Assembly (NCBI GenBank): GCA_944376695.1
Contig: CALWDM010000011.1
Coordinates: forward strand, 1 to 48,981
DNA length: 48,981 nt
DNA from: an uncultured Mediterraneibacter sp.
Lineage (GTDB): Bacteria > Bacillota > Clostridia > Lachnospirales > Lachnospiraceae
Reading direction: 5' to 3'
Positions 1 through 48,981 of the stretch are shown piece by piece. Each line of letters starts with the position of its first letter. The first letter of the stretch is position 1. The translations under genes and the position numbers were made by a program. Under the pieces are notes generated by a model that was given only the letters and a program-made list of their open reading frames with translations, made no database searches and was not told the DNA's origin.

Positions 1-15
1 AATCTTTTAAAAACG

Positions 16-60
16 TGGAATTTTTAAACCCCTGTGGAATTTAACTCTGCACTGGAATTT
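16..60. repeat. three spaced TGGAATTT boxes
   Basis: TGGAATTT occurs at 16-23, 35-42 and 53-60, spaced 19 and 18 bases, each followed by A/T-rich sequence. Multiple short sub-terminal repeats of this kind can mark transposon ends, but the rest of any element would lie outside the window. Apart from the boxes and the tRNA promoter I see nothing else in bases 1-122. Confidence 0.35.
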
Positions 61-122
61 AAAATTTCAAGTTAGCCCTTGCTCATTCTTGCTCATTCCG
101 AGGGCAAAACTTGAATCATTCC

Positions 123-150
123 TTGCAATTTTACGCAGGAGTGATATAAT
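123..150 (+). promoter_or_regulatory. sigma-A-type promoter of the tRNA-Val gene
   Basis: A perfect TATAAT lies at 145-150, ten bases before the tRNA 5' end. A weak -35 (TTGCAA, 123-128) sits 16 bases upstream. Position and -10 quality fit a tRNA promoter; the -35 assignment is tentative. Confidence 0.6.
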
Positions 151-159
151 ATTTTTCAT

Positions 160-233
160 GGAAGCATAGCTCAGCTGGGATGAGCGTTCGCCTCACACGC
201 GAGAGGTCATGGGTTCGAGCCCCATTGCTTCCA
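160..233 (+). tRNA. tRNA-Val (anticodon CAC)
   Basis: The cloverleaf can be folded by eye. The acceptor stem pairs GGAAGCA with TGCTTCC and has discriminator A233. The anticodon stem pairs TTCGC with GCGAG around the loop CTCACAC, giving anticodon CAC, which reads GUG valine codons. The T-arm has the normal GGGTTCGAGCCCC form. CCA is not encoded. A T-run directly after the gene (234-239) may help end transcription. Confidence 0.95.
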
Positions 234-256
234 TTTTTTACGCCTGTTTCCCCTTT

Positions 257-859
257 TTAAGCCTGTTTCCCCGTCTCACTCTCTGTAAGCACTCCTGATC
301 GCAGGAGATCAGTGAGCAATTGTCTTGCCTCTTTTCTGATCTCATCCAGAGGTATCTTTTCCTTATGAGCTTCATTGACAAATCCAAGAATCCCGAAACA
401 CACAAACCCTGCGATTTTTTTCGGAGAATATTTAAGCCGGAGACGCTTTTTTACATGGAGCGTGTGCGTCTCCACTGTCTCAAGCACAATGCTGTAAAAC
501 CGGGAGGCCAGATACGGATTTCTCTCTGGATTTGTGTGCTGAAAAAAATCGAATCTGTCATAGTACAGCTCTAATATACTGTCCAGCATATTCACATACC
601 CGGCTGCGAGCCTGTGCGACGGATTGTTTTCCGACTGTCTTCTGTAATAATCCTTTGTACCAGCGCACAGCATATCATTAAAGATATCATCCAGAAGCGC
701 ATATTTATCATTATAGTGGGAATAAAAAGTAATCCTGCTGACATCCGCTTTCCGGCAGAGCGCTGTGATAGAAATATGCTCAAAATCTTCTACGGCGAGC
801 ATCTCTGTCATCGCTGCTTTTAAGCTGCGCTTAGTTTTTACGATCCGTTTGTCTTCCAT
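257..859 (-). CDS. TetR/AcrR family transcriptional regulator
   Basis: A 200-residue protein with the TetR-type N-terminal helix-turn-helix at about residues 25-60 (TALCRKADVSRITFYSHYNDKYALL) and a helical C-terminal ligand and dimer domain. TetR proteins are usually repressors released by a small ligand. The gene is divergent from the DegV gene at 1040; the shared 180-bp intergenic region holds a palindrome placed exactly between a -35 and -10 of the DegV-side promoter, so DegV control is a reasonable inference. The gene converges on tRNA-Val with only 23 bases between them. The ribosome binding site (AAGGA) is close to the ATG. The ligand cannot be told from sequence. Confidence 0.88.
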   Translation of the reverse strand: MEDKRIVKTKRSLKAAMTEMLAVEDFEHISITALCRKADVSRITFYSHYNDKYALLDDIFNDMLCAGTKDYYRRQSENNPSHRLAAGYVNMLDSILELYYDRFDFFQHTNPERNPYLASRFYSIVLETVETHTLHVKKRLRLKYSPKKIAGFVCFGILGFVNEAHKEKIPLDEIRKEARQLLTDLLRSGVLTESETGKQA

Positions 860-915
860 TTCCTTACATATTTCCTTTTTTGTATAGATAGCTTACAGTT
901 TCATTTTATTGTTCA

Positions 916-944
916 TTGTGGAGCAAAAATTATTTTGCTATAAT
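916..944 (+). promoter_or_regulatory. promoter with operator-like palindrome for the DegV gene
   Basis: TATAAT at 939-944 is preceded, 17 bases upstream, by the weak -35 TTGTGG (916-921). The spacer is filled by a perfect inverted repeat, AGCAAAA (922-928) and TTTTGCT (933-939), separated by ATTA. An operator between -35 and -10 is the classic TetR-repressor arrangement. A second TATAAT lies at 957-962. Assignment to the adjacent TetR protein is inferred from position. Confidence 0.5.
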
Positions 945-1039
945 TTTAACACCTGTTATAATAACGGTCAATATTCATAAAATAATAGGACACTCAGAAT
1001 AAACCAAAATTAGCTAATCTGAAGATCAGGAGGGATATC

Positions 1040-1918
1040 ATGCCCGGAATTGGCATTATGACGGACAGTAACTGCGGGATCATGCCGGCAGAAGAGAGAG
1101 GGTATGGGATTCATGTTCTCCCCATGCCCGTTATCATTGACGGGAAAACTTTCAGCGAAGGCGTTGATATCACGCCGGATATATTTTACCAGAAGCAGGC
1201 CTCGGGCTCTGTGATCACGACCTCCCAGCCATCCCCGGGGGATGTGGCGGCAATGTGGGACAGGCTGCTGTCTTCTTACGATGAGATCGTCTTTATCCCA
1301 ATGTCATCGGGACTGAGCAATACATGCCAGACCGCGCTCCTCCTGGCGGACGATGAGCCGTACCGCGGGAGAGTCCACGTTGTAGATAATCACCGCATCT
1401 CCGTCACCCAGGCAGTCTCCGTGCTGGACGCAAAAATCCTGGCAGACGGGGGCAGGTCCGGAGCCGAAATAAAACAGATCCTGGAACAGGAAGCTCTCGA
1501 CGCCACGATCTACATCGCAGTGGATACTTTAGAATATCTGAAAAAAGGCGGACGGATCACCCCGGCGGCGGCAGCCTTCGGCAGCATGCTCCGGATCAAG
1601 CCCGTCCTCACGATCCAGGGCGGAAAACTTGACTCCTTTGCCAGGGCGCGGGGGATGAAATCTGCATTCCACACTATGCTGGGCGCGCTGAAAAAGGATC
1701 TCGATACAAGGCTTGCGCCGCTCAGAGAGCAGGGCCGCCTGAAGGTCGGCCTCGCAAACACACCGATGGAGCCCGAAAAGCTGGATGCATTTAAAGCTGA
1801 GATGCATGAAAATTTCCCGGACATGGATTTTGTCTATTTCCCGCTCACCATGAGCATCGGGACGCATGTGGGTCCCGGCGGACTCGGGATCGGAGCTGTA
1901 AGGTTCCACGATAAGTAA
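1040..1918 (+). CDS. DegV family fatty-acid-binding protein (FakB-like)
   Basis: The 292-residue length and layout match the DegV/FakB family. These cytosolic proteins hold one fatty acid and present it to the kinase FakA, or otherwise shuttle acyl chains. Visible family features are the N-terminal IMTDSNCGI strand-turn, the SSGLSNTCQTA loop near residue 90, the KKGGRI segment near residue 170, and a C-terminal GPGGLGIG loop. The start is supported by AGGAGGG at about 1029-1035. No fakA lies in the window, and DegV genes are often orphaned and multicopy in Lachnospiraceae. Regulation by the divergent TetR protein is likely. A terminator follows directly. Confidence 0.92.
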   Translation: MPGIGIMTDSNCGIMPAEERGYGIHVLPMPVIIDGKTFSEGVDITPDIFYQKQASGSVITTSQPSPGDVAAMWDRLLSSYDEIVFIPMSSGLSNTCQTALLLADDEPYRGRVHVVDNHRISVTQAVSVLDAKILADGGRSGAEIKQILEQEALDATIYIAVDTLEYLKKGGRITPAAAAFGSMLRIKPVLTIQGGKLDSFARARGMKSAFHTMLGALKKDLDTRLAPLREQGRLKVGLANTPMEPEKLDAFKAEMHENFPDMDFVYFPLTMSIGTHVGPGGLGIGAVRFHDK

Positions 1919-1940
1919 AAACAAGAATACAGGGCTCAGA

Positions 1941-1987
1941 AAAAAGAGGGAAGACGGACCACACAAATCCGCCCCCTCTCTTTTTTT
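1941..1987 (+). terminator. rho-independent terminator after the DegV gene
   Basis: Complementary GAGGG and CCCTC arms, reinforced by inner CGGA/TCCG pairing, are followed by a run of seven T. It sits 25 bases after the DegV stop codon. Confidence 0.75.
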
Positions 1988-2030
1988 ACGTTTCCCGATG
2001 TACACGCCGCATTTCTGTCCTGATATTTTG

Positions 2031-2141
2031 CGCAGGCATGAAGTCCTATTTAGACTCTGGCGTGAAGTCCTGTTTGGACACAGGCGTGAAGTTCTATTTT
2101 GACGCAGACATGAATTTCTATTTTGAAGCAGGCATGAATTT
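2031..2141 (-). repeat. 24-bp tandem repeat duplicating the 3' end of the AIM24-family gene
   Basis: Four 24-bp units (2118-2141, 2094-2117, 2070-2093, 2046-2069) plus a partial fifth (2031-2045). The first unit is the last eight codons of the gene. Read in the gene's frame the units encode KFMPASK-stop, KFMSASK-stop, NFTPVSKQ, DFTPESK-stop and DFMPA. The unit is a multiple of three and includes the stop codon; in the third unit the stop has become CAG. Confidence 0.9.
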
Positions 2142-2798
2142 CAGGATCTCTCCTGCCACCCCGGAGATCGGCATGGTCTGGAGCCACACCCGCCCCGGCC
2201 CTGTGATCAGGGTATTGAATACGCCCTCGCCGCCAAATACCATATTTTTCAGTCCCGGTACGGTCTTGATATCCATGCTGCAGGTCGCGTCCATCGCGGC
2301 CAGATATCCCGTATCCACGATGATCTGCTGGCCGGGTTGGAGCTGGTACTCTACCACATGGCCGTCAAATTCCACAAATGCAGTGCCCTGCCCGGACAGC
2401 CTCTGCATGATGAAGCCCTCGCCGCCGAACAGGCCTGCGCCCAGTTTCTTCCGGAAGAATACGGACAGCTCCACGCTCTCCTCCGCTGCGAGGAATCCGG
2501 TTTTCTGTACGATGATGTCATTTCCCGGACTGATGTCCCAGGCGCGGATCTGTCCCGGGAAGCTGGACGCAAAAGCGATCATCCCGTTCCCGCCTGTGGC
2601 TGTATACCGGTTCTGGAAGATCGCCTCTCCCGCGAACATCCTTCCCAGAGCCTTCCCCACTCCTCCGTTGGACGTTGTCTCCATCTTCATATTCGGCGAC
2701 ATCCAGCTCATGGAGCCTCGCTCTGTGATCATCACTTCTCCGTCCTCCAGATAGCATACCACTACCGGGAGTGTTTCCCCTTTGATCTCATATCTCAT
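2118..2798 (-). CDS. TIGR00266/AIM24 family protein
   Basis: A 226-residue protein of the bacterial AIM24/TIGR00266 family, all-beta and glycine-rich. The family pattern is visible: GSMSWMSPNMKMETTSNGG near residues 28-46, repeated GGEG turns (GLFGGEGFIMQ, MVFGGEGVFNTLITGPGRVWLQTM), and a C-terminal hydrophobic strand. The family's biochemical role is not established. The ATG follows AGAGGAG by 8 bases. It lies 99 bases downstream of the sensor-kinase stop, on the same strand. Its last eight codons are the first copy of a 24-bp tandem array, so loss of the first stop would add repeat-encoded residues. Confidence 0.9.
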   Translation of the reverse strand: MRYEIKGETLPVVVCYLEDGEVMITERGSMSWMSPNMKMETTSNGGVGKALGRMFAGEAIFQNRYTATGGNGMIAFASSFPGQIRAWDISPGNDIIVQKTGFLAAEESVELSVFFRKKLGAGLFGGEGFIMQRLSGQGTAFVEFDGHVVEYQLQPGQQIIVDTGYLAAMDATCSMDIKTVPGLKNMVFGGEGVFNTLITGPGRVWLQTMPISGVAGEILKFMPASK

Positions 2799-2897
2799 CT
2801 TCTGATCTCCTCTCTTTTTCTGCTCAGACCTTGTTTTTCGTTTTCTGCATCCGCCCTCCTTTACCGGATCTCTGTTCTCATCATATCACAAAAACTG

Positions 2898-5123
2898 CTA
2901 TTGTGTCCCGTCATTTTTCTCTGGCATATCCATCTTTGGGAGCATGATATCCGCCTTGAACAGATCCGCCTCAGTTGAGATCTTCAGCGTCCCGTGCTGG
3001 AGCTCCACAAAACTCTTGGCGATGGCAAGGCCCAGCCCGGATCCTTCGGTATTTCTCGACGAATCCCCGCGGACAAACCGGTCCGTGATCTCATCCACAT
3101 CAAAATCCAGCTCCGCTGCCGACACATTTTTCATAGAGATATGCACGGAATTTTCCTGATCCTTCATCTCGATATACACCCGCGAATGGGGCATCGCATA
3201 TTTTGTAATGTTCACGATGAGATTTTCAAAGATCCGGTAAGTCTTCTGGCTGTCCAGATACATAACCACCTTCTGTTCCGGCAGCTTCCAGCGGAATTCC
3301 AGGTTTGCATCCCGGATCTTTCCGTCATTCTCAAGCCCCACTTCTTTCAGGAGATTCACGATATCCACCTTCATATAGTGCATGACGATATTCCTGCTGG
3401 CAGCCCTGCTGATCTCAAACAGATCCTCGATCAGCACTTTCAGCCTCAGCGATTTCTTTTCCAGTACTTCGATATATTCGTTTCTCTTGTCCTCATCCTT
3501 CTCATTTTTCAGCAGGTCCGTGTACGTGATGATCGCTGTGAGCGGCGTCCTGAGGTCATGGGATACATTTGTCACAAGCTCCGTCTTCATGCGCTCGTTC
3601 TTTACTTCTTCGTCCACGGCTTTTTTAAAGCCTTTCTGGATCTTCTTCAGCTCTTCCTGGATCGGGTTGAACAGGCCGATGTCGCCCTCGATCGGCACAT
3701 CCAGATGCCCGTCCGCCAGCTGGTTGGTAGATTTTAGGAGCATCTTATATTTCTCCTGAAGGTCTTTTGTATATTTCCTCAGGAATAAAAACAGGATCAC
3801 AGAATACACGATCAGCGCGAAGATGCCGTAATACCAGAACGCGCACACCACGCATAGGAGAAGGAAGTTGATGACCACGACCTTCAGGATCGTGCGGTTC
3901 GTCTTATCCTGGAAATCCAGATGCAGCAGGGCGTCATACTGCCTGGAAATAAATGATTTTACTTTTCGGAAGGCTCCGCCCGCCTTCTTCGTCATAGTCC
4001 CGCCATATTCATCACCTCTGTTCCTGATGCGGCGGATCAGCCTGTAGGTCAGCGTCCGCTCCCGCCAATACGCCCCCTTCATGCGCACTATTGCTCTCAG
4101 CGAGGTCACTGCCCAGAACAGAACACCGAACACCAGCATCCACATAAAGAAATTGAGCAGCATTGCCGGGAGTTCCAGTCCGCCGGTCGACGCTGTCGGC
4201 AGGAGGCTGCCGGTCAGCGAGCCGTACACGACCTGCATGGGCAGGAAATAAAGATCCGAGCAAAAGCAGAGGAACAGGATCAGCACAGGGATCTCGAAGG
4301 GCACGGCAAACATCTTCATGCCGCTGATATCCAGTCTCCTGATCTGGGGCAGGAGAAGCGCCGCGGCGATCACCAGAAGGCCTAAGATCTCCAGAGTGTC
4401 TCTGTACGCTCCACAGCCGCTCAGGCTGTATATATCCGGATACATCGGATCCGTGGCTTTGATAAATGCGTCAAGATTTTCTTTTGTCATTCCATAGATC
4501 ACAGTGACGCCCGCCGGTACGGATATACTCGATATCCCGTAATTGTCCTCCACGATCTCCGTCTCACGGATGTAGCTGTTCTCGAGATTATATGCATCCT
4601 CCGGGGAAAGCACGGTCCCGTCCACCTGAACGCCGGAGAGCATCCCGTCGCCTGAAAATCTGTACTCCGCCCGGAATGCATAATGGTCTGTCTCCGGGGC
4701 AGTCAGCAGTTCCTGAGTGTCTTCCGCCAGATCCTCCGTGAGGACGGACAGTTCCCTGTCCTGCTCACCGGATCCCTCACTGGTTTCCGCTGTCTCTGCG
4801 TCTCCTCCTGCGTCCTCTTCCGCAAACACAGCGCAGTCCATATATTTTCTCGCCAGGTCAAAGGGTCTTTGTCCAAACTCATCCAGCACCTGGCCCGGGT
4901 CTGTCTCTTTTGCGTACTCATTATAGAGAATATAGTTTCCCTCCGCCAGGTCGTTGCCGATACTATAGAGACCTTCCATATACATCGTTTCGTCCGACTC
5001 TTCGCTCTCCAGAAAAGCCGACATCTCCGGATAGCTCCTCAGCATAGCCAGGGCACAAAAAGCCAGAAGGAGCACAACAGCAATGATCCCCGCCTTACGG
5101 CTGCTTTTCGATCTTATATCCAA
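2898..5123 (-). CDS. membrane sensor histidine kinase with a large extracellular domain
   Basis: A 741-residue HisKA-type kinase. A membrane anchor at about residues 11-29 is followed by a ~215-residue extracytoplasmic region, then several membrane segments (about 245-345 and 415-445), a HAMP-like linker, and the kinase core. The H-box NVSHDLRTP has the phospho-acceptor His at about residue 522. The N-box reads FENLIVNITKYA, with a Thr-Lys where many kinases have an Asn-Ala, and the G-box is GSGLGLAIAK. The gene overlaps the upstream response regulator by 29 bases, so the two are translationally coupled. The signal sensed is unknown; the two-part membrane layout is common in Lachnospiraceae kinases of unknown ligand. 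Confidence 0.93.
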   Translation of the reverse strand: MDIRSKSSRKAGIIAVVLLLAFCALAMLRSYPEMSAFLESEESDETMYMEGLYSIGNDLAEGNYILYNEYAKETDPGQVLDEFGQRPFDLARKYMDCAVFAEEDAGGDAETAETSEGSGEQDRELSVLTEDLAEDTQELLTAPETDHYAFRAEYRFSGDGMLSGVQVDGTVLSPEDAYNLENSYIRETEIVEDNYGISSISVPAGVTVIYGMTKENLDAFIKATDPMYPDIYSLSGCGAYRDTLEILGLLVIAAALLLPQIRRLDISGMKMFAVPFEIPVLILFLCFCSDLYFLPMQVVYGSLTGSLLPTASTGGLELPAMLLNFFMWMLVFGVLFWAVTSLRAIVRMKGAYWRERTLTYRLIRRIRNRGDEYGGTMTKKAGGAFRKVKSFISRQYDALLHLDFQDKTNRTILKVVVINFLLLCVVCAFWYYGIFALIVYSVILFLFLRKYTKDLQEKYKMLLKSTNQLADGHLDVPIEGDIGLFNPIQEELKKIQKGFKKAVDEEVKNERMKTELVTNVSHDLRTPLTAIITYTDLLKNEKDEDKRNEYIEVLEKKSLRLKVLIEDLFEISRAASRNIVMHYMKVDIVNLLKEVGLENDGKIRDANLEFRWKLPEQKVVMYLDSQKTYRIFENLIVNITKYAMPHSRVYIEMKDQENSVHISMKNVSAAELDFDVDEITDRFVRGDSSRNTEGSGLGLAIAKSFVELQHGTLKISTEADLFKADIMLPKMDMPEKNDGTQ

Positions 5124-5793
5124 CGCCCCACACCACCTTTAAATATTTCGGATTCTTCGGATCGATCTCGATCTTCTCTCTGATATTCCTTACATGGACC
5201 ATGATCGTATCCGTATTGATTGCTTTTTCCTGCCACACTCTCTCATAGATTTCTTCCGCTGAGAATACCCGCCCCGGATTTTTCGCCAGAAGGAGCAGGA
5301 TCTTATATTCGATCGGCGTCAGCTTCACCGGGTTTCCGTCCATGGTCACTTCCACTGCCTCCTCGTTGATCTCCAGCCCGCCGATCACATGGACATTCTC
5401 CTTCGGAGCCAGCTTCTCCAGGAACTTCCGGTAACGGCGGAGCTGCGAATTCACCCTCGCCATCAGCTCCATGGGAGTAAAAGGTTTCGTCACATAATCG
5501 TCCGCCCCGATATTCAATCCCGTGATCTTATCCACTTCCTCCGACTTCGCAGAGAGCATGATCACCGGGAAGTCATATTTCTCCCGCAGCTTCATCGTCA
5601 TCCGGATCCCGTCCATCCGCGGCATCATAATATCCACGATCGCCAGGTGGATCTCCTCCTTCTCAATAATTTCCAGCCCCTCGATCCCGTCCGCAGCCTG
5701 AAAAACCTTGTAGCCCTGGCTCTTAAGATAAATCTGGACGCCTTCCCGTATTTCCTTGTCATCCTCAACGATCAGAATGTGATTTGTTTCCAT
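5095..5793 (-). CDS. OmpR/PhoB family response regulator
   Basis: A 232-residue two-domain regulator. The receiver domain (1-120) has the acidic pair in VEDD, the phospho-acceptor Asp54 (AIVDIMMP), the switch Ser81 and Lys103 in DYVTKPF. A linker leads to a C-terminal winged helix (about 135-230) with the usual ELTPIEYKILLLLAKNPGRVFSAEEIYERVW-like recognition segment. It is first in the pair, overlaps the sensor kinase by 29 bases and must be its partner. The ribosome binding site AAAGGAG is about 14 bases from the ATG, longer than usual. A 36-bp compound palindrome lies just upstream (5835-5870). Confidence 0.95.
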   Translation of the reverse strand: METNHILIVEDDKEIREGVQIYLKSQGYKVFQAADGIEGLEIIEKEEIHLAIVDIMMPRMDGIRMTMKLREKYDFPVIMLSAKSEEVDKITGLNIGADDYVTKPFTPMELMARVNSQLRRYRKFLEKLAPKENVHVIGGLEINEEAVEVTMDGNPVKLTPIEYKILLLLAKNPGRVFSAEEIYERVWQEKAINTDTIMVHVRNIREKIEIDPKNPKYLKVVWGVGYKIEKQP

Positions 5794-5834
5794 AATGTAT
5801 ACAATATCTCCTTTTGTGTGATAATTCTGCCCAT

Positions 5835-5870
5835 TGGGGTCAGACCCCTCTTAAAAGGGGTCTGACCCCT
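5835..5870. repeat. 36-bp compound palindrome, copy 1
   Basis: GGGGTCAGACCCCT (5836-5849), a CTTAAA spacer, then AGGGGTCTGACCCCT (5856-5870). The two arms are inverted repeats of each other and each arm is itself palindromic except for its central base. A copy identical apart from one end base lies at 46656-46691. This copy overlaps the last codons and stop of the DUF374-type gene. REP/MITE-like; it could also form a hairpin in RNA. Confidence 0.9.
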
Positions 5871-6472
5871 TGCACAAATTGAGCATCCACCGGCAATTCC
5901 GGTATTGCACTTTTTAACACCACCCCATAATTTTTCACTGCCACCGATACTCTGGTAAATGGCAGCGGGATCGCGTATTTATCCCATCTGCGTGTCAGCC
6001 GGATGCAGGATGAATACGACAGGCTGATTCCCACAAACTCTTCCTCTGCGTGTTCGGATAAGTAAAACGCCAGTTTTTTCGGCTCATGTCTCGGTCCCAG
6101 GGGACCGTCCAGCGCCACAGCGATGGAATGGGTCCTCTCGTAGGAATCCTGCATGATTTTTTTCAGCGCTGCGAATGCGCGGTAGCCATCGGGCACTCTC
6201 AGAGCGCTTCCCCCGCATTTCTTTATCATATGCTCTATGTAGTTTCCTCTGGCATCCGCGGTGACGATCACATCCACTGGCGTTGTCTTACGCGACAGTT
6301 TCTCCAGCACAAGGTTCATGAAAAAACTGTCTTCGTGCCAGAATCCGAATATCTGGCTGTCGCCGTATGTATTTTCCTCGTGCCATTCGATCTGCACTGT
6401 GCGGTCGATCAGCTCCAGATATTTAGTGAACAGCCACTGCAGAATGTTCTGCATGATCTTCTTCTGACTCAT
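5840..6472 (-). CDS. DUF374-type lysophospholipid acyltransferase family protein
   Basis: A 210-residue protein with the DUF374/LPLAT pattern: FWHEDSF near residue 45 (family FWHG...), TADARGNYIEHMIKKCGG, RVPDGYRAFAALKKI, ALDGPLGPRHEPKKLAFYLS, and IPLPFTRVSV near the C-terminus. Such proteins transfer acyl groups to lipid or lipid A-like acceptors at the membrane; the acceptor here is unknown. I start it at the ATG at 6472 because GGAGGTG lies 4 bases upstream; an in-frame ATG 21 codons earlier lacks a site. It overlaps the GT4 gene by 50 bases. The C-terminal residues GVRPLLRGV and the stop lie inside the 36-bp palindrome, so the element reshaped this protein's end. Confidence 0.8.
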   Translation of the reverse strand: MSQKKIMQNILQWLFTKYLELIDRTVQIEWHEENTYGDSQIFGFWHEDSFFMNLVLEKLSRKTTPVDVIVTADARGNYIEHMIKKCGGSALRVPDGYRAFAALKKIMQDSYERTHSIAVALDGPLGPRHEPKKLAFYLSEHAEEEFVGISLSYSSCIRLTRRWDKYAIPLPFTRVSVAVKNYGVVLKSAIPELPVDAQFVQGVRPLLRGV

Positions 6473-7706
6473 AAGACACCTCCGCTCTTTTTTCGCAGAT
6501 ACATTGATTGTAGAGCATCTCCTCATAGATGGCAAGCTTCGAAGCCCGGTAATTTTCGGCAGACAGCCGCGCAGCCTCTCTCATCTTTTCCAGGTTTCCG
6601 CGGGCAAGGATCTCCGCCGCGCAGTCCGCCCACTCCTCCTCCGACTCTTCCGTGAGGAAACCGTTCACTCCGTTTTCTATGATATCGTCTGTCCCCACGG
6701 CCCGCACAGCCACGGCCGGCGCTCCTGCTGCCAACGCCTCTGCCAGGACGATCCCCTGAGTCTCCGATGTGGAGGCGAAGAGAAAAAGATCCGCTGCCTC
6801 CAGGTAATCCCTGACCTGAGCATTTGGCACATTTCCGACAAATGTGACCATATCCCGGATTCCCAGGATCGACGCCCGCACTTTTAATTCAGCCTTCTGG
6901 CTGCCGTCCCCAAGGATCAGCACATGGAAATCATCCCCTATCCTATCCCGGAGTCCCGCGATCCCTCTGAGCAGGAAGCCGTAATTTTTCTCCCTCTCCA
7001 GGCGGGACACTGTGACCAAAAGATGCTTCTTTCCGCGTCCCTGCTCCTTCCGGATCCGCATCGCGCGTTCGGGAGCGGTCCGAAAAAAACAGTCCTCCAG
7101 CCCTGTCGGGAACACTGCTGACCTGCTTTTCATCCCATATCCGCGCAGCACCCGCTGCATTCCTGCCGAGGGAGCCAGCACCAGGTCGCACTGGTCTGCA
7201 AACCATCTGATATAAGACGGAATCACTTTTGTCCGGATCCACTCCACTGCCCGCTTCTTCACCGCAGAACTCTTCCCGTCCACCCGGAAAGCAGAGATAT
7301 AATGGAGATAATCTTCATACCGGGTATGGCAGGTAAAGATAACAGGGATCCCATAACGCTTCCCCAGCTTTACCCCCAGCGGCCCGACAAACATCGGATG
7401 GTGCACATGGATGCAGTCGAACGTCTCATTCTCAAATGCCCCCGTGATCTCCGCCGGAAATACCGCCGGGTACACCATGCCGTTGTCCATTTTCTTTCTC
7501 CGCGCCCGATATCGGACGACATTCTCCAAAGCCGCCTCATCCTCCCTGCGGACAGCTTCTCTCTCCTCTTTTGTATCTCCGTAATGAGGGGCAAAAACCG
7601 TTACGTCATGTCCGAGCCTGACCAGCTCCTGAGCCTGTCTCTCCACTGAGATCGGCACACCGCCCACGAAAGGCCTGTAATTATTTGTCAGCATTGCGAT
7701 CCGCAT
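6423..7706 (-). CDS. GT4 family glycosyltransferase (diacylglycerol glucosyltransferase-like)
   Basis: A 427-residue GT-B enzyme. The N-terminus MRIAMLTNNYRPFVGGVPISVERQAQEL and the HVHHPMFVGPLG loop resemble 1,2-diacylglycerol 3-glucosyltransferases of Firmicutes. The C-terminal domain has the nucleotide-sugar site pattern VSRLEREKN..., ILGDGSQ, FVGNVPNAQVRDYLEAADLFLFASTSETQGIVLAEALAAG with the E-x7-E motif. I start at 7706, where AAAGGAGG lies 8 bases upstream. It sits between a DedA protein and a lipid acyltransferase, which supports a role in membrane glycolipid synthesis at the cytoplasmic face. Sugar and lipid acceptor are inferred only. Confidence 0.88.
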   Translation of the reverse strand: MRIAMLTNNYRPFVGGVPISVERQAQELVRLGHDVTVFAPHYGDTKEEREAVRREDEAALENVVRYRARRKKMDNGMVYPAVFPAEITGAFENETFDCIHVHHPMFVGPLGVKLGKRYGIPVIFTCHTRYEDYLHYISAFRVDGKSSAVKKRAVEWIRTKVIPSYIRWFADQCDLVLAPSAGMQRVLRGYGMKSRSAVFPTGLEDCFFRTAPERAMRIRKEQGRGKKHLLVTVSRLEREKNYGFLLRGIAGLRDRIGDDFHVLILGDGSQKAELKVRASILGIRDMVTFVGNVPNAQVRDYLEAADLFLFASTSETQGIVLAEALAAGAPAVAVRAVGTDDIIENGVNGFLTEESEEEWADCAAEILARGNLEKMREAARLSAENYRASKLAIYEEMLYNQCICEKRAEVSYESEEDHAEHSAVAVH

Positions 7707-7732
7707 GTCATGCGCCTCCTTTCCCATCCCGT

Positions 7733-8242
7733 CTATGCAAAAAATCCGACCGCCGCGTCACCGAAAAAATACCCCGCCCCGACAAAAGCCAGGTTCCAGA
7801 GGAATATCCCTCCCAGTGAGCTGAACGTATATTTTGTAAAGTTCATCTTTACCATGCCTGCGGGAATGGAAATCAGCGTCCTTACCATAGGGAGCAGCTT
7901 GCTCACAAACACCCCCGCGCAGCCCTTTCTCCGCAAAAACTCCATCTTCTCCTCGATCACGGGCTGATGCTTTGGAAATTTCTTAAAGTAAAATCTTAGC
8001 GCCTTTCCCCCGCCGTATCTTCCCAGCAGGTACAGCGCCCAGCTCCCTGTCAGTCCCGCCGCCACGGTCAGCAGCATCACGACCGGAAAGCTGATCTCCC
8101 CTCTCGCCGCCCAGATCCCTGCCAGCGGCATGATCACCCCCGCCGGGAATCCCGGAAGGTTCAGATACTCCAACAATACAATAAGGTAGATAAAAAAAGC
8201 TCCATATTGAAGAAAATAGTTGGTAAGCTCTTGAATTGACAT
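7733..8242 (-). CDS. DedA family (VTT-domain) membrane protein
   Basis: A 169-residue DedA/SNARE-associated family protein with 4-5 hydrophobic segments. It has the re-entrant loop signature (LPGFPAGVIMPLAG near residues 32-45), a GRYGGGKALRFYFKKF segment, and the F-x-R/K-LPMVRTLISIPAGM motif near residue 120. The family acts in lipid scrambling and membrane homeostasis. The ATG at 8242 is preferred; a GTG seven codons earlier is possible, and AAAGGGGG lies about 10 bases upstream of the ATG. It is first of a DedA-GT4-DUF374 gene string with gaps below 30 bases. Confidence 0.9.
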   Translation of the reverse strand: MSIQELTNYFLQYGAFFIYLIVLLEYLNLPGFPAGVIMPLAGIWAARGEISFPVVMLLTVAAGLTGSWALYLLGRYGGGKALRFYFKKFPKHQPVIEEKMEFLRRKGCAGVFVSKLLPMVRTLISIPAGMVKMNFTKYTFSSLGGIFLWNLAFVGAGYFFGDAAVGFFA

Positions 8243-8263
8243 AAAAAAGCAGCCCCCTTTCAC

Positions 8264-8285
8264 TGTTTACAGCATAAACTGTAAA
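8264..8285. promoter_or_regulatory. inverted repeat upstream of the DedA gene
   Basis: TTTACAG (8266-8272) and CTGTAAA (8279-8285) form a perfect 7-bp inverted repeat around CATAAA; CTGTTTACAG at the left edge is itself palindromic. It lies 24 bases upstream of the DedA ATG and has no T-run, so an operator is more likely than a terminator. No regulator is assigned. Confidence 0.35.
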
Positions 8286-8339
8286 TCTTAAGGAGGCTGT
8301 TGCGAGAATCGAAAGATTTTCTAAAGATTTAACCAGATA

Positions 8340-9353
8340 CTATGTGATGCCGCGGCCGATCCCAAAATGCCGGAGTATCCACACACATACAAATGATACA
8401 AGCGTAATCACCGCGATCAGACCGGGCACTGCTGCCCAGGCAGTCAGGTCCGCCGCTTCCATGTACTTTTTATAATTATCGAGAAACAGAATATGGATCA
8501 GATAGACGCCAAAGGAACAGCTGCAAAACAAGTCGATCACTCTCTTTGTCCCCTCTCTGAAACAAACACGGGCATCGCCCAGCCTGAGCATGAACAGAAA
8601 AAACGTGACTGCCGCCAGCAGAACAAAAAAACTTTCATATGTGAGCGCGCCTTCATAATGGGATCCCTGATCCACCGTTACTCCCAGAGTAATCCCAAAT
8701 GTAGCGGCCATACTCGTCAGGCAGATCATCAGCGCCGGGCGCTGTCCCAGCGGTATGTGCCGCCGATATTTATAAAGATAATATCCCACATACAGATAAT
8801 ACGCATAAATACGGTCTCCGACAAGAGGCATATCATAATACAATTCCTGTCCGGCAAACCTGAGAAGGTAATTCAATATCACCGCCGCGGTAGTCACGAT
8901 CAGAAAGGCCTTCTCCAGCTTCATACTCATTCCTCTGCACATCACCTGCAAAAAAGGCAGCGCCAGATAAATGGGAATGAGAGCATAAAGATACCATAAG
9001 TGGGCTTCCGTCGGCTCAGTAAGTATGTCCCCCAGATCATACGGAGTGCCCATGTAAAAACGATTCCATACATAATACACTGCGCTCCACACTGTAAGCA
9101 CTGTTAAAAACCGGCCCAGCCTGCGCAAATGTTTCTTTAAATGTTCCTGCCGTCCCAGCAAAAGAGCCCCCGAAATCATAAAAAAGCATGGCACGCTGAC
9201 TCTTGCCGCTGTGTCAAGAGCGAGAGAAAATAAATATTCTCCCTGCGGGATCTTCCCGTAAGCCCGGCAGAAATAATTAGTCACATGGATCGCGATCACC
9301 AGAACGAACGACGCCATCCGAATCAGCTCCAGATTATAGTTTTTTTCTTTCAT
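8340..9353 (-). CDS. acyltransferase family 3 (AT3) membrane protein
   Basis: A 337-residue integral membrane protein with about ten hydrophobic helices. It shows the AT3 hallmarks: NLELIRMASFVLVIAIHV near the N-terminus with the catalytic-type His at about residue 23, an RVSVPCFFMISGALLL helix, and an HLWYLYALIPIYLALPFL segment near residue 118. AT3 proteins move acyl groups, usually O-acetyl, onto extracytoplasmic sugars of peptidoglycan, teichoic acid or exopolysaccharide. The ATG follows GGGAGAG and overlaps the end of dinB by 20 bases, suggesting coupled translation. The acceptor is unknown. No SGNH domain is attached, unlike OatA. Confidence 0.85.
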   Translation of the reverse strand: MKEKNYNLELIRMASFVLVIAIHVTNYFCRAYGKIPQGEYLFSLALDTAARVSVPCFFMISGALLLGRQEHLKKHLRRLGRFLTVLTVWSAVYYVWNRFYMGTPYDLGDILTEPTEAHLWYLYALIPIYLALPFLQVMCRGMSMKLEKAFLIVTTAAVILNYLLRFAGQELYYDMPLVGDRIYAYYLYVGYYLYKYRRHIPLGQRPALMICLTSMAATFGITLGVTVDQGSHYEGALTYESFFVLLAAVTFFLFMLRLGDARVCFREGTKRVIDLFCSCSFGVYLIHILFLDNYKKYMEAADLTAWAAVPGLIAVITLVSFVCVWILRHFGIGRGIT

Positions 9354-10563
9354 CTGTACTCTCTCCCGCCTTTTTCATCAGGCTTGCCTTCACGACTGCT
9401 CCCGGTCCAAAACGCGCGTTCAGCTCGTCCATTGCCTTCTTCAGACGTTTATGTTTTTCATCCGGTTCTTTTGGCATCTCCAGATCAAAGATAGAGAGCT
9501 GCTCAGGCTCCGACTCGCCTGACAGCTTTGACGTCCGTATGCCGAGCAGCCGCACCGGTTCCCCGCTCCACACCTCAAGGAACAGGCTGTACGCGGTATT
9601 CTTCAGTATCCCCGGGTCATTGGAAGGCTTTTCTAACTGCATCTGATGGGAAACTGTCCGAAAATCATGGTACTTGATCTCCATACTCACCATGCCCGCC
9701 TTCTTCCGTGCCTTTTTCAGACGTCTCCCCACGCTCTGCGCCAGTTCCTCAAACACGGCGCATACCTCTTCTTCTGTCGCCGCATCCTCCCTGAGTGTAG
9801 TGGAATTTCCAATCCCCTTTGCCTCCTCCGGCTCCGCCTGAACTACATCCCTTCCTCTGCCGTTTGCAAATTCCCACAGCATCTTCCCATGGCTCTTTAA
9901 ATGGAGGACGATCAGATCGGGGTCTGCCTGTGCCAGGTCACCGATCGTTTCGATCTCCAGCTTTTTCAGGGTCTCCACGCTGGAACGTCCCGCCATGTAC
10001 AGATCTGCGATGGGAAGGGGCCACATCTTCTCCTGGATCTCCTCCGGGAAAAGGGTATGGAGCCGATCCGGCTTCTGAAAATCCGAAGCCATCTTTGCAA
10101 GAAGCTTATTCGTGGAAATCCCGATATTTACCGTAAAGCCAAACCGTTCTTTTATACCGTCCTTGATCTCCAACGCCCCGTCCACGGGAGAAGGGTACCG
10201 GTCTGCGATGGATGTGAAATCCATATAGCACTCGTCTACACTGACCTGTTGGAGCTCTTTCGTAAATGTCCGGAGATATTCCATAAGAAGCCTGCTCTTC
10301 TCCCTGTACATCTCATGATCCGGGGGATACATAACGAGCCCCGGACACTTACGAAAGGCATTCGCAACAGGTTCCCCTGTGCGGATGCCATATCTTTTCG
10401 CCGCAGAAGATTTGGCGAGAACTACGCCGCGTCGGGATTTCTGATCCCCGCCGATGATCGCAGGTATCTCGCGCAGATCCACTGCCGAGCCGTTTTTCAA
10501 TTGTTCCACTGCAGTCCAGCTCAAGTAGGCTGAATTCACATCAATATGAAAGATAATAGCCAT
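9334..10563 (-). CDS. dinB: DNA polymerase IV (Y-family)
   Basis: A 409-residue Y-family translesion polymerase. Catalytic acidic residues are in FHIDVNSAYLSW (Asp8) and SVDECYMDF. The palm is followed by the thumb region AGRSSVETLKKLEIETIGDLA and the little-finger domain ending in RLLGIRTSKL. A beta-clamp-binding motif QLSIFD lies at about residues 355-360. It is slightly longer than E. coli DinB because of a charged C-terminal tail. The ribosome binding site is weak (GGGAT), but the start is fixed by the conserved N-terminus. I see no LexA box of the Bacillus type upstream by eye. Confidence 0.95.
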   Translation of the reverse strand: MAIIFHIDVNSAYLSWTAVEQLKNGSAVDLREIPAIIGGDQKSRRGVVLAKSSAAKRYGIRTGEPVANAFRKCPGLVMYPPDHEMYREKSRLLMEYLRTFTKELQQVSVDECYMDFTSIADRYPSPVDGALEIKDGIKERFGFTVNIGISTNKLLAKMASDFQKPDRLHTLFPEEIQEKMWPLPIADLYMAGRSSVETLKKLEIETIGDLAQADPDLIVLHLKSHGKMLWEFANGRGRDVVQAEPEEAKGIGNSTTLREDAATEEEVCAVFEELAQSVGRRLKKARKKAGMVSMEIKYHDFRTVSHQMQLEKPSNDPGILKNTAYSLFLEVWSGEPVRLLGIRTSKLSGESEPEQLSIFDLEMPKEPDEKHKRLKKAMDELNARFGPGAVVKASLMKKAGESTDERKKL

Positions 10564-10604
10564 CCGATCATCCCACTCTGTCCTGCCATTTCTCAGAAAA
10601 GGCC

Positions 10605-10910
10605 TTAATCCCTGTATGTGTTTCCAACACCGGTTTCGATCTCTTCAATATTCCCGAAGCCCGTGATATCGATCTTGACCCATCGGTCCCCATTTACCAC
10701 TATATAAGAATACTCATTCCACAATCCTTCCCTGCTGACTTCCTGAGAGATAATCTCCCCGCCCCCTGCCTGCTGGATGGCGATCTGCTGAGCCTGCTCT
10801 CCATCGATTCTGAGAATTAAGATCGCTGCCAGCGCAATGACTGCAACTGCCACCAATGCAATGACTGCTCCTATAATCGCCGCAATTCCTTTTTTTCCTA
10901 TCTTTTTCAT
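10605..10910 (-). CDS. small membrane protein with PepSY-like C-terminal region
   Basis: A 101-residue protein with a basic start (MKKIGKKG), one strongly hydrophobic segment at about residues 8-32, and a short outside domain beginning IDGEQAQQIAIQQAGGG. That segment closely resembles the SLEQAQQIALDRV start of the PepSY domain in the next gene upstream, so the two are probably related by duplication or share a ligand. AAGGAGG lies 8 bases before the ATG at 10910. The gene is 26 bases downstream of the lipoprotein gene on the same strand. PepSY domains are thought to inhibit or sense proteases; no activity can be assigned here. Confidence 0.75.
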   Translation of the reverse strand: MKKIGKKGIAAIIGAVIALVAVAVIALAAILILRIDGEQAQQIAIQQAGGGEIISQEVSREGLWNEYSYIVVNGDRWVKIDITGFGNIEEIETGVGNTYRD

Positions 10911-10936
10911 CTCATGCTCCTCCTTCGTCTTTCCTC

Positions 10937-11500
10937 TTACCATCTCTCCTCTTCCCATTTCAGGAGAGTGCCCGTATTGGCATCTATCTCAAATTCATAT
11001 TCCATTCTGTTATAAATAATATCTCCTTCGTATAAATACCAGCCGTCATCAAAATCCAGATAGATCGAAATATTGCTGGCGGTCGCTCCGGGCACTCTGT
11101 CAAGGGCGATCTGCTGAGCCTGTTCCAGGCTGATCTGTACATTGGCGCTTCCGGCGGTTCCCCAATTAGGCTGCGAGATCTGACCGGTATTATTCTGTCC
11201 CGCCGTCTGGTTCTGCCCCGTCGTCTGGTCCTGGCTCGCTGTCTGATCCTGTCCGCCAGTCGTGTCTGCAGAGCCGCTTTCAGCATTTCCCTGTGACGAT
11301 TTCAGATCATTGAGCTCTTTTTTCAGAGCGTCGACTTCCTTTTGAAGCTCCTGCTCCTTTGTCGTCTGACTCGTATCTGTCCCGCTCTCTGATGCAGAAT
11401 TTAAGATCGGGCCCGGATCTGTAGCACCGCATCCGGCCATCAGCACAGCCGTCAGTATAGTTCCTGCCAAAACTGCCATATATCTTCTTTTTTTCATCAT
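10937..11500 (-). CDS. PepSY-domain lipoprotein
   Basis: A 187-residue exported lipoprotein. The signal peptide MMKKRRYMAVLAGTILTAVLMAGC ends in a lipobox, with the lipidated Cys at about residue 24. A coiled-coil-like stretch (TKEQELQKEVDALKKELNDLK) is followed by a Q/T/G-rich low-complexity linker with DQTASQDQTTGQNQTAGQ repeats at about 78-108. A PepSY domain fills the last 65 residues (LEQAQQIALDRVPGA... YEFEIDANTGTLLKWE). AAAGGAGG lies 6 bases upstream. It was probably made to sit on the outer membrane face as a protease-modulating or sensing protein. The function is inferred from the domain only. Confidence 0.85.
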   Translation of the reverse strand: MMKKRRYMAVLAGTILTAVLMAGCGATDPGPILNSASESGTDTSQTTKEQELQKEVDALKKELNDLKSSQGNAESGSADTTGGQDQTASQDQTTGQNQTAGQNNTGQISQPNWGTAGSANVQISLEQAQQIALDRVPGATASNISIYLDFDDGWYLYEGDIIYNRMEYEFEIDANTGTLLKWEEERW

Positions 11501-11575
11501 TATGTTCCTCCTTTTCTTATCTTGATATCAGCCTAACCGACAAACATTAAAATAAGATTAAAGGAAATAATTTTT

Positions 11576-14182
11576 TTATTTTTTTTCTCCGGACAGTCCT
11601 TTCTTTATATCCGCAGCAAGCTTTCCGTCCTGCACGTCGATCAGGATCGTATCCTGCCTGCCCACATTTCCTGCAAGGATCAGCCTTGCGGCAAGCGTCT
11701 CCACATTCTTCTGCAGATATCTCTTCAGAGGCCTTGCCCCGTACATCGGGTCATACCCGCCGTCAACGACAAAGTCTTTCGCAGTCTCCGTGAGCTCGAC
11801 CCTCAGTTCCTTCTCCTCAAGTCTCCGGTTCACATCCGCTGTCAACAAGTCTATAATGGCACGGATATTCTGTTTCGTCAATGGCTTAAACATAATAATC
11901 TCATCCAGACGGTTCAGAAACTCGGGTCTGAAATGCGCTTTCAGGTCATTCATGGTCAGTTCCTGACATTTCTCATCGATGGATCCGTCGCCGCGGATGC
12001 CCTCCAGCAGGTAATTTGCCCCGATATTGGAAGTCATGATCAGGATCGTATTCTTAAAGTCCACGGTACGTCCCTGTGAATCTGTGATCCGCCCGTCGTC
12101 CAGCACCTGGAGCAGCACATTGAACACATCCGGGTGCGCTTTCTCGATCTCATCGAACAGCACGACAGAATACGGTTTCCTGCGGACCGCCTCAGTGAGC
12201 TGCCCGCCCTCGTCATATCCCACATATCCCGGAGGAGCTCCGATCAGCCTGGACACCGAGTATTTCTCCATGTACTCACTCATATCGATACGGACCATAT
12301 TGTTCTCATCGTCAAACAGGCTCTGAGCAAGCGCCTTTGCCAGCTCTGTCTTGCCGACACCGGTAGGCCCGAGGAACAGGAAGGAACCGATGGGCTTGCC
12401 GGGATCTTTGATTCCTGCCTTTGAGCGGATGATCGCCTCGGTCACAAGCTCCACGCCTTCATCCTGCCCGACCACTCTCTTGTGCAGTTCATCCGCAAGA
12501 TGGAGTGTCTTGTTCCTCTCACTCTCATTTAATTTTACCACCGGAATGCCGGTCCATCGGGAAACGATGCGGGCGATCTCCTCGTCTGTCACAGCTTCAT
12601 GGACAAGGGACAGGTCTTTTGCCTTTACCTTCTCTTCCTCTTCTTCAAGCTGTTTCTGTAACTGCGGCAGCCTTCCATACTGGAGTTCCGCTGCCCTGTT
12701 CAGGTCATACTCCCTCTGTGCCTTCTGGATGTCCTTGTTGACCTGCTCGATCTCCTCGCGGATCTTCTGGACGCGCTCTACTGTAGTCTTTTCATTCTCC
12801 CACTGTACTTTCTTTCCGGCATACTCTTCTTTCAGCCCTGCAAGCTCTTCCTGGAGATGCTCCAGCCTCTCGCGGCTTAAGCGGTCATCTTCTTTCTTTA
12901 ATGCCTCTTCCTCGATCTCCAGCTGCATCACACGCCGTCTCAGCTCATCCAGCTCTGCAGGCATGGAATCCAGCTCTGTCTTGATCAGGGCGCACGCCTC
13001 GTCTACCAGGTCGATTGCCTTATCCGGCAGAAAACGGTCGGAAATATAACGGTTGGAAAGTGTAGCTGCCGCCACAAGGGCGCTGTCTGTGATCTTCACG
13101 CCGTGAAACACTTCATACCGCTCTTTCAGCCCTCTCAGGATGGAGATCGCGTCCTCCACTGTTGGCTCATCTACCATGACCGGCTGGAAACGCCTTTCCA
13201 GAGCTGCATCCTTCTCTATATACTGGCGGTATTCATCAAGAGTAGTCGCTCCGATACAGTGCAGCTCGCCCCTTGCCAGCATGGGCTTTAACATATTCCC
13301 CGCATCCATAGCGCCGTCTGTCTTGCCGGCTCCCACAATCGTATGCAGCTCATCGATAAACAGGATGATCCTTCCATCACTGTTCTTCACTTCTTCAAGG
13401 ACCGCTTTCAGACGCTCTTCAAACTCGCCGCGGTATTTTGCGCCCGCCACAAGAGCACCCATATCGAGGGAAAAGATGGTTTTCTCCTTCAGCCCTTCCG
13501 GCACATCTCCGCTGACTATCCTCTGTGCCAGACCTTCCACAACGGCCGTCTTTCCGACGCCGGGTTCACCGATCAGCACCGGGTTGTTCTTTGTCTTACG
13601 GGAAAGGATACGGATCACATTGCGGATCTCCTCATCACGGCCAATGACCGGATCGAGCTTTTGTTCCCTTGCCCGCTCCACAAGGTCCTGCCCGTATTTA
13701 TTCAGCGTATCATAAGTTGTCTCCGGGTTGTCACTGGTCACTCTCTGATTACCCCTGACCGTTGACAGGGCATGGAGAAATCCTTCCCTGCTGATGCCAA
13801 ACTCCCGGAAGATCTGCTTCATATCTTTACTTGCATATTTTAACAGGGCAAGAAACAGATGCTCCACGGACACATACTCGTCTCCCATCTGCTTCGCCTC
13901 ATCCTCCGCATGGATGAGGACGTTGTTGAGCTCCTGACCCACATAAGCCTGACCGCCCTGGACCTTTGGGCGCTTATCAATTGCCTGCTGTACTCTGTTG
14001 ACAAAGAGCTGACCCTGGATGCTCATCTTTTCAAGTAATTTTAAAATCAGACTGTCATCCTGTGTGAGCAGGGCGTAGAGCAGATGCTCCTGCGCCAGTT
14101 CCTGATTGCCGTTATCCGCGGCGATCTTCTCACAGTTCTGGACAGCCTGTAATGAATTCTGTGTAAATTTATTAATATTCAT
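11576..14182 (-). CDS. clpB: ATP-dependent disaggregase ClpB
   Basis: An 868-residue Hsp100 chaperone that pulls polypeptides out of aggregates together with DnaK. The N-terminal Clp repeat domain (1-150) is followed by AAA1 with Walker [14 protein letters not shown] (about 205) and Walker [16 protein letters not shown] coiled-coil M-domain (about 400-520) separates it from AAA2, with [15 protein letters not shown] (about 605) and [16 protein letters not shown]. The M-domain marks it as ClpB rather than ClpA/C/X. The ATG at 14182 follows GGAGGG by 7 bases. A sigma-A promoter with an overlapping CIRCE-like operator lies just upstream, pointing to HrcA heat-shock control. Confidence 0.97.
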
Positions 14183-14217
14183 GGCTATTCCCTCCTTCAT
14201 ATCAGTGTTCTATTAGT

Positions 14218-14260
14218 AATATAGCAAGAGTTGTTAGCCATGTCAAGTATCGAGTGCTAA
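14218..14260 (-). promoter_or_regulatory. clpB promoter overlapped by a degenerate CIRCE operator
   Basis: On the minus strand, TTGACA (14241-14246) and TATATT (14218-14223) are separated by exactly 17 bases. TTAGCACTC (14252-14260), an exact CIRCE half-site, is followed by a 9-base spacer and CATGGCTAA (14234-14242), which matches 6 of 9 positions of the second half-site GAGTGCTAA. Spacing is exactly canonical and the site covers the -35. CIRCE is the binding site of the repressor HrcA; groE and dnaK are the usual targets, clpB less often. Confidence 0.75.
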
Positions 14261-14261
14261 T

Positions 14262-15410
14262 TTATGATTTCTTTACATACACATACCCATCCATAATCAT
14301 TCTCGCGGTTCTGTATATTCCAATCTTCTCCACACTTATTTTCCCATCCCGCACAGACGCCCGGGCTTCCGCCTCTATTATGCCGGATGGGTGGGCAATC
14401 TTAAGCACAGGCTCATTATGCGCCTTATCACTTAGCAGATCATATACCACACTGCCCGGTATCCTCGCCGCAGCTGCGGTAGCCACGGTTCCTGTGACAG
14501 GATAGGCTTTATGCATATGTCCCATAAATACGATCCGGGAGGTTATGTGGCTTTCTCCCTCTTCTATTTTCCGCCCATTGAAGCACTCATGACTGAGCGC
14601 TTTGCTGACAATCGAAAAAAACGGCTGAAACGGCGTCACTTTCTGTGCATCCTCCCACCGCTTCACCAGACCAATCTTCGTACATACTTCTCCCCTGATT
14701 CGCTCGATAAGCCGCATTCGCTCACTGTCCTTTTCAATCTGTTCCGGTGTTTCCGTACCTTTGAGCCCCAGTTCCCCGGCATGGACAAAGACCACGATAT
14801 TTCCAGCGTCCACTACGGAAACCCTGTAGTTTCTGCCGTCTGCGGATATGATATCCTGCTCTCTTCCGGTGGGCAGGACATTTCCTGTGATACCGCCTGC
14901 TGTCTCTGACCAGTCCAGCGTGATCTTCGCCCCAGTACCGGGAACGCCATCAATGTGATAGTCTCCTTCCACCGCAGCTTTTCCGTCAGTCACAGGAACC
15001 AAAGCCGTCAGGATACGGTTCGTGTTTGTCAGGCGTATCCTGACTGTTGTGACCGGCTCCACTGCACGGACAAGTCTCATGTCAATGGCAAAACCACCCA
15101 CTGCCGATGAAATATTCCCGCAGTTTCCGCCGTAATCGATAAAGGCTTTTTCAATGCTGACCTGTCCGAATGTATAATCCACATCCGCCTCGCCTGTGCG
15201 GCACGGAGAGATTATGGCAAGTTTGCTGGTGAGCACGTCCGCGCCGCCCAGACCGTCGATCTGACGGATATCCGGGCTTCCGAAAACAGAGAGGATCAGG
15301 CGGTCTCTTTCCTTCGGGTTCGCCGGGAGTTCATTTTCCATGATAAAGATTCCTTTGCTCGTGCCGCCTCGGACAATGGCACACCGTATCATATTCATCT
15401 GGCTGTGCAT
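14262..15410 (-). CDS. PrpF/methylitaconate-isomerase family Δ-isomerase
   Basis: A 382-residue member of the PrpF family (diaminopimelate-epimerase fold), which shifts the double bond or geometry of methylaconitate, methylitaconate or oxalomesaconate. The paired active-site residues are visible as Lys63 (VLTSKLAII) and Cys97 (YGGNCGNIS); their 34-residue spacing matches the Lys/Cys pair known in PrpF. GGTSKG near residue 16 and the C-terminal MGHMHKAYPVTGTVATAAAARIPGS are also typical. GGGAGG lies 9 bases before the ATG. It is last in the operon and overlaps the lyase gene by 16 bases. No 2-methylcitrate genes are present, so the aconitase-type hydratase next to it suggests a role like Mii of nicotinate fermenters rather than propionate catabolism. 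Confidence 0.85.
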   Translation of the reverse strand: MHSQMNMIRCAIVRGGTSKGIFIMENELPANPKERDRLILSVFGSPDIRQIDGLGGADVLTSKLAIISPCRTGEADVDYTFGQVSIEKAFIDYGGNCGNISSAVGGFAIDMRLVRAVEPVTTVRIRLTNTNRILTALVPVTDGKAAVEGDYHIDGVPGTGAKITLDWSETAGGITGNVLPTGREQDIISADGRNYRVSVVDAGNIVVFVHAGELGLKGTETPEQIEKDSERMRLIERIRGEVCTKIGLVKRWEDAQKVTPFQPFFSIVSKALSHECFNGRKIEEGESHITSRIVFMGHMHKAYPVTGTVATAAAARIPGSVVYDLLSDKAHNEPVLKIAHPSGIIEAEARASVRDGKISVEKIGIYRTARMIMDGYVYVKKS

Positions 15411-16324
15411 ATTTGTGTTCCTCCCTTCTCTCCGCATTCCTGCATCATTTGGATCATCACATGATGTCCGCTGTAATTCCCCTGTATAACAGACTTCTGG
15501 TATTCTGATAATTTCAGCAGCCTGCCAAAGTCAATCCCTGTATCATATCCCATATTTTGGAACATATATACAAGATCTTCTGTCGCTGTGTTGCCCGATG
15601 CCCCCGGGGCGAAAGGACATCCGCCCAGTCCTCCCAGGGTAGACTGGACTTTGGTGACCCCGGCTTCAGCCGCCGCCAGCGTACATGCCAGTCCCATGCC
15701 TCTTGTGTCGTGGATATGGACCATGAGTTCCAGTTCCGGACAGGTTTTTTCCACACGGCGGATTTCCTCGCGCACCTGGCGGGGATTTGCCGCACCGATG
15801 GTATCGCACAGGCAGATTTCTCTTATTCCCATCCCATACACCTGCTCTGCGAATTTTGCCAGTTCTCCTTCTTTCGGTTTACCCTCAAAGGGGCATCCGA
15901 ACGCAGTGGCAATATCCACGCAGATATTAAGATCGGGGTAAGCCTCCATGATATTCTCCAGTTCTTGCAGCGACTCCTCCCTTGTACGGTTTATGTTTGC
16001 TTTATTGTGGCTTTCGCTTAAAGAGACCACATAAGAGAGATGCCGGATTTCCGCCTCCTGCGCGTCCTCTGCGCCGCGGAGATTCGACACCAGCGCCAGC
16101 AGATCTATATTCGTATACCGGCTGACACAGTACTTTGCTACCTCTTTGGCATCCCGCATCTGGGGGATCGCCCTGGGACTAACAAAGGAGCAGATCTGGA
16201 TATGGGAGACGCCTGCATCTGCCAGGCCATCAATGATCTTCTTTTTTTCCTCTGTGGAAATCAGCTCCGCCACATTCTGCCAACCGTCCCTTGGTCCAAC
16301 TTCATAAATGTATATCTGATCCAT
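15395..16324 (-). CDS. HMG-CoA lyase family protein (candidate citramalyl- or dimethylmalyl-CoA lyase)
   Basis: A 309-residue TIM-barrel lyase. EVGPRDGWQN (8-17) carries the catalytic Arg12-Asp13; the family usually has Leu where Trp15 sits. Metal-ligand histidines are in MVHIHDTRGMG. The glycine-rich loop LGGLGGCPFAPGASGNTATEDLVYM has the catalytic-loop Cys at about residue 236. HMG-CoA lyases split 3-hydroxy-3-methyl acyl-CoAs retro-aldol. The neighbours (hydratase, CoA-transferase, isomerase) fit cleavage of citramalyl-CoA or a methylated homologue to pyruvate plus acyl-CoA, not leucine breakdown: no methylcrotonyl-CoA carboxylase is present. The gene overlaps the small hydratase subunit gene by 23 bases. 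Confidence 0.85.
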   Translation of the reverse strand: MDQIYIYEVGPRDGWQNVAELISTEEKKKIIDGLADAGVSHIQICSFVSPRAIPQMRDAKEVAKYCVSRYTNIDLLALVSNLRGAEDAQEAEIRHLSYVVSLSESHNKANINRTREESLQELENIMEAYPDLNICVDIATAFGCPFEGKPKEGELAKFAEQVYGMGIREICLCDTIGAANPRQVREEIRRVEKTCPELELMVHIHDTRGMGLACTLAAAEAGVTKVQSTLGGLGGCPFAPGASGNTATEDLVYMFQNMGYDTGIDFGRLLKLSEYQKSVIQGNYSGHHVMIQMMQECGEKGGTQICTAR

Positions 16325-16829
16325 CTACCTTCTCTCTCCTTTCCATGAGGCAGGCAAAAAGCCCGCCTTTTTCTGTCAGACCGACAATATGATTTGGAAT
16401 CGCCTGACACCTGTATGTCTCCTGACTGCTCCTGTTCGTGATCACTCCCTTTTTATAGTCGATCTCTATCTCGTCAAAATAGGCGATTTTGTCCGTCTGG
16501 CTGCATTCAATGGCAAGAATCCCCAGATTGATGCAGTTGCGGTAAAATATCCTTGCATAAGATTTTGCCAGAACAATACGGATGCCCAGCTCCTTTAGCG
16601 CCAGCGGCGCTGTTTCCCGGCTGGATCCGCTGCCCAGATTCTCCTCTGCCACAAAGATATCCCCCGGTCTGCATTTTGAAGCAAACTCCGGATCAATGGG
16701 ACTCATGGCATATGCGGCGGCCTGCTCTATGGGCAGCTCCATATACATCGGGGGAGAAATAATGTCCGTATTAATATTATCCCCATATTTTAAGCATCTT
16801 CCTCTGTATACACCACTCTCTTTTTCCAT
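16302..16829 (-). CDS. aconitase-superfamily hydratase, small subunit (LeuD/DmdB-like)
   Basis: A 175-residue swivel-domain subunit. The family start YGDNINTDIISP (15-26) is followed by the substrate-specificity loop, which reads PMYMEL (27-32). From memory, homoaconitases carry YLRT and isopropylmalate isomerases YLVY here, so the substrate may differ. EENLGSGSSRETAPLALK (62-79) is the glycine loop; the family usually has Cys where Ser67 sits. AAGGAGG precedes the ATG by 4 bases. It lies 9 bases after the large-subunit gene. No leuA or leuB is nearby, so leucine synthesis is unlikely. The closest characterised setting is dimethylmaleate hydratase (DmdAB). Confidence 0.87.
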   Translation of the reverse strand: MEKESGVYRGRCLKYGDNINTDIISPPMYMELPIEQAAAYAMSPIDPEFASKCRPGDIFVAEENLGSGSSRETAPLALKELGIRIVLAKSYARIFYRNCINLGILAIECSQTDKIAYFDEIEIDYKKGVITNRSSQETYRCQAIPNHIVGLTEKGGLFACLMERREKVDGSDIHL

Positions 16830-16838
16830 GTTTCCTCC

Positions 16839-18095
16839 TTATATCATCCTTGGGTCCGTCAGTTTTCCCATGACTGCGCTGGCTGCTACAGACAAAGGGG
16901 ATGCCAGATAGATCTGCCCTTCCTTGCTCCCCATCCTGCCGATAAAGTTCCGGTTCGTAGACGACACGCATACTTCTCCGGATCCGATAGCTCCGGAATG
17001 CACTCCCAGGCATGCCCCACAGCTTGATGCCAGCACGACCGCCCCTGCCTCTGCCAGTGTATTTAGTATCCCATCTTTTGCACACTGTCCCCAAACCTGC
17101 GCCGAAGCCGGGGAGACTAAAAGCCTCACCCCTCTGGCAACTTTCTTTCCTTTCAGGAAATCCGCCGCCATCTTCAGATCGTGATACCGTCCCCCAGTGC
17201 AGGAACCGATGTAAGCCTGATCAACCGTTACATTGTCCAGGTTCTTTATCTCCGTTACATTGTCTACCTCATGGGGACATGCGCAGAGAGGCTCAAGCTG
17301 TTCTGATTCAAATTCGACTGTCTGTGCATACACAGCGTCCTCGTCGCTTGCCAGGGCTTCGCCGCAGGGAGTTCCCTGCGCTCTCAGAAAATCCCCGGTA
17401 AATTCGTCAAACGGAAAAATCCCATTCTTAGCCCCTGCTTCCACTGCCATGTTGGCTATGCACAGCCGCTCATCCATGATCATTTTTTCAAATGTATCGC
17501 CAGTAAATTCAAGGGCTTTGTAGGTTGCCCCATGATGCCCCAGCATTCCGATCACTTTCAACGCCACGTCTTTTGCCATCACACTTTCAGGAAACTCTCC
17601 CCGCAAAACGATCCGGATGCTCTCCGGTACTCTCAGCCAGATCTCTCCTGTCACAAGAACTCCCAGCATCTCCGTGGAACCGATGCCCGTAGAGAACGCA
17701 CCCAGCGCGCCGTATGTACAAGTATGAGAATCTGTTCCCACAATAATATCCCCGGGGCACACGCGTCCGTTTTCCACCATGATCTGATGGCACGGTCCGG
17801 CAAATTCAAAATAGTTGGAGATCCCATGCTGCCGCGCCCACTCTCTCGTAAATTTCACGATTTCTGCCTGTTTGCTGTTAGCGGGCGGAGTATAGTGGTC
17901 TGATACAATGGTGACCCTGCCAGCGTCCCATATGGAATCTCCAAGCACCTTTAATTTCTCCGCTATCTCTACCCGGGGGCCAAGAATATCGTCCATCATG
18001 GCGCCGTCCACTTTACACCACACGATCTCCCCCGGCCTTACACTCTTTTGCCCGCATCCCCGGGCAAGTATTTTTTCTGTCATCGTCATTCCCAT
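16839..18095 (-). CDS. aconitase-superfamily hydratase, large subunit (LeuC/HacA/DmdA-like)
   Basis: A 418-residue [4Fe-4S] dehydratase subunit. Cluster ligands are Cys299 (YIGSCTGGR), Cys359 and Cys362 (SSCGACLG). Substrate-handling segments include SDHYTPP (65-71), the GTDSHT loop (120-125) and the C-terminal SSTNRNFIGRMGS. The length fits the archaeal-type homoaconitase/isopropylmalate/dimethylmalate dehydratase branch, shorter than proteobacterial LeuC. It would add or remove water across a substituted maleate. An AGAGGTG site supports the ATG at 18095; a GTG three codons upstream is possible. Second gene in the operon, 45 bases after the CoA-transferase. The oxygen-labile cluster suits an anaerobe. 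Confidence 0.9.
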   Translation of the reverse strand: MGMTMTEKILARGCGQKSVRPGEIVWCKVDGAMMDDILGPRVEIAEKLKVLGDSIWDAGRVTIVSDHYTPPANSKQAEIVKFTREWARQHGISNYFEFAGPCHQIMVENGRVCPGDIIVGTDSHTCTYGALGAFSTGIGSTEMLGVLVTGEIWLRVPESIRIVLRGEFPESVMAKDVALKVIGMLGHHGATYKALEFTGDTFEKMIMDERLCIANMAVEAGAKNGIFPFDEFTGDFLRAQGTPCGEALASDEDAVYAQTVEFESEQLEPLCACPHEVDNVTEIKNLDNVTVDQAYIGSCTGGRYHDLKMAADFLKGKKVARGVRLLVSPASAQVWGQCAKDGILNTLAEAGAVVLASSCGACLGVHSGAIGSGEVCVSSTNRNFIGRMGSKEGQIYLASPLSVAASAVMGKLTDPRMI

Positions 18096-18140
18096 GTTCC
18101 GCACCTCTGTACCGTCATTGTCATTTCGTGTTCCCCGCCT

Positions 18141-19334
18141 TTATACTACCTGTTCTTTTACCAGCAGTTTTACACTCTCTTCCGACATATCTAGATGCTT
18201 CCTCAATATTTCTTCCGTATCCTGTGACAGAGTGGGAGCCGGTCTGAATGTATCAATCTTATGATTGGTCAGCTTAATCTGGTTTCCGGTCATTTTCAGT
18301 TTCCCTGCTTTCGGATGGTCGATTTCCACAAACATCTCCCTTGCTCCCGCGATATGCGGATCTTTCGCAACGCGGTCGATCGTGTTGATGGGAGCGGCGG
18401 GAATGCCCGCATTAAGCAGCAAATCTACAATCTCATCAATCTTCTTATCGCGGAGCCATTCTTCAATGATGGGTTTAAGCTCTGTGTGATGGAGCACTCG
18501 GCTGTTGTTGCAGCTAAACCGCTCATCCTCCAGCAGTTCCGTCTTTTCCATCTGCTCACACAGCAGCCCGAACAACTTGTCATTTCCTGCGCCAATCACC
18601 ACCGAACCATCGGAAGCTTCAAAAGAATCGTAAGGATAGATTGCCTCGTACCTATTCCCGATCCTCTCCGGTACTTTTCCGGTACATAGGTAGATGATGT
18701 TAATGATCTCAAGCGAGGATACCATGGAATCCACCAGAGACACATCTACCTTCTCTCCTTCTCCGGTTTTCATCCTGTTGATATATGCTGCCAGGATCCC
18801 GGTGCAGCAGGACAGACCGCCCATCACATCGGCAATGGCAGTTCCTGTCCGGGTTGGCTTCCCGCCCGGCCATCCGGTGGTACTCATCAGTCCGCTCATC
18901 GCCTGCCCGATAATATCGTATCCGGCTCTTTGCGAATAGGGGCCATAATGTCCAAACCCTGATACACAGCCGTAAATCAGCCCAGGATTGACCTTTTTCA
19001 GATCCTCGTACCCCAAGCCCAGCTTTTCCATGACGCCCGGTCGGTAATTCTCAATCAGGATATCGCTTTGGGACACAAGCCTACGCAAAATGTCCTTTCC
19101 CTTCTCGCTTTTCAGATTCAGGGTCATCCCTCTCTTGTTGCGGTTTAAGTTCATGTAATACGCGCTCTCTCCATTGATGATCGGGAAGTTTCCTCTGGCA
19201 TCGTCTCCTTTACCCGGCACTTCTATTTTGATCACCTCCGCTCCCATATCAGCCAGCATCATACCACAGTACGGTCCTGCCAGCACCCTCGTCAGATCAA
19301 GAACCTTTACTCCTTCCAACAGTCCTTTTCCCAT
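18141..19334 (-). CDS. CaiB/BaiF family (type III) CoA-transferase
   Basis: A 397-residue type III CoA-transferase. The nucleophilic aspartate falls at residue 169 (TAIADVMGG), the canonical position in the family. N-terminal GVKVLDLTRVLAGPYCGMMLADMGAEVIKIE, the NKRGMTLNL segment and ENYRPGVMEKLGLGYEDL are all typical. It would move CoA from an acyl-CoA donor to a dicarboxylate so that the lyase of the operon can act. AAGGAGGTG lies 7 bases before the ATG. It is the first gene of the five-gene operon and is divergent from a Crp/Fnr regulator 83 bases away. The actual acceptor acid is inferred from the neighbours. Confidence 0.9.
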   Translation of the reverse strand: MGKGLLEGVKVLDLTRVLAGPYCGMMLADMGAEVIKIEVPGKGDDARGNFPIINGESAYYMNLNRNKRGMTLNLKSEKGKDILRRLVSQSDILIENYRPGVMEKLGLGYEDLKKVNPGLIYGCVSGFGHYGPYSQRAGYDIIGQAMSGLMSTTGWPGGKPTRTGTAIADVMGGLSCCTGILAAYINRMKTGEGEKVDVSLVDSMVSSLEIINIIYLCTGKVPERIGNRYEAIYPYDSFEASDGSVVIGAGNDKLFGLLCEQMEKTELLEDERFSCNNSRVLHHTELKPIIEEWLRDKKIDEIVDLLLNAGIPAAPINTIDRVAKDPHIAGAREMFVEIDHPKAGKLKMTGNQIKLTNHKIDTFRPAPTLSQDTEEILRKHLDMSEESVKLLVKEQVV

Positions 19335-19417
19335 TTTTCTGCACCTCCTTGCGAATTTGTCCGTATTGTAGTATCATTTCCATAACTTGTATGTGGTATT
19401 TGCAACGGAGGTGTAAA
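19335..19417. promoter_or_regulatory. divergent promoter region of the CoA-transferase operon and Crp/Fnr regulator
   Basis: 83 bases between divergent starts. On the minus strand TACAAT is a good -10, with a poor -35 (CATACA) 17 bases upstream, which suits an activator-dependent promoter. Two similar direct motifs, GTATTGTAGTAT and GTATGTGGTAT, lie in the middle. No clear FNR or CRP consensus palindrome is visible. Confidence 0.45.
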
Positions 19418-20080
19418 ATGATACTGAACGCAGACATACTTTCCCACATTCCGCTTTTTCAGGGCATCACAGTGGACGAACTTGCCCGGCTTGACACAGT
19501 ACTTTATCCCCACATAAAAAATGCATCTTCCGGCGAGTTTCTCTCCTACCCGGAAGATGTAATAGAAGATACCGGAATCGTTCTGGAGGGCAGGATTCAC
19601 ATGATATCCGAAGATTTCTGGGGGAATCAGAATATTATTGCAGAATTTACAAAGAATACGCTGTTCGGGGAAGCACACAGCATCTCCCGAACTCCCCTTT
19701 TCTTCTCCCTTGTCGCGGTAGAGCCGTCAAACCTGCTTTTTATCAGGACACAGCAGATACTGAATGCCGCACGCTGCGGTGACAATGGGATTTTGAAACT
19801 GTATCACAACCTGATGACCATAATCATCCAAAAAAAACTAAACTATATGAAAAAAGCAGACATCCTCTCCCGCAGAAACCTGAGGGAAAAAGTCTCTGCC
19901 TTTCTCTCGGAGGAATATCAAAAAAATGGGACTCCCTCTTTTACTATCCCTTATGACAGACAGCAGATGGCAGACTATCTCTCCGTCGACCGCTGTGCCC
20001 TTTCCAAAGAACTGTCCAAAATGAAAAAAGAGGGGATTCTAGATTACAGGCATAGCTGGTTCCAGTTAAAAACATTATAA
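19418..20080 (+). CDS. Crp/Fnr family transcriptional regulator
   Basis: A 220-residue protein with an N-terminal cyclic-nucleotide-type beta-barrel (about 10-125; ILSHIPLFQGITVDELARL start) and a C-terminal winged helix with YDRQQMADYLSVDRCALSKELSKMKKEGILDY. There is no N-terminal Cys cluster of the Fnr type, so it is probably a small-molecule or other sensor. CGGAGGTG lies 4 bases before the ATG at 19418; earlier in-frame ATGs lack a site. It is divergent from the CoA-transferase operon and is the obvious candidate to control it, perhaps in response to a pathway intermediate. The effector is unknown. Confidence 0.88.
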   Translation: MILNADILSHIPLFQGITVDELARLDTVLYPHIKNASSGEFLSYPEDVIEDTGIVLEGRIHMISEDFWGNQNIIAEFTKNTLFGEAHSISRTPLFFSLVAVEPSNLLFIRTQQILNAARCGDNGILKLYHNLMTIIIQKKLNYMKKADILSRRNLREKVSAFLSEEYQKNGTPSFTIPYDRQQMADYLSVDRCALSKELSKMKKEGILDYRHSWFQLKTL

Positions 20081-20091
20081 ATTTTACAGAC

Positions 20092-20109
20092 ACGTTGCAA
20101 AAGCAACGT
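20092..20109 (+). terminator. short hairpin after the Crp/Fnr gene
   Basis: ACGTTGC and GCAACGT form a perfect 7-bp stem with an AAAA loop 11 bases after the stop codon; a five-T run follows 11 bases later. The gap before the T-run makes it a weak terminator. Confidence 0.4.
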
Positions 20110-20208
20110 ACTTCTCTGTTTTTCCAGTGTATGATGGCGGCATAATATATAAGATTGTCAGCGGCATGGAACCCCTTGACAGCCAACGCCGCGGAAAGGA
20201 GAACAACT

Positions 20209-20709
20209 ATGAAAGTAACAAGCAGTGGAATCGTGAATGGAATCATTCAGGACAAATACGGAAAGAGGGGTGCGTGCAACGAACTCGGCATGCCGACATA
20301 TTCTCTCCCCCTGTCCATCAAAGACGCACCGGAGGAAACGAAAAGCTTTGCCGTCGTGATCGACGACAAAGATGCTTTCCCGGTGAGCGGTGGATTCACA
20401 TGGGTACACTGGGTTGCCGCAAATATCTGCAGAACAGAATTGAGAGAAAACGAAAGCCAGACGGCAGATGATTTTGTCCAGGGCGTCAACTCATGGCTGA
20501 GCTTACAGGGCGGAAGCCACCCGGCAGAATCCTGCAGTTACTACGGAGGCATGGCTCCGCCGGATGCCCCGCACATATACGACATCCATGTCTATGCCTT
20601 GGATACTGTACTAGATCTGAAAGATGGATTCTACATGAATGAGATGTACCGAAAAATGAAAGGGCACATTCTCGGGGAGGTAACCATCAGTGGAGAATAT
20701 GCTAACTGA
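20209..20709 (+). CDS. YbhB/YbcL family (PEBP) protein
   Basis: A 166-residue phosphatidylethanolamine-binding-protein fold member, cytosolic. The family pattern is visible as SFAVVIDDKDA near residue 50, the FTWVHWVAANI strand, the NSW...GGMAPPDAPHIYDIHVYALD segment that forms the anion pocket, and the C-terminal MKGHILGEVTISGEY. AAAGGAG lies 7 bases before the ATG at 20209. Bacterial members have no settled function. The next gene overlaps its end by 20 bases, so the two are translated together. Confidence 0.9.
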   Translation: MKVTSSGIVNGIIQDKYGKRGACNELGMPTYSLPLSIKDAPEETKSFAVVIDDKDAFPVSGGFTWVHWVAANICRTELRENESQTADDFVQGVNSWLSLQGGSHPAESCSYYGGMAPPDAPHIYDIHVYALDTVLDLKDGFYMNEMYRKMKGHILGEVTISGEYAN

Positions 20710-21424
20710 GATTAAACATGAAGATAACAGAATACGAATCTCAGAAACCCTCATCGTCGGGATTCTTCTGACAATGTCAGGAGGATTTCTCGACGCTTAC
20801 ACTTATCTATACAGGGGAGGGGTTTTTTCCAATGGTCAGACCGGAAATCTCGTTCTGCTGGGCATCCAACTGGCAGAAGGGGATTTTCAGGGTGCGTCCT
20901 ATTATATACTCCCCATCTTATCGTTTCTGTTCGGCGTATTTCTTGCAGAAAATATTCATCGGCGTATGAGCAGGGCAAGCTATATAAAATGGAGACATAT
21001 CATACTTATTCTAGAAATCCTTCTCCTGACCGTGTGTATGTTTATTCCTGCCGGCTCAAACCGAGTGGCCAACATTATCATATCCTTCATTTGTGCTCTA
21101 CAGACACAGGCTTTCAGATCACTTCATGGGCTGTCCTATATCTCTGTCATGTGTACAGGAAATCTGCGCAGCGGAATACAAGAACTGTGCGCATATATCC
21201 ATGTCCAGGACCGCAGACATCTTGTAAACTTCAGACATTATTTTCTCATTGCAGGCAGCTTTGTCGCAGGAGCCCTAGCAGGTTCTCTTTTCAACGGTAT
21301 TCTAAATGGATTTTCACTCATCTTGCCGATTACTCTGCTTTCCATTGTATTGATTATGCTTTTTCTTAAAAATCAACTCTTGAGACTGACTGACCGATTT
21401 AATCTGCGGTGGTTTGATCACTAA
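20690..21424 (+). CDS. YoaK/DUF1275 family membrane protein
   Basis: A 244-residue protein with six or seven hydrophobic helices and the DUF1275 signature GGFLDAYTYLYRGGVFSNGQTGNLVLLGIQLA (about 32-62), plus the second-half FRSLHGLSYISVMCTGNLRSG. Family function is unknown; a transporter-like role is often assumed. The likely start is the GTG at 20690, since GGGGAGG lies 9 bases upstream; an ATG three codons later is possible. The gene overlaps the PEBP gene. Its 3' end abuts transposase remnants on the opposite strand, so the last few codons may derive from an insertion. Confidence 0.87.
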   Translation: MENMLTEIKHEDNRIRISETLIVGILLTMSGGFLDAYTYLYRGGVFSNGQTGNLVLLGIQLAEGDFQGASYYILPILSFLFGVFLAENIHRRMSRASYIKWRHIILILEILLLTVCMFIPAGSNRVANIIISFICALQTQAFRSLHGLSYISVMCTGNLRSGIQELCAYIHVQDRRHLVNFRHYFLIAGSFVAGALAGSLFNGILNGFSLILPITLLSIVLIMLFLKNQLLRLTDRFNLRWFDH

Positions 21425-21535
21425 CCGTACTTCTCCGCATTTCAGCCAGAATATATTTTATATACTTCATTGGGGCAAGCCCATTCGCTTTGACAGTCTC
21501 AACCATGGTGTAGATCCCACCACTTACGGCAGCTC
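21425..21535 (-). pseudogene. IS66-family transposase 3' fragment
   Basis: The minus-strand frame reads GAAVSGGIYTMVETVKANGLAPMKYIKYILAEM, which resembles the C-terminal part of IS66 TnpC (IY..VETAKANGL-P--Y--Y-L). Only about 40 codons remain, with no start and no other IS66 genes. It joins directly onto an IS3-type remnant on the same strand. The match is from memory of the family, not a search. Confidence 0.6.
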
Positions 21536-22235
21536 CAAATTCTTACAATACTGTCCGCGTTTTATCATAGGTAGAAGGCCTCCATTAGCTGATCAGATCC
21601 TCCAGTTGTTCCAGTAGCTGGGGAAGTATTTCCAGATAAGTTCCTTTAATTCCTCTGCCGTCATCTGCTTCGTATCGTAACGGTCATAGGGAACCTCAGT
21701 CTTCATCCGGGCGCACATACTCTCAAAGCGTACATTATCTTGGCCCGGTCACCGGCACTGTTTATGCTTTGGCGGTAATGATAGTCTCGAATAGCCCTTT
21801 GGTATACCTCGCTGGTATACTGCGTTTCCACGGTCACAATGGATAATGGTACCTTCCAGAGGCGAATATGTGGTCGGAGCCTTCTCTAATGTATGGACAT
21901 ACAAACCCGCTTTCATGCCTGTCCCCATTACCAGACCGAAGACACCAAGATCAAAGCAGTCAAAAATCGCAGATACATACGGTTTCCAATCGGACGCCTT
22001 AATCTCCATTATATTCGCCACACACTTTTCCAGTAGGGCATCCGATTGGAATTTCCATATTAACAGGTCATCAGCTTTCATGGCTTCCCGGTGGGCTTTT
22101 GTAATCCCATTGGGTTTCTTTTTAATCGATAGCTTGGAACGATCTGAAACATGACCCGGTACACGGTACACTCGCTGGGTATAGGGACTCCCCCGGCTGC
22201 TTCAGCATCAGTGTCTCATATAAGCTGTCAACTTT
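21530..22235 (-). pseudogene. decayed IS3-family (IS150-type) transposase ORF B
   Basis: The longest intact stretch (21749-22171) reads KKKPNGITKAHREAMKADDLL, then CVANIMEIKASDWKPYVSAIFDCFDLGVFGLVMG and PLEGTIIHCDRGN, which is the IS3 DDE core: TDITEIK...YVSAIFDCFD and the second Asp in HCDRG. The first catalytic Asp of the TD-I pair appears lost (ANIMEIK). Upstream, another frame gives YETLMLKQPG; downstream, other frames give FESMCARMKTE...YDRYDTKQMTAEELKELIWKYFPSYWNNWRI, then SANGGLLPMIKRGQYCKNLE. At least three frameshifts or stops break it. No terminal repeats can be paired, so the element is dead. Confidence 0.88.
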
Positions 22236-22305
22236 TTATACCACACTAGGTTTCGCTGCACATTCTTATTTGAAGCTTACTCTGATTTGCCAATGATCCC
22301 CCTGC

Positions 22306-22346
22306 ATTTTAGAAAGCCGATGGGGTAGGAAATCTCCCCCATCGGC
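22306..22346 (-). terminator. terminator after the giant surface-protein gene
   Basis: A perfect 10-bp stem, GCCGATGGGG (22316-22325) and CCCCATCGGC (22337-22346), 11-base loop, begins 12 bases past the stop codon of the 2430-residue protein. On the minus strand TTTCTAAAATG follows, a short T-rich tract. Confidence 0.75.
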
Positions 22347-22357
22347 ATCAGATTTAC

Positions 22358-25300
22358 TTACGTTGTTTTATTTTTTCTCCGGTTACGCTTATTTTGCATG
22401 CCGAGAACTCCAAGAACGCTTATTATAAATGCTCCAGCAATAACTAAAACATGTAGACCCACCAAGTCATTATCTCGCGTCTTCGGCGGGATCTGAGCTT
22501 TTTTCTTTCCTTCTGACTCGGACGCTGCAACGGTGTTTTGAACAGTTGGATCTGCTTGAATTCCCGAAGCAGAATCCGGAACCGACGGCTGCCCAGGATC
22601 CGGATCCAGGACTGGTGGCTGCCCCGGATCAGGCTCCGGATTGGAAACGGCTGTAATTGTCAGGGTACCACTCACATAACCGGCAATTATATAATTCGCT
22701 CCCGCATCGGCTCCGGCAATGCTGATAGTATAGATTCCCGGCATACTGGTATCCGCTGCAGAAGTCGTCCGAACGGGCTCGGTAATCAGACTGTCCCCGC
22801 TTACAAGACCTTCTACTGTGTAGGTAAATACAGGCATTGCCGCTCCCTGCTCAATCTGGATATTATCAGCTTTGAATGTGAGAGAAGCTGGCTCTATTAC
22901 AAAAGCAAAGCTTTGGCTTCCTGTATACATTATATCTGTCTCAGGCACAGAAGCAGTCACCGTATAGCTTCCCGCCTGGGAAGGAGGCGCGCTGACCGGT
23001 CCGTAAACCTCTCCCGACCGGGTTGTCCCCTCATAAATATATGAGAGATTGTTATACGGTTGAGCAAAACCGTTCTCATCCGTATAAACTGCCGTAATCT
23101 CCCCATATCCCTGTATTTGCTGTCCATTGTACACAGCAGCAGTCTGACGGGGAGTAAATGTAATAGTCACCGGGGTTCTGTCCGCGTAACCCACCGTAAC
23201 TTCAATTGTAAAATCACTGTAGTTTGCCATACCGCTTACTTCTACTATAACGGTATCCGTCATTGAAACATCTGTTATTTCCTTTGAGACAACACTTAGT
23301 TCACCCTTCTCATTGACACTTGCAGAAACCAGCCCGTTCTCGGTATAACTTATCACCTTATAGACCGGTACTCCTCCCGCATCTTCCGGTACAAGCCCGG
23401 AAAGAAGTTTGGTCACGGATGACGATGCTGTACCTGCAGGCAGATCCACACGCTCATTCTGCGCACTCTGCGCACTTTTCTCGATCCTGCCTCGGCCTGT
23501 AAGTGTCACAGTATCTGTGGACAGATCATACCACCTCTGCCATGACCCATCCAGCACAAGACCGCTTCCTATGATGTCGACAGTTTCTGCAGCATCGGCT
23601 GCGGCATAGCTCCACACAGGAGCGGAAGCTGTCGGAGTGTCGCCGTCTGCAACTGATCCGGCCAGAGTAATCCGGGGTGTCTGATCCGCAGGAACCTCAA
23701 CGGTTCCGTCATAAGTCTTTGTAATCAAAGAATCCGAATGGGCCTCAGGAGTCAGTACACGTTTCTCCAGACGTATCGGAATATCTATCTCGGAAGCTGC
23801 CAGAGATGCGCTGCCCAGATAACGAAGTTTCAAAACTGTATCTCCTGCAGGAATTTCCTTGTCGCCTGTATTTACTGACAACGTAAAGGAACGATTATCC
23901 ATAGAAACATTTTGTGGCTCAGATACTTGAATATCACCCACATAAAGGGCAACCTGCCCATCTCCGGCCTGCGACGCCGCCCGAAGAGAACGCGCTCTGG
24001 CATCTGTCGTGGCAAAAGTTCCTGTAACAACAATCCTGTCTCCATATACAAACTGGGACGTCGGATTTCCCGATTCATCCTCTGTCTGCGCTGTAAGAGT
24101 CGTCATAAGCCCTGTAATCCTAAAGTAAAGATCCACACTGCCCTGAGCGTTATTCTGTCCGGCTATGGAAACAAGTCCGGTTCCCGCATCGGTATTAGAG
24201 CCGTAGGCAGCCTTGTAATCATTTGCATCCAAAAGGGATGCATAAGCTTCTGCCAATGTCACCTGCGGTGTGAGTGGACTTCCTGTATATGTCTGATCCG
24301 CAATCGGGATGAACATCTCTGTCGTAAGCGTCAGCGGAGTAATGTCAGCCTGCACTGTACAGGTCACTGTTTTTTCTTCCGTTTCTCCGCTTCCTCTGAA
24401 GCAGTAGTTGGATGCAGCCGGAGAATCCGAAAGGGTCACGTTAACTGTTACCTTTTTGCCGGCAGCTGCATTTTCATTTTCAAAACTGGCAGTCACAGTG
24501 TAATCTGTCCCGGATGTCAGAGTCTCTGAATTTTGCAGTCCCGCTAGCGTTACAACTGCCTCGGCATCAGCTGTACCGTCATAAATCTTGTCTTTTGCCT
24601 CAGCATCAGCTGTAAGTACGGCCGGGCTGATTCCGCCCGCAACATGGGCAGAAACTTCTGTTCCCTCCGGCAGACGATAGAAGCCTGCCACATCCACGTT
24701 CTCCGCTGCATTAGAAAGCGTCACATTTGTCGCGATAACTTCAGAAGTGTTCGCATTCACATCTGTAAAGGCGTAATCGCCGCTTACGCTCACCTGATCT
24801 TTATCAGCTTCAAGTACGCCTTCCAGAGACAGCTTCAGACTGTGGGCATCAGGAACATCGGCTGTCCCATCATAAGTCTTTTTCGCATCTCCAGACAGCA
24901 CTGCTGTCACTTCTTTCGGAGAAAGAACGATTTTCGTCTGTACAGACGCCGCCTTTTCATCGACGCTGTCGGACAGGCGAAGCTCCAGAACAACAGGATC
25001 ACCGGAAGCGCCAAACTCTTTATCCTCAGTATTATAAGTAAGCGTATATGTTCCCTCACTGTCTACTTTCACCGTTTTTCCCACCTGAGAGCCGTTTACA
25101 TATAGCGTAACTTTTCCGTTTGATGCTCCGCTGCTCAGCGCTGCGGCTCCTTTGACAGTTATTGTGTCTCCGTAGGTGAAGTTTGTTTCCTCCGCACTGC
25201 CTTTATACGTTCTGGCACTCAGTTCAGGAAGGGGTGCATCTCCCACGATTGTAAAAGTAAGGTCCACTGTACCGGTGTAATTGTTAGTTCCTGTGATTGT

Positions 25301-28300
25301 AACAGTACCGCTCTCCCTGATGTTTTCTCCGTAAGTAACCTTAAAATCATCCTTCGTAAGCAGATCATATCCTTTTGCAATCGAAATCTTCGGAGTAATC
25401 TGACTTCCGGTCCACGGCTGGTCCTCCACCGGCACAAACATCTCTTTCTTAAGAGCTAATGGACGTATGTCTGCCTGGTCAGTCACCTCAGCCTTCGTAG
25501 GGGTATCACCGTCAAATTTATAGTTGGCGGCAACGCCTTTATCCTTCAGTGTAATGACTGCACGGACTGTTTTATCCGTACCCGCGTTTTTATTATCAAA
25601 AGATGCCGTTACGGTGTAATCCTGATCCAATGTGAGCTGTTCGTCTCCTGCCAGACCTGAAAAAGTAACAGTGACGTCTGCACTCTTTTCGCCATCATAG
25701 TCTTTATCCTGAGCAGTAATGGCAGATGTGATCACCGCCTGATTTATACCTCCTGTAACTTCTGTCGTGATTTCTTTATCACCTGCAAGCTGATAAAAGC
25801 TTTCCACTCCCGCTGAAGTTGAATCGACAAGTATCAGATCTGAGGCAATTACAGTCTTTGTGCCTGCAGACGCAGACTCAAACCGGTAACTTCCTTCTGC
25901 CGTAAGAACAGATGAATCTACGGCAAGTATATCATCCAGCAGGATTTTCATACTGTGGTTCTCAGGCAGTCCGGTAGTACCGTCATAAACTTTTACAGCA
26001 TCTCCGGTAAGTCTCGCGGTCACCTGTCTGGGAGAAAGGGACACCTTAATATCCTTTACAGCCAGCGCCTCAGACTCTGTTTTTCCACCCAGACGGAGCC
26101 GGAGCGAAGCCGTCTCTCCTGAAGCCGGTATAGACTTTTTATTCGTGTAATAGTCAATCTCATAGTTTCCTTTTTCATTTGTCGAGGCTTCTCCAAGCAA
26201 AGTGTCACCGTTATATAAATATACTTTTGTGCCTTCATTCACTCCTGACGCCAACCCTCTGACAGTTATGATATCTCCATATATAAAGTCACTAGTCTGT
26301 GTGTTTCCTCTGTATGAATCTCCGTCGATCGACGACTGTTCTTCACCGCCTGAAATAGGGAATGTCAGCGTCACCTCTCCCGTGTAGTTCTTTTTGCCTG
26401 TAACCGTGACAGATCCCGTGCCGTTAATGTTCTCGCCATATGTAAGAGTATAGTTCTCTTTTGTCAGCAACTTTTCTGTGGCAGCCACTTTGACCTCGGG
26501 CTCGATCTTTTCACCGGTGTAAGACTGTTTGGGAATCTTCTCAAACATCTGCTCAGTAATTTCTTTTGGCTTGATCGTGCCTTCGATTGTAAACGGGTCA
26601 TAATACACGAGCCGGTAACGGGAAGTGGCCGGTGTATTGAGTAGTTTCATCGTAACCGTAACAGACTGTTTTCCCGCATTAGTTTCATTGAAGTGAGCCT
26701 CTATCGTATAATCGGTCGTCTGGCGCACAGTGTCATCTCCTACCAGTCCATCCCATTTGATATCGGTTATCGGCACATCCGATGTACCGTCATAAATCTT
26801 CTCTCCGAGTTGAATATGTGGCGTCACATCGGCTCTGACAATCTCAGCCCGAATAGTGTATGTCCCATCAAATGGGTGCTTAACCGTGCCGATGCTCGCC
26901 GTTGTATTAGTAAGATGATAGAAATCTGCATCTTTCCCTGCCAGAGCAATATTTTTAAAGAGCAAATCATGATCTCCGATTTCTGCAGAGGCGTGTTCGC
27001 AGACATATGTGGTATTCACTTCATCCCCATCCACCACATTATCCAGATCCAGTTTTACATTATACTGACGACCGCCTTCTTCCAAAGTAAGGGCCTTTGT
27101 TGTTCCGTCATACTCTTTTACGACGTAGCAGCTCTCTGAAGGCGTTGCCGTAAGTTTTATTTTATTCAGAGTGACCGCAACATGAGCAATCTCCAAGTCT
27201 GCGCTCTGTTTCTGAGCAGGCACGGCCACAAGAGTGTGGCTGCCTGAAGGAAGTTTTTTGTCATGTGTATTGACTGTAAATTCTGCTGATCCATTTTCTC
27301 CGACCATAGCCTCTGCAAGAGGCTCTGATGAAAGAGAACCGTCTTTTTCCGTGTAGTGAAGACTGACTGTCTGACCCTGCATATTTTTCACATGCTCCAG
27401 ATCGACCTTCATTATCTCCGGATAAGTAAACGTTCTGGAAACCGCTCCGGAGCTGTTTATAGGCGTGAGGGCCGTTTCCGCTTCCAGAGAAGCATCAATT
27501 TTAAACGGAAGTCGTACCTCTCCCGTGTAATTGTTTTGCCCTTTTACGACAGCGTATCCTGTTCCCTCAGAGACATTATTTTCATAAGTCACTGTAAAGT
27601 CATCATAGGACATAATATCTGCTTCACTGTCCGAAATAGAAAGAAGCGGACGAACTTCTGCTCCCGTGTGAGCCTGATCCGGAATCTTATCAAACATTTC
27701 CTCAGTCAAGGTCTTGGGCCTGATCCTAAAAGTTGTACTTACAGGCTCCGTCGGATAGGTCAGGTTATAATTGTTCATACGATCTGTATTTCGGGGTGTC
27801 ACCGTCATATAAGCCGTATACGTTCCCACATCAGGAGAAACGTATTCGGCAGTGACGTCATAATCCACACCCATTTCGAGATGTCTGTTCCACCAATGGG
27901 AATAGTCCGTAAAAACAGAATCTATGTTAACTTTCGTTGTTCCGTCATAGATACGTCCAGTGTCAGCTTGTATCGATTTTACAGTGAAATCTCCTTTTGT
28001 CACAGTTGCCGATATTGTATCCTTGCTGGAATGATAAGTTATTCCCCCCAAGTTCTTCTCTTTCAGCGTGACCTCGATCACATATGTCCCGACATTCTCG
28101 GGGAGTCCGTTCGTCCAGTTTACTCCTTTGTCCGTGGAATATCTGTACTGAAAATCACTGTCTGAAGCCGGGGTCGTCCCATAGTACGCCTCGTGAACTA
28201 TATCCTCTCTCTTTATGCCAGTTCCTTCATATTGCCTCTCAAAACTGCTCTTCAACGAAAGCCGTGAGGAAAATTCCGTCACAGGATCATTCGGATCATA

Positions 28301-29650
28301 AAAAGCATGTTTTCCAATTTTCTTCACAGATTCCGCAATCTCTGCCGTAGAAGAGTCGTCTTTTTTAATATTTTGCAAAGAATAAAATGCATTGGCACCA
28401 ATGGATGTAACTCCATCTTTTATGACAACTTTTTTAATGTATTCAGTGCTGTTTCTCCAGGGAACAAGAAACGGATCTTCAAAATCGCGCATGTCTCCCT
28501 TTCCGGAAATGGTAAGCACCCCTTCACTAAGTATCCAGGAAAGATTATCCCCAATCCTGCCCGAATCAATCTTGTTCCCATCCTCCAACGCTTCATTATA
28601 TGTGAATGTATATCGCGGATATCTGGCCTGTATTTCGGCAGGCTCCTCGTATTCATCCAGCTGGTGATAACCGTCCTTTTCTTCCTGGTCAACAAGAAAA
28701 AACTGTCCATTCACATTATTGGCTGTACTGTCTGACACAAAATACTTTTCTCCGATCTTGATCCAGCTCCACGCATGCTTCCCGGCGGGAATATAGCCAA
28801 TGACCGGAATAGACTCCACTCCCGCATACGCGCACAGCAAAGCATTGCCGGCAGAATAACCATCACAGAACGTGCCTCCCTGAACGATCCCCTGCCACGC
28901 AGAGTGAGTGCCTCCGTATGAAATATTGTTCTTAATCCAGTTCCAGACAGCAGTATATTTTTCATAATCGCTGTAAAGATCGTTTTCCGCACGGTAGGGA
29001 TAGAGTTCGCCCCCGGGAGAATACAGATTCTGCACAAATTTTCTGAGTTCTACTTCCTTTTGATAGTTATGAAACCAGGGATTTCCGCCTGTCTTGATGG
29101 TGATGGTATACCCTCCTTCTCCATCCCATGCGAAATTAATTGGGGATGTCGTAAACCGATGTCCCGCGGCATAGATATACCGCCAGTAAGCAAAACTTCT
29201 CTCTGCGGATAACGCCTCTCTTGCATCATAGACAATTTGTTCCGCTTCGCGCCCCCACCATTCATATATTTCATCCTGAGTGGCATCTGGTCCAAGTCCG
29301 GTAATGTCACCCATATCTTCTTCCTTAATCGTCAGCTTAGCTGATACAAGACCGTCCCACAGGGGATACTTCTCCACGATAAAGTCAACAATCTGATCCC
29401 GCTGGCTTCCATCATAATCTTCAATGGTCATACTCCCCTGGCCTTCTGATTCAACTCCATCCGGTCTCCAGTACCAGGGAACCCCCGTAAGCCCCGGTTC
29501 CTCAGCCGTGACATCCCTCCTTTCATCCTCCTCTGCTACGTCTGCCACGGTATCAAAAGCGCTCTCTGCAAATGATGTTATGGGCAGCGTTCCCGACAGA
29601 AAGCTTACTGCCATAAATAGGGCAAGCAATCTACGAACTTTACTCTTCAT
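22358..29650 (-). CDS. giant secreted transglutaminase-like / BspA-like / YDG-repeat surface protein
   Basis: A 2430-residue exported protein. A signal peptide (1-28, basic start, hydrophobic core, SFA-ES cleavage) is followed by a transglutaminase-like domain (about 225-315) with catalytic-type Cys262 (GGTFCDGYS), His292 (GKHAWSW) and Asp307. A BspA-like leucine-rich piece lies at about 365-455. Then come eight YDG motifs (Tyr at about 568, 847, 953, 1222, 1318, 1593, 1690, 1980) interleaved with four NYTG-type modules and FxYGDxIxV modules, then MBG-like Ig modules (2150-2335). The tail has a Pro/Asp linker, PPKTRDN (2388-2394), one membrane helix and KRNRRKNK. The ATG follows CAGGAGGG. A TATAAT lies at 29701-29706. 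It probably acts at the cell surface in adhesion or protein cross-linking or cleavage; the substrate is unknown. Confidence 0.9.
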   Translation of the reverse strand: MKSKVRRLLALFMAVSFLSGTLPITSFAESAFDTVADVAEEDERRDVTAEEPGLTGVPWYWRPDGVESEGQGSMTIEDYDGSQRDQIVDFIVEKYPLWDGLVSAKLTIKEEDMGDITGLGPDATQDEIYEWWGREAEQIVYDAREALSAERSFAYWRYIYAAGHRFTTSPINFAWDGEGGYTITIKTGGNPWFHNYQKEVELRKFVQNLYSPGGELYPYRAENDLYSDYEKYTAVWNWIKNNISYGGTHSAWQGIVQGGTFCDGYSAGNALLCAYAGVESIPVIGYIPAGKHAWSWIKIGEKYFVSDSTANNVNGQFFLVDQEEKDGYHQLDEYEEPAEIQARYPRYTFTYNEALEDGNKIDSGRIGDNLSWILSEGVLTISGKGDMRDFEDPFLVPWRNSTEYIKKVVIKDGVTSIGANAFYSLQNIKKDDSSTAEIAESVKKIGKHAFYDPNDPVTEFSSRLSLKSSFERQYEGTGIKREDIVHEAYYGTTPASDSDFQYRYSTDKGVNWTNGLPENVGTYVIEVTLKEKNLGGITYHSSKDTISATVTKGDFTVKSIQADTGRIYDGTTKVNIDSVFTDYSHWWNRHLEMGVDYDVTAEYVSPDVGTYTAYMTVTPRNTDRMNNYNLTYPTEPVSTTFRIRPKTLTEEMFDKIPDQAHTGAEVRPLLSISDSEADIMSYDDFTVTYENNVSEGTGYAVVKGQNNYTGEVRLPFKIDASLEAETALTPINSSGAVSRTFTYPEIMKVDLEHVKNMQGQTVSLHYTEKDGSLSSEPLAEAMVGENGSAEFTVNTHDKKLPSGSHTLVAVPAQKQSADLEIAHVAVTLNKIKLTATPSESCYVVKEYDGTTKALTLEEGGRQYNVKLDLDNVVDGDEVNTTYVCEHASAEIGDHDLLFKNIALAGKDADFYHLTNTTASIGTVKHPFDGTYTIRAEIVRADVTPHIQLGEKIYDGTSDVPITDIKWDGLVGDDTVRQTTDYTIEAHFNETNAGKQSVTVTMKLLNTPATSRYRLVYYDPFTIEGTIKPKEITEQMFEKIPKQSYTGEKIEPEVKVAATEKLLTKENYTLTYGENINGTGSVTVTGKKNYTGEVTLTFPISGGEEQSSIDGDSYRGNTQTSDFIYGDIITVRGLASGVNEGTKVYLYNGDTLLGEASTNEKGNYEIDYYTNKKSIPASGETASLRLRLGGKTESEALAVKDIKVSLSPRQVTARLTGDAVKVYDGTTGLPENHSMKILLDDILAVDSSVLTAEGSYRFESASAGTKTVIASDLILVDSTSAGVESFYQLAGDKEITTEVTGGINQAVITSAITAQDKDYDGEKSADVTVTFSGLAGDEQLTLDQDYTVTASFDNKNAGTDKTVRAVITLKDKGVAANYKFDGDTPTKAEVTDQADIRPLALKKEMFVPVEDQPWTGSQITPKISIAKGYDLLTKDDFKVTYGENIRESGTVTITGTNNYTGTVDLTFTIVGDAPLPELSARTYKGSAEETNFTYGDTITVKGAAALSSGASNGKVTLYVNGSQVGKTVKVDSEGTYTLTYNTEDKEFGASGDPVVLELRLSDSVDEKAASVQTKIVLSPKEVTAVLSGDAKKTYDGTADVPDAHSLKLSLEGVLEADKDQVSVSGDYAFTDVNANTSEVIATNVTLSNAAENVDVAGFYRLPEGTEVSAHVAGGISPAVLTADAEAKDKIYDGTADAEAVVTLAGLQNSETLTSGTDYTVTASFENENAAAGKKVTVNVTLSDSPAASNYCFRGSGETEEKTVTCTVQADITPLTLTTEMFIPIADQTYTGSPLTPQVTLAEAYASLLDANDYKAAYGSNTDAGTGLVSIAGQNNAQGSVDLYFRITGLMTTLTAQTEDESGNPTSQFVYGDRIVVTGTFATTDARARSLRAASQAGDGQVALYVGDIQVSEPQNVSMDNRSFTLSVNTGDKEIPAGDTVLKLRYLGSASLAASEIDIPIRLEKRVLTPEAHSDSLITKTYDGTVEVPADQTPRITLAGSVADGDTPTASAPVWSYAAADAAETVDIIGSGLVLDGSWQRWYDLSTDTVTLTGRGRIEKSAQSAQNERVDLPAGTASSSVTKLLSGLVPEDAGGVPVYKVISYTENGLVSASVNEKGELSVVSKEITDVSMTDTVIVEVSGMANYSDFTIEVTVGYADRTPVTITFTPRQTAAVYNGQQIQGYGEITAVYTDENGFAQPYNNLSYIYEGTTRSGEVYGPVSAPPSQAGSYTVTASVPETDIMYTGSQSFAFVIEPASLTFKADNIQIEQGAAMPVFTYTVEGLVSGDSLITEPVRTTSAADTSMPGIYTISIAGADAGANYIIAGYVSGTLTITAVSNPEPDPGQPPVLDPDPGQPSVPDSASGIQADPTVQNTVAASESEGKKKAQIPPKTRDNDLVGLHVLVIAGAFIISVLGVLGMQNKRNRRKNKTT
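23770..27135 (-). repeat. ~1.1-kb super-repeats inside the giant surface-protein gene
   Basis: Paired YDG motifs recur with a period of about 370 residues: 847, 1222, 1593, 1980 for the first member and 953, 1318, 1690 for the second. Each period runs NYTG-module, FxYGDxIxV module, KxYDGTxxxPxxHS module, DKxYDG...DYTVTASF module. The copies are diverged at DNA level, so recent expansion is not indicated. Confidence 0.8.
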
Positions 29651-29760
29651 CCCTATTCCCTCCTGTATATATGAATACAAAATTATTCTCTATCTGTAAT
29701 ATTATACTCCTTTTTATGATGAAAAGGAAGAAAATATGATCCATGATTTTCGTGTATAGT

Positions 29761-29785
29761 AGGTAGTACTATTGACTTACTACCT
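29761..29785 (-). terminator. inverted repeat over the ctpA stop codon
   Basis: AGGTAGTA (29761-29768) and TACTACCT (29778-29785) form a perfect 8-bp stem whose loop contains the ctpA stop codon. No T-run follows on the minus strand, so termination is uncertain; it could also protect the mRNA end. Confidence 0.3.
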
Positions 29786-30980
29786 CAAGAGCCTTCTCTA
29801 GCTGATTATCCACCTCCGCCCCCTCTTCGCTATACACGTTCTCTACTTCCACATCCGGCTCCACTCCTGCTCCGTTGATGCTCCTCCCGCTGGGAGTATA
29901 ATATTCCGCGATCGTGACCTTCAGATAAGTGCCGTCCCCCAGATCCATAAGCTGCTGGACAACTCCCTTGCCGTAAGTGGTCGTTCCCACGATCTGCCCG
30001 ACGCCGTAATCCTGGACAGCTCCGCTGAAAATTTCCGACGCGCTGGCGCTGTACTGGTTCACCAGGACTGCCAGAGGTTTCGTAAACTCATGGGACCCGT
30101 CGCAGGTGATCTCATCTGTGTTTCCGTACTTATCCTTCGTAGAGACGATCGTTCCCTCCGGGAGAAGGAGCTTCAGCATATCAGTAACCGTGGAAAGATT
30201 CCCTCCGGGATTATTTCTCAGGTCGATCACAAGCCCCTCCATGCCCTGTGCCTCCAGGTCTTCCAGAGCTGCCTTAAACTGGTCGTAGGTCACGTCATCG
30301 AATTCGCTGACCGCGATATATCCTGTCTGCCCGTCCTTCATCTCGTACTCAACTGTCCGGATTTCTACGATATCCCGGGTAGCTGTCGTCTCTATCTCCT
30401 TACCGTCACGCAGAATATGGAGAGTCACATCTGTCCCCTTTTCTCCTTTGATCCAGGACACCACAGTACTCAGGTCGACGCCGGCAGTCTCTCTGTCATC
30501 CACCTGATACAGGATATCCCCCTCACGGATCCCTGCCTTTTCTGCCGGTGAATCCTTATACACGTTCACGACCGTGATCTCACCGCTGTCAACACCCATT
30601 GACATTGTTGCGCCGATCCCGGAAAATTCTCCGCTGGTCGTCTCCAGAAGAGACTGCGTTTCCTCTTTATTATAATACTCTGTATAAGGATCTCCCAGCG
30701 CGCTGGCATATCCCGAGTAAATTCCGTCTATCAGCGAATCCTTATCTATCTCATCTTCATACAGATAGTACCTCTCGATCAGGCCGTTTATCTGGTCCAG
30801 CTTATCCTGCACATCCTGTTCGGAAATGTTTTCAGAAGCAAAATTCCCTCTGAACATTCCTCCGCCGATCTGCCAGATGCTCCAGACTCCGGCAAAGATA
30901 AATATTGCTGCCAGAAATCCGGCAAATGCCCCCAGCCAGAATCTTTTTGTATGTGATTTCTTTTCTGCTTCCCTGTCCAT
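29769..30980 (-). CDS. ctpA: S41-family C-terminal processing protease (CtpA-type)
   Basis: A 403-residue protease with an N-terminal membrane anchor (about 14-38), a linker helix region, a PDZ domain (about 110-195; SGIGATMSM...DSPAEKAGIREGDILYQVD) and the S41 catalytic domain. The nucleophile is Ser313 (SASEIF) with the general-base Lys338 (TYGKGVVQQ) 25 residues later, the standard spacing. It works outside the membrane. Placement downstream of ftsEX and an M23 hydrolase suggests a role in processing or limiting cell-wall hydrolases. GGAGAT precedes the ATG by about 8 bases. It is separated from the M23 gene by 143 bases with a hairpin. Confidence 0.93.
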   Translation of the reverse strand: MDREAEKKSHTKRFWLGAFAGFLAAIFIFAGVWSIWQIGGGMFRGNFASENISEQDVQDKLDQINGLIERYYLYEDEIDKDSLIDGIYSGYASALGDPYTEYYNKEETQSLLETTSGEFSGIGATMSMGVDSGEITVVNVYKDSPAEKAGIREGDILYQVDDRETAGVDLSTVVSWIKGEKGTDVTLHILRDGKEIETTATRDIVEIRTVEYEMKDGQTGYIAVSEFDDVTYDQFKAALEDLEAQGMEGLVIDLRNNPGGNLSTVTDMLKLLLPEGTIVSTKDKYGNTDEITCDGSHEFTKPLAVLVNQYSASASEIFSGAVQDYGVGQIVGTTTYGKGVVQQLMDLGDGTYLKVTIAEYYTPSGRSINGAGVEPDVEVENVYSEEGAEVDNQLEKALEVVSQ

Positions 30981-31091
30981 AACTGCTTATCTCCAATTTC
31001 TCCTGCTTTTTTCTGTTTCCTGTATGATCTATAAGAAAAGACAAAGCAGAACGCTTCTTCCGCTTTGTCCTCCCTCGTTCTATTTCTGCCT

Positions 31092-31117
31092 GCAGCCATG
31101 TGTCTTCCACATGCTGC
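31092..31117. other. hairpin between the M23 hydrolase and ctpA genes
   Basis: GCAGCCATGTG (31092-31102) and CACATGCTGC (31108-31117) pair with one bulge around TCTTC. No T-run follows on the minus strand, so it may be a processing or mRNA-stability stem rather than a terminator. Confidence 0.4.
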
Positions 31118-31123
31118 TATGTA

Positions 31124-32230
31124 TCACAAATACAAATCCGGGTTCACCGCAACACCGTTCAGCTCTACCTGAAAATGAAGATGGTTTCCAGTGGAATAAC
31201 CTGTTGTCCCGACTGCGCCGATCTGCTGCCCCTTCTCTACATACTGTCCTGCCGTTACAGCTAACGCGCTGTGGTGCATGTACTTTGTGACCAGCCCATT
31301 TCCATGGTCAATGACTACCCAGTTGCCGGCGCTGCTGCTCCAGCCGGCGATCGTGACCCTTCCGGCCGCAGCCGCATAAGTCGGGGTCCCCTCAGGCGCG
31401 GCATAGTCATGGCCCTTATGGGGTATCGGATCGAAATCTCTCACCTCGCCGAAATAACTGGACTGATATGAATATCCCGGACATGGGTGAGTGAAAAATC
31501 CGTTCCCGCTGACCACATTTGGACCGCCCTGAATCCAGTTCGTACCGTTTTGCATCTCCTGACGGATTCTTGCCTCTTCCGCTGCCTGAGCCTCCAGCTG
31601 TGCGAGAAGGCCGGCATTTTCATCGATCTTATCCTGGATCTCCGTAAGCTTTGCTTCATTGCTGTCGATCAAAGTCTGTACTTCTTCCTGCTGAGTGATC
31701 AAATCCGTCTGAAGTGTGTTCAGTTCCTCATACTCAGTCTGTATCTGCTCTTCTTTTTCTTCCACCGCTTTAACGGTATCCTGATATCGGATCAGCTCAT
31801 TTCTATCATATTCAGAAATCTGGGAAACATACTCCGCTTTATTAAGAAAATCTCCCATATTCTCACTTTCCATGAGAACCTCAAAAAGCTGATTCCCGCC
31901 GCTCTCGTACATATACTTGATGCGCACTTTCATGCTTTCATACTGATTGCTCGCATCGATCTGCGCCTGAGCCAGCTCGTTTTCCACTTGCTCGACCTCG
32001 GCTTTCTTTGCTTCCAGCTCAGCCCTGGTATCTTCCATATCTTTAATGATCGTGTCAAGCTTTTCCGACAGGCTTTCCTTCTCCGCCTCAGCGGCGTCTT
32101 TCTGCTCTTCCAGCTCGTCCGCCTTCTGCTGCGCATCATTCAGAGTAACGGCATCAACATGATACGCCAGCCCCGCTGTCAGGGCGAGCGCCATTGCCAG
32201 TCCTCCCAGCCTCCTCATTCGTCTTTTCAT
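31124..32230 (-). CDS. coiled-coil M23 peptidoglycan hydrolase (EnvC-like FtsEX partner)
   Basis: A 368-residue exported protein. The signal peptide (1-27) is followed by a long coiled coil (about 30-225; repeated EEQKDAAEAEKESLSEKL, EAKKAEVEQVENELAQAQ) and a C-terminal LytM/M23 domain. Zinc ligands are intact: His271 and Asp275 (HKGHDYA) and His350-Leu-His352 (HLHFQV), so unlike EnvC it should be catalytically active, like PcsB/CwlO-type partners. It lies 21 bases after ftsX, fitting control by FtsEX across the membrane at the septum or side wall. AGGAGGA precedes the ATG by 9 bases. Confidence 0.92.
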   Translation of the reverse strand: MKRRMRRLGGLAMALALTAGLAYHVDAVTLNDAQQKADELEEQKDAAEAEKESLSEKLDTIIKDMEDTRAELEAKKAEVEQVENELAQAQIDASNQYESMKVRIKYMYESGGNQLFEVLMESENMGDFLNKAEYVSQISEYDRNELIRYQDTVKAVEEKEEQIQTEYEELNTLQTDLITQQEEVQTLIDSNEAKLTEIQDKIDENAGLLAQLEAQAAEEARIRQEMQNGTNWIQGGPNVVSGNGFFTHPCPGYSYQSSYFGEVRDFDPIPHKGHDYAAPEGTPTYAAAAGRVTIAGWSSSAGNWVVIDHGNGLVTKYMHHSALAVTAGQYVEKGQQIGAVGTTGYSTGNHLHFQVELNGVAVNPDLYL

Positions 32231-32251
32231 AGCACAGTCTCCTCCTAATCA

Positions 32252-33202
32252 CTATACTTTCAGGTGCTTGCGCACAGTGAAGAAACTTCCCAGGAAACCG
32301 ATCCCGATCCCCATCACCAGTCCGACCGGAAGAAGGATCTGATAAACAGTTCCTACCGGCAGGAAATCGATAATATTCTGAAGGATACTGAATTTCTCCA
32401 CGATATACTGTACCGCTTTATCATACAGGAAGTACAGAAGCACAAGGGGTATCGCCGCGCCGAAGATACCGATAATCAGACCTTCGATCACAAAAGGCGA
32501 CCGCACCACAAAGTCTTTGGCACCAATGTACTTCATAATCGCTATCTCTTCCTTCCGGACTGTAATACCCATGGTAACTGTATTACTGATCAGGAAGATA
32601 GACACGCCAAACAGGATGATGATGATCGCGACAGACACGACTGCCACAAGCGTATTCACACTGGACAGTGTGTTTGCCACCACGTCTGAGCGGTTGACCT
32701 CCCTGACTCCATCAAGCTTCTGAGCAAATTCTACAAGTTCTTTCTGTGTCGCGGACAGAGAACGGCTTCTCGCGAGAAGGCTCTGGCTGTCATCCATCGT
32801 TTTCATGTACACTTCATAGTTGTCGGAACTTGCCAGCGGGTTGTCATCCTTGAACCCTTCCGCAAGCTCCGGGTTGTCCCCGAAATACTGTTTCTGGAAC
32901 TCTTCCCACGCCTCATCAGCCGAGACATACACTACTTCCGACACGCCTTCGTGGCTTTCCAGTTCTTCCCCGATCTTCCGCTTCTGCGCATCCGTGGCAT
33001 CCTCCTCAAAAAACACGGTGATCGCCACGCCTTCCTCTGCTGTCCTGATAATATGCTGAAAGTTCACAAGGATCGAAAAAAACAAACCAAACAGAAAGAT
33101 ACAAGCTGACATCGTCGCAATGGATGCGAGAGAAAACATCTTGTTCCTCCAGATATTTTTAACGCCCTGTTTCCCGACGTATGCTGCTGTACTAATCCTC
33201 AT
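32252..33202 (-). CDS. ftsX: cell-division ABC transporter permease FtsX
   Basis: A 316-residue, four-helix FtsX. The cytoplasmic start (KQGVKNIWRNKMFSLASIATMSACIFLFG) leads into the first helix (about 22-45), a large extracytoplasmic loop (about 46-175), and three C-terminal helices. MGITVRKEEIAIMKYIGAKDFVVRSPFVIEGLIIG is the family's cytoplasmic coupling segment. The extracytoplasmic loop is the docking site for the coiled-coil hydrolase encoded next. The gene overlaps ftsE by 11 bases. GGTGG precedes the ATG. Confidence 0.95.
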   Translation of the reverse strand: MRISTAAYVGKQGVKNIWRNKMFSLASIATMSACIFLFGLFFSILVNFQHIIRTAEEGVAITVFFEEDATDAQKRKIGEELESHEGVSEVVYVSADEAWEEFQKQYFGDNPELAEGFKDDNPLASSDNYEVYMKTMDDSQSLLARSRSLSATQKELVEFAQKLDGVREVNRSDVVANTLSSVNTLVAVVSVAIIIILFGVSIFLISNTVTMGITVRKEEIAIMKYIGAKDFVVRSPFVIEGLIIGIFGAAIPLVLLYFLYDKAVQYIVEKFSILQNIIDFLPVGTVYQILLPVGLVMGIGIGFLGSFFTVRKHLKV

Positions 33203-33878
33203 CTATATACCCACCTTTTTGTTCATCACTGACGATCACGCCCTGTTTCATCGTGATAACGCGCTCGTTCATCTCGTTTACGATCTCCTGGTTATGAGTA
33301 ACGACAAGGACTGTCGTCCCGCGCTCGTTTGCCTCCTTAAGAATGCTCATGATCTCCCATGAGTTCGTCGGATCCAGGTTTCCTGTCGGCTCGTCGCACA
33401 ACAAAATGGCAGGCTCATTTACGAGAGCCCTTGCAATTGCGACACGCTGCTGCTCTCCTCCGGAGAGTTCCTTCGGGAAGGACTTATATTTCTGTGCCAG
33501 TCCTACCAGTGAAAGCGCGGCAGGCACCTTTTTCTTGATCACTCTGGTGGGAGTCTCTGTCACGCGCAGCGCAAATGCGATATTCTCGTAAATATTTCTG
33601 TCTTTTAAAAGACGGAAATCCTGGAAGACAACGCCAAGTCCCCTTCTGTATTTAGCGATATGGCGGTGCTTCATACGGTTTAGATTCTGTCCGTTTACGA
33701 TGATCGTTCCCTCGGTCGGATTCAGCTCCTTCATAATAAGGCGGATCAGAGTGGATTTGCCCGAACCGCTGTCGCCGACGATAAAAACGAACTCTCCCCG
33801 TTCGATCTTAACGGAAACACCGTTAAGAGCAGCATTCCCTTTGGAATACTCCTTCGTCACGTTCCTTAATTCAATCAT
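33192..33878 (-). CDS. ftsE: cell-division ATP-binding protein FtsE
   Basis: A 228-residue ABC ATPase. Walker A is [12 protein letters not shown] (about 36-47), the signature is [15 protein letters not shown], Walker B is [13 protein letters not shown], and the switch His is in VVTHNQEIV. It powers FtsX to activate the extracellular peptidoglycan hydrolase rather than to move a solute. AGGAGG precedes the ATG by 5 bases. It lies 35 bases after the PucR/CdaR-type regulator gene and overlaps ftsX. Confidence 0.96.
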
Positions 33879-33913
33879 ATGTTCCTCCTAATTATTCATA
33901 CTCCTGCGTATTT

Positions 33914-35005
33914 CTAGTACTCTAATGACTCCATGTATTTCATGTACTTCACGACCATAAGCGCGATCTTGAACGTGATCGCATCTTCAAACACACGAAG
34001 ATCCAGCCCGGTGCTCTTCTGGAGCTTATCCAGCCTGTATACAAGAGTATTTCTGTGAATGTAAAGCTGTCTGGACGTCTCTGATACATTGAGACTGTTC
34101 TCAAAGAATTTGTTGATCGTCGTCAATGTCTCCTCATCAAATTCATCCGGAGATTTCCCCTCGAAAATCTCTTTGATAAACATTCTGCACAGCGGGAGCG
34201 GGAGCTGATAGATCAGACGCCCGATACCCAGAGTCGCAAACGCTATGATATCTTTCTCATCGAAAAAGATTTTCCCGACATCAAGGGCAAGTTTTGCTTC
34301 CTTATAAGACTTGGAAACCTCTTTAATATCATTGACAATGGTTCCGTATGCTATGCGGATCCGCTCTTCCTCTCCCTCGCTGTGGAGCGTGTCCAGCATT
34401 TCCTTCGCCGTCTTATCAAGTTCCCTGCCGCTTTCCTTATCCGTCAGTTCCTTGACCACAATGATATTCTTCTCATCCACGGCAGTAATAAAATCTTTTG
34501 ACCTGCCGCCGAGAAGACTCCTCACATTTTCAAGCGCCGCGTTATCTTTTTCGTGCGATGTCTCAATAATAAAGATAACACGTTTTGCTTCTGTGTCAAT
34601 ATGTAATTTTTTCGCGCGGTTGTAAATGTCTACTAAAAGCAGGTTGTCAAGAAGAAGGTTTTTTATAAAATTATCTTTGTCGAATCTCTCCTTATATGCC
34701 ACAAGAAGGCTCTGGATCTGAAATGCCGCGATCTTGCCGAGCATATAAACGTCCTCGCTGTCTCCGTCTGCCAGCAGTACATACTCAAGTCTCTGCTCGT
34801 CAAAGATCTTGAAAAACTGACAGCCCTGAATCACCTGACTGTCCGCAGGAGATTCAACAAAGGAAAGCACAGCCTCGCTCCTGTCCTGTCCGCTCTCAAA
34901 TGTAGCCGCCAGTTCTTTTCCCTCTGTATCAAGAACACAGAAATCCACTCTTGAGATTCCCTTTAGCCCCTCGATCGTATTTTGCAGTATCTGATTAGAA
35001 ATCAT
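33914..35005 (-). CDS. PucR/CdaR-type transcriptional regulator
   Basis: A 363-residue protein ending in the PucR/CdaR helix-turn-helix (FFENSLNVSETSRQLYIHRNTLVYRLDKLQKSTGLDLRVFEDAITFKIAL, about 305-355). A GGDEF-like or CdaR middle region (about 130-280; RVIFIIETS, AYGTIVNDIKEVSKSYKEAKLALDVGKIF) and an N-terminal sensor-like region precede it. Family members act as activators responding to small molecules such as sugar acids. Here it sits 35 bases upstream of ftsE, an arrangement that suggests control of the division module rather than sugar-acid use. GGAGGG precedes the ATG by 6 bases. The ligand is unknown. Confidence 0.87.
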   Translation of the reverse strand: MISNQILQNTIEGLKGISRVDFCVLDTEGKELAATFESGQDRSEAVLSFVESPADSQVIQGCQFFKIFDEQRLEYVLLADGDSEDVYMLGKIAAFQIQSLLVAYKERFDKDNFIKNLLLDNLLLVDIYNRAKKLHIDTEAKRVIFIIETSHEKDNAALENVRSLLGGRSKDFITAVDEKNIIVVKELTDKESGRELDKTAKEMLDTLHSEGEEERIRIAYGTIVNDIKEVSKSYKEAKLALDVGKIFFDEKDIIAFATLGIGRLIYQLPLPLCRMFIKEIFEGKSPDEFDEETLTTINKFFENSLNVSETSRQLYIHRNTLVYRLDKLQKSTGLDLRVFEDAITFKIALMVVKYMKYMESLEY

Positions 35006-35113
35006 GTTTTTCCCTCCGCTCCTTTAGTTATACCATGTACATTTTTCACAAATTTTGACCCCAAATAACTTCTTCCGTCCACATACTCATGTAATATATT
35101 AATGCAAAACATC

Positions 35114-35155
35114 AAAAAAAGAAAGAGGAAATGCATTATTTTTATGCATTTCCTC
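35114..35155 (-). terminator. strong rho-independent terminator after the WecG/TagA-like gene
   Basis: GAGGAAATGCAT (35125-35136) and ATGCATTTCCTC (35144-35155) form a perfect 12-bp stem. On the minus strand it is followed by TTTCTTTTTTT. It separates the 35223-35876 gene from the regulator-ftsEX operon. Confidence 0.92.
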
Positions 35156-35222
35156 ATGATTTTTACAAAAATTTCATAATTTCTTCTATATACATTCTTC
35201 ACAAAATACGGGAGATCTCCTT

Positions 35223-35876
35223 CTACTGTTCTTTTCCGACGCGCCAGGAGAACAGAGACTTCCTGAAAAAATGTTTCAGCCTGCGGGTACCGGATACTTC
35301 TCTCAATACTGCCCCGCATCCCAGCCAGACTTTCGCATTGAGCAGCGCTCTGTTCCTTCCTATAAACCGCTCCTGATAAGGAGGTTCCAGAACCGAAAGG
35401 ATACAATCTGTTTCTGTACCGTTAATCTCATTGATTACGCTCTCTTCTCTGTTATCATCAGGTCTTATCACCCCGCTGCCTGCAAGCCTGATCCCCCTGC
35501 TGTATCTGCGCACTGCATCCGCCGTGTGCAGCAGTTCCTCCTCTGTTTCTGCCAGCAGGAATATTTTCTTTTGGTTTTTCTGAAGATACTTTAAAAACAA
35601 CTTTAAAAAAGTATGGTCCGCAGTCTCCTTTTCCAGATTTCCGCCCCCTGCGCCTGCCGCCCTGAGAATCTCTGCCTCTCCTGGTATCACAAGCCCGCAC
35701 TCTTTTATCAGTTCTTTCCACTCCATGTCCTCCCTTCCATTCATCAGGTCGTTCATGGACAAAATCTCTATTGTATCAACCAGGTCGTTTTCCATAAACT
35801 GCATTGCCCGAAGCATAGCTTCTTTTGCGGTAAGGCAGTCCAGTACTACACCCATAACTTCTATGCTATCTGCCAT
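35223..35876 (-). CDS. WecG/TagA/CpsF-like protein (GT26 family, diverged)
   Basis: A 217-residue protein. The GT26 layout is recognisable: EVMGVVLDCLTAKEAMLRAM at the start, then SMNDLMNGREDMEWKELIKECGLVIPGEAEILRAAG (family: N--I-----D---------L-I-DG-G), ILSVLEPPYQERFIGRNRALLNAKVWLGCGAVLREVSGTRRLKHFFRKSLFSW near the end. GT26 enzymes transfer N-acetylmannosaminuronate or ManNAc to lipid carriers. Here the usual DG-G of the donor loop reads GEAEI, so activity is doubtful. AGGTGG precedes the ATG by 7 bases. It is a single-gene unit ending at a strong terminator. Confidence 0.7.
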   Translation of the reverse strand: MADSIEVMGVVLDCLTAKEAMLRAMQFMENDLVDTIEILSMNDLMNGREDMEWKELIKECGLVIPGEAEILRAAGAGGGNLEKETADHTFLKLFLKYLQKNQKKIFLLAETEEELLHTADAVRRYSRGIRLAGSGVIRPDDNREESVINEINGTETDCILSVLEPPYQERFIGRNRALLNAKVWLGCGAVLREVSGTRRLKHFFRKSLFSWRVGKEQ

Positions 35877-35942
35877 ATCTACACCACCTGTTGTCTCCCC
35901 AGTTGTACAATTTTATCAAATATCTTCTTTTTTGTAAAGATT

Positions 35943-36131
35943 TTACTGTTCCTGCTTCTTCTTTTTCGTCACCAGTCCCCCTATTCTCCCTGTCTCTTTC
36001 GAGGTCAGCGACTTCCACCCCTGGGACAGCACCTTATCCAGAAGCCCTAACTCCTCCGCCACTTCATACTTCAGTTTTTCCTCCGGTTCCAGATTCTTAA
36101 GATCTATCGGTTTTTCCTTCTTCTTACTCAT
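35943..36131 (-). CDS. small acid-soluble spore protein, alpha/beta type
   Basis: A 62-residue basic protein. KYEVAEELGLLDKVLSQGWKSLTSKETGRIGGLVTKKKK matches the alpha/beta SASP pattern: a protease-cleavage region around YEVA, the G-W-x-LT-x-x-x-G-x-x-GG DNA-binding helix and a basic tail. These proteins coat and protect DNA in dormant spores. The N-terminus is unusually charged and truncated compared with Bacillus SspA-like proteins. GGAAGGA precedes the ATG by 6 bases, and a forespore sigma-factor-like promoter lies upstream. It borders a gene-free inverted-repeat region. Confidence 0.85.
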   Translation of the reverse strand: MSKKKEKPIDLKNLEPEEKLKYEVAEELGLLDKVLSQGWKSLTSKETGRIGGLVTKKKKQEQ

Positions 36132-36164
36132 GACAAATCCTTCCTTCCGTCTTCTTTCCCCAGA

Positions 36165-36193
36165 AGTATTGCCGGGCCCTCCCTCAAATATAC
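36165..36193 (-). promoter_or_regulatory. possible sigma-G/F-type promoter of the spore protein gene
   Basis: On the minus strand GTATA (36189-36193) and CAATACT (36165-36171) lie 17 bases apart, placing a start about 27 bases before the spore protein ATG. They resemble the sigma-G -35 GNATR and, loosely, the -10 CATNNTA. A palindrome ACAAAT-CTGT-ATTTGT (36192-36207) overlaps the -35 side. Confidence 0.35.
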
Positions 36194-36202
36194 AAATCTG
36201 TA

Positions 36203-36540
36203 TTTGTAGGGGCCTGTGATTGAGTAAAACGTCCGAAAACAGTGAAGCGCGGTTATAGAAGACGTATTCAGCGCGGGGATATGGCTGGCATCGGCTCCGC
36301 TCTATGAGGCAGGAAAAACTACGAAATCCGGAACTATGCTAAATACAGAAATCAGCAGGCGGCAACTCGCCTTCGGCTCAGACAATCCACCTGCTGATTT
36401 CAACGCATAGTCCCGGATTTCTACTTTTTCCAGGCCTCATTCCGAAGTCGCCTCAACCACCCATATCCCCGCGCTGAATTGGTTCGAAAAGGCGCTTCGC
36501 TGTTTTCTGGTTTTGCTCAAGACGGAAGGCCCCCGACAAA
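36203..36540. repeat. 338-bp imperfect hairpin (long inverted repeat, hairpin A)
   Basis: The two halves pair over almost their whole length around a centre at about 36374. Matching blocks, left with right: 36203-36214 with 36528-36540; 36220-36230 with 36510-36520 (10/11); 36235-36250 with 36492-36507 (15/16); TTCAGCGCGGGGATATGG 36267-36284 with 36461-36478 (18/18); 36303-36322 with 36422-36441; 36323-36339 with 36405-36421 (16/17); 36349-36359 with 36390-36400 (11/11). The tip holds GCC-TTC-GGC. Some differences are G-U compatible. No convincing ORF crosses it. Either a MITE-like element or a large structured RNA; the strand is undecided. Confidence 0.92.
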
Positions 36541-36552
36541 TGCTGCGTTTAA

Positions 36553-36644
36553 AAACGTAACGAGAAGGGAACTTTCCCGGCAAAAGATAAAACTACTCTG
36601 GTCAGGAGAAACTTACAACGAAGAGGATTTTCCAGCTAAAAGAT
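36553..36644. repeat. two diverged direct repeats between hairpins A and B
   Basis: On the minus strand, the segments starting at about 36644 and 36590 both read TTATCTTTT, then a GC-rich GG-GAAA-T-CC-CTTC block, then CGTT and TTT. They are about 38 bases long with a 54-base period. The rest of 36545-36800 has short stems (GGGAACTTTCCC, AGAGG/CCTCT, GGAAG/CTTCC) but no supportable gene. Confidence 0.55.
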
Positions 36645-36800
36645 AACCTTCCCCCAGCTGGCAGAATTCTATCACAAGAGAGGCGAAGCTTGCTGGGCCA
36701 AATCGAACGGCTAACCCTCTCCCGGAAGTCCGCGTCACCTTCCGTCCGATAAAAATTCCTGTTTCGCCACAGAAGCTCCCCTTTCACCCACCTTTCGAAT

Positions 36801-36909
36801 CCCGCATTTGCCTGCGGGGACCTTCCGATCGGATGAACCCAGAAAACCGGCCCCCATCACATCGACGGTTTTCGGACGTCACATTCACAAAGAAGGCTCC
36901 CCCGCAAAT
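36801..36909. repeat. second related hairpin (hairpin B) downstream of glmM
   Basis: Bounded by the same ~50-bp module as hairpin A: 36801-36850 in the orientation of hairpin A's left end, and 36868-36909 in the opposite orientation. GTTTTCGGACGT (36868-36879) is a perfect inverted match to ACGTCCGAAAAC at 36229-36240 in hairpin A. Internal stems: CCCGCA-TTTGCC-TGCGGG (36801-36818) and GAAAACCG/CGGTTTTC around 36842-36874. It ends 7 bases before the glmM stop codon and may help end glmM transcription. Confidence 0.75.
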
Positions 36910-36916
36910 CCAGATT

Positions 36917-38260
36917 TTACTCTGTCAGGCCTTCCGCCTCGATGACTTCTGCCACGCTGTCTACGTATTTCGCGCAGATCTCATCTGACGCTGCCTCGAC
37001 CATGACGCGGATCACCGGCTCTGTGCCGCTCTCGCGCACGAGGATGCGCCCGTCGCTTCCGAGCTCGTCTGCCACCTTCTGCACCGCTGCCTGCACTGCC
37101 GGATTTTCCCTTGCGGTCTTTTTATCTTTCACGCGGACATTTTTCAAAAGCTGCGGGAAGATCTTTACTTCATCCGCCAGCTTGCCGAGAGTCTGCTTCT
37201 TCTCCAGGATGACTTCCATGAGCATCAGGGAAGTCAGGATGCCGTCGCCTGTCCTCGCGTGTTTGCTGAAGATGATATGTCCGGACTGCTCGCCGCCGAG
37301 CACGAATCCGTTCTTCAGCATGTTTTCGTATACGTACTTATCGCCGACTGCCGTCTGCTCATATTTCATTCCGATCTTATCGCATGCCTTGTAGAGTCCC
37401 AGGTTTGACATCACTGTTGTGACGATCGTGTTGCCCTCCAGGCGTCCCTGCTCCATGAGATATTTGCCGCACACATACATGATACGGTCGCCGTCCACGA
37501 CGTTCCCGTTCTCATCTACCGCGATACACCGGTCTGCGTCTCCGTCATAGGCGAATCCAACATCCAGCTTTTTCTCTTTCACAAACTCCTGCAGAATATG
37601 GATATGGGTGGAGCCGCAGTCCGTATTGATATTTGTGCCGTCCGGCTCGTTATTGATCACATAGGTCTTTGCTCCCAGCGCGTCAAACACGCTCTTCGCG
37701 ATAGCGAAAGAGCTTCCGTTCGCACAGTCAAGCCCGATCCTCATGTCTTTAAAAGACCTTGTGGCCAGGGAGATCAGATGCCCGATATAGCGGTTTCTCC
37801 CTGCTGCATAATCCACGGTGCGCCCGATCTTCTCTTTTGTGGCAAGGGGGAGTTCTTCTGTCTCGCCGTCAATGTATGCCTCGATCTTCTCCTCGACCTC
37901 TGCCTCCATCTTATGCCCTGCACTGTTGATCACTTTGATCCCGTTGTCATAGAACGGATTGTGGCTTGCAGAGATCATGATCCCGCAGTCAAAATCTTCT
38001 GTCCTTACAACATAGGAAACACTGGGTGTTGTAGTAACGTGGAGAAGGTACGCGTCCGCTCCGGAAGCTGTCAGTCCTGCCGCCAGCGCATACTCAAACA
38101 TATAGCTGCTCCTTCTCGTATCCTTGCCGATCACGACTCTCGCCTTGTGATCCTGCCCGAAATACCATCCCAGATAGCGTCCCACTTTAAATGCGTGCTC
38201 CACTGTCAGGACGACATTCGCCTCGCCGCGGAAACCGTCTGTCCCAAAATATTTACCCAT
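36917..38260 (-). CDS. glmM: phosphoglucosamine mutase
   Basis: A 447-residue alpha-D-phosphohexomutase that converts glucosamine-6-phosphate to glucosamine-1-phosphate for UDP-GlcNAc and peptidoglycan synthesis. The start MGKYFGTDGFRGEAN is the GlmM hallmark. The phosphoserine loop is ISASHNPFYDNGIK with Ser99, magnesium is bound by FAYDGDADRC, the sugar loop is GEQSGHII, and the phosphate-binding loop is RESGTEPVIRVMVEA near the C-terminus. AGAGGT precedes the ATG by 8 bases. Downstream lies the 785-bp inverted-repeat region rather than a gene. No glmS is in the window. Confidence 0.97.
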   Translation of the reverse strand: MGKYFGTDGFRGEANVVLTVEHAFKVGRYLGWYFGQDHKARVVIGKDTRRSSYMFEYALAAGLTASGADAYLLHVTTTPSVSYVVRTEDFDCGIMISASHNPFYDNGIKVINSAGHKMEAEVEEKIEAYIDGETEELPLATKEKIGRTVDYAAGRNRYIGHLISLATRSFKDMRIGLDCANGSSFAIAKSVFDALGAKTYVINNEPDGTNINTDCGSTHIHILQEFVKEKKLDVGFAYDGDADRCIAVDENGNVVDGDRIMYVCGKYLMEQGRLEGNTIVTTVMSNLGLYKACDKIGMKYEQTAVGDKYVYENMLKNGFVLGGEQSGHIIFSKHARTGDGILTSLMLMEVILEKKQTLGKLADEVKIFPQLLKNVRVKDKKTARENPAVQAAVQKVADELGSDGRILVRESGTEPVIRVMVEAASDEICAKYVDSVAEVIEAEGLTE

Positions 38261-38390
38261 AGCAATCTACCTCTTGATCTTCCTTAATATTTATGCCGGA
38301 GACGGGCTGTTCATCCACTTGCTCTGACACATTCACATTATATTACTATTACATAATGGTTACAAGTATTTCTTTTTTGTTACACAAGTA

Positions 38391-38419
38391 TTTACACGGG
38401 AAATTTTTTAGAATATACT
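38391..38419 (+). promoter_or_regulatory. sigma-A promoter of the HAD hydrolase gene
   Basis: TTTACA (38391-38396) and TATACT (38414-38419) with a 17-base spacer; each hexamer has one mismatch to consensus. A transcript starting near 38426 would have a leader of about 104 nt. Confidence 0.75.
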
Positions 38420-38425
38420 GTAAGC

Positions 38426-38529
38426 GCTGTCCCCGGAATCTCTCAGGATCCGCGTCAGTTTTTACCGGCAGACCAGAGAAAACAAAAAACAGGACAACAG
38501 CCTGATGGCTGGACAGAACGGAGGTTTTT
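38426..38529 (+). promoter_or_regulatory. ~100-nt leader of the HAD hydrolase mRNA with potential structure
   Basis: Possible pairings: CTGTCC (about 38428) with GGACAG (about 38511), TCTCT (38439-38443) with AGAGA in the middle, and CAGCC-TGAT-GGCTG just upstream of the ribosome binding site CGGAGG. I do not recognise a known riboswitch class; one short segment recalls the glycine aptamer but the core is absent. Confidence 0.35.
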
Positions 38530-39315
38530 ATGATAAAAATGATTGCAAGCGACCTGGATGGAACCCTGCTGCAAAATGGCGCCCAGGAGCTCACCCCGCG
38601 GGCGGTAAAGCTGATCCATGAGATCACGCAGAAGGGGATCCATTTTGCAGCCGCAAGCGGCCGTCAGTATGACAATGAGCGCCGTGTCTTCCACGAGATC
38701 AGAGACGAGATCTCGTATATAGCGGAAAACGGTTCTCTGTGCATCCACCAGGGGAAGGTCATCTCCCGGGGAGTGATACCGGACGGCCTCGTCCGCCGGA
38801 TCCTGGACGAGATCAAGAAATGCCCCGGATTTGAAATCGTTGTGTCAAAAGAAGACGCCTGCTATATCGAAGACAATGATAAAGAATTTGTCAACCATAT
38901 TGTCAATGTCATGCACAATACCACAAAGATTGTGGACGATGTGCGGGATGTGGAAGGACCGGTACTGAAGATTGCCATCGCCAATATGGCCTCCCACGGC
39001 CTGGAAGGTTATCTGAAGCACCTCCGGGAAATGTTCTCTTCTGAGATCAAAGTAGTGACCTCCGGACATGTCTGGATCGACTTTATCGTGCCGGACTGCA
39101 ACAAAGGGACTGCACTGATGAAGCTCATGGAACTCTTCGGCGTCAGGCCTGAAGAATGCATCGCCTTCGGGGATCAGTACAATGACGTGGAGATGCTGGA
39201 AGCGGCAGGCATAAGCTATGCCATGGCAAACGCGGCCCCCGGTATCGCGGAACACGCAGACTATGTAACGGTTTCCGTAGAAGATGTTCTTGAAGAGATC
39301 CTCCGCTCCTCATGA
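38530..39315 (+). CDS. HAD-superfamily IIB (Cof-type) phosphatase
   Basis: A 261-residue cytosolic phosphatase. Motif I SDLDGTLL (7-14) carries the nucleophile Asp8 and acid Asp10, motif II is AASGR, motif III Lys is in NKGTALMKL, and motif IV is FGDQYNDVEML. The cap between motifs II and III is of the IIB type. Such enzymes dephosphorylate sugar phosphates, flavin or pyridoxal phosphates with broad specificity. CGGAGG precedes the ATG. It is the only plus-strand gene in this part of the window, with its own strong promoter and a ~100-nt leader. Confidence 0.93.
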   Translation: MIKMIASDLDGTLLQNGAQELTPRAVKLIHEITQKGIHFAAASGRQYDNERRVFHEIRDEISYIAENGSLCIHQGKVISRGVIPDGLVRRILDEIKKCPGFEIVVSKEDACYIEDNDKEFVNHIVNVMHNTTKIVDDVRDVEGPVLKIAIANMASHGLEGYLKHLREMFSSEIKVVTSGHVWIDFIVPDCNKGTALMKLMELFGVRPEECIAFGDQYNDVEMLEAAGISYAMANAAPGIAEHADYVTVSVEDVLEEILRSS

Positions 39316-39383
39316 GACAGCGGATCTTTCCCTTATGATCCAACGGACCTTTCCCGCATGAGCCGGCGGATGGTTCTCCGGGA

Positions 39384-41195
39384 TCACACACGGAATTTTT
39401 TCTTTATTTCTCTTATGAACTCTTTCCCTTTAAATATGACAAGCCCGAGCAGGAACAGAAGGCTCACGCCCGCGCAGATCACGGATGGGTACGGAACGGA
39501 TACCACGCCCGACGCGAGCAGGATAAACGGGAGCAGCCCGAACGCCCCTGCCTGCGCCAGATAGAACAGATACTCCGCCGTCTCCATCCTGCACGCCGCG
39601 GACACGATCACCATGGACAGCAGGGTCACCAGTGCGGCGAGGGGGATGACATAATCCACGGACCATCCAAGCCAGCCGGTAAATATATCCCACAGCACAG
39701 AACCCGCAGACACGATCGTAAGCTGCCACATCCCGTTTTTGAGCGGATTTTTCCTCTTGCGGAAGCCTACCATGATCAGCAGCCATGTACAGAACACCCC
39801 GCCCGTCACATATCCGGCCCACCAGGCGCCCGGCGTGAGCAGGTAATCGAGCATCCAGCAGACCACAACTGCCACAGTGCAGGTAAAAGTAAAGATGCGC
39901 AGGCCCATGAGCGCTGCCCGCGAAGGCTTCTCACAGCATCCCGGGAAATCATTTTCTTCTACCCGGCAGGCGATTCCCTGCCCTTTCAGTATATTCACGA
40001 AATTGCGGCAGATATTGGAATTCATGATCTTTGAGGTAAAGCCCAGCACCAGGGCGTCCCCATAGGAGCAGGAACAGAGCTGGAGCTTATCCGTGCTGGC
40101 GAAGAATCCAAACCGTTCAATATACCCCTCATATCCCTCAGGCATCCGGATGCGGCCGATATTGGAATACACGGCTGTCACACTGCGCCCGCCAAGCGTT
40201 GTTCCCGCCATGAGGAAAAGATTTTTGATCTCAAGCGGCACCGCGCGCAGGAAAGGATTTTTCTCCAGGCGGACCAGGTCATTCATGCGGCACGATATCT
40301 CTTCCCTTAGTGAATCTTTTCCAAACGCTTCTTTCATCCTGCCGACCACATCAGCGAAGCTGGCATTTTCCCCGAGCGTCTGCGCGGTCTCGATCCAGCT
40401 CCAGAAATTCGTCATGGACTCTGACGGGAAGAAATTCCTCAGATTCACGGGAATCATCAGCGACACCGGCTTTTTCAGCCTGCTCCTGGGGACTTCCTCA
40501 TAGATCGCATAGAGGAGAGCCGCCGCAAGAAAGGCGGTCACTGACACGCCGTACTCTCTCGCTTTCGCGTGGACCTCGCGGGCGGACAGTGTCAGCTCCG
40601 TGATCTCCATTTCTTCCTGTTCCAGACGCTCTCCCTTCATCTGAAACGCAGGCTTTGACTTCGCTGTCTTCTTCTTTTTCCCTGTATAATACTGGGAGAA
40701 GCTGTCCTCCTCATAATCGTTCTGCGTCAGTTCATCTCCATTGTCCACCTCCGGGAAGTCCTCTCCCGGGTGTGCCTGCATCAGATAATTCCGCACAAAC
40801 TCTTTCAGGAAGTTCATCGCCCCGGTGCCGTCGGTCAGCCCGTGGAACACTTCAAAATTAATCCTGTTTTTGTGGTATGTCACTTCAAAGAGCAGCTTCT
40901 TCTGATCCGGCACATAGATCCTGCTGCACGGGGGACGGTTTTCCGGGCGCACTTTCGCCGGGATATCCCTGGGCTCCATGTAGAACCAGAACACTCCTTT
41001 CCTGAGGACCGAGAGAAAAAGCGGGTATTTCTCCAGCGTCAGGTCCAGCGCCTTCTGAAGGAGTCCTTCCTGCACCTCTTCTCTCAGAGTACAGTAAAAG
41101 CGGAAAACTCTTGTATCCTTTTTTCCCGTGGCCGCGGGGAACGCCTGTGCCGCATTGTCCAGTTTTCTCCACTGGCTCTTTCTTTTTTCCCTCAC
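39384..41195 (-). CDS. condensation-domain-like acyltransferase fused to a membrane domain
   Basis: A 603-residue protein. The N-terminal ~410 residues resemble the CoA-dependent acyltransferase / alcohol acetyltransferase / condensation superfamily. The catalytic motif HxxxDG is intact (FHGLTDGTG, His118, Asp122, Gly123), and VSLMIPVNLRNFFPSESMTNFWSW near residue 245 and SNIGRI fit the second subdomain. The C-terminal ~190 residues have about six hydrophobic helices and a basic tail. The start is GTG at 41195, with GGAGG 8 bases upstream. It lies 19 bases after the esterase gene and downstream of an acyl-ACP thioesterase, so it may esterify a released acyl chain onto a membrane-associated acceptor. 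The product is unknown. Confidence 0.8.
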   Translation of the reverse strand: MREKRKSQWRKLDNAAQAFPAATGKKDTRVFRFYCTLREEVQEGLLQKALDLTLEKYPLFLSVLRKGVFWFYMEPRDIPAKVRPENRPPCSRIYVPDQKKLLFEVTYHKNRINFEVFHGLTDGTGAMNFLKEFVRNYLMQAHPGEDFPEVDNGDELTQNDYEEDSFSQYYTGKKKKTAKSKPAFQMKGERLEQEEMEITELTLSAREVHAKAREYGVSVTAFLAAALLYAIYEEVPRSRLKKPVSLMIPVNLRNFFPSESMTNFWSWIETAQTLGENASFADVVGRMKEAFGKDSLREEISCRMNDLVRLEKNPFLRAVPLEIKNLFLMAGTTLGGRSVTAVYSNIGRIRMPEGYEGYIERFGFFASTDKLQLCSCSYGDALVLGFTSKIMNSNICRNFVNILKGQGIACRVEENDFPGCCEKPSRAALMGLRIFTFTCTVAVVVCWMLDYLLTPGAWWAGYVTGGVFCTWLLIMVGFRKRKNPLKNGMWQLTIVSAGSVLWDIFTGWLGWSVDYVIPLAALVTLLSMVIVSAACRMETAEYLFYLAQAGAFGLLPFILLASGVVSVPYPSVICAGVSLLFLLGLVIFKGKEFIREIKKKFRV

Positions 41196-41214
41196 TGCTG
41201 CTTCCTCCTCTCTT

Positions 41215-42282
41215 TTATAACAGTGCCTGCTCCACACTCAGGAAGCGGTTGATATGACGGAAACTCTCCTGTACATAAAACTGCTGTATCCCCAACGCAA
41301 AATACCCGTGGAGCGCTCCTTCTATTCTCTCCACCCTCACCCGGCATCCCGCTTCTCTCAGCTTTCGCCCGTAGTCTTCCCCCTCGTCTCTCAAAGGATC
41401 AAACTCCGCTGTAAGTATGAGCGTATCCGGAAGGCCGGAAAAATCCTCCGCCAAAAGCGGGGCGAAATACGGGTCCAGCCTGTCCTCCTCCGTGCGGGCA
41501 TAGAGCTTTACATAATCTTCCATCTTTACACTGGTCAGGAGATATCCCGTGCCGTTTGTCCTCACAGACTCATAGGGCGAATCCTCTGTATAACAGTTGT
41601 AGAGCGCGGGATAGATCAGGATCTGTCTTGCCGGGGAAAAGTCCCCGGTATCCCTTGCCTTCATACACACAGCGGCAGCAAGGTTGCCGCCTGCACTGTC
41701 CCCCATGACCGTGATCCGTCTGGGATCGAGCCCGGGCAGGATCTTCCCGCCAAAAAGCGCCGCTGCCACTGCATAGCAGTCATCGAACCCGTCAGGGAAT
41801 CTGTGTTCCGGCGCAAGGCGGTATTCTGCGGACAGGACAAACCGCCCGGTGGACTGTGCCATCCGGGAGCATACCCTGTCGTAAGTCTCTACGCTCTCCG
41901 TGGTCCATCCGCCGCCATGGAAGAAGAGGATCACCCCGGGATCCCGGTTTTCCTCTCCCGATACAGCCCCGTTCCCGCTCACAGCGACCTTCTCACTTAC
42001 ATCCGCTTTCTTGTCCACAGTTGCTTTCTTGTTCACAGTTGCTCTCTGGCTCACAGTTGCTTTCTCGCTCACAGTTGCTTTCTCGCTCACAGCCGCTTTC
42101 TCGTCCGGGAAATACAGGCGTACCGGGACTTTATAGCTGCCGTTGTAGATTTCCGTATCCAGTTTTTTCAGAAAGATCCGCATGGGATCCAGTTTTTTCA
42201 GATCCGCCAGGCGCCGCGCGGACTCCACCTCGATATTGCCGTAGGACAGCGCCTGAAGGATCGCTCTTACTGCCTTTGTCAT
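41215..42282 (-). CDS. HSL-family alpha/beta hydrolase (carboxylesterase) with repeat insert
   Basis: A 355-residue esterase. The oxyanion motif HGGGW (about 122-126), nucleophile elbow GDSAGGN, acid in EFDPLRDEGEDYG and catalytic His in GALHGYFAL are all present, the hormone-sensitive-lipase pattern. Between the first strand (VRLYFPDEK) and the HGGGW strand lies an insert of about 48 residues (63-110) built of six-residue repeats, ATVSEK and variants, encoded by 18-bp tandem DNA repeats. Without it the length would be normal for the family. GGAGAG precedes the ATG closely. It lies 10 bases after the thioesterase gene. Confidence 0.9.
   Translation of the reverse strand: MTKAVRAILQALSYGNIEVESARRLADLKKLDPMRIFLKKLDTEIYNGSYKVPVRLYFPDEKAAVSEKATVSEKATVSQRATVNKKATVDKKADVSEKVAVSGNGAVSGEENRDPGVILFFHGGGWTTESVETYDRVCSRMAQSTGRFVLSAEYRLAPEHRFPDGFDDCYAVAAALFGGKILPGLDPRRITVMGDSAGGNLAAAVCMKARDTGDFSPARQILIYPALYNCYTEDSPYESVRTNGTGYLLTSVKMEDYVKLYARTEEDRLDPYFAPLLAEDFSGLPDTLILTAEFDPLRDEGEDYGRKLREAGCRVRVERIEGALHGYFALGIQQFYVQESFRHINRFLSVEQALL
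41959..42096 (-). repeat. in-frame 18-bp tandem repeat in the esterase gene
   Basis: Seven or more 18-bp units encode AAVSEK, ATVSEK, ATVSQR, ATVNKK, ATVDKK, ADVSEK, VAVSGN and AVSGE. The central units differ by one to three bases. The insert lies at a surface position before the oxyanion strand and would keep the reading frame on gain or loss of units. Confidence 0.9.
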
Positions 42283-42292
42283 CGTCTCTCCA

Positions 42293-43015
42293 TTATCTCA
42301 GTTCCACGACCGCGTACGGCGCGCTTTTCTCATCGCAGAGTTCCACGATATAGCCTTTCTGCGTCTTTGCCGTCCTGGGGTAGATCATATCTCCGAGTAC
42401 AGCAGATTTCCTGTAATCCACCCTCACCTGCCCCACGTCCAGATCCGCAGGGAGCATTTCCAGCGCCATCTGGACATACTGGCAGTTATTCACATGCTCG
42501 TTTGTGTCGATATGGTATTTTCTCACAGGGAAAGGCTCCCCGTCTTCCAGTTCCTCCGGCACAGTGATCTTCCGCCCTTCGTAGGGCATGTCCAGGGGCT
42601 CATGCACGCCGTAGGGGGCGATATCCCCTTCCGCCGGGCGGCAGGGACGCCCCTTCTCCAGATCCATGAACACCCAGATGGAATTCGCGCATGCAGTCAC
42701 ATTTCCCGCCTCATCCTTCAAATAAAAATTGCGGTTTCCGAAAAGTCCTTTGAATTCTGTGGCAAAGGTGCCCACTGTGATCTTCTCGCAGAGCTTCGGG
42801 CATCGTCCGACCACGATCTGCCAGTAGGAAAGCACCCATGCTTTTTTCTCCTGCCTGAGATGCTCCATCCCCAGCCCTACTGTTTCCGAATGGAACGTGC
42901 TGCAATCCTGAAAATAGTTGATCAGCGCCGGCAGGGTCATTGTCCCTCTGTGTCCGATCTCACTGTACCTGACTCTTGCTTCAAATTCGTAGCTGTTATT
43001 TTCTGCTCTCTGCAT
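42293..43015 (-). CDS. acyl-ACP thioesterase (FatA-like)
   Basis: A 240-residue double-hotdog thioesterase that releases fatty acids from acyl carrier protein. The first hotdog begins RVRYSEIGHRGTMTLPALINYFQDCSTFHSE; the second holds the catalytic group D160-T-N162-E-H164-VNN, typical of bacterial and plant FatA/FatB. AGAGGAG precedes the ATG by 9 bases. It is 23 bases after the CDF gene and 10 bases before the esterase gene, so it leads a thioesterase-esterase-acyltransferase set. The released chain length cannot be judged from sequence. Confidence 0.92.
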   Translation of the reverse strand: MQRAENNSYEFEARVRYSEIGHRGTMTLPALINYFQDCSTFHSETVGLGMEHLRQEKKAWVLSYWQIVVGRCPKLCEKITVGTFATEFKGLFGNRNFYLKDEAGNVTACANSIWVFMDLEKGRPCRPAEGDIAPYGVHEPLDMPYEGRKITVPEELEDGEPFPVRKYHIDTNEHVNNCQYVQMALEMLPADLDVGQVRVDYRKSAVLGDMIYPRTAKTQKGYIVELCDEKSAPYAVVELR

Positions 43016-43038
43016 ACTGCCGCACTCCTCTGCCTGGT

Positions 43039-44235
43039 TTATTTTTCCGGTCCTTCTTCCGGCTTTGCCACATAATCATAATCCACTGTTATCACACACT
43101 CGTATTTGGGTTCCGCTTCTTTGATCCGCTCCGCCAGCCTGACCGGGAGCTCCTTTCTCGTCTTTTCGTCATATTCTATGGGAATCACCATGTCAAAAAT
43201 GAGATTGCTCTGCTCCTCTCCGTGCACGACCCGGAAATCATGAATACTGCACGACGGGTCCATTTCCTTTAGCATAGTTTCCACATTCTCACGGACACGC
43301 AGCACTCTTTCATCCTTCATTTCTACGGGATCCATATGTATGACAAGAAAGATCCCGAGCTTCTTTGACGCCTCCCGCTCGATCCGGTCAATGATCTCAT
43401 GAGACTGTTCGATATCTATATCATTCGGCACCTCCGCGTGGATAGAAGCCATACTCCGCCCCGGACCGTAATTATGCACGATCAGATCATGCGTTCCTGC
43501 AATCCCGTCAAAGCTCTCCACAAATTTCCTGATGCGGTCATATGCCTCCGGATCGATCGCCGCCCCAATCAGTGGCTCCAGTGTCTCTCTGGCAATACCC
43601 ACACCGGCCCACATGACCACAAGAGCAACGCCGCCCCCCACAAAACCATCGATATTGATGCCTGTGAGCCCAAAGAAAATAATAGAAAAGATCGTAGCTC
43701 CTGTTGTCACCACATCACCCATGGAATCTGTGAAAACGGCCATCATCACCTTAGAATCTATCTTCTGCCCGAGCTTCCTGTTGAACATCCCCAGCCAGAG
43801 CTTCACAGCCACAGACAGGGCCAGGATAATAACGGACACTGCCTGGAAATTCAGTTTCTCCGGCGTCCATATCCTGCTGAAGGAATCTTTCAGGAAGGTG
43901 AAACCGACTTCCAGCACAAGAAAAGACACGATCAGAGCCGCAATATATTCGATCCTGCCATGCCCGAAAGGATGGTCTCTGTCCGCCGGCTTCTCCGCCA
44001 TCTTGACCCCCACAAAGCTGATGATGGACGATCCTGCGTCGGACAGGTTGTTAAATGCGTCCGCTGTGACAGAAACGCTGCGGAGCACCAGGCCCACGAT
44101 AAATTTTACGATAAAAAGCAGCACATTACAGAAGATACCCACAATGCTGGCGAGCACCCCGTATGCCGTCCGCACGGATATCTTCTCTACGTCTTTATAA
44201 TCCTTTATAAAATGTCTTACCAAAAATTCTGTCAT
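43039..44235 (-). CDS. cation diffusion facilitator family transporter
   Basis: A 398-residue CDF efflux transporter. Six membrane helices span about 30-215. Metal-site residues are in helix II (SVTADAFNNLSDAGSS) and helix V (VFTDSMGDVVTTG), and the DHPFGHGRIEY loop follows helix II-III. The long C-terminal cytosolic domain (about 220-398) is a dimerisation domain extended beyond the usual length, with HDFRVVHGEEQSNLIFDMVIP. Such proteins exchange Zn, Mn or Fe for protons; the metal is not determinable. The start ATG lies 2 bases after the spoIIR stop codon. AAAGGGA precedes it. Confidence 0.92.
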   Translation of the reverse strand: MTEFLVRHFIKDYKDVEKISVRTAYGVLASIVGIFCNVLLFIVKFIVGLVLRSVSVTADAFNNLSDAGSSIISFVGVKMAEKPADRDHPFGHGRIEYIAALIVSFLVLEVGFTFLKDSFSRIWTPEKLNFQAVSVIILALSVAVKLWLGMFNRKLGQKIDSKVMMAVFTDSMGDVVTTGATIFSIIFFGLTGINIDGFVGGGVALVVMWAGVGIARETLEPLIGAAIDPEAYDRIRKFVESFDGIAGTHDLIVHNYGPGRSMASIHAEVPNDIDIEQSHEIIDRIEREASKKLGIFLVIHMDPVEMKDERVLRVRENVETMLKEMDPSCSIHDFRVVHGEEQSNLIFDMVIPIEYDEKTRKELPVRLAERIKEAEPKYECVITVDYDYVAKPEEGPEK

Positions 44236-44237
44236 TG

Positions 44238-44894
44238 CTATTCCCTTTGCCAGAAAAACCAACTCACCTTAAAATCTGATGTGGCTGTTATCCTGGAATA
44301 CTCCTCTTCTGTCAAAACATTCCTGAGCTTTTCCCTGCCCTCTTCCGGCACGACCGCATTGGCGGAGTCCAGAAAGCAGAGCCCCGGATAGAGCACACAC
44401 CACCAGTTATGTCCTTTTGCCGCGCCGATCTCTATGCGCAGCGCCTCGTAATTCCCCGCCGGGAATGTGAGATCACCGTAGGTTCTGTCCGGAAACCAGC
44501 AGGTCGTGACCGCGGCGCTGACAGGATAATCCGCCCCTTCTGCCGCCACAGTCGCCCGGCTGACCGCCTCAATGTCGTCGATATGTTCTCTCATCCATGC
44601 TGCTGTCTGGGAAGCGTCATCCATCTCCGGCATGGTTTCTTCCAGAAATGCCAGCAATGAGTCTCTCACTTTCAGCTTCAGCGCCTGATCCGCATCGCTG
44701 TCACTGTTGGCAAGTACATGGAATCTCAGGACCTCCTGCGCCAGATGCATCTGCATCTCAGCCTGTGCAGAGGCCTCCGCCCTGGTGCACACGATCCCGG
44801 TGAAAATCATGGATATACTCACCGCCAGAAACAGGATGAGCCCTGCCATATTTCTCTCCAGTCTCCGTATGATCTGAATATAGGAACTTTCCAT
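44238..44894 (-). CDS. spoIIR: stage II sporulation protein R
   Basis: A 218-residue signalling protein made in the forespore and exported to trigger SpoIIGA processing of pro-sigma-E in the mother cell. The N-terminal hydrophobic segment (about 15-38) is followed by the family motif LRFHVLANSDSDADQALKLKVRDSLL (about 56-81) and FPAGNYEALRIEIGAAKGHNWWCVLYPGLCFLD. The upstream region to 45053 consists of two short tandem-repeat tracts. GGAGGA precedes the ATG by 7 bases. It and the CDF gene are almost contiguous. Confidence 0.95.
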   Translation of the reverse strand: MESSYIQIIRRLERNMAGLILFLAVSISMIFTGIVCTRAEASAQAEMQMHLAQEVLRFHVLANSDSDADQALKLKVRDSLLAFLEETMPEMDDASQTAAWMREHIDDIEAVSRATVAAEGADYPVSAAVTTCWFPDRTYGDLTFPAGNYEALRIEIGAAKGHNWWCVLYPGLCFLDSANAVVPEEGREKLRNVLTEEEYSRITATSDFKVSWFFWQRE

Positions 44895-44917
44895 ATGTAT
44901 CTCCTCCATATCTTATC

Positions 44918-45040
44918 TTTTTCTTTGATATCTTTTTCTTTGATATCTTTCTCTAAGATATCTGGAGTATAGACAGATATGGAAGTTTTATACAGATATG
45001 GATATTTTACATATATGAATGTTTTATATATGAATGTTTC
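44918..45040. repeat. two adjacent A/T-rich tandem-repeat tracts upstream of spoIIR
   Basis: Tract 1: three 15-bp units at 44918-44932, 44933-44947 (identical) and 44948-44962 (diverged); on the minus strand the unit is GATATCAAAGAAAAA. Tract 2 (about 44968-45040): four degenerate 15-21-bp units related to CATTCATATATAAAA. They fill the whole gap between the GntR stop and the spoIIR ribosome binding site. I cannot pick out a sigma-F promoter within them. Confidence 0.8.
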
Positions 45041-45053
45041 GTGCAGTCAGCCT

Positions 45054-45734
45054 CTATTCTTCGTCCCTGTGCCGCAATGTCCCCACAACTGTATCCACCT
45101 GGTTGTTGATATGCTGGCCCGTGATCGCAGTCGCCTTCTCTTTGTCGTGGCTCTCGATGGCTTCTATGATCGCACTGTGCTCTGCCAGAAGCTGGGGATA
45201 GCACTCTTTCTTTTTCAGGTATTCGATCCGGTAGCGGTACATCTGCTCCCTCAGATTATTCAGAAGCTGGATCAGTCTCTCATTATCCGTAGCTGCAAAG
45301 ATTACATCGTGGAACGCCTCGTCCGCCTGCGCGATCAGGGTGATGTCGTCACTGTCCAGCACATCTCTGAAATGGTCCGCCGCCGCATACAGCCCGCCCA
45401 GTTCTTCCCTGTCAATGCGGTCGCATGCGAGCTGGACTGCCAGTTCTTCCAGCGCGCAGCGCACTTCCAGAACATCCCTTAAGTTTTTCTCCGTGATCTC
45501 CGCCACCTCCGCACCTTTCCGCGGGATCATGAGGACAAGCCCTTCCAGCTCAAGCTTACGGATTGCCTCTCTGATGGGAGTACGGCTCACCCCTAATTTG
45601 TTTGCAAGCTGAATCTCCATCAGCCTTTCCCCCGGTTTCAGTTCTCCCCGCAGGATCGCCCGGCGCAGCGTATTGAACACAACGTCCCGGAGCGGGAGAT
45701 ATTCATCCATCGTAACTTCAAAATCAATTGGCAT
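45054..45734 (-). CDS. GntR family (FadR/FCD subfamily) transcriptional regulator
   Basis: A 226-residue regulator. The winged helix at about 10-75 has the GntR pattern LRRAILRGELKPGERLMEIQLANKLGVSRTPIREAIRKLELEGLV. The FCD effector domain (about 80-215) keeps the metal/ligand-type residues in HxxxH-like positions (FHDVIF, EHSAIIEAIESHD). Such proteins usually respond to organic acids. GGAGGG precedes the ATG by 6 bases and the gene overlaps ispE by 11 bases. A target is not obvious; location between ispE and spoIIR is common in Lachnospiraceae by my recollection. Confidence 0.92.
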   Translation of the reverse strand: MPIDFEVTMDEYLPLRDVVFNTLRRAILRGELKPGERLMEIQLANKLGVSRTPIREAIRKLELEGLVLMIPRKGAEVAEITEKNLRDVLEVRCALEELAVQLACDRIDREELGGLYAAADHFRDVLDSDDITLIAQADEAFHDVIFAATDNERLIQLLNNLREQMYRYRIEYLKKKECYPQLLAEHSAIIEAIESHDKEKATAITGQHINNQVDTVVGTLRHRDEE

Positions 45735-46614
45735 CCTGATCCCTCCTCGCACTGTGTATACTCGTCACATATACCTGCCTGGTCAATGACTTTTCTCTAA
45801 GCCGCAGCTGCGCCTCGCGGGCTGCCGCCCTGCTCTCAAACAGGCCAAACACCGTCGGCCCACTCCCGCTCATCATCGCGTTCAGGGCGCCTGCGTCTTT
45901 CATTTCCCGCTTGATCTGCTCGATGACCGGATGCATGGGGATCGTCACATCCTCCAGCACATTTCCCATGCACGCTGCCACCTGCTTTAAGCTGTGTTTC
46001 TCCAGCCCGTCAATGATTCCGTCAATATCCGGGTGCTCCGCGATCTCCTTTGCGTCCAGCGCTTCATAGACAACCTTTGTGGACACGTTCACCGGCGGTT
46101 TCGCGATCAGGACCGTACATTTCGGCATCGCCGGCAGTACGCTCAGCTCCTCGCCGATCCCCTCTGCGAGCACAGTTCCCCGCATGATACAGTAGGGGAC
46201 ATCCGCGCCCAGGCGGACTCCCCTTTCCATCAATTCCTCCTGCCTGAGCCCCAGGCGGAACATCCTGTTCATCCCAAACAGAACCGCCGCCGCATTGGAG
46301 CTGCCGCCGGCAAGCCCCGCGGCCACCGGGATATGCTTATTTAATGTAATCCTGACCCCGGCAGGGATATGAAACTCTTCCAGTAAAAGCTTCGCAGCCT
46401 TATACGCGATATTTCCCTCTCCCGTGGGCAGGAAACTTAAATTAGATGCCAGCGTGATCCCCGGCGCTTCTGTCTTTTCTATCTTCACTTCGTCATACAG
46501 ATAGACCGACTGCATGACCATCCTCACGTCATGATAGCCATTCTCCCGTCTTCCAAGTACATCCAGCCCCAGATTGATCTTTGCCAGCGCTTTCAGTTCA
46601 ATCTGATTCATCAT
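45724..46614 (-). CDS. ispE: 4-diphosphocytidyl-2-C-methyl-D-erythritol kinase
   Basis: A 296-residue GHMP kinase of the MEP isoprenoid pathway; it phosphorylates CDP-methylerythritol. The start LKALAKINLGLDVLGRRENGYHDVRMVMQ is diagnostic, the ATP loop is PVAAGLAGGSSNAAAVL (about 92-108), and the C-terminal GHMP motif is MMSGSGPTVFGLF. Two adjacent ATGs follow GGGGAA; either could be the start. The 36-bp palindrome lies 42 bases upstream. It overlaps the GntR gene by 11 bases. Presence of ispE implies the MEP rather than mevalonate route, normal for Clostridia. Confidence 0.96.
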   Translation of the reverse strand: MMNQIELKALAKINLGLDVLGRRENGYHDVRMVMQSVYLYDEVKIEKTEAPGITLASNLSFLPTGEGNIAYKAAKLLLEEFHIPAGVRITLNKHIPVAAGLAGGSSNAAAVLFGMNRMFRLGLRQEELMERGVRLGADVPYCIMRGTVLAEGIGEELSVLPAMPKCTVLIAKPPVNVSTKVVYEALDAKEIAEHPDIDGIIDGLEKHSLKQVAACMGNVLEDVTIPMHPVIEQIKREMKDAGALNAMMSGSGPTVFGLFESRAAAREAQLRLREKSLTRQVYVTSIHSARRDQDAN

Positions 46615-46655
46615 GAGTTCCCCTTTTTTCTGAATTTTCTGATTACTTTGCCAAG

Positions 46656-46691
46656 AGGGGTCAGACCCCTCTTAAAAGGGGTCTGACCCCT
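46656..46691. repeat. 36-bp compound palindrome, copy 2
   Basis: AGGGGTCAGACCCCT (46656-46670), CTTAAA, AGGGGTCTGACCCCT (46677-46691). It matches the copy at 5835-5870 at every base except the first. It lies between the SPOCS-LysM gene and ispE and could fold as a hairpin in their transcript; a five-T run follows on the plus strand. Confidence 0.92.
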
Positions 46692-46722
46692 TTTTCTCTT
46701 CTGTATGTTGTATACATTGTAC

Positions 46723-48282
46723 TTACAGTATACTCACATTTTCTTTTAAAATCAACAGTTTATCACCTGGTCTGACGTTTTCGCTGTCCAGCCCGTTAAT
46801 CTCCATGATCCCCTCGACCGTGGTCATATATTTTTTCGCGAGACTCCACAAGTCTTCTCCCGCCTGGACAATATGCCCCACAATGCCTGGGCGTTGTTCC
46901 AAAGCGCCTTCATCAACTGGTCTCATCCTTACATCCGTAATCATCTCGATGGGGATCTGCTTCCTCAGGAAGACATCAAAAGCCAGCACTGCTTTTACTT
47001 CCACCGCCTCGCTTCCTGCCAGTGTCACGGCAAGCTGTTCCACATGGCTCGACAGGCTGCTCTCAACATGATCCGGCATATCCGGATATTCGATCAGATA
47101 GGAAAATGGTATGATGCCCTGCCAGCTTCCGTAAGGTTCCATGTCATCTCCCCGCAGATACAGGAAAGAAAGGTGAAGGATCCCCTCTACCCGTATGCCT
47201 TCCTCCGTATGCTGTTCGCTCTCCATCTGGATGCTCCCCTGACTGTGCAGGATCTGCAGCACATCTTCTTTTAATTCCGGGAGCGCCAGCCGCTCTGAAA
47301 CTTTGCACCTGGACTGGTTCTGCATCAGGAGTTCCTCGTACACGACGTCCCTGGTATCAAACTCGCACGCCTGCTCCAGGGAATACATATCCCGGAGCAC
47401 TTCTGTCTCTTCTTCCTCATAGATATTCATGCGCAGTGCAAGAGTGGCCTCGATCCCGAGTATCCGCATCTCTCCATCCTCATCCAGCCTGACATCCGCG
47501 AGCGTATCTTCAAGAGAATGCCGGATATGATGATACATACTTTCTGTTACGCCGTCGCAGGCAATCCTCCCCTCGTAGGGAACGCTCTGCTCGATCCAGT
47601 CTGCCTTTTCATCGGCGGAAAGATACATGCAGAAGACCAGGAGCTCGCCCCGCAGGAGGATCTCATCCTGCCCCAGGCGGATATCCAGCTTGCGGCTTCC
47701 GATATCCGCCAGTAAAACCTGACCAATCCCCTCTTTAGTGCCGGGCAGTACGATTTCTTCCCTGATCCTGTATGTATCTTTCCGGGATACCGCGAGCTTC
47801 AGAAGATTCAGCTTCTCCATCTTCCGGTAAACAGGTATCCCGCCCTCCACATCCTCTGTCAGCTCTTCGTCACGCAGACGTTCTCTTCCAATTTCCATCT
47901 CTGCCATTACCCTCAGGCTTAACTTCCTCGAATTGACTACCGTTCCTGTAAATTCCGTCCTCATGCTGCGGATAAAAAATGTCTCGTTCCCGTCGCTCTC
48001 CGCGTAAACCATTTCCTCAAACGGGAGGCTTCCCTCAAGCACAGCCGGTTTAGGATCGCCGGACGCAGTCATATACAGAATCCTGAAATATATTTTGCCC
48101 GTGACCTTCACATAGTTTTCCACCGGACGGATATCCTCAGTCCTGCATTCTGCGCTCCCCTGTATGATCCTTCTCACATCCTCCTTCTGCTCAGGTACAT
48201 TATAATCCTCATCCAGATAAAACTGGTCGAAAATGCTCTTCCCCTCCTGCGTATAATGAATCGGTCTCCTGATAAGTTCCAT
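46723..48282 (-). CDS. SPOCS (DUF3794) and LysM domain protein, spore-coat type
   Basis: A 519-residue protein without a signal peptide. Repeated DUF3794/SPOCS modules fill about residues 30-445 (VKVTGKIYFRILYMTASGDP...LEGSLPFEEMVYAE; LRGELLVFCMYLSADEK...EQSVPYEGRI; VEGILHLSFLYLRGDD...WQGIIPFSYLIEYP). The C-terminus is one LysM (IVGHIVQAGEDLWSLAKKYMTTVEGIMEINGLDSENVRPGDKLLI, about 463-512). SPOCS-LysM proteins are typical of endospore coat or cortex assembly in Clostridia; LysM would bind the cortex peptidoglycan. AGGAGGA precedes the ATG. It is 32 bases after the PrcB-like lipoprotein gene. Confidence 0.88.
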   Translation of the reverse strand: MELIRRPIHYTQEGKSIFDQFYLDEDYNVPEQKEDVRRIIQGSAECRTEDIRPVENYVKVTGKIYFRILYMTASGDPKPAVLEGSLPFEEMVYAESDGNETFFIRSMRTEFTGTVVNSRKLSLRVMAEMEIGRERLRDEELTEDVEGGIPVYRKMEKLNLLKLAVSRKDTYRIREEIVLPGTKEGIGQVLLADIGSRKLDIRLGQDEILLRGELLVFCMYLSADEKADWIEQSVPYEGRIACDGVTESMYHHIRHSLEDTLADVRLDEDGEMRILGIEATLALRMNIYEEEETEVLRDMYSLEQACEFDTRDVVYEELLMQNQSRCKVSERLALPELKEDVLQILHSQGSIQMESEQHTEEGIRVEGILHLSFLYLRGDDMEPYGSWQGIIPFSYLIEYPDMPDHVESSLSSHVEQLAVTLAGSEAVEVKAVLAFDVFLRKQIPIEMITDVRMRPVDEGALEQRPGIVGHIVQAGEDLWSLAKKYMTTVEGIMEINGLDSENVRPGDKLLILKENVSIL

Positions 48283-48314
48283 CTCTCTCCTCCTGTTGAT
48301 CCTTTTTTGAATAA

Positions 48315-48773
48315 TCAGTCAAATCGGACATCTTTTTCAATATATTCCATCTGTATGACTACGTACGGAAACGTGGTTTTCTCTTTTATCTCCTCCCCCT
48401 TCTCCGGTCCCAGAAGATTTGTACGGATATATACTGTATCCTGTGTCTCATATACTTCTTCCACCTCGACACTGTATCCAGATGTGGGCTGAGAGCCATA
48501 TCCTTCCGCAATATAAAGCTTCCCCTGATCTGCATACGTCATCTTAAAGGGCGTATCTTTTTTTTCTTCAATCAAACTTTTAAACTCCTGAGGAACGTTC
48601 TCCTTATCCAGCACCACAAACTTCAGATCATTGGCTTTCTCCGTCTTCTGCGTGCGGACGGCGCAGCCCGGCAGCAGACATACTGCCAGAACAACAGCAA
48701 TTCCTCCTTTCAGGACATCCCGCCGGACCAGCCTTTTTCCGCCCCCGGTATCGCCTGTACTGCCTCTGTCCAT
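48315..48773 (-). CDS. PrcB-like lipoprotein
   Basis: A 152-residue lipoprotein. After a charged N-terminal stretch (MDRGSTGDTGGGKRLVRRDVLKGG) comes a hydrophobic segment ending in the lipobox LLPGC, with the Cys at about residue 36; the twin-arginine-like RRDVLKGG may be chance. The C-terminal half (TYADQGKLYIAEGYGSQPTSGYSVEVEEVYETQDTVYIRTNLLGPEKG...YVVIQMEYIEKDVRF) matches the PrcB C-terminal domain, found in protease-complex-associated and sporulation-linked lipoproteins. The start is placed at 48773 because GGGAAAG lies 4 bases upstream; an open frame continues to 48977 without a good start. Nothing else is recognised in 48774-48981. Confidence 0.78.
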   Translation of the reverse strand: MDRGSTGDTGGGKRLVRRDVLKGGIAVVLAVCLLPGCAVRTQKTEKANDLKFVVLDKENVPQEFKSLIEEKKDTPFKMTYADQGKLYIAEGYGSQPTSGYSVEVEEVYETQDTVYIRTNLLGPEKGEEIKEKTTFPYVVIQMEYIEKDVRFD

Positions 48774-48981
48774 ACTACTTTCCCGTCCCCGCAGTATTTT
48801 CCATATAATCATATGTGTCCCGCAGAGGAAATATTCGAATGCCAGTCTTTCTACAGATTTCCACTCTCTGCCCCGGAGAATTCCCTGTAACTGCCTCTCC
48901 TGCATATGTAGGTTTGTCAAACATATGTTACACCCCAAGTAATAAATTCTTTTAGGATAGTCTGCGGTGATTTCCACCCCA

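Follow-up and report, generated by a model that had tools for sequence, protein, structure and literature searches.

The window, by which we mean the whole stretch of DNA analysed (48,981 nucleotides), carries beside the 3' end of glmM one damaged member (L001) of a dispersed non-coding repeat. The parts of this copy and the genes on either side of it are given in Table 1. Since the small ORF on the other side starts at some distance from the repeat, the left end of the copy meets no converging gene.

Table 1. Repeat copy of the window, its component parts and the adjacent genes
Feature	Position	Strand	Basis
Complete extent of the repeat copy, between its outer ends (720 bp)	36196..36915	+	Alignment to full copies L002 and L012; ends listed
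Hairpin 1, imperfect palindrome of ~345 bp	36196..36546	+	Fold z-score -12.95; 34-sequence alignment, covariation
Left outer terminal module (ATCTGTATTTG ... ACGTCCGAAAAC)	36196..36240	+	Listing of ends
Hairpin-1 tip AACTCGCCTTCGGCTCAGACAA, conserved loop common to other phyla	36364..36385	+	Tip pattern searches
Inner end module closing hairpin 1 (GCATTTG ... CCAGAAAAC)	36508..36546	-	Module comparison
Spacer between the two hairpins	36547..36800	.	Alignment to L002 and L012
Hairpin 2 remnant; lacks the ~240-bp core and the tip within it, lost between about 36855 and 36865	36801..36915	.	Alignment to L002
Right outer terminal module, inverted	36865..36915	-	Listing of ends, alignment to L002
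glmM; TAA stop at 36917-36919, one base from the repeat end	36917..38260	-	ORF list, reading of flanks
Small ORF, labelled spore protein in the earlier note only; starts 64 bp beyond the left end of the repeat	35943..36131	-	ORF list

The earlier note on this DNA had described a 338-bp sequence folding back on itself, and this structure is real: hairpin 1 pairs over nearly its full length, and its predicted DNA folding energy (-96.9 kcal/mol) was reached by none of 100 shuffled sequences (mean -47.29, sd 3.83). The absence of a supportable ORF was likewise borne out, as the ORF list gives none above 61 aa inside the repeat. The limits proposed for the region (36203-36909) proved too narrow, judging from the alignment to full copies and the listing of ends. 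All four of the end modules reported are present in alternating orientation, with the qualification that CGTCCGAAAAC occurs only in the two outer and CCAGAAAAC in the two inner modules. The second hairpin with shared ends turned out to be a deletion remnant: the end modules are there, and the core is gone. The alignment with the full copy L002 covers its positions 1-663 and then 904-954, so that ~240 bp are jumped over 10 bp of window sequence, which explains why the copy measures only 720 bp; the tip search found no hairpin-2 tip in the window.

A blastn search with the 36203-36909 fragment against its own genome (G000; a 2.67 Mb draft in 103 contigs) gave 85 matches, some of which are different parts of a single copy, such as its two arms. 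Among 41 genomes searched for the element, 11, including this one, had a match, and all 11 belong to the same genus. The BLASTN comparison suggested in the earlier note as a sign of a mobile element thus returned dispersed copies, and not the target-site duplications: a direct repeat of at least 5 bp was found in 1 of 22 two-ended copies, compared with 3.7% in a control of mismatched loci. Three full copies between outer ATCTG ends were measured (L002, 954 bp; L005, 952 bp; L012, 898 bp). The full unit is composed of hairpin 1, a spacer and hairpin 2, with tips pointing in opposite directions, and is bounded by inverted ends. Single-hairpin copies also occur, with hairpin 1 alone (L014, L017 and L020) or hairpin 2 alone (L060). 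The 16 hairpin-2 tips of the genome are a variant of the hairpin-1 tip on the other strand, and the two tips are mutually inverted in all nine copies in which both were found. The 22 copies with both ends span 156-954 bp, except for one of 2516 bp, which is split by an insertion sequence.

The ends ATCTG-ATTTG are common to the copies and mostly read AAATCTG at the outer side; a GTAG or CGTC tag is absent from the terminus, although the window copy has CGTC some 35 bp inward from its outer ends. Most copies in this genome lie between convergent or unidirectional genes. Many contigs of the draft stop at or near a copy (L003, L004, L006, L008, L010, L023, L026, L053, L055, L056 and L058), and the true copy number is therefore likely to be higher. 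The only transposase gene met between element halves in this draft is that of the split copy (L049, 1929-3548; contig C4), which encodes an IS110-family protein of 406 aa (NF033542, 209.6 bits) and has element halves on both sides. The 1.6-kb insert of this copy was considered as an autonomous element and rejected because of its IS110-type gene, which we read as a later insertion. The literature search, which covered titles and the starts of abstracts, mostly outside the subscription journals, found no account of this repeat family, which is weak evidence.

The ends of the repeats are closely associated with stop codons. Of 54 distinct outer ends in the window's own genome, one had too little flanking sequence and five had no ORF of at least 100 aa, which left 48 usable ends. 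A stop codon was located at an offset of -3 to +1 from ATCTG in 40 of them (offset 0 in 26), and all three types were represented (TAA 31, TGA 5 and TAG 4). A uniform spread over the 196 allowed positions would place about one end in this interval (tail probability 5.7e-56, to be taken as a guide only, the ends being not fully independent). The left end of the window copy is among the eight misfits. Six copies rest on convergent stops with both ends by the strict rule, four more (L009, L017, L020 and L049) look alike when their flanks are read, and some copies occupy all of the space separating two convergent genes. The proteins encoded on either side appear to be full-length; we take them to include homologs of FtsH, ClpX, AroB, GlgD, HtpG and SpoIVA. 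A reading frame has no meaning at the level of DNA, and still the repeats come to within a few bases of stops of all three types, some copies with both of their ends; an explanation of this lock would show how repeats settle harmlessly in gene-dense genomes.

In other genomes of the genus (G046, G002, G010, G014, G042 and G043) the distance between the left stop and the tip is often 176-191 nt, including cases in which the end sequence is not the same; G012 and G015 have shorter, less regular hairpins, and for several G042 copies no long ORF was met at the position of the left stop. A different tip variant, AACTCGCTGCCGCTTCAGACAG, is present in three places in G008, and in the two that were read (L242 and L258) the stop lies 175-176 nt from the tip. 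The hairpins of Polaromonas and other groups are mostly situated 100-300 bp from the stop of the nearest long ORF, a rule that sometimes took spurious ORFs ending inside the motif; the stop lock is therefore not general.

Two gene ends were compared by eye or by reading across relatives. An element or a variant of one starts at the stop codon of glmM in G000, G046, G014, G002, G042, G043 and others. Ordinary terminators take this place in G006, G016 and G021, where the convergent gene opposite looks to be the one also present in G002 and G042. The SpoIVA C-terminus, GG(M/L)(V/I)C(I/F)II*, is kept in all 28 loci read. Within one base of its stop, ATCTGGATTTG was found in G000 (TAG), G046 (TGA), G010 (TAA; a short remnant of the element) and G014 (TAA), related ends are present in G020 and G022, and none is visible in most of the other loci. 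As the last residues are constant with or without the element, the protein is unaltered by it at these two gene ends.

The tip of the hairpin is the part with the widest distribution. The pattern AACTCGNNNNNGNCTCAGACAR (up to two mismatches) occurs at 25 places in the window's own genome (12 forward and 13 reverse), compared with none for the reversed control, and with up to one mismatch it was detected in 17 of 31 genus genomes; the tip also occurs in isolate genomes such as that of M. catenae SW178. A stricter pattern retrieved at least 117 stretches from the collection of named genomes, where about two would be expected by chance according to our own arithmetic. Among the matches listed, those beyond Mediterraneibacter come from Polaromonas, Noviherbaspirillum, Undibacterium, Variovorax, Dechloromonas, Desulfuromonadales, Chitinivibrionales, Bacteroidales, Parabacteroides and a few other Clostridia drafts. 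The exact pattern was missing from all 65 further genomes sampled in the order to which the window belongs, but it is carried by one Lachnospiraceae draft (L213), so the distribution is patchy. The 22-nt loop is the same across groups and the stems are different. The mini-stem covaries (GCC/GGC, GGC/GCC and GAC/GTC), and the triloop of the minus strand is often GNA closed by C-G, although not strictly, since some copies have AAA. A GNA triloop closed by C-G is an unusually stable DNA mini-hairpin. Three Noviherbaspirillum loci (L168, L172 and L191) have two tips 265-398 bp apart in opposite orientation, like hairpins 1 and 2 of Mediterraneibacter. The motif is also present in six stretches of viral contigs (L271-L276).

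Copies were further compared for identity, with 14 of 92 hairpins left out because of their short flanks. Elements that distant species share at a gene end are 0.71-0.82 identical, a comparison in which some of the shared-end pairs had peptide scores below 250 and might be spurious, whereas the listed copies of G000, G002, G015 and G046 have a best paralogue at 0.88-0.95. For the close pair G000/G046, two shared ends gave 0.90 and 0.94, in agreement with vertical descent. The within-genome means of G000 (0.84), G002 (0.85), G042 (0.83) and G046 (0.87) are above most of the means between genomes (0.71-0.80), which is not so for G010 (0.77) and G012 (0.76). The best paralogues in G010, G012 and G014 reach only 0.78-0.86, and the copies within these genomes are no more alike than those of different genomes. 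These values imply that, in some genomes only, copies have been turned over by inter-locus copying or repeated re-insertion, and the data for G010, G012 and G014 argue against a general concerted evolution.

The pairing of the arms bears on whether the element acts as DNA or as RNA. In the latter case it would belong to a large structured RNA or 3'UTR family, transcribed with the upstream gene, folding to regulate termination, stability or stop reading, and the covariation would reflect selection on the RNA. The position directly 3' of stop codons suits such an RNA, as does the strength of the covariation: in an alignment of 34 hairpin-1 sequences (35 of 92 were chosen by hand and one was skipped for its length), double changes that preserve pairing were seen at 52 of the 55 predicted pairs. 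The covariation check advised in the earlier note was thus positive as to compensatory changes, though not at a single syntenic locus, and the mismatches do not follow the RNA expectation, since the pair cells comprise 1657 Watson-Crick, 58 G-T, 75 A-C and 64 other combinations. Selection on RNA would favour G-U over A-C, and the structure prediction itself allowed G-U, so this test leans towards RNA and still reveals no preference for it. When mismatches were counted by genome (73 of 92 hairpins kept; only mismatches flanked by Watson-Crick pairs), no strand bias was seen inside the helices of G000 (55 G-T and 46 A-C), G046 (42 and 33), G010 (17 and 18) and G014 (6 and 5), which sum to 120 and 102, though A-C leads in every genome when all mismatches are counted. 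A-C exceeded G-T inside the helices of G002 (15 G-T and 33 A-C), G012 (31 and 57), G007 (1 and 10), G013 (2 and 9) and G042 (29 and 42), and in the total of all genomes (206 G-T vs. 268 A-C; p = 0.005 if independent, which related copies are not). In the species of the window these counts are better read as upkeep of the arms at the DNA level, while in several other species of the genus a role of a minus-strand RNA is possible, an A-C mismatch on the tip strand being G-U on the minus strand. No single transcript strand is obvious, because the flanking genes often converge on the element and, when both are read, would transcribe its opposite strands, and a simple scan found no promoter-like site. 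Rfam searches matched only a tRNA in the window; the 15 loci taken from tip-bearing genomes gave five hits (RNase P, one cobalamin riboswitch and three tRNAs), and no family for the tip hairpin came above the gathering score. The riboswitch match (L171, 5531-5732, other strand) may lie over, beside or away from the tip match of this Desulfuromonadales locus, which is at 2445-2466 in a different coordinate system. On balance we regard an RNA family as unlikely.

The alternatives in which the element is mobile DNA differ in the enzyme involved. A classical MITE, moved in trans by a DDE transposase acting on the inverted ends, would account for these shared ends and for dispersed copies below 1 kb. 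It is nonetheless improbable given the lack of target-site duplications and the IS110 type of the sole transposase found between element halves; random insertion would moreover leave the stop contact at both ends unexplained. The earlier note had offered a nested MITE-type family or a structured RNA, and of this the dispersed copies and shared inverted ends stand, whereas the target duplications of a MITE are lacking and an RNA is unsupported in the window's species. Decayed coding sequence or an assembly artefact, to which the many draft contigs ending at or near copies might point, is hardly conceivable: the element lacks ORF support, its tip occurs in isolates as well as in more than half of the genus genomes, and its pairing is kept in the 34 aligned sequences, so that the relatives refute it. 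A third possibility is REP-like elements moved by RAYT (a Y1 HUH transposase) that recognises the folded single-stranded tip. RAYT-like genes (~270 aa; L277 2062 and L281 2129, with orthologues) occupy two chromosomal positions that are constant across the genus. The neighbour at one place is presumably a transketolase gene, and the other is flanked by genes that we take to encode a glycyl-tRNA synthetase and an aminopeptidase. By our reading, RAYT-like genes are present in 14 of 17 tip-positive and also in 6 of 14 tip-negative genus genomes (Fisher p = 0.031); in the tip-bearing G008 and G012 none was found, and G005 yielded no more than a fragment. Two of the proteins were tested against NF047646 and scored 69.1 and 67.1 bits, short of its cut-off of 80. 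Among 21 tip-bearing genomes of other groups, 16 have a Y1_Tnp match and 5 do not. An element lies alongside none of 15 Y1 loci of the genus (14 of them RAYT-like) and none of 30 Y1 loci of other groups. GTAG termini of REPs are reported often to provide a TAG stop codon (PMC3733652), which would fit the stop contact, but the terminal GTAG tag is absent here. RAYT enzymes are the best known candidates, yet their usual signs fail; with a weak correlation and no elements beside the genes, RAYT was set aside as the driver, and we hold this explanation to be rather doubtful.

We therefore consider it probable that the region is a copy of a family of dispersed, non-coding, REP/BIME-like palindromes, with units of 156-954 bp, which spreads and is overwritten as DNA. 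Such copies would be selfish or tolerated palindromes that overwrite each other, either through the transposition of a folded strand, the tip of which some enzyme would recognise, or by gene conversion combined with template switching. The stop lock could arise by a ratchet, in which each overwriting may shorten the spacer and not the gene, selection against coding loss leaving the ends at rest on stops. A resident copy probably acts in bidirectional transcription termination or in protection of the 3' end of mRNA, and thus probably as the terminator whose place it took; set against a terminator role is a simple site scan, which returned 2 sites where 1.5 are expected by chance. More tentatively, the tip (TTGTCTGAG-NC-GNA-GN-CGAGTT on the minus strand) might be a cross-phylum folded-DNA recognition element of one enzyme system, which would copy hairpins with unrelated stems and, in Mediterraneibacter, place or trim them at stops; this would be a class of mobile palindromes distinct from REP/RAYT. 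With a 22-nt tip set in unrelated stems and strong covariation at the DNA level, a search for the recognition protein is directly testable.

Several known systems resemble the element in part. Bacterial MITEs (RUP, BOX, Correia and bcr1) are short non-coding elements, several of them with inverted ends. The element shares both of these traits and is unlike them in having no target-site duplication, in being bound to stop codons and in that its hairpins are nested and have a fixed tip. Bidirectional intrinsic terminators sit between convergent genes, the same place as the element, which at glmM stands where relatives have one; unlike them, it is much larger and its sequence is repeated genome-wide. 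In quasipalindromes, the arms are reported to be made more alike by DNA-level copying through template switching (PMC7202029, PMC8604942), and the arms of the element appear to be kept alike in a similar way, although it forms a dispersed family with a conserved asymmetric tip. REPs, as described, measure 20-40 bp and carry a GTAG or CGTC tag at one end (PMC3733652). Like REPs and BIMEs as portrayed there, the elements are multicopy extragenic palindromes, mostly between convergent or co-directional genes and often in inverted pairs; unlike REPs, they have far larger units and a different conserved tip, lack the terminal tag and contact TAA, TGA and TAG alike, and no RAYT gene flanked by the repeats was seen at the Y1 loci inspected. 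Owing to the misfits in size, tag and RAYT flanking, the element was filed as REP-like and not as REP. Our verdict is that REP/BIME is the closest known kind, and that the element is an oversized REP/BIME-like palindrome with a stop-codon lock.
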